This document shows, one piece after another, positions 1 to 64,000 of a stretch of 64,000 bases of DNA. Made by a program: the position numbers and the translations under genes. Source of the DNA: Streptomyces roseofulvus (GTDB taxonomy: Bacteria; Actinomycetota; Actinomycetes; Streptomycetales; Streptomycetaceae); contig NZ_BAAAWE010000001.1 in the NCBI RefSeq assembly GCF_039534915.1, positions 6,386,001-6,450,000 of the forward strand, given 5' to 3'. Within the stretch, counting starts at the first letter, position 1; every line of letters starts with the position of its first letter. The notes under the pieces were generated by a model that saw only the letters and a program-made list of their open reading frames with translations, ran no database searches and was not told the DNA's origin.

Positions 1-704
1 GGGCCGCCCTCGGCAGCATCGGCGTGCCCGCGCTGGTCCTGGTCGGCTCCGAGGACCGGGTGACCGGCCCCGCCGAGGCCCGTACCCTCGTCGCCGGCAT
101 CGCCGACGCCAAGCTGGCCGTCGTCCCGGGCGCCTCCCACCTCGCCCCGGTCGAGCAGCCGGCCGCCGTCACCGACCTGCTCCTGGAGCACTTCTCGGCG
201 ACCGGCCTGGAGACCAGCGGCAGCCTGGCCGTACCGCCGCCCGTCCCCACCGCCGCCCCGGCCCCGGCCGAGCCGCCCGCCCCCGCCCCGGCAGCGGCCG
301 AGGACGGTGCGGAGGGCCCGGCGGTCCGCCCCGACCCGTACGAGCGGGGGCTCGGGCTGCGCCGCGAGATCCTCGGCGACGCCCATGTCGACCGGGCGCT
401 CGCCGACCCGGACGCGGGGGACTTCCAGGCGCTCGTCACCCGCTACGCCTGGGGCGAGGTCTGGGCCCGGGAGGGCCTCGACCGGCGCACCCGCAGCGTC
501 GTCACCCTGACGGCTCTGGTCGCCGGCGGGCACCGGGAGGCGCTCGCCGACCACACCCGGGCCGCACTCCGCAACGGCCTCTCACCCGCCGAGATCCGCG
601 AGATCGTGCTGCACACCGCCGTCTACTGCGGCCTCCCGGCCGCCGAGACCGCCCTCTCCACGGTCAGCCGCGTGATCACCGAGGAGACCACGCCGCCGGC
701 CTAG
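1..704 (+). CDS. 3-oxoadipate enol-lactonase / 4-carboxymuconolactone decarboxylase fusion, 3' part
   Basis: The gene enters from the left edge; the reading frame is open from base 3, so only the C-terminal part is present. The first ~60 residues are the end of an alpha/beta hydrolase: a GSEDRVT segment carries the likely acidic residue and GASHLAPVEQP the catalytic His. A Pro/Ala-rich linker (about 65-105) follows, then a complete carboxymuconolactone decarboxylase domain of about 120 residues starting at YERGLGLRREIL and including the conserved ALxxHTRAALxxGLSxxEI helix. Fusion of the two steps of the protocatechuate branch of the beta-ketoadipate pathway (PcaL) is known in actinomycetes. 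The fusion is seen directly; the exact substrate is inferred from family knowledge. Confidence 0.85.
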   Translation, partial: AALGSIGVPALVLVGSEDRVTGPAEARTLVAGIADAKLAVVPGASHLAPVEQPAAVTDLLLEHFSATGLETSGSLAVPPPVPTAAPAPAEPPAPAPAAAEDGAEGPAVRPDPYERGLGLRREILGDAHVDRALADPDAGDFQALVTRYAWGEVWAREGLDRRTRSVVTLTALVAGGHREALADHTRAALRNGLSPAEIREIVLHTAVYCGLPAAETALSTVSRVITEETTPPA

Positions 705-757
705 GCCGGCGGCGCTCGCGCCACGCCGGGCCCGCACGCCCGGCGTAGGGTGAGGCC

Positions 758-1390
758 GTGAAGCTGACGAAGAAGTCCCACGCCTGCGTCCGGCTGGAGA
801 AGGACGGGCGGACGCTCGTCCTCGACCCCGGCATGTTCACGGAAGAGGACGCCGCGCTCGGCGCCGACGCCCTCCTCGTCACCCACGAGCACCCCGACCA
901 CTTCGACGAGGGCCGGCTCCGGGCCGCCCTCGACGCCCATCCGGCCACCGAGATCTGGACCCTGCGTAGCGTCGCCGAGCAGCTGGCGCCGGCCTTCCCC
1001 GGGCGGGTGCACACCGTCGGGCACGGCGACGCGTTCAGCGCGGCCGGTTTCGACATCGAGGTCCACGGCGAGCTGCACGCCGTGATCCACCCGGACATCC
1101 CGCGCGTCACCAACGTCGGCTTCCTCGTGGACGGCGCCGTCTTCCACCCCGGCGACGCCCTCACCGTCCCCGGCCGCCCGGTGGACACCCTGCTGCTGCC
1201 GGTGATGGCGCCGTGGAACAAGATCTCCGAGGTGATCGACTACGTCCGCGAGGTGAAGCCGCGCCGGGCGTACGACATCCACGACGCGCTCCTGACCGAC
1301 CTGGCCCGGCCGATCTACGACCGGCAGATCGGCGGGCTCGGCGGCACCGACCACCAGCGGCTCGCGTCCGGCGCCTCCGCCGAGCTGTGA
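758..1390 (+). CDS. MBL-fold metal-dependent hydrolase
   Basis: This 210-residue protein has the metallo-beta-lactamase signature THEHPDH near residues 46-52, a further metal His in HAVIHPD, and FHPGDA, the usual metal-bridging Asp region. Its length and start (KLTKKSHACVRLE) fit the compact UlaG/UPF0173-like group of MBL hydrolases. The real substrate is unknown. The GTG start is preceded by TAGGGT at 746-751 with a 6-nt spacer and no Shine-Dalgarno sequence, so the mRNA may be leaderless. It stands between the pca gene and exonuclease III on the same strand with its own apparent promoter. Confidence 0.8.
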   Translation: MKLTKKSHACVRLEKDGRTLVLDPGMFTEEDAALGADALLVTHEHPDHFDEGRLRAALDAHPATEIWTLRSVAEQLAPAFPGRVHTVGHGDAFSAAGFDIEVHGELHAVIHPDIPRVTNVGFLVDGAVFHPGDALTVPGRPVDTLLLPVMAPWNKISEVIDYVREVKPRRAYDIHDALLTDLARPIYDRQIGGLGGTDHQRLASGASAEL

Positions 1391-1435
1391 GCGGGCTCCG
1401 GGCCGCTGTCGGTGCCCGCCAGTAGGCTGGGCGTC

Positions 1436-2215
1436 ATGCGCATCGCCACCTGGAACGTCAATTCGATCACCGCCCGGCTGCCCCGGCTGCTGGCCTGGCT
1501 GGAGAGCAGCGGCACCGACGTGCTCTGCATCCAGGAGACCAAGTGCACCGCCGCGCAGTTCCCCGTCGAGGAGCTGCGCGCGCTGGGGTACGAGTCGGTG
1601 GTCAACGCCACCGGCAGGTGGAACGGCGTCGCCCTGCTCTCCCGGGTCGGCTTCGAGGACGTGGTCCTGGGCCTGCCCGGCGGTCCGGAGTACGAGGCGG
1701 TGCAGGAGCCCCGGGCGATCTCCGCCACCTGCGGCCCGGTCCGCGTCTGGTCGGTCTACGTGCCGAACGGCCGGGAGATCGCCCACGAGCACTACGCGTA
1801 CAAGCTGCGCTGGCTGGAGGCGCTGAAGGCGGCCGTCGCGGAGGACGCGGCCGGCGACCGCCCGTTCGCCGTCCTCGGCGACTACAACATCGCCCCGACC
1901 GACGACGACGTCTGGGACGTCTCCCTCTTCGAGGGCGCCACCCACGTCACCGGGCCCGAGCGCGCCGCCCTCGCCGGCCTGCGCGAGGCGGGCCTCGCCG
2001 ACGTCGTCCCGCGCCCCCTCAAGTACGACCACCCGTACACCTACTGGGACTACCGCCAGCTCGCCTTCCCCAAGAACAAGGGCATGCGCATCGACCTGGT
2101 GTACGGCAACAAGCCCTTCGCCGAGGCCGTGAAGGACAGTTACGTGGACCGCGAGGAGCGCAAGGGCAAGGGTGCCTCCGACCACGCCCCGGTCGTCGTC
2201 GACCTCGACCTCTGA
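1436..2215 (+). CDS. xth: exodeoxyribonuclease III
   Basis: This 259-residue EEP-fold nuclease removes 3' nucleotides and cleaves at abasic sites in DNA base-excision repair. Visible motifs are RIATWNVNSI at the N terminus, IQETKC with the metal-binding Glu, LGDYNIAP with the catalytic Asp/Asn pair, and KGASDHAPV with the final Asp-His. The ATG at 1436 is preferred over an in-frame start at 1412 because homologues begin directly at MRIATWN and because TAGGCT at 1423-1428 sits 7 nt before it, a leaderless-promoter arrangement. Confidence 0.93.
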   Translation: MRIATWNVNSITARLPRLLAWLESSGTDVLCIQETKCTAAQFPVEELRALGYESVVNATGRWNGVALLSRVGFEDVVLGLPGGPEYEAVQEPRAISATCGPVRVWSVYVPNGREIAHEHYAYKLRWLEALKAAVAEDAAGDRPFAVLGDYNIAPTDDDVWDVSLFEGATHVTGPERAALAGLREAGLADVVPRPLKYDHPYTYWDYRQLAFPKNKGMRIDLVYGNKPFAEAVKDSYVDREERKGKGASDHAPVVVDLDL

Positions 2216-2298
2216 GCGCGGTGACCTGCGCGGGCGCTCCATAACGATCTCAGCGTGCCGGGTGGTGGACCGGCGGGTGACGATGCGACGCTGTTCCG

Positions 2299-2736
2299 AT
2301 GAACATCCCGTTTCTCGACCACTGGCGCAAGCGGCACGAGCCCGACCCGTCCCCGCTGGCCGCGGCCTTCGACCGTGACCCCGAGGGCGTGGGAGAACTG
2401 CTGGCCGAGTGCGAGCTGCTCCGCGCCCGGGTCGAGCGGGCGGGCGTGACGCTCGACGACTCCCCGCGCTCCCTGGAGGAGCTGGACCAGCTCCCGCCGC
2501 GCTGGCGCGACGACGCCGAGGAGCTGCCCTGGTTCGGCAACGACGCGGGGCTCTACCTCGGCACCGTCATCGTGCGGAACGTGCCGGGCGCCCGCTGGCA
2601 GGTGTGGCCGAACGGCGGTCCGGTCGTCGTCCTGGAGTCCGGCCGCGAGGTCCCGGTGGTCGAGTACGGCGTCGAGTGGGCGATGAGCGGGGCGCCCGAA
2701 CTCTCCCAGGTGTACGCCGAGGCCGCCGAGGAGTGA
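2299..2736 (+). CDS. hypothetical protein, resembles actinomycete DUF6278 proteins
   Basis: A 145-residue acidic, soluble protein with no signal peptide or membrane segment. It contains a charged helical first half, a central WFGNDAGLYLGTVIV segment and a WQVWPNGGPVVVL strand pair, a layout I associate with the small Streptomyces DUF6278 family. The family assignment is from memory and tentative. It is followed by 190 bp that carry the promoter region of the ABC transporter operon. Confidence 0.6.
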   Translation: MNIPFLDHWRKRHEPDPSPLAAAFDRDPEGVGELLAECELLRARVERAGVTLDDSPRSLEELDQLPPRWRDDAEELPWFGNDAGLYLGTVIVRNVPGARWQVWPNGGPVVVLESGREVPVVEYGVEWAMSGAPELSQVYAEAAEE

Positions 2737-2926
2737 CCTTTCGGCAGGCCCCGTCCGACACCACCCGGTTGCCGTAAATACGGCTAATCCCGACTTGCCT
2801 CCTTTCGGGCGTGTCGGGTGTGAAGTCCCTTTTCCCGGCGGATAGTTTGCGCTGTCTCGACACCTTGCCTCGGCAGCGTCGACACACCGAAACGGCACAC
2901 CGCCGGGAAATGGGGCAGGGCAGCGC

Positions 2927-3670
2927 ATGACCGTCGATCCGCTGATCGAACTGCGTGGCGTGAACAAGCACTACGGCGCACTGCACGTCCTCCAGGGCAT
3001 CGACCTCACCGTCGGCCGCGGCGAGGTCGTCGTCGTCATCGGCCCGTCGGGCTCCGGCAAGTCCACCCTCTGCCGGGCGATGAACCGGCTGGAGACCATC
3101 GAGTCCGGCGAGATCCGCATCGACGGCCGGCCCCTCCCCGACGAGGGCAAGGACCTCGCCCGGCTCCGCGCCGACGTCGGCATGGTCTTCCAGTCCTTCA
3201 ACCTCTTCGCCCACAAGACCGTCCTCGCCAACGTCTCCCTCGCCCAGATCAAGGTCCGCGGACGCAAGCGCGAGGAGGCCGACCGGCGGTCCCGCGACCT
3301 CCTCGACCGGGTCGGCCTCGCCGCCCACGCCGAGAAGTACCCGGCGCAGCTCTCCGGCGGCCAGCAGCAGCGCGTCGCCATCGCCCGCGCCCTCGCCATG
3401 GACCCCAAGGCGCTCCTCTTCGACGAGCCCACCTCCGCCCTCGACCCCGAGATGATCAACGAGGTCCTGGAGGTCATGCGGCAACTGGCCCGCGAGGGCA
3501 TGACCATGGTCGTCGTCACCCACGAGATGGGTTTCGCCCGCTCCGCCGCCCACCGGGTCGTCTTCATGGCCGACGGCCGGATCCTGGAGGACCGCGCCCC
3601 CGAGGAGTTCTTCACCGCCCCGCGCAGCGAGCGCGCCAAGGACTTCCTCTCCAAGATCCTCTCGCACTGA
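2927..3670 (+). CDS. polar amino acid ABC transporter ATP-binding protein (GluA-like)
   Basis: A 247-residue ATPase subunit. Walker A is GPSGSGKST (about residues 38-46), the Q-loop is VFQSFNLF, the signature is LSGGQQQRVAIARA, Walker B is ALLFDEPTSALDPEM, and the switch His is in VVTHEMGFA. The FNLF Q-loop and overall length match the glutamate/glutamine (GluA/GlnQ) class. It heads an operon with the binding lipoprotein and two permeases. The 190 bp upstream contain a possible promoter (TGAAGT at 2821, TAGTTT at 2843), and a purine-rich GGGGCAGGG lies just before the ATG. Confidence 0.93.
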   Translation: MTVDPLIELRGVNKHYGALHVLQGIDLTVGRGEVVVVIGPSGSGKSTLCRAMNRLETIESGEIRIDGRPLPDEGKDLARLRADVGMVFQSFNLFAHKTVLANVSLAQIKVRGRKREEADRRSRDLLDRVGLAAHAEKYPAQLSGGQQQRVAIARALAMDPKALLFDEPTSALDPEMINEVLEVMRQLAREGMTMVVVTHEMGFARSAAHRVVFMADGRILEDRAPEEFFTAPRSERAKDFLSKILSH

Positions 3671-3683
3671 CCGGGTGGGAACC

Positions 3684-4607
3684 ATGCAGCGCACGCACCG
3701 ACGCCTGGGCGCCCTCGCCCTGCTGCTCGCCGCCGCCGGCACCCTGCTCGCCGGCTGCGGCCGGCCCGGCAGCCCGCCCATCAGGGGCCCGCAGCCCGAC
3801 CGACTCCCCACCTACCGCGTCGAGTCCGGCTTCCGGCTGCCGGACTCGCCCACCTGGAACCGGGCGAAGAAGCGCGGCCGGCTGATCGTCGGCGCCAAGG
3901 AGGACCAGCCCTACCTCGGCGAGAAGGACCCCGCCACCGGCGAATACTCCGGCTACGACATCGAGATCGCCAGGATGATGGCCGCCTCCCTCGGCTTCGA
4001 CCCGGCGACCGGCGTCGAGTTCCGCACCATCGCCTCCGCCAACCGCGAGACCGCCCTGCAGAACGGGCAGATCGACTACTACGTCGGTACCTACACCATC
4101 AACGACAAGCGCAAGCAGCTCGTCGGCTTCGCCGGGCCCTACTACCAGGCCGGCCAGTCCCTCCTCGTCCGCACCGACGAGGACGACATCCACGGGCCGC
4201 GCGACCTCGACGGCAAGCGCGTCTGCTCCGCCGCCGGCTCCACCCCCTACCAGCGGATCCAGCAGGAGTACCCGAAGGCCGAACTCGTCGCCTACGACAC
4301 GTACTCCATCTGCGTCGACAACCTCCTCACCTACCAGGTCGACGCCGTCACCACCGACGACACCATCCTCATGGGCTACGCCGCCAAGGTCCCCGACGAA
4401 CTCAGACTCGCCGGAAAGCCGTTCTCGAAGGAGCCGTACGGGATCGGCGTGCCGCGCGGCGACACCGCGCTCCGCCTCGCCCTCGACGACGCCATCGCCG
4501 CGCACGAGAAGAACGGCGACTGGAAGAAGGCGTACGACGCGACCCTCGGCCTCTCCGGGGTCCCCGCCCCGACGCCGCCGCCCATCGACCGCTACCCGGC
4601 CAACTGA
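3684..4607 (+). CDS. glutamate-type ABC transporter substrate-binding lipoprotein
   Basis: A 307-residue extracytoplasmic solute-binding protein. The signal peptide ends in a lipobox LLAGC (Cys 25), so the mature protein should be anchored in the outer leaflet. The type 3 (SBP_bac_3) fold is evident from RGRLIVGAKEDQPYLGEKD, GYDIEIARMMA, NRETALQNGQIDYYVGTY and the LDGKRVC segment. The ATG at 3684 is chosen over a GTG at 3675 because GGTGGGA provides a ribosome-binding site before it. It lies 13 bp after the ATPase gene. Most likely it delivers glutamate or a related acidic or amide amino acid. Confidence 0.92.
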   Translation: MQRTHRRLGALALLLAAAGTLLAGCGRPGSPPIRGPQPDRLPTYRVESGFRLPDSPTWNRAKKRGRLIVGAKEDQPYLGEKDPATGEYSGYDIEIARMMAASLGFDPATGVEFRTIASANRETALQNGQIDYYVGTYTINDKRKQLVGFAGPYYQAGQSLLVRTDEDDIHGPRDLDGKRVCSAAGSTPYQRIQQEYPKAELVAYDTYSICVDNLLTYQVDAVTTDDTILMGYAAKVPDELRLAGKPFSKEPYGIGVPRGDTALRLALDDAIAAHEKNGDWKKAYDATLGLSGVPAPTPPPIDRYPAN

Positions 4608-4624
4608 GGACCCCCACCGCTGAC

Positions 4625-5269
4625 ATGGACGTACTGACAGAGAACTTCTCGCTCTACGGCGAGGGTTTCCTCGGCACCCTCGAACTCACCGTCTACGCCT
4701 CGGCGCTCGCCCTCGCCCTGGGCTTCGTCATGGCCGCCTTCCGGGTCGCGCCCGTCGGCTCCTTCCGGGTCTTCGGCACGGTCTGGGTCACCGTCCTCCG
4801 CAACACCCCGCTCACCCTGCTCTTCTTCGCGGTCATGCTGGGCCTGCCCCGCTTCGGCATCGTGCTGCCCTTCGAGCTGTTCGCGGTCCTCGCGCTCGGC
4901 TGCTACACCTCGGCCTTCATCTGCGAGGCGCTGCGCTCCGGCATCAACACCGTCCCCGTCGGGCAGGGCGAGGCCGCCCGCAGCCTCGGCATGAGCTTCA
5001 CCCAGACCCTCGGCGCGGTCGTCCTGCCGCAGGCCTTCCGCTCGGTGATCCCGCCGATCGGCTCCACCCTGATCGCCCTCGCCAAGAACTCCGCCATCGC
5101 CGGCGCCTTCAGCGTCACCGAACTCCTGGGCACCTACAAGACCTTGAGCGAACTCGGCTACAACATCATCTGGACCTTCGTCTGGATCGCCGTCGGCTAC
5201 CTGATCATCACCCTCTCCATCAGCGCGGTCTTCAACGTGATGGAGAAGCGCTGGGGGGTGGCCCGATGA
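4625..5269 (+). CDS. amino acid ABC transporter permease (GluC-like)
   Basis: A 214-residue inner-membrane permease with about five hydrophobic segments. The HisM/GlnP-type EAA loop reads GQGEAARSLGMSFTQTLGAVVLPQA, which docks the ATPase. The N terminus (LYGEGFLGTLELTVYASALALAL) fits the polar-amino-acid permease family. Its stop codon overlaps the start of the next permease, so the pair should be translationally coupled and form a heterodimeric channel. Confidence 0.92.
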   Translation: MDVLTENFSLYGEGFLGTLELTVYASALALALGFVMAAFRVAPVGSFRVFGTVWVTVLRNTPLTLLFFAVMLGLPRFGIVLPFELFAVLALGCYTSAFICEALRSGINTVPVGQGEAARSLGMSFTQTLGAVVLPQAFRSVIPPIGSTLIALAKNSAIAGAFSVTELLGTYKTLSELGYNIIWTFVWIAVGYLIITLSISAVFNVMEKRWGVAR

Positions 5270-6132
5270 GCCGCGCGCCGCAGGCCAGCGCCCTCTACGA
5301 CATCCCCGGACCGCACGCCCGCCGCCGGCACCTGCTCTACGGCGTGCTCTCCACCGTCGTGATCCTCGGCATCGCCGCCTGGATCCTCTATCTGCTCCTC
5401 GACACCGACCAGTTCACCGCCGTGAAGTGGCGGCCCTTCCTCTACGAGGGCATCCAGGAGCTGCTGCTCGAAGGGCTCGGCAACACCCTCAAGGCGTTCG
5501 CGCTGGCCGCCGTGTTCTCCCTGGCGCTCGGCGCGGTCCTCGCCACCGGGCGGCTCTCCGACCACCGGCCGGTGCGCTGGGTCGCCACCCTGCTCGTCGA
5601 GTTCTTCCGCGCCATGCCCGTGCTGGTGATGATCTTCTTCATCTTCGTGGCGCTCAAGGTGCAGCCGCTGCCCGCGCTGGTCGCCGGACTCACCCTCTAC
5701 AACGGCTCGGTGCTCGCCGAGGTCTTCCGCACCGGCGTGCACGCCGTGCCGCGCGGGCAGGGAGAGGCCGCGTACGCCCTGGGCATGCGGAAGACCCAGG
5801 TGATGACCTGGGTCCTGGTCCCGCAGGCGGTCCGCGCGATGCTGCCGGCCATCATCAGCCAGCTGGTGGTGGCGCTGAAGGACACCTCGCTCGGCTACCT
5901 CATCACCTACGAGGAGTTCCTCCACGCGGGCAAGCTGATCGCCTCCGACCTCGACTACGACCTGCCGTTCATCCCGGTCGTCCTGGTGATCTCGCCGATC
6001 TACATCGGCATGTGCATGCTGCTCTCCTGGTTCGCGACCTGGGTCGCGCGCCGGGAGCGCCGCGACCCCCGTACGAAGGGGGTGGACGTCGCTCCCGCCG
6101 CACCGGTGATCACGCTGCCGGGCCGCGAGTGA
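5266..6132 (+). CDS. amino acid ABC transporter permease (GluD-like)
   Basis: A 288-residue permease that starts inside the stop codon of the preceding gene (ATGA overlap). An N-terminal cytoplasmic stretch of about 20 residues precedes the first helix at about residues 22-45. The EAA-type loop is GQGEAAYALGMRKTQVMTWVLVPQA. The C terminus is basic and cytoplasmic (RREPRDP-like). It is the second half of the channel and closes the operon. Confidence 0.92.
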   Translation: MSRAPQASALYDIPGPHARRRHLLYGVLSTVVILGIAAWILYLLLDTDQFTAVKWRPFLYEGIQELLLEGLGNTLKAFALAAVFSLALGAVLATGRLSDHRPVRWVATLLVEFFRAMPVLVMIFFIFVALKVQPLPALVAGLTLYNGSVLAEVFRTGVHAVPRGQGEAAYALGMRKTQVMTWVLVPQAVRAMLPAIISQLVVALKDTSLGYLITYEEFLHAGKLIASDLDYDLPFIPVVLVISPIYIGMCMLLSWFATWVARRERRDPRTKGVDVAPAAPVITLPGRE

Positions 6133-6152
6133 CCCCTCTACGGGCCCCCGCA

Positions 6153-6171
6153 CGGGCCTGAAACCGGCCCG
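6153..6171 (+). terminator. weak hairpin after the glu-type operon
   Basis: Inverted hexamers CGGGCC and GGCCCG with a 7-nt loop lie between the convergent transporter operon and the S15 peptidase gene. There is no U-tract, which is common for high-GC terminators. Only the inverted repeat and the convergent position support the call. Confidence 0.4.
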
Positions 6172-6184
6172 GCAGCAGCCGTGA

Positions 6185-7738
6185 TCACTCCTCCCGCATC
6201 GGCACCGACAGGTACGAGGGATCGGACGCGGGGGAGGAGAAGGTCAGCTGCGCGCCGGCCGGGTTGTGCTCGATGTACAGCGGGTCGGCGGCGTCGACGA
6301 CCAGCGCGAGCCGGTGGCCGGCCGGGACGTCGTACGCGGTGGAGAACAGCTCCAGGTCCGCGGTGAACGGCCGGCCCGGCGTGCGGTCGTGGAAGGTGTA
6401 CGGGGCGTGGGAGACCAGCTTCCCGACGCCGAGCGGGCCCACGTCGTAGAGGTAGGCGACGAAGGTGCCGCTCGACGCGGTCGGCGTGACCGTGGTGTGC
6501 AGCACGGGCGTGCCGCGCACCGCCGCCCCGGAGTCGTACCGCCCCGACTGCCAGACGGCGGCGAAGGCGCGGGGGAGGAGCGGCACGGAGACGGTCGGCG
6601 GGGTCCGCGTCAGCTGGTCCAGGAGGTTGCTGAGCAGGACGACGCCGCCGTTGGCGCCGGAGTCCGCGCCGGTCCACAGGTGCTCGGGGTCGTTCAGCGC
6701 GAGCCGGTCGCGGTGCGCCTGGACGGACGCCCAGTCGGCGTACCCCTCGTAGCCGCCGTCGGAGCGCGGCTTGATCCGCACCGGCCGCTCGCGGTCGACG
6801 CCGTTGTCGGTGCCCTTCAGATACCGGTCGAACCAGCGGTGGGCGCTGGTCCAGGTGTCGTTGGGCAGACCGAGGAGGCCGGTGACCTCGGCGGTGGCGT
6901 GGTCGCCGGGGCGGAACTCCAGCCGCTTGGGGCCCTTCAGCTTCTCGTAGAAGCTCGCGTACTGGTTGGGCGGGAAGATGGTGTCGCCCCAGGCGTTGCC
7001 GAGCATGATCGCGGTGCCGTGGGCGTTGATCCGGTCGACCTGGGTGACGGGGGACCGCTGCCGGCCCCAGGCGATCATCTCGTCCTCCTGGTCGAGGTCG
7101 GACGAGAGGAAGTCCTTCAGGACCTTCTCCAGTTCGGGCCCGGGGCGGCCGGTGAGGTATCCCGCTCCGCCGAGCAGCGCGGCGGCCTGGAGGTGCTGGG
7201 TGCGGCCGCTGTAGATGGAGTCGATGAGGTCGGCCCAGCCGCTCAGTGCGGCGACGGCCTTGATCCGGGAGTCCTGCGCGGCGGCGAGCAGGCTGATCCC
7301 GGCGCCGTAACTGACGCCCGCCATACCGATCCTGGCCGGATCCGCCGGGGTGTGCGCGAGCGCCCAGTCGATCACCCTGGTCGCGTCGGCCACGTCCCGG
7401 GGTCCGGCGGTCTCGATCTCCCCGCCCGACTCCCAGAACCCGCGCGCGTTGTAGCTCACCACGACGTACCCGGAGTCGGCGAGCCGCCGCGCCTGCGCCA
7501 GGTACTCGATCTGCGGCAGGCCCCAGCTGGTCGGCAGCACGACCACGGGGTACCGGCCGGAGCCGTCGGCCCCGGCGGGCGTGACGACGTTGGCCTTGAG
7601 GACGGTGCCGCCGTCGCCGGCGATGTCGACGAACCGGACCGACGTGCCGGACTCGGCGGCGTGGGCGGCGGGGGACAGGACCAGGGCCGTCCCGGCCACC
7701 AGCGCGGCCGAGACGGCGAGGGCCAGGGATGTACGCAC
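6185..7738 (-). CDS. secreted CocE/NonD-family (S15-type) hydrolase, Xaa-Pro dipeptidyl-peptidase-like
   Basis: A 517-residue secreted enzyme. The signal peptide ends near SPAAHAAESG. The nucleophile elbow is GMAGVSYGAG in the alpha/beta hydrolase domain, a helical cap follows, and the last third is the jelly-roll C-terminal domain typical of X-Pro dipeptidyl peptidases (PF08530 type, starting around WQSGRYDSGAAVRGTP). It could release X-Pro dipeptides or hydrolyse esters outside the cell. The GTG start is supported by GAGGAG 7-8 nt upstream. It is convergent with the transporter operon and divergent from the P450 gene. Confidence 0.85.
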   Translation of the reverse strand: MRTSLALAVSAALVAGTALVLSPAAHAAESGTSVRFVDIAGDGGTVLKANVVTPAGADGSGRYPVVVLPTSWGLPQIEYLAQARRLADSGYVVVSYNARGFWESGGEIETAGPRDVADATRVIDWALAHTPADPARIGMAGVSYGAGISLLAAAQDSRIKAVAALSGWADLIDSIYSGRTQHLQAAALLGGAGYLTGRPGPELEKVLKDFLSSDLDQEDEMIAWGRQRSPVTQVDRINAHGTAIMLGNAWGDTIFPPNQYASFYEKLKGPKRLEFRPGDHATAEVTGLLGLPNDTWTSAHRWFDRYLKGTDNGVDRERPVRIKPRSDGGYEGYADWASVQAHRDRLALNDPEHLWTGADSGANGGVVLLSNLLDQLTRTPPTVSVPLLPRAFAAVWQSGRYDSGAAVRGTPVLHTTVTPTASSGTFVAYLYDVGPLGVGKLVSHAPYTFHDRTPGRPFTADLELFSTAYDVPAGHRLALVVDAADPLYIEHNPAGAQLTFSSPASDPSYLSVPMREE

Positions 7739-7881
7739 GGGCCACTCCTCGATGGGGGGTCGCTGATGGGGGCAGCGAGGTGGCCCGACGGTAACGGCGG
7801 CGTGCTACCCGTGGTAACCGGTCGGTAAGTTACGTGCGGGTAACGATTGTGGGGCACGGCTCCCTGCTCCAGGCTGGACCC

Positions 7882-9120
7882 GTGCAGCCGACGAGCCTTC
7901 CCGATGTCTTCGATCCCCGGATCCACGCCGCCGGGCCGCCGCACGCCGCCTTCCGGGAGCTGCGCGACCGGGCGCCCGTCGCCTGGCAGGAGGAGCGGGA
8001 GGTGCTCGGCTGGCCGGCCGGGCGGGGGTTCTGGGCGGTGACCCGGCACCGTGACGTGGTGCGGGTGCTCAAGGACGCGGCGACGTACTCCTCGCGGCTC
8101 GGGGCCACGCAGATCCGGGACCCCGATCCGGCCGACCTGCCCTTCATCCGGCGCATGATGCTCAATCAGGACCCGCCGGAGCACGGACGGCTGCGGCGGC
8201 TGGCCGGGCGCGCCTTCACGCCGCGGCGGATCGAGCGGTTCGAGGCCACCGCGCGGGCGCGGGCCCGGCGGCTGCTCGGGGCGGCCCGGGAGGCGGGCGG
8301 CGAGGTCGATCTCGTCCGGGGCGTCACCGACGACTACGCGCTGCTCAACCTCACCGACCTGCTCGGCGTGCCGGCGGAGGACCGGGGGCTGCTGCACGCC
8401 TGGACCGAGCGGGTCATCGCCTACCAGGACCCGGACGAGCCGCCCGTGCTCGACGCCGACGGGCGCCCCGTCAACCCCCGGTCACCGGCCATGCTCGCCG
8501 AGATGTTCGCCTACGCCCAGGAGCTGGCCGCGTACAAGCGCAAGCACCCCGCCGACGACCTCATGACCGCCCTCGCCACCACCGAACTCGCCGACGCCGA
8601 ACTGGAGATGTTCTTCTTCCTGCTCACCGTCGCCGGCAACGACACCGTGCGGTCGGCGGCGCCCGGCGGCGTGCTCGCCCTCTGCGGGCACCCCGACGAG
8701 CAGGGCAGGCTCTGGCGGCGCGAGGTCGGCGTGGACACCGCCGTGGACGAGCTGCTGCGGGCCCACCCGCCGGTGCTGTCCTTCCGCCGAACCGCCGCCC
8801 GGGACACCGAACTGGCCGGGACGCGGATCGCCGCGGGCGACAAGGTCGTCGTCTTCCACGTCTCCGCCAACCACGACGAACGCGTCTTCCCCCACCCGCA
8901 CCGCCTCGACCTCGGCCGCCGCCCGAACCCGCACGTCTCCTTCGGCGACGGGCCGCACGTGTGCCTCGGCGCCCACTTCGCGCGACTGCAACTCCGCGTC
9001 TTCTACGAGGAGTTGCGTGAAGCCTGCGCGGGCGTCGAGTCCGCCGGGACGCCCCGGCGGCTCGTCTCCAACTTCATCAACGGGATCAAGTCGCTGCCGG
9101 TGCGACTGCGGGAGCCCTGA
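7882..9120 (+). CDS. cytochrome P450
   Basis: A 412-residue soluble P450. The heme-binding loop is FGDGPHVCLG with the axial Cys at about 361. The I-helix oxygen groove is AGNDT, the K-helix is ExxR (ELLR), and NQDPPEH marks the C-helix region. The pattern HVSFGDGPHVCLGAHFARLQ recalls CYP124/125/142-type enzymes acting on branched lipids or steroids, but the substrate is unknown. An ATG at 7834 is possible; GTG 7882 gives a conventional length and has a CAGGCT hexamer 6 nt before it. The 3' end overlaps the opposing gene by 35 bp. No ferredoxin gene is adjacent. Confidence 0.88.
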   Translation: MQPTSLPDVFDPRIHAAGPPHAAFRELRDRAPVAWQEEREVLGWPAGRGFWAVTRHRDVVRVLKDAATYSSRLGATQIRDPDPADLPFIRRMMLNQDPPEHGRLRRLAGRAFTPRRIERFEATARARARRLLGAAREAGGEVDLVRGVTDDYALLNLTDLLGVPAEDRGLLHAWTERVIAYQDPDEPPVLDADGRPVNPRSPAMLAEMFAYAQELAAYKRKHPADDLMTALATTELADAELEMFFFLLTVAGNDTVRSAAPGGVLALCGHPDEQGRLWRREVGVDTAVDELLRAHPPVLSFRRTAARDTELAGTRIAAGDKVVVFHVSANHDERVFPHPHRLDLGRRPNPHVSFGDGPHVCLGAHFARLQLRVFYEELREACAGVESAGTPRRLVSNFINGIKSLPVRLREP

Positions 9121-9817
9121 GCGCCGCCCGCGTCACGTCGGCCACCAGCTCGACCACGTCGGGGCCGTACGCCTGGGAGTTGACCACCCGCAGCAGCAGG
9201 ACGAACGAGCCGCCCTTGTGCGTGCGGGCGAGGCGCTCGTGGTGCCGGGCCAGATAGCGGGTCGCCGCCTGGTTGGTGATCGCCCGCTGCCCGCAGAAGA
9301 GGAAGACCGGCCGCCCGCCCTCGCCCGCCGTGATCCGCGCCAGCACCACGTACTCGACGGCGCCCGGATCCATCCGGTACCGCTCGCCGCCGACCTCGAT
9401 CGCGCCCCGCTCCTCCACCGGCTCCGGCTCCGTGTTCATGGAGAGGCCCGGCAGCAGCGACCCGAGATGCGCCTGCATGCGCCTGTTCGAGCCCGGCCCG
9501 CCGACGCAGAACTCCGTGCGGTCGCCGAAGCCCAGATGGGTCCGGTCGTGCTGGACGATCTGCGCCTGCGCCCCGCAGTCCTTCACCAGCGCGGCCAGTT
9601 CGAGCAGCGCGAAGACGTCGAAGCGGTGCACCGCCCCGTCCCCGCCCGCCTCCCGGTTGACCACCAGCAGACACTCCGCGTGGCCGGGCAGGCCGAAGAA
9701 CGCCTGCTTGCGGCGGAGCCGGCGACGCCACACGTACGTCCGGGTGAGCCAGCCCAGCGACGCGCTGAGGCCGGTCGCCAGCACGCCGAGCACGATGTTC
9801 CGCAGGTCCTCGTCCAT
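9086..9817 (-). CDS. membrane-anchored conserved protein of unknown function
   Basis: A 243-residue protein with one N-terminal membrane helix (about residues 8-25) followed by a basic stretch RRRLRRK, so the rest is probably cytoplasmic. The soluble part has an alpha/beta character and a striking FCVGGPGSN loop at about 103-111. Such Gly-rich loops occur in nucleotide- or sugar-binding folds, but I do not recognise the family. The start has TAGCAT at 9826-9831 (minus-strand reading) with an 8-nt spacer. It overlaps the convergent P450 gene. Confidence 0.7.
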   Translation of the reverse strand: MDEDLRNIVLGVLATGLSASLGWLTRTYVWRRRLRRKQAFFGLPGHAECLLVVNREAGGDGAVHRFDVFALLELAALVKDCGAQAQIVQHDRTHLGFGDRTEFCVGGPGSNRRMQAHLGSLLPGLSMNTEPEPVEERGAIEVGGERYRMDPGAVEYVVLARITAGEGGRPVFLFCGQRAITNQAATRYLARHHERLARTHKGGSFVLLLRVVNSQAYGPDVVELVADVTRAALRAPAVAPAAT

Positions 9818-9932
9818 AGGGGCGCATGCTAGCGGCGGTCGGGTGACCGTTCGAGAGGGGAGGGAGGCGCTCTCCTCGCCGGGCCCGTGCGGAAGTTACG
9901 GTGGGTGCCGGAGCGTTGACGGGAGGTCAGGG

Positions 9933-11744
9933 ATGCGTCGGTCCGCCTGGCGGTACGGGATGATCGCGGCGGCCGCCGCGACGGTGCTCTCCGTGGGAGC
10001 CGCGGCCCCACCCGCCCCCACGGGCCCGCCCCCGGCGGCCCCGCCGGCGAAGGTGCCCGTCGCCGTCGGGCACGGCGGAGCCGTCGCCAGCGTCGACGCC
10101 GACGCGAGCGCCGCCGGCATCGAGGTCCTGCGTCGGGGCGGCAACGCCGTCGACGCGGCCGTCGCCGTGGCCGCCGCCCTCGGCGTCACCGAGCCCTACT
10201 CGGCCGGCCTCGGCGGAGGCGGCTACCTCGTCCACTACGACGCCAGGACCCGTACGGTCTCCACCCTCGACGGCCGCGAGACCGCCCCCGCCTCCGCCGG
10301 CGCCGACCTCCTCACCGAGCACGGCGCGCCGCTCCCCTTCGAGGAGGCGATGACCAGCGGGCGCGCCGTCGGCACCCCCGGCACCCCCGCCACCTGGGCG
10401 GCCGCCCTCGACGCCTGGGGCACCCGGCCGCTCCGCGAACTCCTCGCCCCCGCCGAGCGCCTGGCCCGCGACGGCTTCACCGTCGACGCGACCTACCGCG
10501 CCCAGACCGCCGCGAACGAGGCCCGCTTCCGCGACTTCCCGGCGTCCGCCGCGCTCTTCCTGCCCGGCGGCCGGCTCCCCGAGGTCGGCACGGTCGTGAG
10601 GAACCCCGACCTGGCACGCACCTACGCGCTCCTCGCCGAGCAGGGCGCGGGCGCCCTCTACCGCGGCCCGCTCGCCCGCGACATCGTCCGCACCGTCCGC
10701 ACCCCGCCGGTGCGCGCGGGCGCGGCCCGCGTCGTCCGCCCCGGCGACCTGACGGAGCGGGACCTCGCCGCGTACCGCACGGTCCGGCGCGCGCCCACCG
10801 AGACCGCCTACCGGGGCCTCCGGGTCCTCGGCATGCCCCCGTCGTCGTCCGGCGGCACGACCGTCGGGGAGGCCCTCAACATCCTGGAGACCACGGACCT
10901 CTCCGCCGCCACGGAGCGGCAGTACCTCCACCGCTTCATCGAGGCGAGCCGGATCGCCTTCGCGGACCGGGGGCGCTGGGTCGGCGACCCCGCCTTCGCG
11001 CCGGTGCCCGTCCGGGGCCTGCTCTCCCAGCGGTACGCCGACTCCCGCGCCTGTCTGATCCGGGACGACGCCGTCCTCCGCAGCCCGCTCGCCGCCGGCG
11101 ACCCCCGGAACCCGGTGCCGTGCGCCACCGGCGGGGCCGTGGTGCCACCGACGTACGAGGGCGACAGCACCACCCATCTGACCGTCGCGGACCGGTGGGG
11201 GAACGTCGTCGCCTACACGCTCACCATCGAGTCCACCGGCGGCAGCGGCATCACCGTCCCCGGCCGCGGCTTCCTGCTCAACAACGAACTGACCGACTTC
11301 TCCTTCGTCCCCGCGAACCCCGCCGTGCCCGACCCCAACCTGCCCGGCCCCGGCAAGCGCCCCCGCTCCTCGATCTCGCCGACGATCGTGCTCGACCGGC
11401 AGGGCCGCCCGGTGGTCGCCCTCGGTTCCCCGGGCGGCGCCACCATCGTCACCACCGTCCTCCAGACCCTCACCGGTTTCCTCGACCGGGGCCTGCCGCT
11501 GGTCGACGCCATCGCCGCGCCGCGCGCCAGCCAGCGCGACCGGACCGCGACCGAGCTCGAACCGGCCCTCTGGGACGGCCCCTCGCGGCCCGCGCTCGAA
11601 GCCCTCGGGCACACCTTCCGGCGGAACCCGGAGATCGGCGCCGCCACCGGCGTCCAGCTCCTTCCCGACGGGCGCTGGCTCGCCGCCGCGGAGACCGTCC
11701 GCCGGGGCGGTGGCTCCGCGATGGTCGTCCGGCCGGACCGCTGA
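9933..11744 (+). CDS. ggt: secreted gamma-glutamyltransferase
   Basis: A 603-residue Ntn-hydrolase precursor. The N terminus is an export signal with an Ala/Pro-rich tail. Large-subunit motifs include RRGGNAVDAAVA and GLGGGGYLVHYD; the autoprocessing site and nucleophile is the Thr of TTHLTV at about residue 413, followed by NNELTDF and GKRPRSSISPT, which shape the gamma-glutamyl pocket. Cleavage before that Thr would give large and small subunits. It would hydrolyse extracellular glutathione and other gamma-glutamyl compounds. The upstream open frame to 9273 is shadow sequence; ATG 9933 with GGGAGG upstream is the start. Confidence 0.92.
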   Translation: MRRSAWRYGMIAAAAATVLSVGAAAPPAPTGPPPAAPPAKVPVAVGHGGAVASVDADASAAGIEVLRRGGNAVDAAVAVAAALGVTEPYSAGLGGGGYLVHYDARTRTVSTLDGRETAPASAGADLLTEHGAPLPFEEAMTSGRAVGTPGTPATWAAALDAWGTRPLRELLAPAERLARDGFTVDATYRAQTAANEARFRDFPASAALFLPGGRLPEVGTVVRNPDLARTYALLAEQGAGALYRGPLARDIVRTVRTPPVRAGAARVVRPGDLTERDLAAYRTVRRAPTETAYRGLRVLGMPPSSSGGTTVGEALNILETTDLSAATERQYLHRFIEASRIAFADRGRWVGDPAFAPVPVRGLLSQRYADSRACLIRDDAVLRSPLAAGDPRNPVPCATGGAVVPPTYEGDSTTHLTVADRWGNVVAYTLTIESTGGSGITVPGRGFLLNNELTDFSFVPANPAVPDPNLPGPGKRPRSSISPTIVLDRQGRPVVALGSPGGATIVTTVLQTLTGFLDRGLPLVDAIAAPRASQRDRTATELEPALWDGPSRPALEALGHTFRRNPEIGAATGVQLLPDGRWLAAAETVRRGGGSAMVVRPDR

Positions 11745-11745
11745 G

Positions 11746-11761
11746 GGACCGGAGTCGGTCC
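11746..11761. terminator. bidirectional hairpin between convergent genes
   Basis: GGACCG and CGGTCC are perfect inverted hexamers around a GAGT tetraloop, lying in the 21-bp gap between the ggt stop codon and the stop of the opposing gene. Its position makes a shared terminator likely. Confidence 0.5.
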
Positions 11762-11765
11762 GCTG

Positions 11766-12269
11766 TCAGGCGCCGTCCGCGTCGTCCAGCCCCATCCGCC
11801 GCGCCAGCGCGGCGGTCCCCCGGACCATCAGGCCGTCGCAGATCTGCTCCGGGGTGACGTGGTTGCTGCGGTGGTCGTCGTGGACCTCGTACAGCAGCGC
11901 CTGGACGAGCGTCTCCTCGCGCGCGGTGGGCGGCGCGGGCAGCGGGGTGTCCCGCCACAGCTCGGCGACCGTCGCCGGGCACACCGGCGCGGGCAGCCCG
12001 CAGCCGAGCGAGCCGATCGCCCGCGCCAGCCGGATCGCCCCGAGCGCGACCGACCGCTCCGACAGCTCCCGCCGGAACGCGAGCCGCCCGGCGGCCCCGG
12101 GGTCGCACGCGCGGGCCGCCTCGGTGACCTGTCCGACCGTGGGCCCGTCCGTCCAGACCAGCGCCGGCCCGTCCCCCGCGTCCAGGCGTATCCCGGCCCC
12201 CAGCCGGTCGCCCACGGCGGCGGCCAGCGCGTCGAGCGGTCCCGTCCCCGGGCTGCGATCCTCCGTCAT
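11766..12269 (-). CDS. hypothetical protein
   Basis: A 167-residue soluble, helical protein that I do not recognise. It has no signal peptide or membrane segment. A conserved-looking C-terminal stretch (LVQALLYEVHDDHRSNHVTPEQICDGL) suggests a folded domain. The ATG is preceded, on its own strand, by TAGACT with a 6-nt spacer (12276-12281), consistent with a leaderless message. Confidence 0.65.
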   Translation of the reverse strand: MTEDRSPGTGPLDALAAAVGDRLGAGIRLDAGDGPALVWTDGPTVGQVTEAARACDPGAAGRLAFRRELSERSVALGAIRLARAIGSLGCGLPAPVCPATVAELWRDTPLPAPPTAREETLVQALLYEVHDDHRSNHVTPEQICDGLMVRGTAALARRMGLDDADGA

Positions 12270-12343
12270 GCCGCGAGTCTAGGAGCGGCCACCGACACCG
12301 CCCCCGAGACGGCCCCCGACGCCGACGCCGCCCCCGGCCCGCT

Positions 12344-13111
12344 CTACGGGGCCGTCAGGATGCGGGGGCCCGCGTCGGTGACGGCGACCGTGTGCTCGGC
12401 GTGGGCGGCGCGGGAGCCGTCGAGGGTACGGATCGTCCAGCCGTCCCGTGCCGTGTAGTGGCCGTCGCCGCCGCCCCCGACGAGCATCGGCTCGATCGCG
12501 AGGACCATGCCGTGCCGCAGCCGCATCCCGCGCCCCGGCCGCCCCTCGTTGGGCACCCCGGGGTCCTCGTGCATGGTGCGGCCGACGCCGTGCCCGCCGA
12601 AGCCGTCCGGGATGCCGTACCCGGCCTTCCGGCACACCGTGCCGACGGCGTGCGCGATGTCCCCGATCCTGTTGCCGACGACGGCCGCCTCGATGCCCGC
12701 CGCCAGGGCCTCCTCGGCGGCCGCGATCAGCCGGGTGTCCTCGGGCCGGGCGCGGCCGACGGTGAAGCTGATCGCCGCGTCCCCGACCCAGCCGCGCAGT
12801 TCGGCCCCGCAGTCCACGGAGACCAGGTCGCCGTCCCGGAGGACGGTCCCGTCCGGGATGCCGTGCACGATCGCGTCGTTGACGGACACACAGGTGACGC
12901 CCGGGAAGGGCACCGGCGCCCAGCCCGGGTGGTAGTCCAGGAAGGGCGAGCCGGCGCCCGCCTCGGCCAGCACCTCCCGCGCCGCCCGGTCCAGGGCGAC
13001 GGCCGGTACGCCGGGCGCCGCCACCTCCCGCGCCGCCGCCAGGGCGCGGGCCACGATCCGGCCCGCCTCACGCATGGCCGCCAGGTTCTCTTCGGTCTTG
13101 ATCTCCACCAT
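12344..13111 (-). CDS. map: type I methionine aminopeptidase
   Basis: A 255-residue metallopeptidase that removes N-terminal Met. The five metal ligands are visible in order: the Asp of VSVDCGAEL, the Asp of VGDAAISF, the His of GGHGVGRTMHEDP, the Glu of AIEPM and the Glu of AAHAEHTVAV. HPGWAPVPFPGVTCVSVNDAIVHGIP is the usual substrate-binding region. An upstream ATG at 13117 and a long open frame to 13783 exist. ATG 13111 is preferred because TATAGT lies exactly 7 nt before it and homologues start at VEIKT. It is divergent from a small HTH gene, with which it shares a palindrome. Confidence 0.9.
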   Translation of the reverse strand: MVEIKTEENLAAMREAGRIVARALAAAREVAAPGVPAVALDRAAREVLAEAGAGSPFLDYHPGWAPVPFPGVTCVSVNDAIVHGIPDGTVLRDGDLVSVDCGAELRGWVGDAAISFTVGRARPEDTRLIAAAEEALAAGIEAAVVGNRIGDIAHAVGTVCRKAGYGIPDGFGGHGVGRTMHEDPGVPNEGRPGRGMRLRHGMVLAIEPMLVGGGGDGHYTARDGWTIRTLDGSRAAHAEHTVAVTDAGPRILTAP

Positions 13112-13163
13112 TCCCATTACTATACCGGTATAAGAATCGGGTCGGGCCGGTAGAGTGGTCCGC
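13112..13163. promoter_or_regulatory. divergent leaderless promoters with shared palindrome TATACCGGTATA
   Basis: A perfect 12-bp palindrome TATACCGGTATA occupies 13121-13132. On the minus strand TATAGT (13119-13124) sits 7 nt before the map ATG; on the plus strand TAGAGT (13151-13156) sits 7 nt before the HTH ATG. The palindrome overlaps the map -10 element and falls about 18-30 bp upstream of the HTH -10, so a protein bound there, most simply the HTH protein itself, could control both genes. The motifs are seen; regulation is inferred. Confidence 0.6.
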
Positions 13164-13415
13164 ATGGTGCGCACCCCTCTCACCCCGGAAGAGCGCGAGC
13201 GCGGCGAGCGGCTCGGGCGGCTGCTGCGCGACGCCCGCGGCGGCCGGTCGATGGTCGAGGTCGCCGCGGCGGCCGGCCTCTCGGCCGAGACCCTCCGCAA
13301 GATCGAGACCGGCCGTGCCCCCACCCCGGCCTTCTTCACCGTCGCGGCGCTCGCCGGCGTCCTCGACCTGTCGCTGGACGAGCTGCTCGTCCGCTGCGCG
13401 CTGCTGCCCGCCTGA
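13164..13415 (+). CDS. XRE-type helix-turn-helix regulator
   Basis: An 83-residue protein that is essentially one Cro/C1-type HTH domain: RGGRSMVEVAAAAGLSAETLRKIETGRAPTP contains the two DNA-binding helices, followed by VAALAGVLDLSLDELL. No sensor domain is present. Divergent pairing with map and the shared palindrome suggest it regulates map and itself. A GTG at 13155 is possible, but ATG 13164 has the leaderless TAGAGT spacing. Confidence 0.85.
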   Translation: MVRTPLTPEERERGERLGRLLRDARGGRSMVEVAAAAGLSAETLRKIETGRAPTPAFFTVAALAGVLDLSLDELLVRCALLPA

Positions 13416-13549
13416 GCCGGGCGGCGACCGGCCCCCGCCGCCGAGTGGCCCCCGCCGGGCCGGGGGAGGAGGCTGGAGGTGAGTACGTCCGGGTGGACCG
13501 GGGGCGTACCGCCACGGGGCCTCCGCCCGGCCGGGAAAGGGGCCTTGCC

Positions 13550-13849
13550 ATGCGCATGCTGCTGAAGGTCGAGATGGACACCGAGACCTCGAACGAGCTG
13601 ATCCGGCAGGGCGCCGCCGACCAGGTCATCAAGGAGGCGCTCGGGCGGATCCGCCCCGAGGCCGCCTACTTCACCGTCGAGAACGGCTGCCGCACCGGCT
13701 ACTTCTTCTTCGACCTGACCGACACCACCGACCTGCCGTCGATCTCGGAGCCGTTCTTCATGCGGCTCGGCGCCAAGGTCCACTACTCGCCGGTCATGAA
13801 CCAGCAGGAACTGGCCGAGGGCCTGGGCCGCATCTCGGGCCGAGGCTGA
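13550..13849 (+). CDS. small conserved protein, ferredoxin-like fold suspected
   Basis: A 99-residue protein beginning MRMLLKVEMDTETSNELIRQG, with an alternating strand-helix-strand pattern and a FFFDLTDTTDLPSISEPFFMRLGAKVHYSPVM second half. This resembles the small dimeric alpha/beta-barrel (DUF3303-like or muconolactone-isomerase-like) proteins, but no catalytic residues are evident. GGAAAGGGG before ATG 13550 is a good ribosome-binding site and decides the start over the longer open frame. Confidence 0.7.
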   Translation: MRMLLKVEMDTETSNELIRQGAADQVIKEALGRIRPEAAYFTVENGCRTGYFFFDLTDTTDLPSISEPFFMRLGAKVHYSPVMNQQELAEGLGRISGRG

Positions 13850-13858
13850 ACCGGCGCC

Positions 13859-13984
13859 TCTGCCCCACCGGGTCGGCCCCCTGCCCCATCGTTCGGCCCC
13901 TCCTGCCCCATCGGGGCGGCTCCCCCTGCCCCTGCGGGCCGGGCCCCCGGCCCTCCGGGTCGGGCTCTCCCCGGCCCGTCCGCC
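13859..13984. repeat. C-rich imperfect tandem repeats between convergent genes
   Basis: Several imperfect units of the type CTGCCCCATCG followed by GGCCCC occur between the stop codons of the convergent genes at 13849 and 13985. The block is strongly C-rich on the plus strand. It may act as a strand-asymmetric terminator region, or may be slippage-generated spacer. Confidence 0.5.
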
Positions 13985-14665
13985 TCAGGCCGAGACCGCC
14001 AGCTGCACCCGGCTGTGCCGGGGCGCCTCGATCTCGTCCAGCAACGCGAGCGCCAGATCGGCGTGCGCGATCCGGCCGGGGCCGTCCACGACCGTGCCGA
14101 CCGCGGTCCGGTAGCCGCCGGTGGGCTCCGCCTCGGCGTCCAGGTCCAGCGGCGGCACCACCATCAGCCAGTCCAGCTCCGGCCCGGCCGTCGCGGCCAG
14201 CAGCTCGAACTCCACCACGTGGCCCTGCGCGAAGGTTCGCCACTCCGCGGGGAAGCCGGGCGCGTCCATCAGCCGCACGCCGTTCGCGTCCTCCAGGGTG
14301 GTGGCGATCCCGAGGGTCAGCAGTCGGCCCACCCCGGCCTCCGTGAGCCCCGTGACCAGCGCCTTCGCCGTCGCCTCGAAGTACTCCTCCGACGGTACGT
14401 CGAGGCGGACGGAGGCGTGCACCACCGCGTCGTGTCCGGCGGCGAGCGCCGCCACCGCCCCCGGGTCCGTCGCGTCGCCCCGCACCACCGTCACGCCCGC
14501 CCGCGCCAGGTCCGGGTGGCGCGCCGGATCCCGTACCACCGCCGTCACCCGGTGGTCCCGGGCCACCGCCTCCGCCACGGCCGCGCGGCCGACCCGCCCG
14601 CCGGCGCCGAGGACCACGATCCGCCGGCCGTCGCTGTTCCCGTTCTCGTTCTCGTTCTCGTTCAT
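13985..14665 (-). CDS. NmrA/SDR-type NAD(P)-binding oxidoreductase
   Basis: A 226-residue Rossmann protein. VLGAGGRVGRAAVAEA is the dinucleotide-binding loop, VVRDPARHPDL the adenosine-ribose strand, and VRGDATDPGAVAALAAGHDAVVHA the typical NmrA-like region. There is no classical YxxxK, which fits atypical SDRs. The N terminus carries an (Asn-Glu) run encoded by tandem GTTCTC hexamers. On its strand TACGGT lies 7 nt before the ATG. It is divergent from the HxlR regulator, a common arrangement in which the regulator controls the reductase. Confidence 0.82.
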   Translation of the reverse strand: MNENENENGNSDGRRIVVLGAGGRVGRAAVAEAVARDHRVTAVVRDPARHPDLARAGVTVVRGDATDPGAVAALAAGHDAVVHASVRLDVPSEEYFEATAKALVTGLTEAGVGRLLTLGIATTLEDANGVRLMDAPGFPAEWRTFAQGHVVEFELLAATAGPELDWLMVVPPLDLDAEAEPTGGYRTAVGTVVDGPGRIAHADLALALLDEIEAPRHSRVQLAVSA

Positions 14666-14731
14666 GACCGGGACCGTAGGACGGGGGGACCCGGTTACTT
14701 CAACGGTACCGGCGCGGCTACCGTCGGACCC
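14666..14731. promoter_or_regulatory. divergent leaderless promoter region
   Basis: TACGGT (read on minus, 14673-14678) lies 7 nt before the reductase ATG at 14665; TACCGT (14719-14724) lies 7 nt before the HxlR ATG at 14732. Neither gene has a Shine-Dalgarno sequence. The 66-bp gap therefore holds two back-to-back -10 elements, and binding by the HxlR protein here would affect both. Confidence 0.55.
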
Positions 14732-15121
14732 ATGAGCGAACTGCCCCCGATCGCCGTCCGGTTCGACGACCCGGCCTGCGCCGACGGCGCCGCCCAGCCC
14801 TTCCGCGTCGGCGACAAGTGGACCGGGGTGGTGCTGCGCTGCCTGGAGGACGGCGCCGCCCGCCGGTTCGGCGAACTCCGCGCCGCCCTTCCCTGGATCA
14901 CCGCCAAGGTCCTCACCGAGACCCTGCGCTCCATGGAGCGCAGCGGCTTCCTTGCCCGGAGCGCGTACGACGAGAACCCGCCCCGCGTCGAGTACGCGCT
15001 CACCCCGCTCGGCCGCTCGCTCCTCGGCCCGCTCGACACCGCCTGCGCCTGGGCCCGCGCCCACGGCACCGAGATCGGCGACGCCCGGGCGGCGTACACG
15101 GGGGACCGCCCGGTCGCGTGA
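14732..15121 (+). CDS. HxlR-family winged-helix regulator
   Basis: A 129-residue MarR-like/HxlR protein. FRVGDKWTGVVLRCLEDGAARRFGELRAALPWITAKVLTETLRSMERSGFL contains the HTH, and EYALTPLGRSLLGPL is the wing and dimer helix hallmark. HxlR proteins usually sense electrophiles or redox state and control a neighbouring reductase; the divergent NmrA gene is the likely target. The motifs are clear; the signal is unknown. Confidence 0.88.
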   Translation: MSELPPIAVRFDDPACADGAAQPFRVGDKWTGVVLRCLEDGAARRFGELRAALPWITAKVLTETLRSMERSGFLARSAYDENPPRVEYALTPLGRSLLGPLDTACAWARAHGTEIGDARAAYTGDRPVA

Positions 15122-15181
15122 GGCCCGCCGTCCGGGCTAACCGCGGATGCGGCGCCCCGCCCGCGGCCCCACCGTGGTGCC

Positions 15182-16420
15182 GTGCATCCTCAGTCGCGTA
15201 CCCGCGCGCGCCGACTCCGGGCGCTCGCCGCCACCCTCGCCCCGCTGCTGCTGCTCGCCACGGCGGCGTGCGGCGGAGCGGACACCGGCGACCGGGCGCA
15301 GGCGCCGCCGGCCGGCACCGCGCCGGAGCGCTTCCGTCATCCCGGCGTCCTCGTCGGCGGCGCCCAGCTGGACGCCGTCCGGCGCCACGTGGCGGCCGGC
15401 GAGGAGCCCTGGGCCTCCGCCTACCGGGCGATGGCCGCCTCCGCGTACGCCGACCTCGGCTACGTGCCGCACCCGGCCGCGACCGTCGCCTGCGCCTCCC
15501 ACGCCGGCACCGACGCCTGCGTCGCCGAACGCGAGGACGCCCTCGCCGCGTACACCCACGCGCTCATGTGGTCCGTCTCCGGGAAACGGGCGCACGCCGC
15601 GAAGGCCGTCGAGATCATGGACGCCTGGGCACGGACCGTCAAGGAGCACACCCGCGACGACGCCGACCTCCAGACCGCCTGGTCCGGCTCGTCCTGGGCG
15701 CGCGCCGCCGACATCGTGCACGCCGGCTACCCCGCCTGGGACGGCGCCGCCGTCCAGCGCTTCAAGTGGATGCTGCGCAAGGCGTATCTGCCCGCCGTCA
15801 CCTCCGACGTCCCGGACTACAACGGGAACTGGGAGCTGGCGATGACCGACGCGGCGATCGGCATGGCCGTCTTCCTGGAGGACCGCCGCCTCTTCGAGCA
15901 GTCCGTACGGCGCTACCGCGCCCGCGTGCCCGCCTACTTCTACCTCGCCTCCGACGGCGCCCTGCCCAAGCCGCCGCCCGGCGGCACCATCGACACGCCC
16001 GACGAGCTCGCCACGTACTGGTTCGGCCAGCGCACCTACCGCGACGGCCTCGGCCAGGAGACCTGCCGCAACTTCATGCACATCGGCTACTCCCTCGCCG
16101 CCACCGCCCACATCGCCGAGACCGCCTGGCACCAGGGCGTCGACCTCTACCGCGACCAGGCCGAACGGATCGCCGCCGCCCTGGAGTTCCACGCCCGCTA
16201 CCAGCTCGGCGCGACCGCCCCGCGCTGGCTGTGCGGCGGCAAGGTCGAGCGCACCATGGGCCCCGACGTCGAGGTCGCCCTCAACCACCTCGAAGGCCGC
16301 ATGGGCATGCGGCTGCCGCAGACCGCGAAGCTCGCCGCGCGCCAGCGCCCCGGCGGCACCGACGACCTCTTCGTCGCCTGGGAGACCCTGACCCACGCCC
16401 GCAACCCCACCCCGGCATAG
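15182..16420 (+). CDS. alginate lyase-family lipoprotein
   Basis: A 412-residue exported protein with a basic N terminus and lipobox ending LATAAC (Cys 30), then a disordered linker. The rest is an alpha/alpha-toroid of the PF05426 alginate-lyase type: FRHPGVLVGGAQLDAVRRHV, NWELAMTDAAIGMAVFLEDRRLF, and the conserved GLGQETCRNFMHIGYSLAATAHIAETAW segment carrying Asn/His/Tyr candidates. It probably cleaves an acidic polysaccharide outside the cell; alginate itself is not established. The start is GTG. Confidence 0.82.
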   Translation: MHPQSRTRARRLRALAATLAPLLLLATAACGGADTGDRAQAPPAGTAPERFRHPGVLVGGAQLDAVRRHVAAGEEPWASAYRAMAASAYADLGYVPHPAATVACASHAGTDACVAEREDALAAYTHALMWSVSGKRAHAAKAVEIMDAWARTVKEHTRDDADLQTAWSGSSWARAADIVHAGYPAWDGAAVQRFKWMLRKAYLPAVTSDVPDYNGNWELAMTDAAIGMAVFLEDRRLFEQSVRRYRARVPAYFYLASDGALPKPPPGGTIDTPDELATYWFGQRTYRDGLGQETCRNFMHIGYSLAATAHIAETAWHQGVDLYRDQAERIAAALEFHARYQLGATAPRWLCGGKVERTMGPDVEVALNHLEGRMGMRLPQTAKLAARQRPGGTDDLFVAWETLTHARNPTPA

Positions 16421-16431
16421 GGTCGGCGGTC

Positions 16432-16827
16432 ATGACGACCGACGGACGAATCCCCGAAGAGCTGCGGCGCGCCCGCTACCTCAGCCTCACCACCTTCCGG
16501 AAGAACGGCACCGGGGTCGCCACCCCCGTCTGGTACGCCGTCGACGGCGAGCGGCTGTACGTGTGGACCCGCACCGACTCCTGGAAGGTGAAGCGGCTCC
16601 GCAACGACCCCCGGGTCGAACTGGCCGTCTGCGACGTGCGCGGCAACGTCCCCGACGGCGCCGTCCGCACCCCCGGCACCGCCCGGCTCGTCACCGGCGA
16701 CGAGCTGCGGCACATCCGCCGGCTGCTCTCCCGCAAGTACACCTACCAGTTCTGGCTCGTGGACTGGCCGGCCATGATCGCCCGCCTCGGCAAGCGCCCC
16801 CACACCGGCATCGTCGTCACCCTGTGA
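16432..16827 (+). CDS. PPOX-class split beta-barrel F420/FMN-dependent protein
   Basis: A 131-residue protein. YLSLTTFRKNGTGVATPVWYAVDGERLYVWTR is the typical start of pyridoxamine-oxidase-like split-barrel proteins, followed by SWKVKRLRNDPRVELAVCD and an R-rich C terminus. Members bind F420, FMN or heme and reduce small molecules. It starts 11 bp after the lyase gene; TAGGGT overlapping that gene's stop (16418-16423) is 8 nt upstream of the ATG, so it may have its own leaderless promoter. Confidence 0.85.
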   Translation: MTTDGRIPEELRRARYLSLTTFRKNGTGVATPVWYAVDGERLYVWTRTDSWKVKRLRNDPRVELAVCDVRGNVPDGAVRTPGTARLVTGDELRHIRRLLSRKYTYQFWLVDWPAMIARLGKRPHTGIVVTL

Positions 16828-16912
16828 CCGGCCGGTACGCCACCGATGTGGTCTCCGGGGCACGGAAAGGAAAACGGTCCGTAGCCGTCCGGTAACACGA
16901 CTGCGGTGCAAT

Positions 16913-16952
16913 GCCCTGCGGCGGACCGGAAGGTCCCCCTCTACCGCAGGGC
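16913..16952 (+). promoter_or_regulatory. double-stem RNA hairpin in the 5' leader
   Basis: GCCCTGCGG (16913-16921) pairs perfectly with CCGCAGGGC (16944-16952). Inside the loop GGACC and GGTCC close a GGAA (GNRA-type) tetraloop. The 3' arm ends 10 nt before the ATG at 16963 and partly covers the purine-rich segment that could serve as ribosome-binding site. It could modulate translation or be an upstream terminator. The structure is seen; the function is inferred. Confidence 0.5.
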
Positions 16953-16962
16953 AGGTGCACGC

Positions 16963-18234
16963 ATGACGGTCACTCACATCCCGTCGGAGATGGCGGAGTT
17001 CACCCACTGGCTGGGCGGGCTCGCGGCCCGCGCCGAGCGGACCGGCGGCTGGTGGGCCGTCTTCGCCGAACGGGACCCGGACGGACTGCGCGCCTGCCTC
17101 GACGGCGCCGAACTGCTGCCCTGGGACGTCGTCGAGTCCCTCCTCCACGACGTCGGCGAGGCGCCGGGGCGCGGGCGGGAACTGTACGCGGCGGCCGCCG
17201 CCGCCCACGACCGCAGACCCGGCGGCGCCGAGGCGCTGACCGCCCGCCGCGAGCTGATGGAACGTGAACGGCGGCACGCCGAGACCCGCGTCCGGGAGCT
17301 GGGCGAGGGGATCCGCGCCGCGGGCCCCGAGGAGGCCGCCCGGCTCGCCCACGACCTCGCCTGGACCCGCGACGACCACGCCCGCGCCACTGCCCGGATC
17401 GCCGACCTCACCGACCGCCTCGACCGGCTCCACGCGGCCCCGGCGCCGCCCGCGCCGGCCGTGCCGCCGGAGCGGGCGCGGCCCCGCGGCGCCCGGTACG
17501 CCTGGACGGAGGGCGACGCCGCCGAAGGGCCCGCGCCCGCCGTCGTACCCCACCTGCCCACGGGCGGGGCGGAGCCGCGCGGTGCCCGGTTCAGGATCCG
17601 GGGCACCTCGCGTCACGCCGGCGGGCCCCGCGACGCCGAGGCGTCCCGTACCGGCGCCGCGCCCGGGGCCGCAGGACCGGCGGCCGCCCCGGACGAGGCC
17701 GCGGAGGCCGCCCGCGCCGCCGCCAACGCCGTCTACGCCCTCCAGCGGCTGCGCGCCCAGGGCCGTACCGGCGAGGCGCACGAGCTGCTCTGCGAGGCGC
17801 TCGGCGGGCCGCCCGCCCGGCTGCCCGCGCTCGCCGGGGAGCTCCACCGCGCCGGATTCGGCGCCGACTGGGACACCCTGCTCTGGGAGGCCGCCTCGCT
17901 GCCGCCCGCCCGGCTGGCCGCCGTGGCCGGGGCGCTCGCCGACGCCGGCCGCGCCGACGACTGCGAACAACTGCTCCGCCAGGGGATCGCCCGGCCCGTC
18001 GAGGAGCTGGCCGGAGCCGTGGCCGCCCTGATCGGCGAGGGCCACGACCGCGAGGCGGGGGCGCTGCTCACCGCCTTCGTCCGGGTCCGCGCCCCCGAGG
18101 AGGCGGCCCGGCTCGCGGCCGTGGACCCGGCGCTGCTGCTGCCCCGGCTCGGCGCGGCCGCCCGGGGCCTGTCGCCCGCCGTCGACCGCGCCCTGCGGCA
18201 CGCGCTGCGGGTCGCCGGGGTCCTCGGGCCCTGA
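16963..18234 (+). CDS. large hypothetical protein with coiled-coil and helical-repeat halves
   Basis: A 423-residue soluble protein with no signal peptide. Residues 1-100 are helical; 85-150 form a charged coiled coil (RRELMERERRHAETRVRELG); 155-240 is a Pro/Ala/Gly-rich linker that contains the repeated element PRGARYxW / PRGARFRI. The second half is a series of helical hairpins each ending in a loop like GRTGEAHELL, GRADDCEQLL and GHDREAGALL, resembling TPR/PPR-like solenoids. I do not recognise the family. A scaffold or regulatory role is plausible but unproven. Confidence 0.7.
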   Translation: MTVTHIPSEMAEFTHWLGGLAARAERTGGWWAVFAERDPDGLRACLDGAELLPWDVVESLLHDVGEAPGRGRELYAAAAAAHDRRPGGAEALTARRELMERERRHAETRVRELGEGIRAAGPEEAARLAHDLAWTRDDHARATARIADLTDRLDRLHAAPAPPAPAVPPERARPRGARYAWTEGDAAEGPAPAVVPHLPTGGAEPRGARFRIRGTSRHAGGPRDAEASRTGAAPGAAGPAAAPDEAAEAARAAANAVYALQRLRAQGRTGEAHELLCEALGGPPARLPALAGELHRAGFGADWDTLLWEAASLPPARLAAVAGALADAGRADDCEQLLRQGIARPVEELAGAVAALIGEGHDREAGALLTAFVRVRAPEEAARLAAVDPALLLPRLGAAARGLSPAVDRALRHALRVAGVLGP

Positions 18235-18465
18235 TCGCGCCCGCACCCCCGAGGTCTCGGCCCGGAAACGGAACCGTACGGGCGGGGAGCAGTCGGGACG
18301 TGTCGGTACGTGCCCGGTGTGGACCACTCCGGTATGAAACATGATCGACCGTGCTGCTTCCGGGCGGCAGTCTTGCTCCGAGGTGTGACGGGGCTTACGT
18401 TCTCCTCCTACGCATCGTGTCTACGGGCGTAGAGGCTCTCTGACGCCGTGCCGAAGGAGCAGCTC
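18235..18465. promoter_or_regulatory. upstream region of the pyrimidine-catabolism operon, with palindrome
   Basis: This 231-bp gap precedes the operon. At 18420-18433 TCTACG and CGTAGA form a perfect palindrome with a 2-nt centre, about 32 bp before the first start codon, and a related CCTACG lies at 18407. It is a candidate operator. No -10/-35 pair is convincing by eye. Confidence 0.4.
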
Positions 18466-19305
18466 ATGACCGTCGTACGCGCCGCCCTCGTCCAGGCGAC
18501 CTGGACCGGCGACACCGAATCCATGATCGCCAAGCATGAGGAGCACGCCCGCGAGGCGGCCCGCCAGGGCGCCCAGGTGATCGGGTTCCAGGAGGTGTTC
18601 AACGCCCCCTACTTCTGCCAGGTCCAAGAGCCCGAGCACTACCGCTGGGCCGAGCCCGTACCGGACGGCCCCACCGTCACGCGGATGCGGGAGCTCGCCC
18701 GCGAGACCCGCATGGTGATCGTCGTCCCGGTCTTCGAGGTCGAGTCCGAGGGCTTCTACTACAACACCGCGGCCGTCATCGACGCCGACGGCAGCTACCT
18801 CGGCAAGTACCGCAAGCACCACATCCCGCAGGTCAAGGGGTTCTGGGAGAAGTACTACTTCCGCCCGGGGAACGCCGGCTGGCCGGTCTTCGACACCGCC
18901 GTCGGCAAGGTCGGCGTCTACATCTGCTACGACCGCCACTTCCCCGAGGGCTGGCGCCAACTCGGCCTCAACGGCGCGCAGTTGGTCTACAACCCGTCGG
19001 CCACCCACCGCGGCCTCTCGTCCTACCTGTGGCAGCTGGAGCAGCCCGCCGCCGCCGTCGCCAACGAGTACTTCGTCGCCGCCATCAACCGCGTCGGCGT
19101 CGAGGAGTACGGCGACAACGACTTCTACGGCACCAGCTACTTCGTCGACCCGCGCGGCCGGTTCGTCGGCGACGTCGCCTCCGACAAGGAGGAGGAACTC
19201 GTCGTCCGCGACCTGGACTTCGGGCTCATCGAGGAGGTCCGGCAGCAGTGGGCCTTCTACCGGGACCGCCGCCCCGACGCGTACGACGGGCTGGTCCAGC
19301 CGTGA
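18466..19305 (+). CDS. beta-ureidopropionase (nitrilase superfamily)
   Basis: A 279-residue C-N hydrolase that should hydrolyse N-carbamoyl-beta-alanine, the third step of reductive uracil breakdown. The Glu-Lys-Cys triad is visible: Glu in GFQEVFNAPYF, Lys in KYRKHHIPQ and Cys in VYICYDRHFPE. FYGTSYFVDPRG and the C-terminal RDLDFGLIEEVR match ureidopropionase-like members. ATG 18466 is preferred over GTG 18448 because AAGGAGC lies at the correct distance. Its stop overlaps the next start. Confidence 0.9.
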   Translation: MTVVRAALVQATWTGDTESMIAKHEEHAREAARQGAQVIGFQEVFNAPYFCQVQEPEHYRWAEPVPDGPTVTRMRELARETRMVIVVPVFEVESEGFYYNTAAVIDADGSYLGKYRKHHIPQVKGFWEKYYFRPGNAGWPVFDTAVGKVGVYICYDRHFPEGWRQLGLNGAQLVYNPSATHRGLSSYLWQLEQPAAAVANEYFVAAINRVGVEEYGDNDFYGTSYFVDPRGRFVGDVASDKEEELVVRDLDFGLIEEVRQQWAFYRDRRPDAYDGLVQP

Positions 19306-20585
19306 ACAGCCTGCACGCCCGCCACCGTTCCGTCCTCCCCGACTGGCTGGCGCTCTACTACGACGACCCGATCGAGATCACCCACGGCGAGGGCCGGTAC
19401 GTCTGGGACGCCGACGGTCGCCGTTACCTGGACTTCTTCGGCGGCATCCTCACCACCATGACCGCCCACGCCCTCCCCGAGGTCACCAAGGCGGTCGCCG
19501 AACAGGCCGGCCGGATCGTCCACTCCTCCACGCTCTACCTCAACCGGCCGATGGTGGAGCTCGCCGAACGGATCGCCACCCTCTCCGGCATCCCCGACGC
19601 CCGCGTCTTCTTCACCACCTCCGGCACCGAGGCCAACGACGCGGCCCTGCTCCTCGCCACCACGTACCGCCGCTCGAACCAGATCCTGGCGATGCGCAAC
19701 AGCTACCACGGCCGCTCCTTCTCCACCGTCGGCGTCACCGGCAACCGCACCTGGTCGCCCACCGGCCTGTCCCCGCTCCAGACCTTGTACGTGCACGGCG
19801 CGGTCCGCAGCCGGGGCCCCTTCGCCGGGCTCACCGACGAGCGGTTCACCGAGGCCGCCGTCGCCGACCTGGAGGACCTGCTCGGCCAGACCCGTTCGGG
19901 CGTGGCCGCCCTGATCGCCGAGCCCGTCCAGGGCGTCGGCGGCTTCACCTCCCCGCCCGACGGGCTGTACGCCGCCTTCCGCCGCGTCCTCGACCGGCAC
20001 GGCATCCTCTGGATCTCCGACGAGGTGCAGACCGGCTGGGGCCGCACCGGCGACCACTTCTGGGGCTGGCAGGCGCACGCCCAGGCCGGACCGCCCGACC
20101 TGCTCACCTTCGCCAAGGGCATCGGCAACGGCATGGCGATCGGCGGGGTGGTCGCCCGTGCCGAGATCATGAACTGCCTTGACGCCAACTCCATCTCCAC
20201 CTTCGGCGGTTCACCCGTCACCATCGCCGCCGGCCTCGCCAACCTCGGCTACCTCCTCGACCACGACCTCCAGGGCAACGCCCGCCGGGTCGGCGGCCTG
20301 CTCATCGAACGGCTCCGGGCCGCCGCCGCGGGCGTCGACACCGTCCGCGAGGTCCGCGGGCGCGGCCTGATGATCGGCATCGAGCTCGCCGACCCCGTCA
20401 CCGGACGCGCCGCCCCCGAGGCCGCCTCCGCCGTCCTGGAGGCGGCCCGCGAGGGCGGTCTCCTCATCGGCAAGGGCGGCGGCCACGACACCAGCGCCCT
20501 GCGTGTCGCGCCCCCGCTCTCCCTCACCGTCGCCGAGGCCGAGGAGGGCGCGGCGATCCTCGAACAGGCCCTCCGATCCCTCTAG
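19302..20585 (+). CDS. class III aminotransferase of the pyrimidine cluster
   Basis: A 427-residue PLP enzyme starting in a GTGA overlap with the previous stop. Class III motifs: DFFGGILTTMTAHALPEV, TTSGTEANDAALLLA, the PLP-Asp motif WISDEVQTGWGRTGDHFWGW, and the Schiff-base Lys in LLTFAKGIGNGMAIGGVVA. In this context it probably transaminates beta-alanine or 3-aminoisobutyrate to the semialdehyde, the step after ureidopropionase. Confidence 0.9.
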   Translation: MNSLHARHRSVLPDWLALYYDDPIEITHGEGRYVWDADGRRYLDFFGGILTTMTAHALPEVTKAVAEQAGRIVHSSTLYLNRPMVELAERIATLSGIPDARVFFTTSGTEANDAALLLATTYRRSNQILAMRNSYHGRSFSTVGVTGNRTWSPTGLSPLQTLYVHGAVRSRGPFAGLTDERFTEAAVADLEDLLGQTRSGVAALIAEPVQGVGGFTSPPDGLYAAFRRVLDRHGILWISDEVQTGWGRTGDHFWGWQAHAQAGPPDLLTFAKGIGNGMAIGGVVARAEIMNCLDANSISTFGGSPVTIAAGLANLGYLLDHDLQGNARRVGGLLIERLRAAAAGVDTVREVRGRGLMIGIELADPVTGRAAPEAASAVLEAAREGGLLIGKGGGHDTSALRVAPPLSLTVAEAEEGAAILEQALRSL

Positions 20586-20604
20586 TTCGCAGGGGAGAAG
20601 TCCC

Positions 20605-21144
20605 GTGAGCACCCGAACCCTCATCCGGGGCGGCCTGGTCGTCACCGCCTCCGACGAGCTCCACGCCGACGTCCTCGTCGAGGACGGCCGCATCGCCGCG
20701 CTCGCCGCCCACGGCTCGGACGCGGCGGCCGGATGGACCGCCGACCGCGTCCTCGACGCCACCGACCGGTACGTCATCCCGGGCGGCGTCGACGCCCACA
20801 CCCACATGGAACTGCCCTTCGGCGGCACCTTCGCCTCCGACACCTTCGAGACCGGCACCCGCGCCGCCGCCTGGGGCGGCACCACCACCCTCGTCGACTT
20901 CGCCGTCCAGACCGTCGGCCGCCCCCTCCGCGAGGGCCTGGACACTTGGTACGCCAAGGCCGACGGCAACTGCGCGATCGACTACGCCTTCCACATGATC
21001 ATGTCGGACGTCACGCCGGCCACCCTCCGCGAGATGCCCCTCCTCATCGAGGAGGGCATCACCTCCTTCAAGGGTTTCGTTCGGTCGCGTGACCAGGGGT
21101 TTTCTGGCGGAGTAGGCCGTGTGCCGTACGGGGTGGCGGCGTGA
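20605..21144 (+). pseudogene. hydA: 5' half of dihydropyrimidinase, truncated
   Basis: GTG 20605 with AGGGGAG upstream begins a normal hydantoinase/dihydropyrimidinase: GGLVVTASDELHADVLVEDGRIAAL, metal ligands HTHMELPF, AAWGGTTTLVDFAVQ and EGITSFK, the Lys being the one carboxylated to bridge the metals. Homology ends at the TTCAAG at 21067-21072 (Phe155-Lys156); the remaining 24 residues are unrelated and the frame ends at 21144. The missing middle part, beginning with the same TTCAAG in the same frame, is found at 43144. This half cannot form an active barrel. Its codons favour C in third position, unlike the start of the full copy at 21227. Confidence 0.9.
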
Positions 21145-21226
21145 GGGGGCCGGCGGGCGTGGGCGTGGCCTCGGCCCGTGCCGGTGGTGGTCTGTTCGGC
21201 GGTGGGTGTGAAGGGATGGCTGGGGA

Positions 21227-22618
21227 ATGACTCGGACTCTGATTACCGGTGGTCTTGTGATCACGGCCGCGGACGAGGTGCACGCGGATGTGCTGATCGA
21301 GCACGGCCGGGTGGTGGCGCTGGCGGCGCCGGGGACGCAGGAGTGGACGGCGGACCGGGTGATCGACGCGTCGCAGAAGTACGTGATCCCGGGCGGGGTG
21401 GACGCGCACACGCATATGGAGCTGCCTTTCGGTGGCACGTTCGCGTCGGACACGTTCGAGACGGGGACGCGCGCGGCGGCGTGGGGCGGCACGACGACGA
21501 TCGTCGACTTCGCGGTGCAGGCGAAAGGCGAGCCGCTTCGGGCCGGCCTGGACGCCTGGATGGAGAAGGCGGACGGGAACTGCGCGGTCGACTACGCGTT
21601 CCACATGATCATGTCGGACGTGAACGAGATGACCCTCAAGGAGATGCCGAAGCTGGTCGAGCTCGGGGTTTCCTCGTTCAAATTGTTTATGGCGTATCCC
21701 GGGGTCTTCTATTCGGACGACGGGCAGATTCTTCGGGCGATGCAGGTGGCCGCGGGGACCGGTGGTCTGATCATGATGCACGCGGAGAACGGCATCGCGA
21801 TCGACGTCCTGGTGGAGCAGGCCCTGGCACGGGGCGAGACGGACCCCCGCTACCACGGGGAGGTCCGCAAGGCCCTGCTGGAGGCGGAGGCCACGCACCG
21901 GGCGATCCAGCTGGCCCGGGTGGCGGGCTCGCCGCTGTACGTCGTCCACGTGTCGGCGCAGGAGGCGGTGGCCGAGCTGGCGGCGGCCCGGGACCTGGGT
22001 CTGCCGGTCTTCGGGGAGACCTGTCCGCAGTACCTTTTCCTGTCGACGGACAACCTGGCGGAGCCGGACTTCGAGGGCGCGAAGTACGTGTGCTCGACGC
22101 CGCTGCGGCCGAAGGAGCACCAGGCGGCGCTGTGGCGGGGCCTGCGGACGAACGACCTCCAGGTGGTGTCCACGGACCACTGCCCGTTCTGCTTCGTGGG
22201 GCAGAAGGAGCTGGGCCGGGGCGATTTCTCGAAGATCCCCAACGGCCTGCCGGGCGTGGAGAACCGCATGGACCTCCTCCACCAGGCCGTCGTCGACGGG
22301 CACATCTCGCGCCGCCGCTGGATCGAGATCGCCTGCGCCACTCCGGCCCGGATGTTCGGCATCTATCCGCAGAAGGGCACGATCGCCCCCGGCGCCGACG
22401 CGGACGTCGTCATCTACGACCCGCACGCCACCCAGACGCTGTCGGCCGAGACCCACCACATGAACGTCGACTACTCGGCGTACGAGGGGAAGAGGGTCAC
22501 CGGCCAGGTCGAGACGGTCCTCTCGCGCGGCGAGGTCGTCATCGACCAGCGCAAGTACGTGGGCCACGCCGGTCACGGCACGTTCGTGCCCCGCGGTCTT
22601 TGTCAGTACCTTGGCTGA
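21227..22618 (+). CDS. hydA: dihydropyrimidinase / D-hydantoinase
   Basis: A 463-residue amidohydrolase that opens dihydrouracil or hydantoin rings. Metal ligands: HTHMELPF, the bridging Lys of SSFKLFMAYPG (Lys152), His of MMHAEN and of VVHVSAQEA, and Asp of VSTDHCPFC. CQYLG at the end is complete. The DNA is a mosaic: 21227-21766 and about 22168-22240 prefer G-ending codons, whereas the 3' end prefers C-ending codons like the neighbouring genes. 21767-22167 is identical to 43234-43634. It appears to be the functional copy next to a broken one. The ribosome-binding site (GAAGGGA) is rather far from the ATG. Confidence 0.93.
   Translation: MTRTLITGGLVITAADEVHADVLIEHGRVVALAAPGTQEWTADRVIDASQKYVIPGGVDAHTHMELPFGGTFASDTFETGTRAAAWGGTTTIVDFAVQAKGEPLRAGLDAWMEKADGNCAVDYAFHMIMSDVNEMTLKEMPKLVELGVSSFKLFMAYPGVFYSDDGQILRAMQVAAGTGGLIMMHAENGIAIDVLVEQALARGETDPRYHGEVRKALLEAEATHRAIQLARVAGSPLYVVHVSAQEAVAELAAARDLGLPVFGETCPQYLFLSTDNLAEPDFEGAKYVCSTPLRPKEHQAALWRGLRTNDLQVVSTDHCPFCFVGQKELGRGDFSKIPNGLPGVENRMDLLHQAVVDGHISRRRWIEIACATPARMFGIYPQKGTIAPGADADVVIYDPHATQTLSAETHHMNVDYSAYEGKRVTGQVETVLSRGEVVIDQRKYVGHAGHGTFVPRGLCQYLG
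21767..22167 (+). repeat. 401-bp perfect direct repeat, copy 1 (inside hydA)
   Basis: Aligned by eye, these 401 bases are identical to 43234-43634. Immediately outside both ends the two sequences still encode homologous hydA protein but differ at many third codon positions. That abrupt change is the mark of recent gene conversion or recombination. The copies are in the same orientation, 21,467 bp apart. Confidence 0.9.
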
Positions 22619-22666
22619 ACGGCCCATTGGTCCCATCGCACTGACTCGAACTGGGAGGCCCCCGAA

Positions 22667-23680
22667 GTGGACTTCGGACTCGTCCTGCAGACCGACCCGC
22701 CCGCGTCCCAGGTCGTCGGCCTGATGCGCCGGGCGGAACGCAGCGGCTTCCGCTACGGCTGGACCTTCGACTCCGCCGTGCTGTGGCAGGAGCCCTTCGT
22801 CATCTACAGCCAGATCCTCGAACACACCACCAAGCTCCACGTCGGCCCGATGGTGACGAACCCGGGCACCCGCACCTGGGAGGTGACCGCCTCCACCTTC
22901 GCCACCCTCAACGACATGTTCGGGAACCGGACCGTGTGCGGCATCGGCCGCGGCGACTCCGCCATGCGCGTCGCCGGCCGCAAGCCCAACACCCTCGCCC
23001 GCCTCGGCGAGGCCATCGAGGTCATCCGCGACCTCGCCGAGGGCCGCGAGGCCGAGGTCGACGGCAACCCGATCCGCATCCCCTGGATCAAGAACGGCAG
23101 ACTGCCGGTCTGGATGGCGGCGTACGGGCCCAAGGCCCTCGCCCTGGCAGGGCAGAAGGCCGACGGCTTCATCCTCCAGCTCGCCGACCCCTTCCTCACC
23201 GAGTGGATGGTCAAGGCGGTCCGGCAGGCCGCCACCGACGCCGGCCGCGACCCCAACACCCTGACGATCTGCGTCGCCGCCCCCGCCTACGTCACCGCCG
23301 ACGACTCCCCGGAGGCCCTGGCGCACGCCCGTGACCAGTGCCGCTGGTTCGGCGGCATGGTCGGCAACCACGTCGCCGACCTCGTCGCCAAGTACGGCGA
23401 GCACTCCTCCATGGTCCCCGAGGAGCTGACCGCGTACATCAAGGACCGGCAGGGCTACGACTACTCCCACCACGGCCGCGCCGACAACCCGGACACCGCC
23501 TTCGTCCCCGACGACATCGTCGACCGCTTCTGCCTCCTCGGCCCCGCCGAGGCCCACATCGACAAGCTCCGCCACCTCAAGGACTTGGGCGTCGACCAGT
23601 TCGCCGTCTACGCCATGCACGACCACCGCGAGAGCACCATCGACGCCTACGGCACCCACATCATCCCGTCGTTCCGCTGA
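22667..23680 (+). CDS. LLM-class (bacterial luciferase-like) flavin-dependent oxidoreductase, TIGR03842-like
   Basis: A 337-residue TIM-barrel F420/FMN enzyme: MDFGLVLQTDPPASQVVGLMRRAERSGFRYGWTFDS is the N-terminal strand-helix unit, and GPMVTNPGTRTWEVTASTFATLNDMFGNRTVCGIGRGDSA is the cofactor-binding region. It lies 48 bp after hydA on the same strand, with GGGAGG before the GTG. LLM proteins of this subgroup accompany hydantoinase genes in actinomycetes. Its precise reaction in pyrimidine breakdown is not established. Confidence 0.85.
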   Translation: MDFGLVLQTDPPASQVVGLMRRAERSGFRYGWTFDSAVLWQEPFVIYSQILEHTTKLHVGPMVTNPGTRTWEVTASTFATLNDMFGNRTVCGIGRGDSAMRVAGRKPNTLARLGEAIEVIRDLAEGREAEVDGNPIRIPWIKNGRLPVWMAAYGPKALALAGQKADGFILQLADPFLTEWMVKAVRQAATDAGRDPNTLTICVAAPAYVTADDSPEALAHARDQCRWFGGMVGNHVADLVAKYGEHSSMVPEELTAYIKDRQGYDYSHHGRADNPDTAFVPDDIVDRFCLLGPAEAHIDKLRHLKDLGVDQFAVYAMHDHRESTIDAYGTHIIPSFR

Positions 23681-23697
23681 CGAAGCTGGTCAGTGGC

Positions 23698-24508
23698 TCA
23701 GTATCTACAGGCCGTCACGAAAGCCCATGCGTCACGTCGGGGCCGGTCCGGGGAGGAGCTTCCTGCGGTGGAGTAGTTCTCCTGAGTGCCCCAGCACCTG
23801 GTCGGCGGTGGTGCCGCAGGTCGCCCAACACGTGATGCCGGTCGCCTCCAGAGGGCCGGTACGGAGTTGACTCGCAGCAGCCGCCCGTGGCTGTCGCCTC
23901 CCAACTCCGCGATGGCGACTCCGTTCGGCGCGTACTCGAAGGTCTGGCGGAACGACTCCTCACTGGCGCGCAGGGCCGTCTGCTCGCGCTCCAGCCGCAC
24001 CAGCGTCCGCTGCATGTTCGCTCGCCGACGCGCCATGCTTATGGATATGGCCGAGTGGAAGGCATACGTGCGCAGTGCCTCGCAGGCCTGGGCGCCTGGG
24101 CGGCGGCCGTCCTTCGGGCGGTCGACGGAGATCACGCCGATCAGCTCGCCGTGAGGCGAGCGCATCGGTGCGGAGAGCCGGTCGTCGGGGTACCACCCGT
24201 CGTCGTGTTCGGGCGGGGGCCTTCGGCGTGCCACTGCGGTACGTCGTCGCCGTTGAGCACCCAGCCTTCCGTGTGCGGGATGAAGCGCAGCCCCGACCAG
24301 TCCTCGCCCATGTGTAGCCGGCGGTCCCAGGAGGCGCGGGAGCCGACCTGGCCGGGGATCAGCGCCTCAGCGGCAGGGCTGCCGCCAGTGCGGCGACGAC
24401 GAGGTCTCCGTCGGAGCGGACGAGGTTGACGCAGGCCAGCCCGTAACCGAATCCGGAGACGGCCACATCGGCGATGGCCTGGAGTGGGTCAGGCAGGCTG
24501 TGGGCCAT
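23698..24508 (-). pseudogene. GAF-PAS sensor protein remnant, multiple frameshifts
   Basis: From an ATG at 24508 the minus strand encodes SLPDPLQAIADVAVSGFGYG, the start of a GAF domain. The frame then shifts near 24375 and again near 24225 to continue the same GAF domain (SAPMRSPHGELIGVISVDRP), a helix with LVRLEREQTALRASEE, and the start of a PAS domain (SFRQTFEYAPNGVAI), after which homology is lost. At least two frameshifts plus 3' truncation make it non-functional. It begins inside the 3' end of the caspase gene (18-bp overlap), so the two were probably coupled. Confidence 0.75.
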
Positions 24509-25286
24509 GTAGATATCGGCGATGGCCTGTCGGTCCGCATGGGATCCGGAGCGTGGGGCGGGGCGGCGGGGTGTAGGCGGCGTTGCGGATGAAGGGCGCT
24601 TGACCGAGCTGGTTACGGCACAGCCGCTGCGGCTCCGCGCGGTCGCGGGTGACCAGCCGCGTACGCAGCCGGGTGAAGAGCGTGTCGAGACTCAGATACT
24701 CGGGCCCACCCGGCACACCCTCCTTCATCAGCGTGACCAGCTCACCGGTCAAGGCGGTGAGTGGCTCGCCCGGCGGCGAGAGCGCCACGGCCGTCTCTGC
24801 TGAGGCCGCGAGTAGATACGTGCCGTCTACCTCTAGTGCGGCGGCGGCCGACTGAACCCCGAAGGCCCGCGCGCTGTAGCAGCAGTCCAGGACGACGATC
24901 CGGCGCATAGTCAGGCTCTTCTCGACTGGCCAGCGGATCCACTCGTAGGGCGTGGCGGTGTCGTGTACCGACTTGGGATCGCTCATTTCGGTGGCCAGGT
25001 GGAGTTTGCCGGTACGGGGATCGAGCAGGCCGTGCCCCGCGTAGTAGACGAGCAGGGTGTCGGTGGCCGCGTCGACGGCCTCCTGGACCGCCCGCGACAC
25101 GTCGCGGGGGATGGAGGGGTTCGCGACGACGGTGACATGGCCGGGCGGCAGTCTCCACAGGGACGTGAACAGGTCGCGGAACAGGGTCAGATTGCCCGCC
25201 ACGGCAGGCAGGCCGTCCAGGGCGGTGAACTCGCTCGCCCCGATCAGCAGGACCCGGGTTCCGTCCGGGCCGGGCAACGCGGCCAA
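24489..25286 (-). CDS. caspase-like (peptidase C14) protein, EACC1-associated type
   Basis: A 265-residue protein with a caspase p20-like fold. RVLLIGASEFTALDGLPAV is the first strand; the catalytic His is in LVYYAGHGLLD (His85) and the Cys in IVVLDCCYSARAFG (Cys136). The start is probably TTG 25286: GGGAGG lies 9 nt upstream and the frame is closed by a TGA 30 bases before it. It overlaps the upstream EACC1 frame by 43 bp. Such proteases are effectors in actinobacterial conflict systems. Catalytic residues and length look intact, but both flanking partner genes are damaged, so the system is probably not functional as a whole. Confidence 0.75.
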   Translation of the reverse strand: MAALPGPDGTRVLLIGASEFTALDGLPAVAGNLTLFRDLFTSLWRLPPGHVTVVANPSIPRDVSRAVQEAVDAATDTLLVYYAGHGLLDPRTGKLHLATEMSDPKSVHDTATPYEWIRWPVEKSLTMRRIVVLDCCYSARAFGVQSAAAALEVDGTYLLAASAETAVALSPPGEPLTALTGELVTLMKEGVPGGPEYLSLDTLFTRLRTRLVTRDRAEPQRLCRNQLGQAPFIRNAAYTPPPRPTLRIPCGPTGHRRYLHGPQPA

Positions 25287-25508
25287 GCTGCCGAACCTCC
25301 CGTATCTTCGGCGTCATTCAGGAGTGAGCGCACCAGGTTCTCCGCCTCCTGCTGGCTGCGCCCGCTGATCTCGACACGGGTGCCGTCGCCTTGCTGCCCG
25401 GGCACGGGTGCAAGCGAGCTGCCCAACTCGCCGCGAACATGCCGCCGTACCGCCCGATTGTCTTCCAACCAGGCTGCAAGAGGGTCTGTCAGTCGAGCGG
25501 TGTAACGG
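25244..25508 (-). pseudogene. EACC1-like effector-associated protein, damaged
   Basis: The minus-strand frame reads YTARLTDPLAAWLEDNRAV then VEISGRSQQEAENLVRSLL, matching the two ends of effector-associated constant component 1 (EACC1) proteins. The central hydrophobic stretch that I expect between them is missing, an internal in-frame deletion by my reading. The 5' end is cut at the IS256-like terminus. It precedes and overlaps the caspase gene, the standard EACC1-effector order. Family assignment is from memory of the motif pattern. Confidence 0.55.
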
Positions 25509-26850
25509 TGGTGGTGGGGGTTACTGGCGGGCGGCGGAGAGCCGGCCGTCAAAGGTGATGTCGAAGGCGTTCAACGCGGTCTTCCAGCGCGGAGTCCAGC
25601 GGGTCTGCCCCCTGCCGGTCGGGTCGAGCGACATGATCGCCATGTAGACGCACTTCAACGCGGCCTGCTCGTTCGGGAAGTGTCCGCGGGCCTTGACCGT
25701 CCGCCGGATCCTGGCGTTCACCGACTCGATCGCGTTCGTGGTGCAGACGATGCGGCGGATCTCAGTGTCAAACCGCAGGAACGGCGTGAACTCCTGCCAT
25801 GCGTTCTCCCAGAGCCTGACGATCGCCGGATACTTCCGGCCCGAAGCATCGGCGAACTCCGCGAACCGCTCCAGCGCGGCCTCCTCGGTCGCCGCCGTAT
25901 AGACCGGCCTGAGAAGTTTGGCGATCTTGTCCCAGTCCTGGCGGGCGGCTTAACGGAAGGAGTTCCGCAGCAGGTGGACCACGCAGGTCTGCACGACCGT
26001 GCGGGGCCAGACGGCCTCGACCGCGTCGGGCAGGCCCTTCAGCCCGTCGCAGACCAGCATCAGGACATCGTTCACACCGCGGTTCTTGATCTCGGTCAGA
26101 ACGTGCATCCAGTGCTTGGCGCCCTCGCCGCCGTCCCCGGCCCACAAGCCCAGGATCTCGCGCCGGCCCTCGACGGTGACGGCCAAAGCGACATAGATGG
26201 GCCGGTTGGCGACGGCGCCGTCGCGGATCTTCACGTGGATCGCGTCGATGAAGACGACCGGATAGACCGGGTCGAGGGGCCGGTTCTGCCACTCGGCCAT
26301 GCCCTCGAGGACCTTGTCGGTGATCGTGGAGATCGTCTGACGCCAGACGTCGGCGCCATAAACCTCGGCAAGGTGGGCCTGGACCTCGCCCGTGGTCAGG
26401 CCCTTCGCCGACAGCGAGATGACCATCTCATCCACCCCGGTCAGACGCCTCTGCCGCTTCTTGACGATCTTCGGTTCGAACGAGCCGTCCCGGTCACGCG
26501 GCACGGATATCTCCACCGGGCCGACGTCGGTCAGCACGGTCTTGGCGCGGGTGCCGTTGCGTGAGTTGCCGCCGTTCTTCCCGGCCGGGTCGTGCTTGTC
26601 ATAGCCGAGGTGGTCAGTGATCTCGCCCTCCAGGGCGGACTCTAGCAGCCGCTTCGTCAGCTGCTAGAGCAATCCGCCCTCGCCCGTCAGCTGCAGGCCC
26701 TCGGCCTGGGCCCGGGACACCAGCCCGTCGATCAGCCGGTCATCCACCACCCTCGCCGACTGAGGCTCTACCGCGTCGCTGATCTCGGCTTCGGCCTCGG
26801 TCACGTTCTCACTGGTCATCGGCGCATCCTCCATGATCGGGAGTTACACC
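25499..26850 (-). mobile_element. IS256-family insertion sequence, inactive
   Basis: The ends carry GGTGTAAC (25499-25506) and its inverse GTTACACC (26843-26850), enclosing a single mutator-type transposase frame. No matching target duplication is seen outside the ends: the left flank is the EACC1 gene and the right flank is an IS701-type transposase fragment. A deletion or element-to-element recombination therefore followed insertion. Confidence 0.75.
25521..26819 (-). pseudogene. IS256-family (mutator) transposase with two nonsense codons
   Basis: The 433-codon frame is complete from ATG 26819 to TAA 25521 except for an in-frame TAG at codon 52 (in a GLL-stop-QLTKRLLESAL context) and TAA at codon 290 (after LLRNSFR). 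Family motifs are clear: HLGYDKHDPAGKNGGNSRNG, VPRDRDGSFEP, catalytic Asp in VVFIDAIHVKIRDG and LVCDGLKGLPDA, and TTNAIESVNARIRR near the C terminus. Absence of frameshifts together with two stops indicates recent point decay. Confidence 0.9.
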
Positions 26851-26860
26851 GAACGATCTA

Positions 26861-27151
26861 CAGTCCCCGCGCTGGGCCATCGAGGAGTGTTTCCAGGCTG
26901 CGAAGAACGAATGCGGCCTGGACCAGTACGAAGTCCGCCGCTACGTGGGCTGGTACCGGCACATCACCCTCGCCATGCTTGCGCATGCCTTCCTGGCTGT
27001 CACGGCACACCAGGCACGGGAAAAGGGGGCGTCACCGGTGAGGCAGCCGGGGCCATCGCTCTCACCGTGGCGGAGGTTCGGCGACTCCTGGCAGCTTGTA
27101 GTGCCCGGCTACCGCACCTGCGCGGACACCGAGGCCGACGCCACGCGCTGA
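26861..27151 (+). pseudogene. C-terminal fragment of IS701/IS4-like transposase
   Basis: From the edge of the IS256 element the plus strand encodes [40 protein letters not shown] and so on to a stop at 27151, the conserved C terminus of IS701-type DDE transposases including the catalytic Glu. The first ~75% of the gene is absent, replaced by the IS256 end. Confidence 0.8.
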
Positions 27152-27327
27152 GCTGGTCGAATTGGCGTCGACGGCGACAATCAGTCGCCCATCGCTGTCA
27201 CTACCAGCGACGCTGTCGCACGATCGAGGGGCGGTCTCTTCGAGACCACCCCTGACCAACTCCCGTCCCGCTGCACTCCAGCCGCCCGGCATCGCCCCAG
27301 GTCAGACACCAAAGTCCTGCTGGAGTA

Positions 27328-28071
27328 CTAGCGGGTGGCCCTGTATCCCGTCAGGGCCGAATACGCGGATTCCGCCCGCCGCGCCTCCGGCACGGACGCG
27401 GGCGCGTGCGCGAGGAAGTCGGCGGTGGAACCGGAGAACGTGATCGTGCCCTCGGTGAGGGTGGTGACGTGGTCTGCCTCTTCTGCCAGGTCGGCGACGT
27501 CGTGGGTCGAGAGGAGAACCTGTACTTCCCGGGAGGCGAGACCGAGGACAAGGTCGCGGAAAATTCGGCGCTGTGTCGGATCCATACCGGCCGTGGGCTC
27601 GTCGAGCAGCAGGACCTCCGCTCCGTGGACGAGGGCGCAGGCGACGCCGACGCGCCGCAGCTGGCCTCCGGACAGACGTTTCGCCTTCATGTCGGAGTGC
27701 TCCGTCATCCGGACCTGCTTCAGCGCCTCCGCGGACGCGTCCCAGGCGGCCCGGCGGTTCATCCCTTTCAGCCACCCCGTGTAGGCGACCTGCTCGCGGG
27801 CCGTGAGACCTGTCATGGCTGTGATGGTCTGCGGCATCCAAGCGACCTTCAAGCGGTATGCCTTGGAGTGGGAGGGCAGGCCGCCGAGACGCACGGTTCC
27901 CTGGTCGGGCTGGTTCACTCCGGCGGCCAGCTTCAACGTGGTCGTCTTCCCGGCACCGTTCGGGCCCAGCAGGACGGTGAGCCCATCGGGGACGGTGTAG
28001 CTCATGCGGGAGAGGATGCTGCGGGCGCGGCGTCCGTACGCGAAGGAGACGGAATCGAGTTCGATGGACAC
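27328..28071 (-). CDS. ABC transporter ATP-binding protein
   Basis: A 247-residue ATPase. Walker A is LGPNGAGKTTTLK, the Q-loop is MPQTITAM, the signature is LSGGQLRRVGVACAL, Walker B is VLLLDEPTAGMDPTQRR, and the switch is LLSTHDVADLAEEAD. It is of the drug/peptide export (CcmA-like) class. GTG 28071 is preceded by AAAGG. It is downstream of two membrane proteins and a secreted-protein gene on the same strand, so the set is probably an export or immunity-type transporter. Confidence 0.88.
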   Translation of the reverse strand: MSIELDSVSFAYGRRARSILSRMSYTVPDGLTVLLGPNGAGKTTTLKLAAGVNQPDQGTVRLGGLPSHSKAYRLKVAWMPQTITAMTGLTAREQVAYTGWLKGMNRRAAWDASAEALKQVRMTEHSDMKAKRLSGGQLRRVGVACALVHGAEVLLLDEPTAGMDPTQRRIFRDLVLGLASREVQVLLSTHDVADLAEEADHVTTLTEGTITFSGSTADFLAHAPASVPEARRAESAYSALTGYRATR

Positions 28072-28085
28072 GGGGTGGCGGCCTT

Positions 28086-28676
28086 TCAGGAGACGGCGTG
28101 GCGACGGGTGCGGTGGAGTGCGGCCAAGCCGCCGAGGAAGACCACCAGGCAGAAGAAGGCGGTGGGGAGGTAGCCGGCGGGATGCAGGGTCACCGCCCAC
28201 GGCCACGGTCGCCGGAGGTCGCGGTATCCGGCGAAGGCCGCGATGAACACCCAGGCCACCGGGACGAGGGACATCGCCCGCGGGTGGACCGCGGCCCCGA
28301 GGAGCATGAGGCCGCTGAGGAACAGCGTGTTTCGGGCGGCCTCGAATGCCGTCGAGGAGTCCGCGACCGCGCCGACGGCAGCGGCGGCCGACGCGGACGC
28401 GACCGTGGCGAAGAAGGCGAGCGCCATGTCGCACAGCGGGACTGGCCGCACCGACAGTCCCTCCGCCTCGGGCAGGCGCTGATCGAGGCTGTGCGCGAGG
28501 GTGCCCGTCACGATCAACGGCGTGAGATGCATGAGGAAGAGGAGGCCGCCTCCTGGTGTCAGCAGGCCGGGCAGCCTCACCGACTCGCCGTGAGCGAGGA
28601 CGGTGAGCAGGGAGAACGCCAGGACGCCCGGCAGCACGACCTCCGTGATGCGTCGCCCCTTCCACCACCAGATCAC
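28086..28676 (-). CDS. integral membrane protein, ABC transporter permease-like
   Basis: A 196-residue hydrophobic protein with about five membrane helices (starting around residues 10-28, 42-58, 85-108, 120-135 and 168-186). GTG 28676 overlaps the stop of the upstream membrane protein (GTGA), and the ATPase follows 14 bp later. No sequence motif identifies the substrate. It probably forms the channel with its larger partner. Confidence 0.75.
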   Translation of the reverse strand: MIWWWKGRRITEVVLPGVLAFSLLTVLAHGESVRLPGLLTPGGGLLFLMHLTPLIVTGTLAHSLDQRLPEAEGLSVRPVPLCDMALAFFATVASASAAAAVGAVADSSTAFEAARNTLFLSGLMLLGAAVHPRAMSLVPVAWVFIAAFAGYRDLRRPWPWAVTLHPAGYLPTAFFCLVVFLGGLAALHRTRRHAVS

Positions 28677-30091
28677 GAGTCCGCCCCCCGGTCGCCGACT
28701 CCGGCCTCGCCGCGGGCGGGCTGTTTCGGGACCAGCTGGCAGGCCTTGGCCTGCTCCCGCCCGAACCATGCCGAACGTTCCGCGGCGGTGGGCAGCGCCA
28801 GGCCCTGCGCCGCGCGCTTGCGGACCGCCGCCAGGATCTCGGACCCGTTCGCGAACTGACCGTATTCGCCGACCCGCCTGCCGAGGTAGGCATCCTGGAC
28901 GCCGAGGGTGTTCGCGGCCCACAGCATGGCGGCGTCGTGGTTGATGATCCAGTTGGCGGACACGCCCGGAGTATTCACCGTGGGGATAGAGCAGGGGAAG
29001 GTCACGGCGCTGTACAGAACAGCCAGGCGGATGCCCGTGAGACGGCCCTTCGGCCCTGCCGCCTCCGTTTGGGCGGTCAGCGGGAGCCACCAGGTCGAGC
29101 TGTTCGAACGGGGGCGGGTGAGGGAGCGTTCGTACAGCAGACCGTCGGTGACGGTGGACGGGACAGTGACGCCGATGCCAGCTGCCTGGAGCTTCTCCAT
29201 GGAGTCGACGATCTCGGATCGCACGTTGCCCAGGCGCTCGACGGCTCCTCCGGTCTCGGCCATGCAGACCCGGGGTTCCGAGCCGGCGCAGCGGACAGTG
29301 GCGTGGCCGGCGCTGACCGGACCGTTGGTGACCCCCCACCCGGACGCCGTTCGCGCGCTCACGACGACGACTGCCAGAGCGGCGAGCGTCGCCAGGAGCC
29401 GCAGGGGAAGCCGTGGGGAGCTCCACCAGACCGCGACGGCGAACGCTACGGCCGCGGCGAAGAGGAGGGGGATGAGGACGGTCGGGGGTGAGTAATACTC
29501 GCCGAAGGCGACGCTCGTGCTCAGCTGCCCGGACACGTGCCGCGGCCAGATGGGATCGCTGAAGGCCGACGTCTTGCTGATCACGTAGAAGGCGGCGACG
29601 GCGCCGAACGGGGCAGCGATCGCGCGCGGGGCGAGGTGGCCGAGGACGCAGCCGACCACGGCGTACGCACACACGATGCCCATGCCCATGAAGAGGGGAA
29701 GGCTGGCGGTGAACGTGGGGACGAGACCGGTCTCGATCAAGCGCATGGCGACGGGCAGTACCAGAATCGCCCACCCGGCCCCCACCGAGGGGGTGAGCAT
29801 CTGCCCTGCCACGGTCCATCGGGCCCTGCTGGGCGCCATCTCCCAGACCCGGTCCCGCTTCAGGCGGCCGCCTTCCCATGTGGCGAGGCCGAGGGTGATC
29901 GCGTAGGCGAACGCGTAGAAGTAGTCCAGGGCGAGGCTCACTTGCTGGGCACCCCAGAGCGGTCCGGCGACCACCTCCTCGTACGGGTCCTCCAGGTGCA
30001 GGGCGTAGAAGAAGTAGAAGGCGATGATGCCGCCCCAGACGGGGGCGGTCCAGATCGCAGCGGAAGAGCGCAGGAGGGCTCGAAGCTTCAA
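28673..30091 (-). CDS. membrane protein with large extracytoplasmic C-terminal domain, ABC-associated
   Basis: A 472-residue protein with six to seven membrane helices in the first ~260 residues, then an approximately 200-residue soluble region that should lie outside the membrane. The soluble region contains CAGSEPRVCM (two Cys that could form a disulfide) and a Cys in FPCSIPT. The apparent start is TTG at 30091. It is coupled to the smaller permease. The layout recalls DUF7224-type proteins of Streptomyces ABC loci, a tentative assignment. The external domain may bind the substrate or the adjacent secreted protein. Confidence 0.75.
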   Translation of the reverse strand: MKLRALLRSSAAIWTAPVWGGIIAFYFFYALHLEDPYEEVVAGPLWGAQQVSLALDYFYAFAYAITLGLATWEGGRLKRDRVWEMAPSRARWTVAGQMLTPSVGAGWAILVLPVAMRLIETGLVPTFTASLPLFMGMGIVCAYAVVGCVLGHLAPRAIAAPFGAVAAFYVISKTSAFSDPIWPRHVSGQLSTSVAFGEYYSPPTVLIPLLFAAAVAFAVAVWWSSPRLPLRLLATLAALAVVVVSARTASGWGVTNGPVSAGHATVRCAGSEPRVCMAETGGAVERLGNVRSEIVDSMEKLQAAGIGVTVPSTVTDGLLYERSLTRPRSNSSTWWLPLTAQTEAAGPKGRLTGIRLAVLYSAVTFPCSIPTVNTPGVSANWIINHDAAMLWAANTLGVQDAYLGRRVGEYGQFANGSEILAAVRKRAAQGLALPTAAERSAWFGREQAKACQLVPKQPARGEAGVGDRGADS

Positions 30092-30183
30092 TGGGGCACC
30101 GATCTCAGTGGGGGAGGGCCGGGAGGGCGAGGCCCCCCCGGCCTGTTGATGTCAGCCGGTCATAGGTCGACGTGAACCGGTCG

Positions 30184-30732
30184 TCAGTCGGCCAGCGACG
30201 TGTCGACGTACACCTTGCTCACGGAAACCGTCGTGCGGATGGTTCCGGAACCGTTGATCGCCGGAATCGTGAAGTACCGGTTGTCGCCGTTGTCGTAGTG
30301 GGCGTTCCACTCACCGCGCGAGGTGTAGGACGCGCCGTTGAAGCAGTTGGTGAAGGTCTTGTTCCCCATGTCCTTGTCGAGGCTGAAGGGGATGGCCTGC
30401 CAGAGCTTCACGGTGACGGACGTGCCGGTCCCCGACGACACCGCGCAGCCGGTGAACTGGATCTCGGTGTAGTCGTTGTCGGCCCAGTGGCGGGACTCGA
30501 AGTTGCCCGGGCCCCAGCCGCCGAGGGAGCCCTCCCAGTTCATCGGCCCTATCTGCCCGGGGTCAGGGGTCGAGTACAGCTCGATGAGTCCCTGCTCCGA
30601 GGGATTGGTGACGTAGGCGTCGTCGCCCGAGGACGAAGCGCTTGCCGCGCTCGCCGAGGTGACGGTGCCGACGAGCGTCGCCGCCGCCAGCGCCGCGATC
30701 ATCGCGGCGCGTGCGGACATGGTGCGGGTCAT
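30184..30732 (-). CDS. small secreted protein of unknown function
   Basis: A 182-residue protein with a clear Sec signal peptide ending VTSASA (about residue 29) and a mature domain rich in Gly, Asn, Thr and aromatic residues (GSLGGWGPGNFESRHWADND). It has two Cys (TGCAV and TNCFNG) that could form a disulfide. Its beta-rich character suggests a small beta-sandwich. ATG 30732 is preceded by GGGGGGA. The neighbouring transporter and regulator suggest it is an effector or signal handled by the locus, but the family is not recognised. Confidence 0.75.
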   Translation of the reverse strand: MTRTMSARAAMIAALAAATLVGTVTSASAASASSSGDDAYVTNPSEQGLIELYSTPDPGQIGPMNWEGSLGGWGPGNFESRHWADNDYTEIQFTGCAVSSGTGTSVTVKLWQAIPFSLDKDMGNKTFTNCFNGASYTSRGEWNAHYDNGDNRYFTIPAINGSGTIRTTVSVSKVYVDTSLAD

Positions 30733-31159
30733 GGTTCCCCCCATGGGTTGGTGGTGTGGTTGCCGGACGGCGTAGTCCACAATTGCAGACTCGATGTGTC
30801 GGAGGCCCCACTTCCGGGGGTGATCCTGGAGATTGCGACCGAAACCGATCCAGTTGGCGCGAAGATGTCCTCTCGCGCCGGCCGGACGGCCGCACGCGTG
30901 AGCGCCCCGCGCCGAGGAGCCTCCGATCGGCGGTCGAACAGGGGGCGTTCGCCGGTGCGGCTCACCGGCAGCGCTGTCTCTCTGCTCCTTTGCGGGCGTG
31001 GCCTTCGGGCACGCCACGGACCCGGCGCCGATGACGGGGAAGCCGACGACATGTCCGTCACGGCTCAGCTGTGGGGTTCGGTCGGTCGGTGCGGCGAGGT
31101 CCGTCCCGGAGGCCGGCAGCCTTGGTCGCAGCGGGGGCGAGGGATCACTTCGGGTGATC
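30733..31159. other. intergenic region, no gene seen
   Basis: About 430 bp between the secreted-protein gene and the broken LuxR gene. The open frames here are overlapping high-GC shadows without start signals. It should contain the promoter of the secreted-protein operon; no convincing operator, repeat or RNA gene is visible. Confidence 0.5.
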
Positions 31160-31564
31160 CAGCTCGTCGTGGGGTGCAACCGGTGGTGGTCGAGTTCGAG
31201 CATCAGCTGTTCGTTCGTCTTCACCCGGAAGCGATCGCGGAGGCCAGCCATGTAGTTCGTGTACGTGCGGCGGCTGATCTCGAGCGTCCGGGTGATGACT
31301 TCTCGGCTGCTGCTTGGGAGCGCGTCTGGAGGATGTCGCGTTCGGTGAGCTCGCGGTCGCTTGGGGCGTCCGGCGGGACCGGGAACCAGCGGTCGGCGAC
31401 CTCCAGTGAGGCTCGAACTCCACTCGCAGCCACGCCAGCAGCGCCGGTTCTCGGGTGACGATGGCCGGTGCGTTCGTGCCCTCGCCCACACGGCGGTCGG
31501 AGATCATCGCCAGGGAGTCGGTGATGGCCATGCGGGGGAACCTGCGCGAGGACGTCCTGTTCTA
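31160..31564 (-). pseudogene. LuxR-type regulator, 3' part, frameshifted
   Basis: Read on the minus strand, the sequence downstream of the IS630 element encodes SLAMISDRRVGEGTNAPAIV and EPALLAWLRVEFE, then, after frameshifts, SLEVADRWFPVPPDAPSDREL and the LuxR HTH (EISRRTYTNYMAGLRDRFRV then KTNEQLMLELDHH). The three segments lie in different frames. The HTH recognition region is conserved. Together with 32688-33271 it forms one regulator gene split by the insertion. Confidence 0.75.
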
Positions 31565-32653
31565 GTGATCTGAGTCGGAGATTCGTCGGCAGGAGGCGGC
31601 GACTTTGTCGAGGATCTCGTCGGCTGTTTTGGTCCAGACGAAGGGTCTGGGGTGCTCGTTCCAGTCGGCGAGCCAGGCCCGGATGTCGCGTTCGAGGGAC
31701 TGGACCGAGCGGTGGACGCCGCGCTTGAGCTTCTTCTGCGTGAGTTCGGCGAACCACCGCTCGACCAGGTTCAGCCAGGACGCGCTGGTGGGTGTGAAGT
31801 GCAGGTGGAAACGCGGGTGGGCCAGCAGCCACTTCTTGATGTCGGGCGTCTTGTGCGTCGCGTAGTTGTCCAGGATCAGATGAACCTGGAGATCAGCCGG
31901 GACTTCCTTGTCGAGCTTGGCCAGGAACTTCTTGAACTCCGCCGCCCGGTGGCGGCGGTGGAGGGAGCCGATGACCTTGCCGGTGGCAACCTCCAACGCG
32001 GCGAACAGCGTCGTGGTGCCGGCCCGGACGTAGTCGTGGCTGCGGCGTTCGGGAACCCCGGGCATCATCGGCAGGACCGGCTGGGACCGGTCCAGGGCCT
32101 GGATCTGCGACTTCTCGTCCACGCAGAGGACGAGGGCCTTCTCCGGCGGATCGAGGTAGAGGCCGACGACGTCGCGGACCTTGTCGATGAACAACGGGTC
32201 GGTGGACAGCTTGAAGGTCTGGGCCCGGTGCGGCGCCAGGGCGAACGCCCGCCAGATCCGCGAGATGGTCGACTGCGACATGCCCGTCGCCGCCGCCATC
32301 GACCTGGTCGACCAGTGGGTCGCGTTCTTCGGCGTCTCCTCCAACGTCTTGACGATCACGCGCTCGACGTCGGCATCGGTGATCTTCCGCGGGACACCGG
32401 GCCTCGGGTCGTCGCACAAACCGTCCAGGCCACGTTCGATGAACCGGCGCCGCCAGGTGCGGACCGTGTCCGGAGTGATCCGCAGCCGGCGGGACACCTC
32501 CATGATCGAGTGGCCCTCGGCGCACTCCAGCACGATCCGCGACCTCTGAGCCAGGGCCTGGGCCGTCGTCCGGCGGCGTAACCAGCCCTCCAGCACCACC
32601 CTCTGGGCATCAGTGACCGACAACGGCGGAATCTTCGGACCCGGACGACTCAT
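31562..32653 (-). CDS. IS630-family transposase
   Basis: A 363-residue transposase with an N-terminal HTH pair (SIMEVSRRLRITPDTVRTWRRRF, then ATGMSQSTISRIWRAF) and a DDE domain: Asp in LCVDEKSQIQ, Asp in LILDNYATHK, Glu in NLVERWFAELTQ. The frame is complete and undamaged. The TAG stop codon is completed by the TA target duplication just outside the element. ATG 32653 is used rather than TTG 32659. Confidence 0.93.
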   Translation of the reverse strand: MSRPGPKIPPLSVTDAQRVVLEGWLRRRTTAQALAQRSRIVLECAEGHSIMEVSRRLRITPDTVRTWRRRFIERGLDGLCDDPRPGVPRKITDADVERVIVKTLEETPKNATHWSTRSMAAATGMSQSTISRIWRAFALAPHRAQTFKLSTDPLFIDKVRDVVGLYLDPPEKALVLCVDEKSQIQALDRSQPVLPMMPGVPERRSHDYVRAGTTTLFAALEVATGKVIGSLHRRHRAAEFKKFLAKLDKEVPADLQVHLILDNYATHKTPDIKKWLLAHPRFHLHFTPTSASWLNLVERWFAELTQKKLKRGVHRSVQSLERDIRAWLADWNEHPRPFVWTKTADEILDKVAASCRRISDSDH

Positions 32654-32687
32654 ACCCAACCAACGACGAATCTCCGACTCAGGACAC
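31565..32687 (-). mobile_element. IS630-family insertion sequence with TA target duplication
   Basis: Terminal inverted repeats of about 24 bp read GTG-AT-CTGAGTCGG... on the left and GTG-TC-CTGAGTCGG... on the right (reverse complement), differing at two positions. The dinucleotide TA lies at 31563-31564 and 32688-32689, the duplication typical of IS630/mariner elements. The element is 1123 bp, intact, and splits a LuxR-type regulator gene. Confidence 0.9.
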
Positions 32688-33271
32688 TAGGCGAATCCTG
32701 TCTTGCGGTTCTTTTGGCGTAATCGGTCTCGGGGGCACGAGTTCGGGCGCTTGTCGGATACAAGTTGCGGTAGCGGACGGCGCCCTGGTTCTTGTCCAGG
32801 ATGGCGACGTCGCGGATGGCCGAGGCCGCCAACCGACCCGCGTGTCTTGGCTGTGTCTGGGACGCCCAGACGTCCGTGGAGTTCTCGATCGCGCTGCGGA
32901 GGAGACGGTGGGCGGCGACGGGGCTGATGATGATCTCGACGCCGTTCGTGGAGTCGCGGGATGCGCTGATCGCGGTGGGGTCCAAGGTGTCCAGCAGCGG
33001 CGGGATCCGTCTGAGGTGACGAAGTCGTTCCTCGAATACGTCAAGTTCCTGGCGGACCAACTCACGTTCGACCTGTCACAGGGGTTGTGTGCTGCGCCTG
33101 CCGGTGAGGGGTTCGGTGAAGACGACTCGAGCCTTCGGAGGGTTTCCAGCCGTGGATCGTCGGCCTGCAGGTCGTGGTCCTCGAGCCGCGCGCCTGTCAA
33201 GAGAGCCGCACATCTTCTTCGGACAGGCTGGGGCTCTCGTCCTCATGGGTCGTTTCGCGGGTCTCGTTCAC
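32688..33271 (-). pseudogene. LuxR-type regulator, 5' part, interrupted by IS630
   Basis: From GTG 33271 (GGGGGAG upstream) the minus strand encodes NETRETTHEDESPSLSEEDV and then, in shifted frames, RLEDHDLQADDPRLETLRRL, ELVRQELDVFEERLRHLRR, VEIIISPVAAHRLLRSAIEN and LAASAIRDVAILDKNQGAVR up to the element. This fits the sensor half of a two-domain regulator whose HTH half is at 31160. Frameshifts near 33195 and 33085 suggest decay in addition to the insertion. The reconstruction is by eye. Confidence 0.6.
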
Positions 33272-33611
33272 GGTCTCCCCCTGCCCCATCGCGCAATGCG
33301 CCGGGCGTCCTTGATCCCTTGCGGGTGTCAAGCCGATACAGGAGCCTAACTCTCCGTGAGTAGACGAAGCCATGGAGAATGATGGTCGCTGAACAACGCG
33401 TCGGTAGGGCTGTGCGTGCGCATGGTGAGTCGAGTGAAGGGAGCTCGCCGCATGAGAACCAGGGCCAGGCTCGTGCAAGGGCTCACTGGAGCTCTCTTCC
33501 ACGCCGCCCGTCGGTTCGGAGGAATGGGCGATGACGGCGGTGAGCCGGGGCCTGGCCACGGCGTGGTCCGGCCGGAACGAAAGCACCGAGATCACCGGGG
33601 GAGATACAGAA
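33272..33611. other. divergent intergenic region, no gene seen
   Basis: About 340 bp between the LuxR remnant (minus) and the ImmA/IrrE gene (plus). No coding frame is credible. It must hold the promoter of the plus-strand operon; GGGGGA about 9 nt before ATG 33612 is its ribosome-binding site. Confidence 0.5.
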
Positions 33612-34196
33612 ATGCCGACGAAGCTGACACGTCCGGGCGTGGGCGGACGGCGGGCGGCCGACCGATGGGGAGCCTTGCGCCGGCAGGCGCTTCTCTGGGC
33701 AGCCACACGGCAGGCCCGGCGCTTGATCAACCGCGACCTGGGTCTCATGGGCGCCAGCGACATGGACTCCGTGGTCAGGGCGGTCGAGGTGAAGCAAGGC
33801 AAGAGGATCACCACGGTCCGGATTCCGTTGCCGCCTGAGGTGTCCGCCTTCTGTATCCGCGGCCAGGACCGCGACTACGTCGTCGTCGACGCGCAGGCGG
33901 GCCAGCTGACGCAGGCTCACGCCATCCTGCACGAGCTCTTCCATCTCTGGAAGGAGCACCCCGCAGAAGACGGCGGCCACGACATGGAGATGGACGCGGA
34001 CACGATTCGTCTGCTCATGCCGGGCGTCAGGCCCGAGGCCGTGCTCCGGGTCCTCACCCGCTCCCACTACGCCAGGAAGGCTGAGCTGGGGGCGGAAACG
34101 TTCGCGACGACCATGCTGCAACGCCTCCACCTCTCGGAGACTCCCAGGGACGAGCGGGTATCGTCGACCTTCATCCACAGGAGCGCCGGTGTCTGA
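33612..34196 (+). CDS. ImmA/IrrE-family metallo-endopeptidase
   Basis: A 194-residue soluble zinc peptidase. The motif HAILHELFHLWKEHP carries HExxH at residues 107-111, and a downstream AETFATTM supplies the likely third ligand Glu. An alpha-helical N terminus (KLTRPGVGGRRAADRWGALRR) precedes it. ImmA/IrrE peptidases usually cleave a partner XRE-type repressor; an XRE gene lies at the far end of this cluster (37799-38500). The stop overlaps the following GTG by 8 bp. Confidence 0.85.
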   Translation: MPTKLTRPGVGGRRAADRWGALRRQALLWAATRQARRLINRDLGLMGASDMDSVVRAVEVKQGKRITTVRIPLPPEVSAFCIRGQDRDYVVVDAQAGQLTQAHAILHELFHLWKEHPAEDGGHDMEMDADTIRLLMPGVRPEAVLRVLTRSHYARKAELGAETFATTMLQRLHLSETPRDERVSSTFIHRSAGV

Positions 34197-35460
34197 GAAC
34201 ACGACGACGGCCGTCTACCTCGGCGTGGCAGGGATCAACCTGCTCATCGGCATCGCGAAAGGCGCTGCCCTCCTTCGGGAACGCACAGCCACGCTGGCCC
34301 TGATCACCGGAAGTTTCGCGGTGTCGGTCCTGGTGTACGTGGCGGCCAGTCCGGCCGGATACCGCGGTCTGGGCGCGCTCACCGGCCGCCCCAGCGCAGC
34401 CACCCTCCCCATCTACGCAGGGATCATCTTCTGCTACGCCACCACGCACGTCCTCACCATGCTGTGGACCGTCACCACGACTCCTCTTGAACGTGCACGG
34501 GTGAACCAGCGCGCGCGTGCATGGGCCGGGATCTACGGCGGTGTCCTCGTGGCGATGGCGGCGGCCTTCTGGTCAGCGGACCTTGACGGGCGCCCCGCGG
34601 ACCCGATGCACTTCAACACGGACTTCGCCGATCAGACCGCTGTCCTCCTGTTCCTGGGGCTGTTCCTGGGAGCGCTGTCCTGCGCCACGCTCAGCACCGC
34701 CCGCCGGGCACGCCGCACCACCCCGGAAGATCCCGCGCTCCAGCACGCGGTTCGCTACTTCAGCGTGGCCATGGTGATCTGTTTCGGCTACGTGCTGTGC
34801 AACGCCCCAGCTGTCCTCCTCGCGAGCTTGGGCAGTCGTGCTCTCGAAGACCTGGGCGCTGTCGGGTCGCTGTTCGGCACCCTGGCCGCCGTTCTCACCG
34901 GTTACGGCATGACCGGTGCGGCCGTGAGCGCGTGGCTGCGCGAGCGGCGGGACATCAAGGCCCTCCAGCCGTTGCGGCAGCTCGCCGTCCTGGACGTCGA
35001 CGACAGGCTCGCACTGGACCGGAGCAGCCCCGGCTTGCGCCTTGTGAACGTCCGCTTCACACTGCACCGCTGGGTGGTCGAGATCCTCGACGGCATGCGG
35101 GTGCTGCGCGCCTGGTCTTCCGCCGATGCGGTCGAGACGATACGGCGGCACGTGGAAGCCGACGCCTCTGTCCGGTCGCCGGCAACCTGGCAGGCCATCG
35201 TGACGGCGGCCGTGCTGCGCGATGCCGTCCAACGCCTGCACGCGGCCCGGTACGACGCAGCGTGTTCGCAGCTGGACCGGCCGGTTCCCTCCGGCACGCC
35301 CGTGCCGGCGCTGCCGGGGGAAGACACCGCAGCGTCCGACGAGCGAGCCCGTCTTCTGCTCGTCGCGGCGCATTTGGACCACGCACTGGTTGCCTCGGCG
35401 CTGTGCGCACTGCGGGCCCGGCACACCGACGCCCAGCAGATGCCTGGAGGCGCCAGGTAA
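34189..35460 (+). CDS. MAB_1171c-like multi-pass membrane protein
   Basis: A 423-residue protein with seven or so membrane helices in the first ~240 residues (first at about 8-24) and a cytoplasmic helical C-terminal half containing ERRDIKALQPLRQLAVLD, VRFTLHRWVVEILDGMRVLR and SPATWQAIVTAAVLRDAV. This matches my memory of the MAB_1171c/DUF6545 putative transporters of actinobacteria. It overlaps the peptidase gene and precedes the FAD enzyme, so it probably exports, imports or senses the product of the operon. Confidence 0.75.
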   Translation: MSENTTTAVYLGVAGINLLIGIAKGAALLRERTATLALITGSFAVSVLVYVAASPAGYRGLGALTGRPSAATLPIYAGIIFCYATTHVLTMLWTVTTTPLERARVNQRARAWAGIYGGVLVAMAAAFWSADLDGRPADPMHFNTDFADQTAVLLFLGLFLGALSCATLSTARRARRTTPEDPALQHAVRYFSVAMVICFGYVLCNAPAVLLASLGSRALEDLGAVGSLFGTLAAVLTGYGMTGAAVSAWLRERRDIKALQPLRQLAVLDVDDRLALDRSSPGLRLVNVRFTLHRWVVEILDGMRVLRAWSSADAVETIRRHVEADASVRSPATWQAIVTAAVLRDAVQRLHAARYDAACSQLDRPVPSGTPVPALPGEDTAASDERARLLLVAAHLDHALVASALCALRARHTDAQQMPGGAR

Positions 35461-35516
35461 TGTGCCCGGAGCAACAGCGAGAGAGGACGCGGCCGTCGTG
35501 CCGCGAGGGGGGTCAT

Positions 35517-36842
35517 GTGAAGCGGGCCATCGTCATGGGCGGAAGCTACGGCGGCCTGTTCGCTGCCCGTGTGCTGAGCGACCACTTCGACGACGTCGTG
35601 GTGATGGAGCCCGACGTGGTGGGAGCCGACGGACTCGGGCGGCGTGCCCCGCAACGGCACCAACTGCACGCCCTGTTGTCCATGGGCCATACGCAGCTGG
35701 AGCGTTGGTTCCCCGGGATCACCGACGAACTGGTGCGGTCCGGCGCCCGGCTCGGCGCGGGTACCGACGTTCAGTTCTACCTGGACGGGCGTCTCAAGGC
35801 TCCGGTGGCGGGCGCGCGCATGCTCGGTGCCACCAGGCCGTTCCTGGAGAGCCACCTGCGGCGCCGCGTTCTGGCCATCCCCAATGTACGGATTAGCCAG
35901 ACCCGGGCCACCGGGCTTGTGTTCCGCGCGGGCGGTGTGGTCGGCGTGAAGGCATCGACGCCCGATACGGAAGACGGTTGTGAGGGCGGCGAGACGGTTG
36001 ACGCCGCCTTCGTGGTGGACGCGATGGGGCGGAACAGCCCGCTCGAGGACTGGCTCGTGCGGCATGGCTGGAGCAAGGCGCCCGTCGACGGCATGAGGAT
36101 CGATCTCGGTTACGCCACGGCCGCCTTCCGCCGGGGCGACGAGCTGGGCAGCACTGTCATCGCCCACTCCAGCCCCGGGCCTGCCAGCGACTACCTGCCC
36201 ACATCGACGGAGCCGGGTGCGCTCGCCGCGGTGGAGGGCGACCGCTGGTCGGTCGTCCTGGCCGGCTACGCAGATCACCGCCCAGGGCCCGACCGCGAGG
36301 AGTTCCTCCGGCGCATGCGTCGCTGCGTCGCCCCGATCCGGCGCGTGGCCGACCTCTGCGAGATGATCGGCGAGGTCAGGACGTACCGGTTCCTGGAGAG
36401 CCGCCGCCGGGTGCATTCGCGCCTGACTCGGTTCCCCAGCGGTCTCGCTGTTGTCGGCGACGCGCTGGCCAGCGTGAATCCGGTCTACGGCCAAGGCCTG
36501 ACGCTGGCGTCCCTGGAGGCCAATGCCCTCAACGCCTATCTTCGCTCCGCCCCTTCGCTGCGCGATCCGGCCTGGGACTACTTCCGTCTCGCCGAAGCGG
36601 TCGTGAACAGCGCCTGGCAGCTCTCCACAGCAGCCGATCTCGCCCAGCCCCACGTGAGCGGCCCCTACCCCCGCGGCTACCGTGCGCAGAAGTGGGTCGC
36701 CGACCGGCTGACGGAGGCATCGGTTCGCGACGCCGCTGTGAACGCGAGGTATATGGGGGTCGTGAACATGGAACTGCGGCCGAAGGCTCTGACCGACGTG
36801 CGATTTCTCGCCCGCGCGGCCCGCGTGCTGCTCAGCAGCTAG
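35517..36842 (+). CDS. FAD-dependent oxidoreductase (group A monooxygenase / prenyl reductase-like)
   Basis: A 441-residue flavoprotein. The Rossmann loop is AIVMGGSYGGLFAARVL (GGSYGG at 8-13), and the second FAD motif VVGDALASVNPVYGQGLTLA lies at about 312-331, as in squalene epoxidase-like and geranylgeranyl-reductase-like enzymes. GTG 35517 is chosen because GAGGGGGG lies just before it; an ATG at 35460 overlapping the previous stop is the alternative. Next to a squalene/phytoene-synthase-like gene, it probably oxidises or reduces an isoprenoid. Confidence 0.85.
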   Translation: MKRAIVMGGSYGGLFAARVLSDHFDDVVVMEPDVVGADGLGRRAPQRHQLHALLSMGHTQLERWFPGITDELVRSGARLGAGTDVQFYLDGRLKAPVAGARMLGATRPFLESHLRRRVLAIPNVRISQTRATGLVFRAGGVVGVKASTPDTEDGCEGGETVDAAFVVDAMGRNSPLEDWLVRHGWSKAPVDGMRIDLGYATAAFRRGDELGSTVIAHSSPGPASDYLPTSTEPGALAAVEGDRWSVVLAGYADHRPGPDREEFLRRMRRCVAPIRRVADLCEMIGEVRTYRFLESRRRVHSRLTRFPSGLAVVGDALASVNPVYGQGLTLASLEANALNAYLRSAPSLRDPAWDYFRLAEAVVNSAWQLSTAADLAQPHVSGPYPRGYRAQKWVADRLTEASVRDAAVNARYMGVVNMELRPKALTDVRFLARAARVLLSS

Positions 36843-36851
36843 GGAACGGCC

Positions 36852-37790
36852 ATGTGGAAGGGTGTCCTCGACGTCGCCGGTGTTCGGGAACGGCAGGCTC
36901 GTCGTGGATACACGGACCAGTGCCAAGGGGTGAGGCGGTTCGCTCCGGCCGAGTACCTGGCGGCTCGCCTGCTCCTGCCCGCCCGGCTTCAGCCGGATGT
37001 CATCGCGTTGGTTGCCTTCATGCACGAGACCGATGACCGGATCGACCGCGGGCACCGCCGTGAACGTGAAGCGGCGTTACGGCAATGGCGAACGCTCACG
37101 AGCGAGGCTCTCGCCCACGGCACGTCCCCGCAGCCGGTGCTTCAGGTCCTCGCATGGACGGTGGGCCGCCACCCGGCGCTGCGTCGCCGTGTTGTGGCAT
37201 TCCTCGCCGGAGCCGTCCAGGAGGTGGCGTGGTCGCGGTTCAGCTCGGAGGCAGAGGTCGGACGGTACATCGAGGAGTACTCGCTGCCGGCCTTGATGCT
37301 CTCCATGTCGCTGCTGTCTCCCGATGGCGCCGCGGCGGCTGCCGAATTCGAACGCGGATGCCTGGCTCTGATCACGGCCATGCAACGGCTGGACTTCCTG
37401 GAAGACATGTCGGAGGACATTCAGGAGGGCAGGCTCGGCCTTTCGGACGAGGCCCTCGCACGGCACGGGCTGTCCTCGAACGACCTGCGCCCGGAGAGAG
37501 CGGCAGAGCCAGAGGTCGCAGCGCTCATCGCCGCTCAAGCGCACGCCGCTGACATCGCGTTGAGGGAGGCGCAGTCCATCATGGACCTGGTGTCGCCGGA
37601 ATACCGGCCGTTCCTGCGGGCGGTGCTCCGTGTGCAAGAGGTGCGTTCGGCAGCCGTCCACAAGGCGGGAGCGTCGCTCGTGGCCCGTCCCTGCGGGCCC
37701 TCGCCAGTGCTGTGCGGGGTCATAGTGTTGCGGGAGCTGTTCGTGCGGACTTCGGGCAGCGGCTCGGAGGGGCTTCGAAGGGCGCGCTGA
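36852..37790 (+). CDS. squalene/phytoene synthase-like enzyme
   Basis: A 312-residue all-helical protein. The first Asp-rich motif HETDDRIDRG (DDRID at 61-65) and the second DFLEDMSEDIQEGRLGL (DMSED at 185-189) match the trans-isoprenyl diphosphate head-to-head synthase fold, including the GRxxL tail that follows the second motif. It should condense or cyclise prenyl diphosphates. Divergence elsewhere leaves the substrate open. It starts 9 bp after the FAD enzyme and converges with the XRE gene, 8 bp apart. Confidence 0.82.
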   Translation: MWKGVLDVAGVRERQARRGYTDQCQGVRRFAPAEYLAARLLLPARLQPDVIALVAFMHETDDRIDRGHRREREAALRQWRTLTSEALAHGTSPQPVLQVLAWTVGRHPALRRRVVAFLAGAVQEVAWSRFSSEAEVGRYIEEYSLPALMLSMSLLSPDGAAAAAEFERGCLALITAMQRLDFLEDMSEDIQEGRLGLSDEALARHGLSSNDLRPERAAEPEVAALIAAQAHAADIALREAQSIMDLVSPEYRPFLRAVLRVQEVRSAAVHKAGASLVARPCGPSPVLCGVIVLRELFVRTSGSGSEGLRRAR

Positions 37791-37798
37791 CCAGGCCG

Positions 37799-38500
37799 TC
37801 ACTGCTGGCCCAGGAACTTGCGTATGTTGCGAAGCACGTGCGAGCGGGAGTTCGGGGCGAGCGCGCGGACCTGGTCTGTGAGCTCCCGCAGTTCCCTCTC
37901 CGCGGCGTCCGCCTCGGGATCCGGCTCGGCAGGGTTGAGGACCGCGTGGACGGCCTCCTGCAGCTGGCCGGCAAGCCTGATGTCGGGAACGCCGACGCTG
38001 CTGCGCATCGCGAGGTGGCTGACACGCTTCTCCCGGAGGTCGCTCACCATGGAGAGAGTCGCGTAGATGGGCCGCAACGCCCGCGCGAGGGCCCGCCGGC
38101 CGCTCGTGCTCAGGAAGCCCGGGTCCACACGGAAGAACTCCTCCAGCTCGGCGGCCACCGCTCTGCCGGCTTCACGGTCGCCCTTGAACAGTGCGAAGAC
38201 CATCGCCCGAGAGATGCCGAGCGCGTCTGCGATGAAAGCCTTGCTGTACGGCTTCCCGTCAGGTGCGAGCCGGGTCTTGAGCAGGAACGCCAGGCGCTCG
38301 GCGAAGGGCAGGTTCAACTGCTCGTCCGGGACCGGCCGACCATGGAGAAGGGCACGGATGACCTCTTCTGAGATACCGGTCTCGTAGGCGACGGCGTCCA
38401 GCTCCAGGTCGTCGTAGCTCATCCCCGCCGAGGGAAGCAGCTCGTTGATCGCCGTGATCAGCGCCGCGAGGTCATCGTGCGTCGGGTGGGCGGCCTTCAT
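37799..38500 (-). CDS. XRE-like transcriptional regulator
   Basis: A 233-residue regulator. It has a helical N terminus (DDLELDAVAYETGISEEVIRALL), then KPYSKAFIADALGISRAMVFALFKG, the HTH, and a longer helical C-terminal half (LREKRVSHLAMR, then AAERELRELTDQVRAL). GGAGAA precedes ATG 38500. Streptomyces often encode such XRE proteins with an ImmA/IrrE peptidase, and here it faces that operon convergently. It is the probable repressor cleaved by the peptidase. Confidence 0.8.
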   Translation of the reverse strand: MKAAHPTHDDLAALITAINELLPSAGMSYDDLELDAVAYETGISEEVIRALLHGRPVPDEQLNLPFAERLAFLLKTRLAPDGKPYSKAFIADALGISRAMVFALFKGDREAGRAVAAELEEFFRVDPGFLSTSGRRALARALRPIYATLSMVSDLREKRVSHLAMRSSVGVPDIRLAGQLQEAVHAVLNPAEPDPEADAAERELRELTDQVRALAPNSRSHVLRNIRKFLGQQ

Positions 38501-38541
38501 ACGCGCGTTCTCCAGAGGCGGTGGGCGATGGGTGCAGGTTA

Positions 38542-39426
38542 GAGGTCCTAACAGAAGCCATTGATGGTGTGACTGTCGGCTTGGATGCTCGTTGGTCCGT
38601 TCGTGGGGAAGAGGAACTCTCGGCCGTGGATCGTTTCGGACGAACTGTGGCTGCTGATCGAGCCGTTGCTGCCAGTCCCGGCGCCGAAGCTGGTGGCGGG
38701 GCGCCCGCGGGTTCCTGACCGGAAGGCTCTGTGCGGGATCCTCTTCGTGCTTCACACGGGGATCCAGTGGGAGTACTTGCCCCAGGAGCTCGGCTTCGGC
38801 TCCGGCATGACGTGTTGGCGGCGGCTTGCCGCATGGAACGAGGCGGGTGTGTGGGACCGGCTCCATGTCGTTCTGCTGACGAAGTTGCGGTCGGCGAAGC
38901 AGCTCGACTGGTCCCGGGCGGTGATCGACTCCAGTCATGTCAGGGCCGCTCGGCGCGGCCCAAAAGCGGACCCAGCCCGGTCGACCGCGCACGTCCGGGC
39001 AGCAAGCATCACGTCCTCGTCGACGGACAGGGCATCCCGCTCGCCGTGTCGCTGACCGGCGGCAACCGCAACGACGTGACGCAGTTGATGCCCCTGCTCG
39101 CGAGGATCCCGTCCGTCGCCGGCCTGGTCGGACGGCCGCGACGACGACCGGACACACTGCTGGCCGACCGCGGCTACGACCACGACAAATACCGCCGCCT
39201 CGTCTGGGCCCAGGGCGTCAAACCGGTGATCGCCCGACGCGGTGTCCCACACGGCTCGGGCCTCGGCGTCCACCGCTGGGTCGTTGAACGCACCATCGCC
39301 TGGCTCCACGGATTCCGCCGCCTGCGCATCCGATGGGAACGACGCGACGACATCCACGAAGCCTTCCTCGGCCTCGCCACCTGTCTCATCACCCACCGAC
39401 ACGTCCAACGCCTTTGTTAGGACCTC
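38542..39426 (+). mobile_element. IS5-family insertion sequence with TTA target duplication
   Basis: The ends share GAGGTCCTAACA as a 12-bp perfect inverted repeat that continues imperfectly inward. TTA flanks both sides (38539-38541 and 39427-39429). Element length is 885 bp. It carries a two-frame transposase. It lies between the XRE gene and the degraded reductase. Confidence 0.88.
38585..39420 (+). CDS. IS5-family transposase, two overlapping frames
   Basis: OrfA encodes WLLIEPLLPVPAPKLVAGRP and HTGIQWEYLPQELGFGSGMT, ending in AVIDSSHVRA with the first catalytic Asp. OrfB continues as GPSPVDRARPGSKHHVLVDG, with LLADRGYDHDKYR and the Glu in RWVVERTIAWLHGFRRLRIR. A -1 slip on CCCAAAAG near 38960 would join them, the usual programmed frameshift of this group. 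No other damage is seen, so the element may still be active. Confidence 0.85.
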
Positions 39427-39650
39427 TTAGCCGCTTATTCCCCGCCGAGTCACGATGGCCTGCGGCCGACCCTCTGCGGCCTGGCGCGACAACGACATCT
39501 CACGCGCCGAACCGCCGTGACGTGAGCCGCATTACATCGCGTCACGGTGGCGGCGGGGGTGGTGTCTGGGGGTCGTACAGCCTCGGATCGGGTGGCGGTG
39601 CGGCTGGGTCGGGCCGCTTCCGGCGCAGGGGCCAACCACAGGAGCGTGAC

Positions 39651-40850
39651 ATGGACAGGCATCGCATCGTCATCCTCGGGGTCGGGTACGCCGGGGCGTA
39701 CGTGGCGGGGGCGCTGGCCCGGCGGCTGTCGCCGCGGGACGTCGGGATCACCGTGGTCAACGCCGAGCCGAACTTCGTGCAGCGGCTGCGGCTCCACCAG
39801 CTCGCGGCCGGGCGGGACATCGCCGCGCCGGCGCTCGCCGATGTCTTCGCGGGGACGGGGATCGACCTGTGGATCGCCGGGTCACCGGCGTCGAGGCGGG
39901 CGGCGGACCGTGGTCCTCGACGGCGCCAGCGGGCGCGCCGAGGTCGGGTACGACACCCTGGTGCACGCGCTCGGCAGCCACGGTGCCGACCACGGCGTGC
40001 CCGGCCGTCCGCGCAGCGGCTGCGCGAGCGGCTGGACGGGCTGCGTGGGGGGACGGGTGCTGGTCGTCGGCGACGGGCTCACCGGCATCGAGACCGCCCT
40101 CGAGATCGCCGAGACCCGGCCCGGGCTCGGGCGTGACGCTGATCGCTCGCGGCGAACTCGGCGCCCGCTCTCGGCCGGTGCCTGTGCGCACCTGCGCCGC
40201 GCCTGCGACCGGCTCGGCATCGCTGTCCTGCAGCACGTCACCGTCACGGCCGTCGAGGCGGTCGCAGGCACGGTGTGCCGACGGCACGGTCCTGGCGGCC
40301 GACGCCGTCGTGTGGACGGCTGGGTTCGCCGTCGGGTCCGTCGCCGCCGCGTCCGGGCTGGAGGTCACGGGGGGGCGGATCGTCGTCGACCGGACCATGC
40401 GGTCCGTGTCGCATCCCGACGTCTACGCCGTCGGCGACAGCGTCTTCACGCTCGGCGACAACGGATTGCCGCGCCGATGTCCTGCGCGTCGGCCGGTTTC
40501 ACCGGCTGGCAGGCCACCGAGGCGATCGTGGCCCGGCTGGCCGGCCGCGAGGTGCTGAACGCCAAGCTCCCTTACGTCGGCAACCACATCAGCCTCGGCC
40601 GGCGCGACGGCATCCTGCAGATGGTCGACGGCGGGGGCTGGCCAAGCCCGGCTACGCCGGCGGGCATAAGGCCTCGCGGATCAAGGCCAGCATCATCGGG
40701 GTGTCGCTGTGGGCGACCGAGCCCCCGACGTTCGGTCTGCCGAAGCGCAGGCACCGCCTTGCCGCGGCGCCGGACCGGACGGCCGCGCCGGAGGGCGTCA
40801 TGGCGGAGGGCGTGCTGCCGACGGGCCGCGGGGCGGCCGCGCATGGCTGA
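39651..40850 (+). pseudogene. NAD(P)/FAD oxidoreductase (NDH-2-like), heavily frameshifted
   Basis: ATG 39651 starts RIVILGVGYAGAYVAGALARR, the FAD-binding loop. Homologous segments then alternate among all three frames: RTVVLDGASGRAEVGYDTLVHALGS, VLVVGDGLTGIETALEIAE (NAD loop), GVTLIARGELGA, DAVVWTAGFAVGS, VYAVGDSVF, then FTGWQATEAIVARLAG. At least six frameshifts are needed. The order of segments is normal for a type II NADH dehydrogenase-like protein, so it is one decayed gene. The adjacent ECF sigma gene is a usual partner of such reductases. Confidence 0.85.
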
Positions 40851-40904
40851 CAGCTCCCGATCGCCCGTGCGCCCCGCTCCACGGGCGACCCCGGAGGGGG
40901 CTGT

Positions 40905-41803
40905 GTGACGGCCGGGCACGGCACCGATCCGGCGACCGAGGCGTTCGTCGCCCACCGGAACCTGCTGTTCACGGTGGCCCACGAGATGCTCGCTTCCGCC
41001 GCCGACGCCGAGGACGTCTTCCAGGAGACCTGGCTGCGGTGGGTCCGGGTCCCGCTGGAGCGCGTCGACGACCCGCGGGCGTGCCTCGTCCGCGTAACCA
41101 CCCGGCAGGCCCTCAACCGGCTGCGCACACTGCGGCGGCGCGAGGCGTACGTCGGGCAGTGGCTGCCTGAACCGCTGCTGATGGCGCCGGGCGTGGCCGA
41201 TGACATCGAACTCGCTGAGAGCATGTCGATGGCGATGATGCTCGCCCTGGAGAACCTCGCGCCGACCGATTGGGCCGTCTTCGCGCTCTGCGAGGTGTTC
41301 GAGGTGGAATATGAGGAGATCGCGGCGGCCGTCGGCAAGACCCCAGCCGCCGTCTGCCAGATCGCGCACCGCGCCCGCGAGCGCGTCGGCGACCGCCGCC
41401 CCCCCGGAGGACCGCCTCCCCGCGCGAGACGCGGGCGGCCCTCGATTCCTTCTGGCGCGCCGTCGAGACCGGCAACCCGCAGGCCCTCCTCGACATGCTC
41501 GCCCCGGACGTGGTCCTGCTCAGCGACGGCGGCGGCGTCAAACAGGCCGCGCTGCACCCGATCGTCGGCGCCGACAAGCTAGTCCGCTTCTGGACCGGCG
41601 GCTCCGCCAAGGTCCGGCAGCCCATCACCTGGGAGCCAGCGCTCATCAACGGCGGCCCAGCGCCAGCCATGCACGTGGGTGGCGAACTCGACGGCGTCAT
41701 GGCCGTCCGCGTCGAGGACGGCCGCATCACCCGGCTCTACTTCGTCCGCAACCCCGAGAGGCTGACCCACCTCGTCTCCGGGACGCCGCTCGGCGCCTCG
41801 TGA
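40905..41803 (+). pseudogene. ECF41/SigJ-type sigma factor, one frameshift
   Basis: From GTG 40905 (GGAGG upstream) the frame encodes region 2 (NLLFTVAHEMLASAADAEDV, QETWLRWV) and region 4 (ALENLAPTDWAVFALCEVFE, EIAAAVGKTPAAVCQIAHRA). Near 41400 the frame shifts and continues with the SnoaL-like C-terminal domain (FWRAVETGNPQALLDMLAPD, VRVEDGRITRLYFVRNPERL) to a stop at 41803. The shift coincides with a run of seven C (41399-41405), so a sequencing error or phase variation cannot be excluded. Otherwise the gene looks complete. Confidence 0.8.
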
Positions 41804-41839
41804 CGGGGGGCGGTGGCGGCCGGGGGCAAACCGATCACG

Positions 41840-42290
41840 AGGACTGGTCCGCGCCGGACGTGACCGGGGGGGCTGGGGTGGAGGTTCAGGGCGGCTCGGA
41901 CGAACGAGCGGGCCTCGGCCGACAGGTCGTGGGAGCGCCAGATCATCGCTACTCGAAGGGTTCCACGTTCTCGATCGGGAGGTACACGAGCTGGGGCGCG
42001 GGTAGTAGCGGGTGCCCTGGGCGCGGCGACGGTGACGCCCTCGCCAGAGGCCACCAGGGCGAGCAGTTCCTGCCAGTACCGCGTCGTCGTTCTGAGGTGC
42101 ACGGGGCGGCCCGACGGCGTGTGGTCGGGCATGTGTCGGGCCCTGGACGTCTCCGGCATGCAGTCCATGACCAGCAGCGTCTCGTCGGCGAGGTCCTCCA
42201 GACGGACCGCCTCCCGCGCCGCCAGCGGGTGCGCCGCGTGGACCGCGAGCACGGTCGCGTCGTTTCCCAGATCCAAGTCCGCCGGTACGC
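41840..42290 (-). pseudogene. LysR-type regulator, effector-domain fragment
   Basis: The minus strand encodes GNDATVLAVHAAHPLAAREA, VRLEDLADETLLVMDCMPET, YWQELLALVASGEGVTVAAP and, after a frameshift, VAMIWRSHDLSAEARSFVRA, the C-terminal two-thirds of a LysR effector domain. The HTH and first part are absent. At its upstream edge it is fused directly to the ATPase remnant of another regulator. Confidence 0.75.
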
Positions 42291-43020
42291 CTCCGGATCC
42301 CAGGAACGGTCCTCCACCGCCAGCACAAGGAGGACGCGTGTGGTAAGCGGCCGCTGTGCCACCAGCGTGAGGACCTTCGTCGAGCGCTCGTCGATGCACA
42401 GGACATCGTCCACCAGGAGTACCAACGGGGCACCTGCGGCACGTTCGACCAGAAGGGCGAACACCTGCTCCGCCAGCCGGTGGTCCGTGACGTGGGTCTG
42501 GAGAGCGGAGGAAGCCGCACGACCGTCACCTGCTCCGCGACTGATCCCGCCCAGAATCGCGTTGAGCAGACCGGGGGGCGCGTCCCCGACGGAACGAGTC
42601 CTCGGCAGGTTGAGCCGCCGCGCAGCCGGCATCAGGCGAGCGACTTCATCGAGCAAGCGCGATTTGCCGTGCCCGTAGATGCCGGGCACGAGGGCCAAGC
42701 CGCCCTCGGCGACTGCCGCTCGCTCGGCGAGGGTCACGATCACGGCGAGGTGGACCTCTCGTTCCACCGATGGAAAGGCCACGGCGGAGGGCTTCGGTGC
42801 CGACGGGCGACGGTGGGAGCCGCAGCGGTCACGATGACGGGCGACGCCTCCTCGTACGCGGCGGATGGCGACCCGGACAGGATCGGTCGTGGAGGGCGCG
42901 CAGCTCAGGGCCTGGGTCGACACCCAGTTCGTCGATCAGGAGCCGCCGGGTCCGTGTGTAGACCTCCAGTGTGTCGGAGTGGCGGCCGGCCAGATGTAGT
43001 GCGCGCATCAAGAAGGGACG
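42281..43020 (-). pseudogene. SARP/AfsR-like regulator remnant (BTAD end plus ATPase domain)
   Basis: At 43020-42850 the minus strand encodes ALHLAGRHSDTLEVYTRTRR, LLIDELGVDPGPELRALHDR, the end of a bacterial transcriptional activator (BTAD) domain. After a frameshift comes an AAA-type ATPase with Walker A GIYGHGKSRLLDE and Walker B PLVLLVDDVLCID. The DNA-binding N terminus is missing upstream, and the ATPase stops at the LysR fragment. These domains normally occur in pathway-specific antibiotic regulators, so a biosynthetic cluster may once have been nearby. Confidence 0.75.
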
Positions 43021-43143
43021 CGGGGCGCTTGCGCAACGGGTGCTGCTTCTTGTGACGCATCACGTGGCGCGCAGCTCGACGATGGAGGAGGACCCTCAAC
43101 GGGCTGTGGCGGCTTCGCGACTCCCAGGGAGTACTTCAACGAA

Positions 43144-43681
43144 TTCAAGTTCTTCATGGCCTACCCGGGCGTCTTCTACTCGGACGACGGGCAGATCCTG
43201 CGGGCCATGCAGGTGGCCGCGGGGTCCGGCGGGCTGATCATGATGCACGCGGAGAACGGCATCGCGATCGACGTCCTGGTGGAGCAGGCCCTGGCACGGG
43301 GCGAGACGGACCCCCGCTACCACGGGGAGGTCCGCAAGGCCCTGCTGGAGGCGGAGGCCACGCACCGGGCGATCCAGCTGGCCCGGGTGGCGGGCTCGCC
43401 GCTGTACGTCGTCCACGTGTCGGCGCAGGAGGCGGTGGCCGAGCTGGCGGCGGCCCGGGACCTGGGTCTGCCGGTCTTCGGGGAGACCTGTCCGCAGTAC
43501 CTTTTCCTGTCGACGGACAACCTGGCGGAGCCGGACTTCGAGGGCGCGAAGTACGTGTGCTCGACGCCGCTGCGGCCGAAGGAGCACCAGGCGGCGCTGT
43601 GGCGGGGCCTGCGGACGAACGACCTCCAGGTGGTCTCCACCGACCACTGCCCCTTCTGCTTCGTCGGACAGAAGGAGCTGC
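43144..43681 (+). pseudogene. hydA: middle fragment of dihydropyrimidinase
   Basis: In frame from TTCAAG at 43144 the sequence encodes FKFFMAYPGVFYSDDGQILR and onward through HAEN, HVSAQEA and the metal Asp of VSTDHCPFCFVGQKEL, corresponding to residues 151-329 of the complete copy. It then departs abruptly into unrelated sequence. 43234-43634 is identical to the complete copy, while the flanks 43144-43233 and 43635-43681 use different, C-ending codons. Joined to 20605-21072 through TTCAAG it restores a continuous reading frame. The last third of the gene is missing. Confidence 0.9.
43234..43634 (+). repeat. 401-bp perfect direct repeat, copy 2 (in hydA fragment)
   Basis: Identical to 21767-22167 by direct reading, with sharply diverging but still homologous flanks on both sides. 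Confidence 0.9.
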
Positions 43682-43745
43682 TGACCGCTGCCGGAGAGGC
43701 GGAGGGGCGGCCGGGAAGATCCGGTCGCCCCCGGTCTCGGGGCGG

Positions 43746-44450
43746 TCAGGCCCGCCACACCTCGGCCGCGGCGAGGAACGCCGACGACGACGGGCGGCCG
43801 GGAGTCCCTCCCCGACGGATCTCGCCGGGCTGGACCCGGCCGTCGACGCGCAGTCCGGCTCGCCCGCACGGGCCGAACACCAGGCTGAGGCTGTGGTCCA
43901 CGCCGGCCAGCGGGAACCCGTCGGTGGCGAAGGCGCGCCGGTCGAGGACCTCGGCCATCCGCACGTCGACGCCTCCGCCCCGGGCGCGCAGCCCGGACGC
44001 GAGGTCGAGCCGCACCTGGACCGCGGACCGGTGGAAGCGGGGGGCGGACCAGGGCAGGCCGTCCAGTTCGGGGAAGTGCCGGACGAAGTGGTCGGCCAGC
44101 CAGAGCGCGAGGTGCGGGTCCTCCCCGACGACCCGCACGCCGTCCGGCCGCCAGAGCACGAGAGCGTTCCCGGCGCCATGGGTGGACCACTCCACCTGCC
44201 AGGTGGAGACGTAGGCCGTGCACGAGCCCGCTCCGTCGAAGAGCTGCAGGCCGGGGTTGGCGCCGACCAGGATCGGCCTGCGCAGGGCGGGATCGGCGCC
44301 CGGAGCGTCGCCGGCGGCCGCCGCCGGCCCGGCGGCGGCCAGGAGTCCCGTCACGCCGAGGACGGCGCCCACGCGCACGAGGCCGCGCCGGCCGATCGCG
44401 GCTGACGGCAGGTCGGGGCCGGAATGCGCAGGTGCGTGCCCGACGTTCAC
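43746..44450 (-). CDS. Tat-exported protein of unknown function
   Basis: A 234-residue protein whose N terminus carries AAIGRRGLVRVGAVLGVTGL, a twin-arginine signal, ending near GPAAAAGDA. The mature part has GANPGLQLFDGAGSCTAYVS, VVGEDPHLALWLADHFVRHF and GVDHSLSLVFGPC, with two Cys. I do not recognise the family. GTG 44450 is the likely start; two 21-bp repeats lie immediately upstream. Tat export suggests folding, and possibly cofactor binding, before secretion. It is divergent from the ArsR-type gene that precedes the biosynthetic operon. Confidence 0.7.
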   Translation of the reverse strand: MNVGHAPAHSGPDLPSAAIGRRGLVRVGAVLGVTGLLAAAGPAAAAGDAPGADPALRRPILVGANPGLQLFDGAGSCTAYVSTWQVEWSTHGAGNALVLWRPDGVRVVGEDPHLALWLADHFVRHFPELDGLPWSAPRFHRSAVQVRLDLASGLRARGGGVDVRMAEVLDRRAFATDGFPLAGVDHSLSLVFGPCGRAGLRVDGRVQPGEIRRGGTPGRPSSSAFLAAAEVWRA

Positions 44451-44492
44451 AGGGGTTCGGTCGGAGTTCAGAGGGGTTCGGTCGGAGTTCAA
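44451..44492. repeat. two tandem 21-bp repeats upstream of the Tat protein gene
   Basis: The unit AGGGGTTCGGTCGGAGTTCA occurs at 44451 and again at 44472, identical over 20 bases, ending exactly at the GTG start of the Tat gene. It could be a doubled operator for the divergent ArsR-type regulator, or a short duplication extending the N terminus (it would encode a repeated NSDRTP if translated). Confidence 0.6.
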
Positions 44493-44617
44493 GGCGCCTC
44501 CTCGGTCGGGGTCGTACCGTCGCGGATCACCCTCCGGCGGTGGTGGCGGCGGCTTCCACGGATTCGAGGCCCTTCGAATCCATCGGCCCCTCCCGGCGGC
44601 GGTGGGACACTCCCGGG

Positions 44618-45733
44618 ATGGCGATGAGGCTGCAGCTGGACGCAGGGGCCTGGAGCAGGTCGCGGTTCGCCACGTCTCCGGCCATGGAGGTCCTCGGCGT
44701 GCTGCGGCAGCGCGGCCGGCACCCGGCCGCGCACGCACGGGAGTGGCACGCCCGTGCCCGGCGGGCACTCCCGCCGGAGCAACTGGCGCTCCTCGAGGAC
44801 CTGGTGCCCGCCGATCACAGCTACGCCCCGGATTTCCTGACGCCGGTGCCACGCCCCGGCGAATCGACGCGGGAGGTGGCCGCCCGCATCGCGGCGACCC
44901 CGGGCGAGGAGGTCGACTACCAGCTCGACATCGCCGTCCGCGGTCGGCGCGTGTGGCCGCACGTCCTCGCGCTGCACCGGAGCGCGGCGGCGTACGAGCG
45001 GTGGCGGCGGCCGATGCCCCCGGCGCTCGCGCGGGTGGCGCGCGACGGCGGTGCCGCGGTGGCGACCGCCGCCGCCGCGGCGATGGCGACCCTGTTCGAG
45101 ACCGTGCTGGCGCCGGACTGGGCACGGGTCCGCGCGGTGCTGGACGCCGACATCGGCCACCGTGCCGACCGGATGGCCGCGCACGGCGCCGCGGCGGTCT
45201 TCGACGACCTCGGCGAACGGATGCGGTGGACCGGCACCGAACTCGTCCTGGAGCGCGACTACTCCGGGGTCATCGACTGGGCCGGCGAAGGAGTGCTGTT
45301 CGTGCCCGCCACGACGCACGTCGGACCGGTGCTGTTCGCCGCCGAACGTCCGCACACGCCGGTGCTGGTCTACCGGGCACGCGGCATCGGCGCTCTCGGG
45401 GAGCGCCCGTCGGGTGCGGAGGCGTCGGCCCTCTCGGGCCTCGTGGGCGTGACCAGGGCCACCCTGCTGGCCGCGCTCGACGTGCCCGCGTCCACGCTCG
45501 ACCTGAGCCGGAGGACCGGCTGGAGCAGCGCCACCGTCTCGTACCACCTCGGCATCCTGCTGCGGGCGGGGCTGGTCGACCGCCACCGCCGGGGCCGCGT
45601 CGTCCGCTACGCACGGACCGGCCTCGGGACGGCGCTCGCGACCTCATCGGCGGACGCCGGTCCGCCGGCCGCACCTGCCGCCCCGGGCGGACCGCGTGTC
45701 CCGCGTCGACGAGATTCGGACGACTTCACCTGA
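44618..45733 (+). CDS. ArsR-like regulator with N-terminal DUF5937-type domain
   Basis: A 371-residue protein with a long N-terminal region (FATSPAMEVLGVLRQRGRHP, AWARARRAL-like helices) and a C-terminal winged helix: TLDLSRRTGWSSATVSYHLG followed by ILLRAGLVDRHRRGRVVRYA. This layout matches actinobacterial regulators annotated as DUF5937 plus HTH_20. It stands between the Tat gene (divergent) and the biosynthetic operon (same strand, 257 bp downstream) and is the natural regulator candidate for both. An ATG at 44624 is an equally good start. Confidence 0.8.
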   Translation: MAMRLQLDAGAWSRSRFATSPAMEVLGVLRQRGRHPAAHAREWHARARRALPPEQLALLEDLVPADHSYAPDFLTPVPRPGESTREVAARIAATPGEEVDYQLDIAVRGRRVWPHVLALHRSAAAYERWRRPMPPALARVARDGGAAVATAAAAAMATLFETVLAPDWARVRAVLDADIGHRADRMAAHGAAAVFDDLGERMRWTGTELVLERDYSGVIDWAGEGVLFVPATTHVGPVLFAAERPHTPVLVYRARGIGALGERPSGAEASALSGLVGVTRATLLAALDVPASTLDLSRRTGWSSATVSYHLGILLRAGLVDRHRRGRVVRYARTGLGTALATSSADAGPPAAPAAPGGPRVPRRRDSDDFT

Positions 45734-45990
45734 CATATTTCGCCATGGCGCGACGGGTGATCACGGAGTCTGTCAGGTCGGTGCGTGAGGCGGACGAACC
45801 TGCACCTCAAGGTCCTGCCACGGCGGCGGAGTTGGGGAGCAAGGGGTGCGTATCGCCACGGACCCCCGCCCTCCGGGTTCGTGCCCGGCCTCACGTGATC
45901 ACTTCCGTGAGGCATGGTGGCGAGCCTGCGCACGCCTCGCCGGAGGCACCCGGTGAGGCCGTCGACCAACTGTTCGTTACGGGGGATTCC
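45734..45990 (+). promoter_or_regulatory. leader of the biosynthetic operon with paired GTGATCAC palindromes
   Basis: The 8-bp palindrome GTGATCAC occurs at 45757-45764 and 45895-45902, 138 bp apart, in the gap before the operon. An open frame runs through the gap, but its residues resemble nothing and the good ribosome-binding site GGGGGA precedes ATG 45991. The palindromes are candidate operators; an octamer can recur by chance. Confidence 0.4.
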
Positions 45991-46569
45991 ATGAGGCATG
46001 TGAACCATCAGTCGGAACGCGTCCGGCACCTGCACACACTCGGTCCCCACGGCACCAACCTGGAAGCCGCCTCCCACGAATGGCTCCGGCGCAACGGCGT
46101 CCGGGGAACGGTGGAGCTGCACGCCTCGATCGAGTCCGCGCTCGAAGCCGTCCCGGACGACGGACAGCACGCGCTGGTCGCCTGCGCGGTCTACCCCGCG
46201 CTGCACACCCTGGTCTTCGGGAACCTGCACCGCCTGCAGATGATCGACAGCTTCGTCATGCCGACGCACAACATGGTGCTCGCCACCGGCGGCACGGCCC
46301 GGCCGGCGACCGTCGCCTCCCACCCGGCGCCGAAGGGTCTCATCCCCGCCGGCGCGGAGTTCCGGGAGGTGCTGAGCAACTCCCAGGCCGCCATCGACTG
46401 CGCCGAGGGACGCGTCGAGGGCTGCATCACCACCATCGTCGCGGCCGAGAACCACGGACTGCGCGTGGTACGGGACTTCGGCGCCGTGCCCATGGTGTTC
46501 ACCGTCCACCAGGTGCTGGCGGTCGGCGCCCAGACCGAGCGCCCGCTCCCGGCGGGAGCCGCGCTGTGA
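45991..46569 (+). CDS. prephenate dehydratase-fold protein, possibly BacA-like prephenate decarboxylase
   Basis: A 192-residue stand-alone protein. LHTLGPHGTNLEAASHEWL (LGPHGT at 17-22) matches the first prephenate-dehydratase motif, and SNSQAAIDCAEGRVEGCITT then AAENHGLRVVRDFG the last part of the domain. The TRF motif essential for dehydratases is absent: the equivalent place reads VPMVFTVHQVLAVG. No ACT domain is present. Length and missing TRF recall BacA/AerD/SalX-type non-aromatizing prephenate decarboxylases. That reaction is inference; another 2-oxo acid-forming or binding role is possible. It is the first gene of a coupled operon. Confidence 0.7.
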   Translation: MRHVNHQSERVRHLHTLGPHGTNLEAASHEWLRRNGVRGTVELHASIESALEAVPDDGQHALVACAVYPALHTLVFGNLHRLQMIDSFVMPTHNMVLATGGTARPATVASHPAPKGLIPAGAEFREVLSNSQAAIDCAEGRVEGCITTIVAAENHGLRVVRDFGAVPMVFTVHQVLAVGAQTERPLPAGAAL

Positions 46570-47858
46570 ACCCCGCGACCGCTCCCGTCCCGGCCGGCCT
46601 GCTCGCCGACGCCGACGAACTGACCGGCTCCCTCGTCCCGATGGTCGACCGCTTCCGGGCACGGCAGGAGGACGACGGGACCGTCCCCGACGCCACCGAC
46701 GCGGACCGCGCGCTGCTCGCCCGCATCCGCGACGAGGCGTGCGCCTGGTACGCCCGGCGCGGCGGGGACGCGCAGGGCAGCGCGCTGGCGGCCGACGTCG
46801 ACGACTGGCTCGCGGCCGGCCTGGACACCCGGCCCCACTTCGCCCGCTCGCGGGACGCCCTGCGGGTGCCCGAGGACGGCGAGGCCGTCTTCTTCCTCGC
46901 GCCGCTGCAGAGCACCAACAGCGCGCCGCCCGTCGGCAAGCGGCTGGACTGCTTCTTCGCCCTGCGCAAGGAGCCCGCCGCCCTGCCCGAGCTGGCCGTG
47001 TCGTATCCGCACCCCAAGAACAACTGCCAGTCGCTGGTGCTGATCACCGGCAGCGCCGGGTTCCGGCAGGGCAACTGCCTGGTCTTCTTCCCGGAGAACG
47101 TGGCCGCTCACGACAAGATCACCGAGCAGCCCTACGCCATGTTCTTCTACAACAAGATGCGGAAGATCCACGAGACCTACGCGCTCACCGGGGCGGAGGC
47201 CGTCCTGACGCCGGAGTCCCTGCCCCGGGCGTCCACGGGCCTCGACGCGGACGTGTGCTTCGAGGCCCGCGCCATCTGGGGCTATCTCCACGACTCGATG
47301 CACTACCAGGGACTCTGGCCGTTCGACGAGCACATCTCGCTGAAGATGAACTGGTTCGTCGGCCTGCTGGAGGAGATCAAGGTCGATGCCAAGACCGTCC
47401 TCGCCTGCCAGGACGGCGACGTCGTCCCGTTCGCCGAGGAGCAGACCGACATGATCCTGCTGGAGCGGATCTTCCGCTACCCGCAGGCGGACGACGCCAC
47501 CCGCAACTTCGACTCGGGCACCGGGGTCTTCCTCTACTCCTGGCTGCGCGAGCACGGCGCGCTGGCCGGCGACCCTGCCGGCGGCGCCCTGCTCCGCTTC
47601 GACCGGGCCAAGGCCCTCGACGCCCTGCGGGAGTTCGTCGCCACGGTCGAGAAGCTGGAGGCCGAGGTCACGACCGACGACGAGTACCGGGCGGCGGCCA
47701 GGGAACTCGTACGCCGGTACCTTCCCGCCCCCGAGCCCGCGCCCGCCGGCGCGCCCCGGCAGCGGTACGCCTTCACCGAGGACCAGCGGGTGCTGCTGCG
47801 GGCCAAGCAGGGCCTCGACCGGATGCCCGCGCTGGAGTTCGAGCGCGCCGAATGGTGA
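46566..47858 (+). CDS. DUF6421-like protein, possible metal-dependent enzyme
   Basis: A 430-residue soluble protein whose GTG lies in the stop of the previous gene. Recognisable blocks: FLAPLQSTNSAPPVGKRLDC, PHPKNNCQSLVLITGSAGFR, EQPYAMFFYNKMRKIHETYA, YLHDSMHYQGLWPFDEHISL and LLEEIKVDAKTVLACQDGD. The HDSMH (His242, His246) followed by EEIKVD (269-274) would fit a metal site, but no known metalloenzyme family is certain. I link it to DUF6421 from memory. In this operon it may be the tailoring enzyme. Confidence 0.7.
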   Translation: MNPATAPVPAGLLADADELTGSLVPMVDRFRARQEDDGTVPDATDADRALLARIRDEACAWYARRGGDAQGSALAADVDDWLAAGLDTRPHFARSRDALRVPEDGEAVFFLAPLQSTNSAPPVGKRLDCFFALRKEPAALPELAVSYPHPKNNCQSLVLITGSAGFRQGNCLVFFPENVAAHDKITEQPYAMFFYNKMRKIHETYALTGAEAVLTPESLPRASTGLDADVCFEARAIWGYLHDSMHYQGLWPFDEHISLKMNWFVGLLEEIKVDAKTVLACQDGDVVPFAEEQTDMILLERIFRYPQADDATRNFDSGTGVFLYSWLREHGALAGDPAGGALLRFDRAKALDALREFVATVEKLEAEVTTDDEYRAAARELVRRYLPAPEPAPAGAPRQRYAFTEDQRVLLRAKQGLDRMPALEFERAEW

Positions 47859-48868
47859 CGGACGGACCCCCGCGCACCCACCGGGGCGGGCTCCTCGTGG
47901 TGCCCGCCCTGTCGGTGCTGATGATCGCACTGCTGGCGGCCGGCTGGCTGCTGGCGGGCCATCTCGTCGACGGCGCACCGCCGTTGCTGGTGGCGGCGGG
48001 CCGGACCGCGGCCAGCTTCGCGGTCATCACCGTCGTCGCCCTGCTGCACCCCCGGCTGCGGTCCGAGGCCCGTACCGCGGCCGCCCGCGGCGGGAGCGTG
48101 GCGCTGCTGGCCTTCCTCGGCTTCTTCGCGTACTACTCCGGGACCCTGCTCGGGACCGGCTTCATCGGAGCCTCCCGGGTCGGCCTGATCGTCTCCCTGC
48201 TGCCCTGCCTCACCTTCGTGATCGGAGCCCTCGCCTTCCGCGAGCCCTCCACCCGGCGCAAGGTCCTGGGCACCGTACTGGCCGTGGTCGCGGCCTTCGG
48301 ATACGCCCTGGCCGACGCCTCCGCCGGCGAGGCATCCGGGACCGGCGGCGGCGCCCTGGTGAGCGGGGGCCTGCTGGCACTCGGCGGCACCTTCACCTAC
48401 GCCGTGTACGGCTACGTCTACCGGCGGCGCATGGCGGACCTGTCACCGGTCGCGTCCCTGCCCGCCATCACCGGCGCGGGCACGGTCATGCTGGGACTGA
48501 CGGTCGTCCTGTTCGTCCCGCTGGGCGGAGTCTCCCCGGCCGACTGGGGCGGCATCGCCGCCCTCGGCGTGCTCCTCACCGCGCCGGTCTTCCTCATCTC
48601 GCACGAACTCATCCTGCGCAAGGGCCCGTTGTTCACCTCCGCCCTCGCGCTCGTCGTACCGTTCCTGGTGCGACTGGGCGAGTGGGCCCTGGGCCGCGAG
48701 ACCGCGCCGGGACCGCTCGTGCTGCTGCTGCTCCTGCTGTGCGCGGGCGGCGTGTGGCTCACCATCGGCGGCGCCCCCGCCCCCGGGCGCGCCACGACCG
48801 GCGCGGCGGAGGACGAGGAGTCCGCCGGGGAAACGGCCGGGGCGCGCACCCGGCAGGAAACATCGTGA
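47852..48868 (+). CDS. EamA/DMT-family exporter
   Basis: A 338-residue membrane protein with ten predicted helices in two EamA repeats, the first around LLVVPALSVLMIALLAAGWL and GFIGASRVGLIVSLLPCLTF, the second beginning LLALGGTFTYAVYGYVY. The hydrophilic C-terminal tail is about 35 residues. DMT proteins of this kind export amino acids and small metabolites. ATG 47852 overlaps the previous stop by 7 bp. It is the likely efflux and self-protection protein of the pathway. Confidence 0.85.
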   Translation: MVTDGPPRTHRGGLLVVPALSVLMIALLAAGWLLAGHLVDGAPPLLVAAGRTAASFAVITVVALLHPRLRSEARTAAARGGSVALLAFLGFFAYYSGTLLGTGFIGASRVGLIVSLLPCLTFVIGALAFREPSTRRKVLGTVLAVVAAFGYALADASAGEASGTGGGALVSGGLLALGGTFTYAVYGYVYRRRMADLSPVASLPAITGAGTVMLGLTVVLFVPLGGVSPADWGGIAALGVLLTAPVFLISHELILRKGPLFTSALALVVPFLVRLGEWALGRETAPGPLVLLLLLLCAGGVWLTIGGAPAPGRATTGAAEDEESAGETAGARTRQETS

Positions 48869-50175
48869 CGGCAAAGGACCTGGTGATGACGACCGACAGC
48901 CCCCGCCCCACCCTCGTGCTGGTCTACCAGCGCGCCTCGCTCCCCTGGGTCTTCGAGGGCGCGGAGCGGGCCGGCATCGACCTCGTGCTGGTGCCCCGGC
49001 CCGACGAGGCGGTGTCCGAGGACCGGCTGCCGCCCGCAGTGGTGGAGCTCCTGCGGCTGGACATCGAGGCCGACCGGGCCGGCGCGCTGGACGCCCTGCG
49101 GCGGCGGTACGAGCAGAACGCCTTCCAGGGCGTCGTCACGCTCTTCGACCCCGCCGTGCCCTTCGTCGCCGAGGCCGCGGAGCTGCTCGGGCTGCCCGGC
49201 ATCGGCCGGGACGCGGCGCTCGGCGCGCAGGACAAGCGGGTCATGCGGGAGCGCCTGGCCGCCGCGGGCCTCAACGTGCCGGGCTTCGTCCGGCTGGACC
49301 GGCCGGCCGACTGGGCGGAGGCGGCGCGGCTGACCTTCCCCGTCGTGGTGAAGCCGGCCCACGGCTTCTCCAGCCTCGGCGTCACCAAGGCGGACACCCC
49401 GCAGAGCCTGAAGAGCGTCGTGGACGAGGTGTGGCGGACCAGCGAGGGCAAGCTCGGACAGGTGGACGGGCTGGTGGTCGAGGAGTACCTCGACGGCCCC
49501 GAGTTCGCCGTCGAGTCCCTCGCCCAGGACGGTGCCGTACGGATCCTCACCATCGGCTACAAGGGCGACCCCCAGGGGCCGCACTTCGAGGAGGGCGTCT
49601 ACCGCGCGCCGGCCGCGCTGCCCGAGGCGGTCCGGGACGCCGTCCTGCGGGAGGTGACCGCCGCGCACAAGGCCCTCGGCATCACGGACGGCCCCACCCA
49701 CACCGAGCTGCGGCTGCGCGGCGGCACGACCCCGTACCTGCTGGAGATGGGGGCCCGGATCGGCGGCTCGGGCGTCTCCCATCACGTCGTCTCCGGGGTG
49801 ACCGGCATCGACTTCGCCGCGCAGGCCCTGCGCCTCGCCGCCGGCCTCGGCGCCGGACTCCCGGTCTCCGACGGGCTGCCGGCACCCGTCGGGGCCGCGG
49901 CCAACTACATCGTCCCCTGCGGCGGTCACGGACGGATCACCGCGATCCACGGCCTGGACGCACTGCGGGACGACCCCCGGGTCGACCACGTCGTGCAGAT
50001 GCTCTTCCCCGGCGACGTCGTGCGGCCCTACCCCGACTTCACCGGCTACCCCGCGTTCGTGCTGTCCCGGCACGAGGACCTCGCCGAGACCGAGGAGTTC
50101 CACCGCTTCCTGGAGCGGTCCATCCGCATCGAGTACGCCGAGGTCGCCGACCATGGCCACGAGGGGCAGGCATGA
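48865..50175 (+). CDS. ATP-grasp ligase (L-amino acid ligase-like)
   Basis: A 436-residue ATP-grasp enzyme. GAQDKRVMRERLAAAGLNVP and FPVVVKPAHGFSSLGVTKAD form the ATP-binding subdomain, VVEEYLDGPEFAVESL the hinge, and THTELRLRGGTTPYLLEMGA followed by RIGGSG the Mg-binding Glu/Arg region. The pattern THTEL...LEMGARIGG is that of BacD/Lal-type ligases joining an amino acid carboxyl to an amine. GTG 48865 overlaps the exporter stop; ATG 48886 with AAGGA upstream is an alternative start. It would couple the pathway's amino acid to a partner. Confidence 0.85.
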   Translation: MTAKDLVMTTDSPRPTLVLVYQRASLPWVFEGAERAGIDLVLVPRPDEAVSEDRLPPAVVELLRLDIEADRAGALDALRRRYEQNAFQGVVTLFDPAVPFVAEAAELLGLPGIGRDAALGAQDKRVMRERLAAAGLNVPGFVRLDRPADWAEAARLTFPVVVKPAHGFSSLGVTKADTPQSLKSVVDEVWRTSEGKLGQVDGLVVEEYLDGPEFAVESLAQDGAVRILTIGYKGDPQGPHFEEGVYRAPAALPEAVRDAVLREVTAAHKALGITDGPTHTELRLRGGTTPYLLEMGARIGGSGVSHHVVSGVTGIDFAAQALRLAAGLGAGLPVSDGLPAPVGAAANYIVPCGGHGRITAIHGLDALRDDPRVDHVVQMLFPGDVVRPYPDFTGYPAFVLSRHEDLAETEEFHRFLERSIRIEYAEVADHGHEGQA

Positions 50176-51056
50176 CCACCACCGCGTTCGACGACCGTGA
50201 CGGCGTGATCTGGCTGGACGGCGCGTTCGTGCCGTGGCGCGACGCCCGCCTGCACGTCCTGTCCCACGGACTGCACTACGGCGGCGGCGTCTTCGAGGGC
50301 GTCCGCGTCTACGGCGGCCGCGCCTTCAAGCCGGTCGAGCACTTCGAGCGCCTCCACGCCTCGGCACGGGAGCTGGGCTTCCGCGTCCCCTTCGACGTCA
50401 CCGAGCTGGACGCCGCGATGCGGGAGACCGTCCGGCGCCAGGACATCGTCGACGGGTACGTCAGGCCCGTGGCCTGGCGGGGCAGCGAGCAGCTCAGCGT
50501 CTCCGGAGCGGGCACGTCCGTCCACGTCGCGCTCGCCGCGTGGGAGTGGCCGCACGTCTTCTCCGGCGACGCGCGCAGCCGCGGCATCCGGCTGCGCACC
50601 TCCCGGTGGCGGCGTCCCGCCCCCGACACCGCGCCGGTACGGGCCAAGGCGGCGTCGCTGTACAACATCTGCACCCTCGCCCGCGACGAGGCCGAGGCGG
50701 CCGGATACGACGACGCGCTCCTGCTGGACTTCCGCGGACACCTGGCGGAGGCCACCGGGGCCAACCTCTTCCTCGTGATCGACGGCGCCCTGCACACGCC
50801 GACCCCGGACACCTTCCTCGACGGCATCACCCGGCAGACCGTCCTGTCCCTCGCCGCGGACCTGGGGATCACCGTCCACGAACGGCACATCGGGCCCGAG
50901 GAACTGGACCGCGCCGACGAGCTCTTCCTCACCGGCACGGCCTACGAGGTGCAGCCGGTGCGCGCCGTGGACGCCCGCTCCTACGAGGTCGGAAGCGTCA
51001 CCACGGCACTCTCCAAGGCGTACACCGACCTGACCCGCGCCGTCACCGCGCCCTAG
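50172..51056 (+). CDS. class IV (branched-chain-type) aminotransferase
   Basis: A 294-residue PLP enzyme. LSHGLHYGGGVFEGVRVYGG is the BCAT start, RAKAASLYNICTLARDEAEA holds the Schiff-base Lys159, LLLDFRGHLAEATGANLFLV the cofactor phosphate loop, and DELFLTGTAYEVQPVRAVD the C-terminal motif. It would convert a 2-oxo acid produced in the pathway to an L-amino acid, the role BacF plays in bacilysin synthesis, though BacF is a different fold class. It overlaps the ligase gene (ATGA-type) and ends the operon next to an inverted repeat. Confidence 0.88.
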   Translation: MTTTAFDDRDGVIWLDGAFVPWRDARLHVLSHGLHYGGGVFEGVRVYGGRAFKPVEHFERLHASARELGFRVPFDVTELDAAMRETVRRQDIVDGYVRPVAWRGSEQLSVSGAGTSVHVALAAWEWPHVFSGDARSRGIRLRTSRWRRPAPDTAPVRAKAASLYNICTLARDEAEAAGYDDALLLDFRGHLAEATGANLFLVIDGALHTPTPDTFLDGITRQTVLSLAADLGITVHERHIGPEELDRADELFLTGTAYEVQPVRAVDARSYEVGSVTTALSKAYTDLTRAVTAP

Positions 51057-51215
51057 GCCGTCTCTTCCGGATCATGCCGGGCTCGCGACGCCTGGCACGC
51101 ACCGTCGCGGCGTTGTCGTCAGTCAGCAACGCTCCGCGTCGACTCCCTCCTCCGCCTTGCGAGCGCACGCACCAGACGCCGCTCCCTGATCCGGCCTGAT
51201 CCGAAAGAGACGGCC
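51056..51215. repeat. 160-bp element with 25-bp terminal inverted repeats (MITE-like or IS remnant)
   Basis: GGCCGTCTCTT-CGGATCA-GCCGG at 51056-51080 recurs inverted at 51191-51215, with 23 of 25 positions matching; the enclosed ~110 bp have no coding capacity. The stop codon of the aminotransferase ends on its first base. It could be a non-autonomous transposable element or a long-stem transcription terminator. No clear target duplication is visible. Confidence 0.65.
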
Positions 51216-51391
51216 CAGGGGGCGGAACCCGCCGCGGCTCGTCCGCTCCGGTGGCCGTGCCGCCGCCTCCCGGCGCGGCACGCCCGCCGGGGGGGAGAGG
51301 TGCCTAGGGTCGGGGCGCACATCCGTACCCGATGTGCCGTCCGCGTCCGCGTCCCGCGCCCCGCGCCCCGCGATCCGCAGAGGAGTGATCC
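51216..51391. other. intergenic spacer before the VOC gene
   Basis: With the inverted-repeat element this completes a 335-bp gene-free stretch. AGAGGAG sits 8 nt before the VOC start. TAGGGT at 51305 could be a -10 element. No further structure is seen. Confidence 0.4.
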
Positions 51392-51805
51392 ATGGCGTCC
51401 CGGCTCAACCCGTACATCAGCTTCACCGGCAAGGCGAGGCAGGCCCTCGACTTCTACCAGGAGGTCTTCGGCGGCTCCCCGGAGGTCAACACCTACGCCC
51501 AGTTCGGGCAGGCGCCGCCCGGGTACGAGGACAAGGTCATGCACGGCATGCTGGAGACGCCCGCCGGCTTCACGCTGATGGTCTCGGACAACCCGCCCGG
51601 CATGGACCACACCGTCGGCAACAACATCAGCATCAGCCTCAGCGGCGACGACGACACCGAGCTCCGCGGCTACTGGGACAAGCTCGCCGCGCGCGGCACC
51701 GTCTCCGTCCCTCTGGAGAAGCAGATGTGGGGCGACGTCTTCGGCATGTGCACCGACGAGTTCGGCATCACCTGGATGGTCGACATCGCGGGGCAGCCCT
51801 CCTGA
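51392..51805 (+). CDS. VOC-family (PhnB/glyoxalase-like) protein
   Basis: A 137-residue protein with two beta-alpha-beta-beta-beta modules: NPYISFTGKARQALDFYQEV then FGGSP, and MWGDVFGMCTDEFGITWMVD. It belongs to the 3-demethylubiquinone-methyltransferase/PhnB-like VOC group. The residues usually binding metal are not all present, and the substrate is unknown. AGGAG precedes the ATG. Confidence 0.85.
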   Translation: MASRLNPYISFTGKARQALDFYQEVFGGSPEVNTYAQFGQAPPGYEDKVMHGMLETPAGFTLMVSDNPPGMDHTVGNNISISLSGDDDTELRGYWDKLAARGTVSVPLEKQMWGDVFGMCTDEFGITWMVDIAGQPS

Positions 51806-51901
51806 CCCTCCTGACCACCGGAAACGTGGGTGAGAAGCACCTCGAACACCTGGTAGATTGATGTTCGTCGCCGCGAGGGAACGAGCAGCGGCCAACACCT
51901 T

Positions 51902-51986
51902 GTCCGGGTGGCGGAATGGCAGACGCGCTAGCTTGAGGTGCTAGTGCCCTTTATCGGGCGTGGGGGTTCAAGTCCCCCCTCGGACA
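51902..51986 (+). tRNA. tRNA-Leu (anticodon GAG)
   Basis: The acceptor stem GTCCGGG pairs with CTCGGAC, with discriminator A at 51986. The anticodon stem CTAGC/GCTAG encloses the loop TTGAGGT, giving anticodon GAG, which reads CUC/CUU Leu codons. A long variable arm (TGCCCTTTATCGGGCG) is typical of type II tRNAs, and the T-loop GGTTCAAGTCC is canonical. The CCA end is not encoded. A strong terminator hairpin follows 8 nt later. Confidence 0.95.
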
Positions 51987-51993
51987 CGATCGA

Positions 51994-52039
51994 CGACGAG
52001 CCGTGCAGGCCGGTGAGAACCGGAGTGCACGGCTCGTCG
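51994..52039 (+). terminator. strong hairpin downstream of tRNA-Leu
   Basis: CGACGAGCCGTGCA (51994-52007) pairs perfectly with TGCACGGCTCGTCG (52026-52039), a 14-bp stem, and the loop contains a further CCGG/CCGG pairing. It lies between the tRNA and the convergent protease gene, so it probably terminates both. Confidence 0.85.
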
Positions 52040-52056
52040 CCGTATGCCCGGAACCC

Positions 52057-52875
52057 TCAGGAGGCCGGTGGGCTGAGGCCCGTCAGCCGGGTGAGCCAGG
52101 GGAGGTGGGCGGTGATCCTGGTGTTCACCGCGGGGGTGTCCGTGGCGCAGCCGCGGCCGTAGGAGACCAGGGCGGCCAGGGTGGGGCGGCCGGTGGGGGA
52201 GCGGTGGACCAGGGGGCCGCCGGAGTCGTACACGCAGGTGTCGCGGCCGGGGGTCCAGGTGCAGAGCTGGGCCGGGGTGAGGCCGTCGACGCCGCGGCGG
52301 GCGCAGGCGGGGTTGGAGAGGGTGTCGAGGGTGACCGTGCGCAGCACCGGTGAGGGGTCCGCGCCGAAGGAGGTCGCGCCCCAGCCGACCGCCTCCAGAC
52401 GGGTGCGGGTGAACGATTCCTCAGGTGCGGGGAGCGCGACGGGGCGGACGCCGGCGTCCGCGCGGACCGGGTCCGCCAGGGTGATCACGGCGAGGTCGTC
52501 GTGCTGGGTCCGGCGGTCGTAGCGGGGGTGGATCGTGAAGCGGGCCGGGCGGGCCACGCGCGCGTGGCGGGACTCGGTCGCCGTCCGCAGGTCGTGCTCG
52601 CCGAGCAGCACCGCGACCCGGCCGGTGTCGCCGTACGAGCCGGTCAGGCAGTGCGCGGCGGTCAGGACGTGCCGGGGGCCGATCAGCGCGCCGCCGCAGA
52701 ACGGGCGGTGCCGCTCGACGTCGACCAGCGCCGCGACGTACGGGTACGCCCCGGGGGCCGCCTCCCGGCCGCCGACGATCGCGCCGGCCTCGCGCGGCGC
52801 GACCGGCGCGGTCGCCAGGAGCGTCCCCAGGAGCGCCGCCGTCAGTGCTCTCGCCCGTCCCAATGTGCCCTCCAT
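52057..52875 (-). CDS. secreted trypsin-like serine protease (S1 family)
   Basis: A 272-residue exported protease with a signal peptide of about 25 residues, then IVGGREAAPGAYPYVAALV, the classical mature N terminus. The triad is His in LTAAHCL, Asp in HDDLAVI and Ser in CVYDSGGPLV. The last reads YDSGGP where GDSGGP is usual, so the Gly before Asp is replaced by Tyr, which may affect oxyanion-hole geometry. Cys pairs are in the expected places. It converges with the tRNA. Confidence 0.88.
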   Translation of the reverse strand: MEGTLGRARALTAALLGTLLATAPVAPREAGAIVGGREAAPGAYPYVAALVDVERHRPFCGGALIGPRHVLTAAHCLTGSYGDTGRVAVLLGEHDLRTATESRHARVARPARFTIHPRYDRRTQHDDLAVITLADPVRADAGVRPVALPAPEESFTRTRLEAVGWGATSFGADPSPVLRTVTLDTLSNPACARRGVDGLTPAQLCTWTPGRDTCVYDSGGPLVHRSPTGRPTLAALVSYGRGCATDTPAVNTRITAHLPWLTRLTGLSPPAS

Positions 52876-52948
52876 GGCCGTCGACCCAGCGTGTCCACGA
52901 CGTCAACGAGCCGATGACGGGCGGGTCACCCGGCCGGAGGGGCGGCGG

Positions 52949-54013
52949 CTACGGCACCCGGGCGGTCCACTCCTCGGTGGCGAACTTCGTCCGGACCAAC
53001 TCCTCCGCCCGGGCCAGCTCGTCCGCGGTGACCTCGCCGGCGGTCAGCCCGTACCGGTCGTGGAAGGAGGCGATCATGTTCTCGATCACCTGCTCCCGGG
53101 CCAGGCCGGTCTGCCGGCGGAGCGGGTCGACCCGCTTCTTGGCGCTCCGGGTGCCCTTGTCGGACATCTTCTCCCGGCCGATGCGCAGGACCTCCAGCAT
53201 CTTGTCGGCGTCGATGTCGTACGACATGGTCACGTGGTGCAGCACGGCCCCGGGGCCGCCGTCCGGGCCGACCATCCGCTTCTGCGCGGCGCCCGCGATC
53301 TTCCCGGCCTCGGTGGCGATGTCGTTGAGGGGCTGGTACCAGGCCTTGATCCCCATGTCGCCGAGCGCGCCCAGCACCCAGTCGTCGAGGTAGGCGTAGC
53401 TGTCGGCGAAGGAGAGGCCCGAGACCAGGGACTCCGGCACCGACAGGGAGTACGTGATCGTGCTCATGGGCTCCACGAACATGGCCCCGCCGCCGGAGAC
53501 GCGCCGCACCACGGTCATGCCGTGCTTCGCCGCCCCGCCGGGGTCCACCTCGTTCCGCAGCGACTGGAAGCTGCCGATCACCACGGCGGGCGACGCCCAC
53601 TCCCAGACCCGCAGGGTCGGCGCCCGCCGCCCCGCGGCGACCTCGGCGGTGAGCACCTCGTCCAGCGCCATGTGCAGGGCGGGCTCCTGGGGGCCCGCGT
53701 GCACCAGCTGCCAGTCGTAGTCGCTCCACTCGGTCGCGTGGGCCAGCGCCCGCCGGACGGCGATGCCGATCCCCTCCGCGGTCAGCCCGAACATCACGGT
53801 GGACTCGGGCAGGGCCGCCGTGATCCGGGCCGCGAGCTCCGTGGCGTCCGCGGTCGAAGGCGCGCCCTCCAGGGCGCCGTTGATCGCGAGGATGGCCTCG
53901 TCGGGCTCCAGGAAGAAGTCCCCGGCCACCCGGACGTCGCGCAGCGCCCCGTCCTCGACGTCCAGATCGACGACGACGAGCTTGCCGCCGGGCGCCTTGT
54001 ACTCACCGTGCAC
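52949..54013 (-). CDS. lplA: lipoate-protein ligase A with permuted domains
   Basis: A 354-residue enzyme attaching lipoate to dehydrogenase and GcvH subunits. Residues 1-90 (KAPGGKLVVVDLDVEDGALR, VAGDFFLEPDEAI) match the small accessory domain that is C-terminal in E. coli LplA. The catalytic BPL/LPL domain follows (WEWASPAVVIGSFQS, VVRRVSGGGAMFVEP, EAGKIAGAAQKR with the conserved Lys). The order is therefore inverted, as known for some bacteria and archaea. GTG 54013 is chosen for AAGGGGA upstream. Confidence 0.88.
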   Translation of the reverse strand: MHGEYKAPGGKLVVVDLDVEDGALRDVRVAGDFFLEPDEAILAINGALEGAPSTADATELAARITAALPESTVMFGLTAEGIGIAVRRALAHATEWSDYDWQLVHAGPQEPALHMALDEVLTAEVAAGRRAPTLRVWEWASPAVVIGSFQSLRNEVDPGGAAKHGMTVVRRVSGGGAMFVEPMSTITYSLSVPESLVSGLSFADSYAYLDDWVLGALGDMGIKAWYQPLNDIATEAGKIAGAAQKRMVGPDGGPGAVLHHVTMSYDIDADKMLEVLRIGREKMSDKGTRSAKKRVDPLRRQTGLAREQVIENMIASFHDRYGLTAGEVTADELARAEELVRTKFATEEWTARVP

Positions 54014-54146
54014 GGTGTCGTCCCCTTCCCGCGCGGGGCCGGGACCCTGGTCCGGTCCGGCCCCGGAATCGGATGAATCTACGGATACCGCGCATCGCAC
54101 TCTAGGTCATGCCCACCGAGCGGCGCGGGTCCGGGGCGGTCGGCCG

Positions 54147-55448
54147 TCAACGGGGTCCGCCCGGCCGGGTGCCGCTCTGGTAGACGTCGGGGATGCCGTC
54201 CGCGTCGTCGTCGCGGTTCTCCTCCTCCCACAGGCGCCTGTAGAGGCGGTTGCGGCGGCGGAGGAGCACGGCGGCGAGGACGGCCGCGGTGACCGAGCCG
54301 AGCAGGACGGCGGCCTTGACGTGTTCGACCTGGGCCGGGTCGGTGAAGGAGAGTTCGCCGAGCAGCAGGGCGACGGTGAAGCCGATGCCCGCGAGGACGG
54401 CCAGGCCGAAGACGTCCGCCCAGGCGAGGTCCGGGTTGAGTCTCGCGCGGGTGAAGCGCACGGCGGCGTACGTGCCGAGGAAGACGCCGAGGATCTTGCC
54501 CGCGACGAGGCCGACGAAGACCGCGAGCGGCTCGGGGTCGGTGAACACCTTCGCGAGGGCGTCGCCGGAGAGGGCGACGCCCGCGGCGAAGAGGGCGAAG
54601 AGGGGGACGGCGACGCCGGCGGAGAAGGGGTGGACGAGGTGGGCGACCCGCGCGCCCGGCGACCGCTCCTCACCGCTGTCGAGGGTGGTGCGCAGGATCA
54701 GGCCCATGGCGACGCCGGCGACGGTGGCGTGGACGCCGGAGTGGTACATGAGCGCCCAGATGGCGACGCCGAGCGGCACGTACCACCACCAGCCCCGGAC
54801 GCGGAGGCGCTGGAGGGCGTAGAAGAGGGCGAGGCCGGCGAAGGCTCCGCCCAGGGCCCGGAAATCGAGGTCGCCGGTGAAGAAGATCGCGATGATGAGG
54901 ATGGCGCCGAGGTCGTCGACCACGGCGAGGGTCAGCAGGAACGCGCGCAGGGCGGAGGGGAGGTGGGTGCTGATGACGGCGAGGACGGCGAGGGCGAAGG
55001 CGATGTCGGTGGCCATCGGCACGGCCCAGCCGTCGAGGCTGCCGCCGCCCGCCGTGGCGGTGAGGGTGTAGAGGGCGGCGGGGACGGCCATGCCGCACAG
55101 GGCGGCGATGACGGGCAGTGCGGCGGTGGCGGGGGTGCGCAGCTCGCCGACGACCAGTTCGCGCTTCAGCTCGATGCCGGCGACGAGGAAGAAGACGGCG
55201 AGCAGGCCGTCCGAGGTCCAGTGGCCGACCGAGAGGTCGAGGCCGAGGGCGGGTATCCCGACGTGGAAGTCCCGTATCGACTCGTACGCGGCGCTCCACG
55301 GGCTGTTCGCCCAGAGCAGCGCGACGACCGCGGCGGCCAGCAGGACGAGTCCGCCGACCGTCTCCGTTCGGAGGGCTTCGGCGACGGCTTGGCGCTCGGG
55401 CCAGGGGAGGAGTCCGAAGACGGTCTTGCGAGGGCGTGCCTGGGTCAT
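54147..55448 (-). CDS. nhaA: Na+/H+ antiporter NhaA
   Basis: A 433-residue inner-membrane antiporter with eleven to twelve helices. AVFFLVAGIELKREL, GGGSLDGWAVPMATDIAFAL and TLAVVDDLGAILIIAIFF carry the essential Asp pair (VVDD) and the third Asp (ATDIAF). AGIGFTVALLLGELSF is the helix XI motif. The C-terminal tail is unusually acidic and hydrophilic (WEEENRDDDADGIPDVYQSG). ATG 55448 is used; an in-frame ATG at 55469 would add a short leader. Confidence 0.93.
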   Translation of the reverse strand: MTQARPRKTVFGLLPWPERQAVAEALRTETVGGLVLLAAAVVALLWANSPWSAAYESIRDFHVGIPALGLDLSVGHWTSDGLLAVFFLVAGIELKRELVVGELRTPATAALPVIAALCGMAVPAALYTLTATAGGGSLDGWAVPMATDIAFALAVLAVISTHLPSALRAFLLTLAVVDDLGAILIIAIFFTGDLDFRALGGAFAGLALFYALQRLRVRGWWWYVPLGVAIWALMYHSGVHATVAGVAMGLILRTTLDSGEERSPGARVAHLVHPFSAGVAVPLFALFAAGVALSGDALAKVFTDPEPLAVFVGLVAGKILGVFLGTYAAVRFTRARLNPDLAWADVFGLAVLAGIGFTVALLLGELSFTDPAQVEHVKAAVLLGSVTAAVLAAVLLRRRNRLYRRLWEEENRDDDADGIPDVYQSGTRPGGPR

Positions 55449-55575
55449 GGGGAGGAAGCCTCCGGGCATGTCGGCAGGTGGGCGCAGAGGCCCTTCGGAC
55501 GCCGACCAGACTTCCCGGCACACCGGCATCGTGTTCTTGATGCGTTCTTCACACCCTATCGGGTGCGCGGGAGTC

Positions 55576-58500
55576 TCACCACGGCGTCTCCGATCCGCTG
55601 GAACAGGGGGACCCTGCTCGGTCCGTCGCCCGCGTGATGGCCGCCTCGACGGCCGTGATGCGGTCGGCGAGGAGGCCGAGGGCGGCGACCGCACGGGCCG
55701 TGGGGTCGTCGCCCGCTCCGGCGAGGGAGCGGGACCGGACGTGGGCCGCGGTGATATCCGTCCAGCGGGCGGCCTGCCCCGGGGTGAGGGTGCCGCGCAG
55801 GGCGGCGAGCCTGAGGAGGTTGGCCTCGGCGTCGCCGGTCAGGGTCTGGGCCTCCGCCTTGTAGTGGTCGTCGACGAGCGCGGCGAGCTCGGTGGCGTCC
55901 ATGGCCGGCGAGATCCGGGCCGCGATCTTGTTCATGGTGCGGTACGAGCCCTGGAGCCGGAAGGGCGGCTCCGCGCGGGCGTCGTCGGTCTGGGCCGCGG
56001 AGGCGATGTAGGCGTCGTTCACGGCCAGCACGGTGGTCCGCGCGGCCAGCAGGTGACGCAGGACGGCGAGGATCCGGTCGAGCTCCGCGGGGGCGTACGG
56101 GTGGGCGAGCCGGGCCCGGGACGCCGTCGGGTCCCCGGCCGCGAGCCGGGTCAGCAGCTCCAGGTCGGCCCGGTCCCGCCCGGCCAGCGGAGCGAGGTCC
56201 GGGTGGGAGGTGAGGGCGTTCTCGACGAAGCTGAAGGCGAAGGCGGCCTCCCGGCCGCTGAGGACGTCGCCGAGGTTCCACACGTCGGCGCGGTCGGCGA
56301 GCATGTCGGGGACGCGGAAGCGCCGTCCGGACTCGGTGTACGGGTTCCCCGCCATGCACACCGCGAAGCGCTTGCCGCGCAGGTCGTGCCCGGCCAGGCC
56401 GCGGGTGGTGTCGCAGAGGGGGATGAACTTCTGCAGGAACTCGGCCGAGCAGTGCTGGATGTCGTCCAGGTACAGCATCACGTTGGTGCCCGCCGCGAGC
56501 GCGAACGCGATCTTCTCCAGCTCTCTGCGGGCGGTGGCGTCGGGGGCCTCGGCCACGTCCAGCGAGACCGTCCGCTGCCCGAGGGCCGGGCCGTCGACCT
56601 TCACGAACAGCAGCCCGAGGCGGTCGGCGACGTACTCGACGAGGGCCGTCTTGCCGTAGCCGGGCGGGGAGAGCAGCAGGAGCAGGCCGTGGCGGTCGGC
56701 GCGCCGGCCGGCGCCCGCCGCGCCGAGCTGCTTGGCGAGGCTGTCGCCGACGAGCGGCAGATACACCTCGTCGACGAGGGTGTTGCGCACGAAGGAGGAC
56801 ATGACCCGGGGCCGGTACTCGTCCAGGCGCAGCCGGGCCCGTTCCGCCGCGACGAGTTCGCCGCGGCGGCGCTGGTACGCCCGGAAGGCGGGGACCTCGT
56901 CGGCGGCGAACCGGGCCGTGCGGAGCAGGAACTCGTCGAGCCGCAGCTCCAGCGCGCCCGCCCGCAGCCGCGGGTGGCTGCCGAGCAGTCCGGAGACGGT
57001 GGCGGCGGTCGCGCCGTCGACGTCGTAACGGCCCAGGTCCGGACAGAGTTCGACGGCGGCGGCCTCGGCCAGGACGCCGTCGTCGACCGGATCGCCGGAC
57101 GCGTCGGCGTAGGCGCGCAGCCAGCCCTCGACGAGCTGCCGCCGGGCCCCCGGCTCCGGCACCGCTCCCAGGTCCTCGTCGAACGCGTCGGTCCCGACCG
57201 CCTTGCGGAACTTCTCCAGCAGCGCGCGCGCCTCCGCGGAGAACGCGAACCCGTCCGGCCCCGCGGCCAGTTCCTCGACGAGGTACGCGGCGGCCGCCGG
57301 ATCGCCGGCGCGCTCGGCCAGTTCGCGGCGGAGCCCGTCGAGGCCCGGCGCCGTCCCGAACAGGTCACGGGCGCGGCTGAGGGAGACGGCCCGCCGGGAC
57401 CAGGCCGCCCGCTCGCCGTCGGACGCCGTGTGCGCCCAGAACAGCTGGGCCCGCGCCCTGGCGGCCGCCGGGTGGCGCAGCGGGCCGGCGCGCTCGTGGA
57501 GCCGCAGCACCGCGGCGAGGATCGCCGCCGCGTCGTGGTCGTGCACGCCGCGCTCGTACCCCTCGTCGTACGCGGCCTCCGCGGCCCGCCGGACCAGGGC
57601 GGGGAGGTCGGCGGCGGCGAGGGCCTCGACGCCGTGCTCGGCGAGGAGGCGGGCGGCCAGGTACTCGGAGCGGTACACGTCCGGCGACTCGGACGGCAGG
57701 GTGCGCTCCCAGCAGGCGCGGGTGTCCGCGAACGCCGGGTCGTCGGTGACGGGACGGCGGTAGTCGGTGCCGGTGAGCGCGAAGGCCAGGCCGCCGTCGT
57801 GCGGGACCAGGGTGAGCTCGGGCGGCCGGCGCTGGACGGCGAAGCGGTGCCGGCCGAGGCGGAGCACGTCGCCGCCGTCGGCGTACAGCTCGGAGCGGTC
57901 GCGCAGGGCCCGGCCGGCCTCCTGCCGGGCGGCCGTGAGCCGCCCCTCCAGCTCCTCGGCGCGCACCTGGTCGCCGAGCTCCCGCAGCTCCTCGGCGGTG
58001 CGCCGCACCTGGGCGACCATGGGGTCGGAGGCGAAGTACGCGTGGACGTCGCCGGCGCCGTCCAGCGCGACGGCCCGCCGCGCGACCGCCTCCAGGATCC
58101 GGCCCGCGGACTCGGCGAGCCGCGCGGCGCGGCGGGCGCGGGCGTCGGTCAGGGCCTGGCGGCGGGCGGCGAAGGCGTCGTGGATCCCGGTCCGCTTCTC
58201 GTCCAGTTCGCCGAGGAAGCCGTCGTGGTCGGCGAACCGCGACGCGAGGTTCTCCAGCCGCAGCAGCAGCCCGCCGAGCCGGGCGTCGCACTCCTCGGGC
58301 GTGTCCGCCCCGGCGAGCTCCCCGGTGACCGCCTCGGCGAGCAGCGCGAACTCGGCGGTGAACGCGGCCCGTCCCTCCCGGTCGAGGAGGTCGGCCCGCC
58401 GCGCGTCCAGGGTGGCCCGCGTGGCGTTGAGGGAGCCGAGGAGGTCGGCGACCCGTTCGAGGACGGTGGTGCGCGCGGTGGCGTCGGCGGCGTCGAGGCC

Positions 58501-60429
58501 GGCGACGACCTCGCTCAGGGTGCGCAGTCCGACGGTCTGCTCGTCGAGCCGGCCGGCGAGGTCACGGGTGGCGGCGACGCTGTCGGCCTCGGCCGCGGCG
58601 GCGCCGAGCCGTTCGGCCTCCGCCCGCTGCTCGGCGAAGGCGTCCGCGCGCCCGAGGAAGGCGACGGCGCGCCGCGCGGCGGCGGCCAGGTCCTCCTCGG
58701 CCCGGCGGGCCAGGGCGTCGACGGCGTCCGTGTCGGCGTACCGCAGCTCCTTCACGGCCAGCAGGTCGCCCTGCGCGCGGCGCAGTCCGGTCAGCCGGGA
58801 GATCCACTCGCGCGCCGTGGCCGGGGTCTCCCCGCGGACCCGGCGGGTGAGCCGGGCGAGGTGTTCCCCGGTCTCCGCGAGGGCGGCGGCGGCCCGGTCG
58901 GTGAGGGTGGCGACGGTCTCGAACTCGGCGAGCACCTGCCCGGCGGTGGTCCGCAGGGTGGTGAGCGGCGCGGCGAGGTCGCCGGTCTCCGGGTCGCCGA
59001 GCCAGTGGTGGGTGTCGGCGGCGCGGTCGCAGGCGGCGATCAGCGCCTCGTACGCCGCGCGGTGGGGGACGGTCTCGGCGGCCTGGCGGGCGACGGCGAG
59101 GCAGTCGGAGATGCCGCGGACCAGGTCGGCGTTGCCGAGCCGGGCCAGCGGCCCCGTCCCCGCCGGGACGGCATGGGTGTCGGCCGCGAACGGGGTCCGC
59201 CAGATCTGGACCGGGTGGACGCGGCCGGGCTCGGCGCCGGTGCCGCGCAGGACGGCCATGGTGCCGTCGTCGAGGAGGGCGTGGGCGCGGCCGGCGACGG
59301 GGCGGGCGATCTCCTCCCGGACCCGGTTGTACGGCAGCAGCAGCGACCGGCCGTCCGCGGGCGCCCGGAAGGCGTAGAGGACGTCCTCGTCGTGCGGCGA
59401 GGTGACGGCCCCGTCGAACTCCATGCCCTCGGTGTCGGTGTCGAAGGTCCGCACGGTGCCGTCGGCGAGGCAGTAGCCGCCCGGGAACACCACGCCCCGG
59501 TCGTCGGGCAGCCGCAGACAGGCCCGGCCGAGGCCGTCGACGCGGGTGACCGCGCCGGTGAGCGAGTGGAAGACCAGGTGGCGCGCGGTCTCCTCCCGGT
59601 AGGGGAGGACCCGGACGAGGACCAGCGGTCCGACGACGGCGTGCGCGACCTCGGCGTCGGCGAGGGCCTGCAGGGGCTCCTCGACGGGCTCGGCGTACAC
59701 GCCCTCGGCGCTCTCCGGGTCGTTCTCGGTCTTGACGGTCAGCGCTCCGCCGACCGTGGAGACGAACAGCCGCCCGCCGAGCGAGAGGTGCGGGTGACGG
59801 CCGGGCACCTGGTCCTCCCGGGTGGCGGCCACCCAGTCGACGTCCTGGCCGGGCGGTGTGACGAGGTCCCGTTCCCCCTGGGCGTCCAGGAAGCGGCACT
59901 CGCCCGACGGGCCGACCGCCCAGCGCAGGACCCGCAGGTCGTCGGCCTTCTCGCCGGTACGGAAGACGGCCAGGAGCCGGCTCTCCGTGCGGCGCAGCCG
60001 GACCAGGCGGGCGCCGCGGAAGTAGCGGTGCAGGGCGGCGAACTCGCGGACGAAGGCCGGGTCGTCGAGCAGCCCGGGCACCGCGTCCTCGGACCGGGCG
60101 GCCAACTCCCGGTCGTACAGGGCGAAGACGTCGGCGACCCGGGGCTCCGCGGCACCGGCGCCGGCCGGCCGGGTGCCGCCGAAGAGCAGCAGCCCCCCGA
60201 CGGCCACGACGTCGGTCAGGACACGGGGAGCCTCCGTCCTCGCCTGCCCCGTCCCGGCGAGTTCCAGCTCGCCCGAGCCGAACGCGCGCGTCCTGGCCTC
60301 GTTCAGCGCCTGGGTCCGCGCGGCCAGTTCGGCCGCCTGCGCGGTCAGCCGGCCGCGCAGCACGGCGTACGCGTCCTCGTCGACGCCCCGCGGTCCGGTG
60401 CCCGCGCTCTCGGTGTTCAGCCCGCTCAT
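55576..60429 (-). CDS. giant AAA-family ATPase (DNA repair ATPase-like), partner of SPFH protein
   Basis: A 1617-residue protein with no signal peptide. The first ~450 residues are beta-rich with propeller-like repeats (FALHRYFRGARLVRLRR, VDGLGRACLRLPDDRG). 450-900 is a long helical, coiled-coil-prone region. Around 1252 is a Walker A (LSPPGYGKTALVEYVADRLG) and about 1317 a Walker B (NVMLYLDDIQHCSAEFLQKF), then MAGNPYTESGRRFRVPDMLA as in MoxR/dynein-like AAA modules. GGGAGAG precedes ATG 60429. It follows the flotillin-like gene by 79 bp in one operon. Homologues are labelled DNA repair ATPase, but a membrane-linked remodelling role fits the operon better. Confidence 0.82.
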   Translation of the reverse strand: MSGLNTESAGTGPRGVDEDAYAVLRGRLTAQAAELAARTQALNEARTRAFGSGELELAGTGQARTEAPRVLTDVVAVGGLLLFGGTRPAGAGAAEPRVADVFALYDRELAARSEDAVPGLLDDPAFVREFAALHRYFRGARLVRLRRTESRLLAVFRTGEKADDLRVLRWAVGPSGECRFLDAQGERDLVTPPGQDVDWVAATREDQVPGRHPHLSLGGRLFVSTVGGALTVKTENDPESAEGVYAEPVEEPLQALADAEVAHAVVGPLVLVRVLPYREETARHLVFHSLTGAVTRVDGLGRACLRLPDDRGVVFPGGYCLADGTVRTFDTDTEGMEFDGAVTSPHDEDVLYAFRAPADGRSLLLPYNRVREEIARPVAGRAHALLDDGTMAVLRGTGAEPGRVHPVQIWRTPFAADTHAVPAGTGPLARLGNADLVRGISDCLAVARQAAETVPHRAAYEALIAACDRAADTHHWLGDPETGDLAAPLTTLRTTAGQVLAEFETVATLTDRAAAALAETGEHLARLTRRVRGETPATAREWISRLTGLRRAQGDLLAVKELRYADTDAVDALARRAEEDLAAAARRAVAFLGRADAFAEQRAEAERLGAAAAEADSVAATRDLAGRLDEQTVGLRTLSEVVAGLDAADATARTTVLERVADLLGSLNATRATLDARRADLLDREGRAAFTAEFALLAEAVTGELAGADTPEECDARLGGLLLRLENLASRFADHDGFLGELDEKRTGIHDAFAARRQALTDARARRAARLAESAGRILEAVARRAVALDGAGDVHAYFASDPMVAQVRRTAEELRELGDQVRAEELEGRLTAARQEAGRALRDRSELYADGGDVLRLGRHRFAVQRRPPELTLVPHDGGLAFALTGTDYRRPVTDDPAFADTRACWERTLPSESPDVYRSEYLAARLLAEHGVEALAAADLPALVRRAAEAAYDEGYERGVHDHDAAAILAAVLRLHERAGPLRHPAAARARAQLFWAHTASDGERAAWSRRAVSLSRARDLFGTAPGLDGLRRELAERAGDPAAAAYLVEELAAGPDGFAFSAEARALLEKFRKAVGTDAFDEDLGAVPEPGARRQLVEGWLRAYADASGDPVDDGVLAEAAAVELCPDLGRYDVDGATAATVSGLLGSHPRLRAGALELRLDEFLLRTARFAADEVPAFRAYQRRRGELVAAERARLRLDEYRPRVMSSFVRNTLVDEVYLPLVGDSLAKQLGAAGAGRRADRHGLLLLLSPPGYGKTALVEYVADRLGLLFVKVDGPALGQRTVSLDVAEAPDATARRELEKIAFALAAGTNVMLYLDDIQHCSAEFLQKFIPLCDTTRGLAGHDLRGKRFAVCMAGNPYTESGRRFRVPDMLADRADVWNLGDVLSGREAAFAFSFVENALTSHPDLAPLAGRDRADLELLTRLAAGDPTASRARLAHPYAPAELDRILAVLRHLLAARTTVLAVNDAYIASAAQTDDARAEPPFRLQGSYRTMNKIAARISPAMDATELAALVDDHYKAEAQTLTGDAEANLLRLAALRGTLTPGQAARWTDITAAHVRSRSLAGAGDDPTARAVAALGLLADRITAVEAAITRATDRAGSPCSSGSETPW

Positions 60430-60508
60430 GTCTCTCCCGTTCGCTCCGCGGAGGGCCGGCGCCGGGACCCCCGTACCCGGCGCCGGCCCTCCCTTCCTTG
60501 GTCGTCCG

Positions 60509-62512
60509 TCAGTTCGCCGCCGTGCCGTTCGGCACGCGGCTCTCCGCCGGCGCGGCGGCGGTCGGCAGGCCGGAGCGCATGACCTTCGCGAGCAGCGCGG
60601 ACACGCTGAGGTTCTGCACGTCGGCGCTGGAGAGGGAGCCGAGCACCGTCGTCAGGTCCTCGGTGAAGGAGCCCTCCCCGTCCAGCCAGGGTCCGGCCAG
60701 CGCCCGGGCCGTGGAGGAGTGGTCGACGAAGCCGTCGACGGCCTTGCCGAGGGCGACGGACTGCACGAGCCGGTCGAGGAAGACGGACTCGCCGCCGACG
60801 ATGTTGATGTCCGCGTTCTCCAGGCCGGTGGCCAGCACGGCGGCCTGCGCCTCGGCGACCTGGCGCTGCACGTCGAGTCCGGCGAGCCGGATGTCCTTCT
60901 CGGCCTCCAGGCGGAGCCGGTACTCCTCGTGGGTGCGGGACGCCTCGTCGAAGGCGGCGACGGCGACGGCCTTCTGGTTCAGGCCCTCTGCCTCCGCCTT
61001 GAGCTTCTCGCCGATCGCGGTGGCCTCGGCGAGCGCCTTGGCGCGCAGGCCCTCGGCCTCGGCGCGCAGCCGGGCCTCGGTGGCCTCCGCCTCGGCGCGG
61101 CCGGCCTTCTCGGTGGCGTCGGCCTCCTTCTCGCGGACCTGGGCGGCGGCCAGCCCCTCGGCGGCGGCCTCGGCCTGCAGGCCCTCGGCGAGCCGGATCT
61201 TGGCGCGGGCGTCCAGGTCGGCGGCCTTGTGCCGGGCCTCGGCGAGGGTGAGTTCCTCCGCCGCGCGGTGCACGGCGGCCTGTTCGGCGGCCTCTGCCGC
61301 CTTGATGTCCTTGACCAGCTTCTCCTGGGCCTCGGCCTCGGCGGCGATGACGAGGGCCTGCCGCTCGCGCTCGGCCTCCTCCACGGCCCGCAGCCGCTTG
61401 ATGGACTCCTCCTGCTCGGCGACCGTGCGGTCGACGGCGACCCGCTCGCGGATCACCTCGGCGATCTCCCGGCGCTCCGCCTCGACCTCCTTCTCGGCGG
61501 AGATCCGGGTGAGTTCGGTCTCGCGGTCCCGGGCGATGACCTCCAGCATCCGGTCCTTCTCGATCCGCTCGTTCTCGACGGCGATGACCCGCTCGCGGTT
61601 CTTCTGCGCGACCGCGACCTCGCGGGCCTGGTTCTCCCGCTGGATGCCGAGCTGTTCCTCGGTCCGCAGGAAGGCGCTCTGGGCGCGCAGCCGCTCCTCC
61701 TCGACGATCTTCGCGGTTTCGGCCTCCTCGCGGGCCCGGACCGTCTCGATCTCGCGGCGCTGCTTGATCTCGGCGTCCGCCTGGCGGCGCTCCAGCTCCA
61801 GGATGGCCTCCCGGGCGTCGACGTTCTGCCGGGTGAGCTCCTTCTGCTCGTGCTGCCGCAGCTCGTTGGTGCGGACGTTCTCGGCGGCGGTCAGCTCGGT
61901 GATCTTGCGGATGCCCTGGGCGTCGAGGATGTTCCCGGCGTCGAGGTGGGTCAGCGGCGTCTGCTCCAGGTAGTCGATGGCCGCGTCCTCCAGGCTGTAG
62001 CCGTTGAGGTCGATGCCGATCAACTCGATGATGCGGAAGCGGAGTTCCTCGCGCTTGGTGTAGAGGTCGGTGAAGTCCATCTGCTTGCCGACGGACTTGA
62101 GGGCCTCGGAGAACTTGGCGTTGAACAGGTCCTGGAGGGTGGCCTGGTCGCTGGCGCGGGCGGTGCCGATCGCCTGCGCGACCCGGATGACGTCCTCGAC
62201 GGTCTTGTTGACCCGGACGAAGAAGGAGATCCGGATGTCGGCCCGGATGTTGTCCCGGCAGATCAGGCCGTCCCGGCCGGTCCGGGAGATCTCGATGGTC
62301 TTCACCGAGATGTCCATGACCTCGGCCTTGTGGAGCACGGGCAGGACCACCTGCCCGGTGAAGGTCACGTCGACCTTCCGCATCCTGGAGACGATCAGTG
62401 CCTTGCCCTGCTCCACCTTCCGGAACAGCCGGCCGACCGCGAACAGCGCCGCCACGGCGGCGAGCAGGACGACGGCGGCGAGCACGCCGACGCCCGAGGT
62501 GATGGCATCCAT
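60509..62512 (-). CDS. flotillin-like SPFH/Band 7 membrane protein
   Basis: A 667-residue protein. Residues 8-27 form one membrane helix (VLAAVVLLAAVAALFAVG). The SPFH domain spans about 30-215 (VEQGKALIVSRMRKVDVTFT, NIRADIRISFFVRVNKTVED). It is followed by an extremely Glu/Ala/Arg-rich coiled coil (about 215-560) with the EAEA-type repeats of flotillins (AEAEATEARLRAEAEGLRAK), and a C-terminal domain of ~100 residues. Such proteins oligomerise into membrane scaffolds. Operon partners are a small membrane protein upstream and the giant ATPase downstream. Confidence 0.9.
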   Translation of the reverse strand: MDAITSGVGVLAAVVLLAAVAALFAVGRLFRKVEQGKALIVSRMRKVDVTFTGQVVLPVLHKAEVMDISVKTIEISRTGRDGLICRDNIRADIRISFFVRVNKTVEDVIRVAQAIGTARASDQATLQDLFNAKFSEALKSVGKQMDFTDLYTKREELRFRIIELIGIDLNGYSLEDAAIDYLEQTPLTHLDAGNILDAQGIRKITELTAAENVRTNELRQHEQKELTRQNVDAREAILELERRQADAEIKQRREIETVRAREEAETAKIVEEERLRAQSAFLRTEEQLGIQRENQAREVAVAQKNRERVIAVENERIEKDRMLEVIARDRETELTRISAEKEVEAERREIAEVIRERVAVDRTVAEQEESIKRLRAVEEAERERQALVIAAEAEAQEKLVKDIKAAEAAEQAAVHRAAEELTLAEARHKAADLDARAKIRLAEGLQAEAAAEGLAAAQVREKEADATEKAGRAEAEATEARLRAEAEGLRAKALAEATAIGEKLKAEAEGLNQKAVAVAAFDEASRTHEEYRLRLEAEKDIRLAGLDVQRQVAEAQAAVLATGLENADINIVGGESVFLDRLVQSVALGKAVDGFVDHSSTARALAGPWLDGEGSFTEDLTTVLGSLSSADVQNLSVSALLAKVMRSGLPTAAAPAESRVPNGTAAN

Positions 62513-62550
62513 GAGAGAGAACCCCGAGTCGATCGAAGAAGCAGACGAAG

Positions 62551-62590
62551 AAGAAGACGAGGGAAGACGAGGGAAGACGAGGGAAGACGA
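62551..62590. repeat. 10-bp tandem repeat in the leader of the SPFH gene
   Basis: GGGAAGACGA occurs three times exactly (62561-62590), preceded by a one-copy variant AAGAAGACGA. On the transcribed strand it is a pyrimidine-rich TCGTCTTCCC array about 40-80 nt upstream of the SPFH start codon. Copy number could vary by slippage and alter leader length. Confidence 0.75.
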
Positions 62591-62626
62591 GGAGAAGGCG
62601 AAGGCGAGACGGCTCCGCGCCGCCGC

Positions 62627-63040
62627 TCAGACGGAGGTGCGCGAGGGACCCGGTTCGGGCACGGCGCCCCGCGCCGCGCCGGCGGAGGCGGCCCGCCGTC
62701 GGCGGCCGGCCAGGCACGTCGTCAGCCGCCGGGCCAAGACCAGCGCCCCCGCGAGCAGGACGACGGAGAGCGGCAGGCGCCACGCGCCGGGCAGCCCGGA
62801 CCGGCCGAGCAGCACCATGCCGGCGACGTCGAGCACCCAGCCGGTCACGACGAAGACGGACGCGGCCGTGGCGACGGGCAGGTCACCGAGGCCCAGCGCT
62901 CCCCGCTCCGCGTCGGAGTCGAAGGCGTCCGGCGCGACCGCGCGGCAGAGCACCAGCACCCGGAAACCGATCACGGCGACGAGCGCCGCGGTCAGGACGA
63001 GCGCGGGGAAGCCGAAGGCCGCGTCCATGAGTTCGCCCAT
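62627..63040 (-). CDS. small membrane protein of the SPFH operon
   Basis: A 137-residue protein with three hydrophobic segments (about 8-30, 55-75 and 83-102), then a basic tail RRLTTCLAGRRRRAAS. Position before a flotillin-like gene recalls NfeD partners, but the soluble OB-fold of NfeD is missing. GGAGG lies 6 nt before ATG 63040. It is probably a membrane partner of the SPFH protein; the family is not recognised. Confidence 0.7.
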   Translation of the reverse strand: MGELMDAAFGFPALVLTAALVAVIGFRVLVLCRAVAPDAFDSDAERGALGLGDLPVATAASVFVVTGWVLDVAGMVLLGRSGLPGAWRLPLSVVLLAGALVLARRLTTCLAGRRRRAASAGAARGAVPEPGPSRTSV

Positions 63041-63063
63041 GCCCGCCTCCCCCCGTCCGGTGC

Positions 63064-63154
63064 TGCCGCACTCCGGCAGCGGTGGCGCCGCCGCGGCGCC
63101 ACCGGGGCCATTCTGGCGGGAACCGGCCGGCGGCCGCATTGCCGGAGTCCGGCA
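63064..63154. promoter_or_regulatory. two copies of a 15-bp palindromic motif and a GC hairpin upstream of the SPFH operon
   Basis: TGCCGCACTCCGGCA (63064-63078) and TGCCGGAGTCCGGCA (63140-63154) differ at two bases; the second is a perfect palindrome around a central G. Between them GGTGGCGCCG and CGGCGCCACC (63081-63103) form a perfect 10-bp stem with a 3-nt loop. The pair of palindromes looks like a duplicated operator; the hairpin may terminate the upstream PucR-type gene or sit in the operon leader. Confidence 0.55.
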
Positions 63155-63199
63155 GTCTTGACGACTTCTTGATGCCGGGCTTCACCCCCTCGGGGCCGG

Positions 63200-64000
63200 T
63201 CAGAACTCCTTGGCGGGCCAGCCGAGGAGGCGGGCGCCGATCACGGCGGTCTGCAGGGTGTAGCGGCTCGCGGGGTCGGCCGGGTCGGTGCCGGTCAGCC
63301 GGTGGATGCGGTCCAGGCGGTAGGTGACCGCCCGGACCGACAGGTTCAGGTTCTGGGCGGTCTTCGTCGTCACGCATCCGCTGTCGAAGTAGGCGGTCAG
63401 CGTGTCGAGGAGCGGTTCCGCCCCGCCGCGGGAGGACCGCAGGGGATCGAGCGTGCTGCGCACGAGGTCCTCCATCGCCTGCCGGTCGCGGGTGAGGACC
63501 GGGTAGACGAGGAGGTCGGCGGCGTGCAGGACCGGCGCGTCGAGCCCGAGCCGGTCGGCGAGGTCGAGCGCGCCGAGCGCCTCCTCGTAGGAGTGGGCGA
63601 CCCCGCGCGGCCCGGGCTGCGGCCGGCCGATCGCGGTCTGGCCCCCGCCGGTGGCGGCGTACGCCTGCTTGGCGAAGGAGGCGAGGACCTCGCGCTGGTC
63701 GCCCGGGGCGACGCAGACCATCCGGCCGCCCTTCGTGGTGAGCAGGATGTGCCGGTCACCGAACCTCCCGATCAGCGCCCGTTCCACCTGCTGAGGGGCG
63801 GAGTCGGCCTCGGTGTACGGGTGGGGGCCGCGGGCGACGGCGACCGCGTGCGCCCGGGAGAGGCGCAGCCCGAACCGCTCGGCCCGCTCGGCCGTCCGGC
63901 CCAGGTCGCTGCGCCCGTACAGCAGGTCGTCGATGAACTCGCGGCGCTCGGCCTCCTCCTGCCGGACGGCGAGCCGCTGGGCCCGCTCGAACCCCGAGGA
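63200..64000 (-). CDS. PucR/CdaR-type helix-turn-helix regulator, 3' part
   Basis: The gene continues past the right edge, so its start is not seen. About 267 residues are present: a GGDEF-like middle domain (GGGQTAIGRPQPGPRGVAHS, YEEALGALDLADRLG) and the PucR C-terminal HTH_30 (LLDTLTAYFDSGCVTTKTAQ, NLNLSVRAVTYRLDRIHRLT then GTDP). These regulators activate catabolic or stress genes in response to metabolites. It lies upstream of, and in line with, the SPFH operon and could regulate it. Confidence 0.88.
   Translation of the reverse strand, partial: SSGFERAQRLAVRQEEAERREFIDDLLYGRSDLGRTAERAERFGLRLSRAHAVAVARGPHPYTEADSAPQQVERALIGRFGDRHILLTTKGGRMVCVAPGDQREVLASFAKQAYAATGGGQTAIGRPQPGPRGVAHSYEEALGALDLADRLGLDAPVLHAADLLVYPVLTRDRQAMEDLVRSTLDPLRSSRGGAEPLLDTLTAYFDSGCVTTKTAQNLNLSVRAVTYRLDRIHRLTGTDPADPASRYTLQTAVIGARLLGWPAKEF

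Follow-up and report, generated by a model that had tools for sequence, protein, structure and literature searches.

A bacilysin-like five-gene operon with a putative PolE-family oxidation step in Streptomyces roseofulvus

Introduction

In bacilysin synthesis (bacA-bacG), a prephenate-fold enzyme, an aminotransferase, an ATP-grasp dipeptide ligase and an exporter are grouped. Five genes of Streptomyces roseofulvus, within a window of 64,000 nucleotides (the whole stretch of DNA analysed here), bring proteins of the same kinds together in parallel roles. Does this operon encode a version of the bacilysin pathway, and if not, what could it make? Our best reading is of a separate pathway that operates along the lines of bacilysin synthesis.

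Results

Five overlapping genes

A first-pass annotation, made from the sequence alone, had described five overlapping genes at 45991-51056. The ORF coordinates bear this out, with 4-base overlaps at most junctions (Table 1). The host genome is a single contig of 8.2 Mb. Pfam agreed with the families named for the five proteins: the top families were PDT for A (with a score below the cut-off), DUF6421 for B, EamA for C (52.5 bits), ATP-grasp_4 together with ATPgrasp_N and LAL_C2 for D, and Aminotran_4 for E.

Table 1. Features of the operon, in window coordinates.
Feature	Position	Strand	Description
Gene A	45991..46569	+	Predicted 192-aa prephenate-dehydratase-fold protein, TdaC/BacA-like; without TRF; an ACT domain would not fit
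Gene B	GTG 46566..47858	+	DUF6421, PolE (Fe/pterin-dependent oxidase) family; 4-base overlap with A
Gene B motif HDxxH-x22-E	47289..47372	+	Codons H242-E269 (H242, D243, H246, E269)
Gene C	ATG 47852 (or GTG 47855)..48868	+	Predicted EamA/DMT-type exporter; 7- or 4-base overlap with B
Gene D	GTG 48865 (or ATG 48886)..50175	+	Predicted ATP-grasp L-amino acid ligase, BL00235-like; the GTG start gives a 4-base overlap with C, the ATG a 17-base gap
Gene E	ATG 50172..51056	+	Class IV (IlvE-type) aminotransferase; 4-base overlap with D

Conservation and spread of the operon

A to E were found in identical order in 12 distinct genomes (the window, L022, L025, L041-L048 and L050), one of which is Amycolatopsis pithecellobii (L043); L023 and L024 duplicate the contigs of L042 and L048, respectively, and were not counted. 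A neighbourhood check set beforehand thus found the five genes kept together in other genomes. One further locus, L049, contained A-D, and E was not found there. When the six genes flanking the operon in the window were compared with 20 loci, any of them were present only in L025 and L041. Since the flanks are mostly unshared, the conserved unit is the operon and not a larger island.

Among 297 Streptomycetaceae genomes, 19 had matches to A (E 1e-5), and in five of them, the own genome included, these were at least 73% identical. Full-length B was present in exactly these five of the 297 genomes. In a sixth genome (G208), B was limited to roughly its first 130 residues, and no match to A, C, D or E was found within the surrounding 14 kb. 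Scanning named genomes with A yielded 18 loci, and the closest named relative came from Streptomyces sp. NRRL F-5727 (91%). A search of 396 Actinomycetota genomes with the A profile (E 1e-20) matched one, the host genome itself, among the best eight candidates listed per genome. The system therefore looks rare.

A second form of the operon exists in Streptomyces (L051-L057). All seven loci contained A, B, a SnoaL-like gene and an AzlC exporter, and E was present in six, the stretch available for L052 giving no match to it; AzlD was detected by Pfam in one (L053), and C and D had no match in any of the seven.

Relatives of A are also encoded on plasmids of Staphylococcus xylosus, Pantoea, Pseudoalteromonas and Serpentinimonas (44-48% identity to the window's A). 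The S. xylosus operon consists of a DMT exporter, an ATP-grasp protein, A and DUF6421, and that of Pantoea sp. SS70 of EamA, ATP-grasp, A and DUF6421. The gene set of SS70 recurs in full in Pantoea sp. X85, where the match to B is split in two and this gene may therefore be interrupted. Gene order in these three operons differs from that in Streptomyces. The Serpentinimonas operon comprises A, DUF6421, a SnoaL-like gene and LysE, and that of Pseudoalteromonas xiamenensis (L062) an aminotransferase, A, DUF6421, two ATP-grasp proteins, a luciferase-like oxidoreductase, an NAD(P)H oxidoreductase and a DAHP synthase/chorismate mutase.

The plasmid collection held eight matches to B. The strongest five (the query being one) all adjoin an A. 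Two of the three weak matches (26-28%) were inspected by tblastn, which detected no A nearby. Overall, B adjoins A in 24 of the 28 A-clade rows described below, with no B match beside A in L026, L058, L059 (TdaC) and L068. Many of these rows are close kin, so the 24 pairings are not 24 independent events.

Gene A is related to TdaC and BacA proteins

The product of gene A stands alone (192 aa; 204 aa in BacA, PMC9147277) and is predicted to adopt the prephenate dehydratase fold. Structure prediction had been proposed as a check, and the best fold matches of the AlphaFold model (pLDDT 82.8) were indeed prephenate dehydratases, with a Z of 14.8 and an rmsd of 4.5 over 172 aligned residues for 3mwb (VIA-align). 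Second by Z (12.1) was GqqA, which is called a quorum-quenching acylase. The fold of A is common to many periplasmic binding proteins. Searching PDB sequences with A gave no match, and with the A profile a single one (E 0.49).

For phylogenetic analysis, 28 A rows, 12 BacA-like proteins, three members of a third clade and 10 PheA proteins were used, and the tree was midpoint-rooted. The duplicates L023 and L024 were omitted, L035 had no A match, and row L054 includes some residues read past a stop. PheA rows were chosen as frames with TRF; L073, L077, L078 and L081 gave none and were dropped. The program warns of long branches meeting in this tree.

The A clade was supported by 97/92. One of its members is the Phaeobacter piscinae protein encoded where tdaC is expected (L059); this gene is named tdaC in P. 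gallaeciensis records and so described in the available text of PMC11595833. The 12 BacA-like proteins, two of them annotated as BacA, formed a separate clade (96/90), and A falls outside it. The A clade first joins the long-branched third clade (96/88), ahead of the BacA-annotated clade, which we count against the pathway proposed below. All 10 PheA proteins were split from A with 100/100 support, as the annotation had anticipated in proposing a tree. The A profile matched the BacA-annotated clade with E 2.7e-27 versus 2.3e-11 for PheA. NCBIfam was uninformative for BacA, as no BacA model matched even the two proteins annotated as such. That is, A is, by sequence relationship, a putative TdaC/BacA-like prephenate-dehydratase-fold protein and not PheA; among the named proteins that we found, TdaC is closer to it than BacA is to any degree seen here.

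TdaC, of the tropodithietic acid cluster of Phaeobacter, is 42% identical to A in the alignment and 46% over 163 residues by tblastn. The two differ in gene context: the neighbours of TdaC are genes for a GST, a thioesterase and an acyl-CoA dehydrogenase, no DUF6421 was detected at the locus by tblastn, and no ligase or aminotransferase is annotated within 14.5 kb.

The annotation had further noted that A lacks the TRF motif, and none of the 28 A rows contains it, although the PheA rows, having been picked by TRF, are no control for this absence. A threonine or serine may occupy the position of the TRF threonine: the T171 column holds 25 T and 3 S in the 28 rows. MAFFT aligns T171 with the Thr of TRF, and the profile alignment stops short of that position. 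T171 may thus keep the dehydratase Thr hydroxyl, and aromatisation of prephenate would then be possible.

Could A be a feedback-free, aromatising prephenate dehydratase, so that E makes L-Phe, B oxidises it and D builds a dipeptide from the modified Phe for export by C? The fold, the weak PDT profile match and T171 would agree with this, and so would TdaC, a member of the same clade with a role in tropone synthesis, a pathway that begins with phenylacetate. As an Fe/pterin enzyme, B would moreover resemble phenylalanine hydroxylase in its cofactor. Tropolone clusters contain a DAHP synthase and a prephenate dehydratase, read as a possible precursor supply in the available text of PMC11481866. 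However, TRF is absent, the PDT score (20.2 bits) lies under the cut-off of 25.2, A is placed apart from PheA in the tree with a profile nearer to the BacA-annotated clade, and the host genome already encodes a PheA. We therefore consider an aromatising A rather unlikely.

Two simpler identities of A were set aside. Ordinary PheA is ruled out by the tree separation together with the PDT score, and a plain binding protein was judged unlikely, because prephenate dehydratases top the fold ranking and the gene context is enzymatic.

Gene B is a divergent member of the PolE family

Gene B had been described as an uncharacterised, DUF6421-like protein. The family assignment holds (PF19985, 69 bits, cut-off 25), whereas "uncharacterised" does not, as this is the family of PolE (PMC12614342). 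A second DUF6421 gene of the host genome scored 733 bits, so B is a divergent, distant member. According to the available text of PMC12614342, PolE, an oxidase that depends on Fe and BH4, desaturates L-Ile to E-3,4-dehydro-isoleucine and performs on L-Val or L-Leu at under 5% of its level on L-Ile. The same source puts DUF6421 at about 10,000 proteins, many of them encoded with amino-acid-modifying enzymes, and sharing the motif HE/DxxHx(21-23)E that is proposed to bind Fe and pterin. PolE is the only characterised member that we found in print.

B and PolE are alike at the family level, including this motif. In B it reads HDSMH-x22-E, with H242, D243, H246 and E269 invariant in 16 rows, and the pattern HDxxH-x22-E was present in 22 of 22 B rows (20 distinct) and in all four further homologues. 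Judged by sequence, the putative Fe/pterin site of B thus carries the intact family motif. The predicted structure of B was poor (mean pLDDT 65.7), falling below 50 for residues 167-261, where H242 and H246 lie. PolE differs in that it is partnered by PolF in a nucleoside pathway, where L-Ile is the substrate, and no such gene is found among A-E. Because B is a distant member of DUF6421, the substrate and even the cofactor of PolE are uncertain guides to those of B.

Ligase, aminotransferase and exporter

D aligned nearly end to end with the L-amino acid ligase BL00235 (3vot), over 409 residues (E 1.9e-92). Its best match to BacD was E 7.9e-14, and it scored 42.7 bits against the NCBIfam BacD model, for which the cut-off is 850. 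D is hence predicted to be an ATP-grasp L-amino acid ligase that is BL00235-like, not BacD-like, and that makes a dipeptide. Its identity to the ligases of S. xylosus and Pantoea SS70 is 38% (416-419 columns), compared with only 27% to the two ATP-grasp proteins of Pseudoalteromonas. No D-like ligase was found in the Serpentinimonas or second-form operons, so not every operon of this kind ends in a dipeptide.

E exceeded three NCBIfam cut-offs for branched-chain aminotransferases and is IlvE-type. An E-like aminotransferase lies near a cousin of A in eight of 10 BacA-like loci from the first genome search, and an aminotransferase is annotated adjacent to A in L062 and adjacent to BacA in L064 and L065. 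C is predicted to be an EamA/DMT-type exporter. It gave no significant BLAST match to the exporters of S. xylosus and Pantoea; the exporter type is therefore shared with these operons, but not clearly the gene.

These assignments bear on whether the operon could be the bacilysin pathway proper, reaching anticapsin by way of other enzymes. The roles of A, D, E and C run parallel to those of bacilysin synthesis. However, Pfam detected no cupin or dehydrogenase/reductase family among A-E: the annotation had stated that BacB, BacC and BacG are absent, and the best matches were indeed PDT, DUF6421, EamA, ATP-grasp and Aminotran_4, a DUF6421/PolE-type protein standing in place of those families. In addition, A lies outside the clade of proteins annotated as BacA, D resembles BL00235 far more than BacD, the exporter is of the EamA family, and E is a class IV enzyme, in line with the annotation's claim of a different family, while BacF is a fold-type I aminotransferase (PMC9147277). 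We regard bacilysin itself as highly improbable. The parallel drawn by the annotation stands at the level of roles and fails in detail, with A nearest to TdaC, D BL00235-like, E IlvE-type and B of the PolE family.

Shikimate genes near relatives of A

Relatives of A were found near a fused DAHP synthase/chorismate mutase in Pseudoalteromonas (L062), near a DAHP synthase in Proteus (L068) and near both a DAHP synthase and a chorismate mutase in L026. The presence of DAHP synthase, with or without chorismate mutase, by A in three clusters of different bacteria supports prephenate as the substrate. By tblastn, the DAHP synthases and chorismate mutases of these clusters had no match in the window, L022, L025 or L041-L057, which confines the shikimate link to three of the 28 A rows. 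L026, L058 and L068 share RraA-like and cupin genes beside A as a second set of partners. Near the Streptomyces operons, a cupin that might stand in for BacB gave one weak match, upstream of A in L048 (35% over 55 residues), and none near the others tested.

An alternative substrate has to be weighed here. The product could be a modified branched-chain amino acid or its dipeptide, in which case E and B would work on substrates of the valine/isoleucine type, like IlvE and PolE, and A would handle another 2-oxo acid or only bind. The branched-chain scores of E, the specificity of PolE for L-Ile (PMC12614342) and AzlC in all seven second-form operons, with AzlD in L053, could point that way and count against prephenate. 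However, the three clusters with shikimate genes beside A speak for prephenate, and class IV aminotransferases also partner BacA-annotated proteins. A branched-chain product thus appears unlikely to us.

Proposed pathway

We see an even chance that the operon is a self-contained pathway to a secreted dipeptide containing an oxidised, prephenate-derived, non-proteinogenic amino acid. Gene order, families, motif and conservation are read directly from the data, and we infer the substrates of all steps. A would convert prephenate to a cyclohexadienyl 2-oxo acid, most likely by loss of CO2 without ring aromatisation, the BacA chemistry used here being that of PMC9147277. E would transaminate the oxo acid to the amino acid, as its family suggests, together with its recurrence next to A and next to proteins annotated as BacA. 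B would then desaturate or oxygenate this amino acid, going by the family function known from PolE on L-Ile (PMC12614342); belonging to the PolE family, it likely provides the oxidation step where bacilysin has BacB, BacC and BacG. D, from its family function, would join the oxidised product to a second amino acid in an ATP-driven reaction, and C would export the dipeptide.

The first-pass annotation had predicted that prephenate or a similar 2-oxo acid is turned into a non-proteinogenic amino acid, transaminated, ligated and exported. Families and conservation support this in part; the likely oxidation step by B was not in that prediction. By analogy with bacilysin, the product could be a dipeptide antimetabolite; uptake through peptide permeases and hydrolysis in the target would fit. 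Amiclenomycin/stravidin was also considered as product, and the available text of PMC13336041 mentions neither prephenate, stravidin biosynthesis, ATP-grasp nor DUF6421.

Discussion

In the open-licence literature, as far as its text was available, we found no description of this five-gene combination, and the available text of PMC12614342 does not name the operon. What is new, as proposed here, is a dipeptide pathway resembling that of bacilysin in which the oxidation step differs. Tentatively, and with less confidence than in the pathway itself, we suggest a horizontally spread cassette whose core is present in three phyla. In it, a non-aromatising decarboxylase of the TdaC clade and a PolE-family oxidase acting on a non-aromatic ring might produce a cyclohexadienyl warhead that is capped by the ligase and exported, which would constitute a new class of dipeptide antimetabolites.

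The operon combines a likely source of substrate with an aminotransferase and a ligase, and so makes it possible to test directly which compounds a further branch of DUF6421 oxidises. It could also help to clarify the role of TdaC-type proteins, which carry the name prephenate dehydratase without having the motif of that enzyme. Finally, the operon is compact enough to clone and would give access to an unusual dipeptide, with core genes common to Streptomyces, Staphylococcus and Pantoea.

Relatives of the prephenate-dehydratase-fold protein in other contexts

Protein A, the TdaC/BacA-like first protein of the operon, has relatives in several other gene settings. In the tree, the short prephenate-dehydratase-like proteins of loci L034, L037 and L040 formed a third clade, separate from both A and the BacA-annotated proteins.

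A second recurring cluster, in which a gene for a BacA-like protein adjoins one for a class IV aminotransferase, was seen in L027, L030, L031, L064 and L065, with gene content read by Pfam for L031, from the annotation for L064 and L065, and by eye for L027 and L030. Its further genes are AMP-binding-like, DUF2000 and ornithine cyclodeaminase-like; the Streptomycetaceae copies also carry chorismate mutase and MqnA-like genes, and one copy lies on a Pseudomonas aeruginosa plasmid.

The HMGL-like genes of L028 are of the isopropylmalate/homocitrate synthase type, and the gene set there looks as if it served chain extension of an oxo acid. Where RraA-like and cupin genes adjoin an A-clade gene, DAHP synthase is present in two of the three loci. 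The Proteus mirabilis record among them (NZ_OL790811.1, 4.08 Mb) was deposited as a plasmid and, judged from its size, is probably a chromosome.

Features and loci
Feature	Locus	Position or host	Remark
Open frame resembling a shortened hydantoinase	window	43156-43700	by eye
Aconitase-family and HMGL-like genes near an A cousin and a class IV aminotransferase	L028	6193-12599	
A-clade gene with adjoining RraA-like and cupin genes	L026, L058, L068	Streptomycetaceae genome, alphaproteobacterial MAG, Proteus mirabilis	
Second DUF6421 gene of the window's own genome	L085	G000:C1:1255876-1257180	733 bits
B	L069	6540-7693, Pantoea sp. X85	annotated short

A remnant and a possibly interrupted copy of B, and a hydantoinase-like frame

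The DUF6421 protein B may be interrupted in Pantoea sp. X85, since it is annotated short and its match is split into two pieces in different frames. Only about the first 130 residues of B were found in L109 (genome G208), and no match to A, C, D or E was detected within 14 kb around this remnant. The hydantoinase-like frame of the window is matched in L025 (94% over 175 residues), and a longer relative occurs in L032.

Possible ligase operons without A

BL00235-like ligases in L107 and L108 (genomes G077 and G207) are 53-54% identical to the ligase D, and tblastn did not find A in either locus. An apparent MFS exporter and an apparent SARP-type regulator, read by eye, adjoin the ligase in both. 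It is possible that these loci represent another dipeptide operon.
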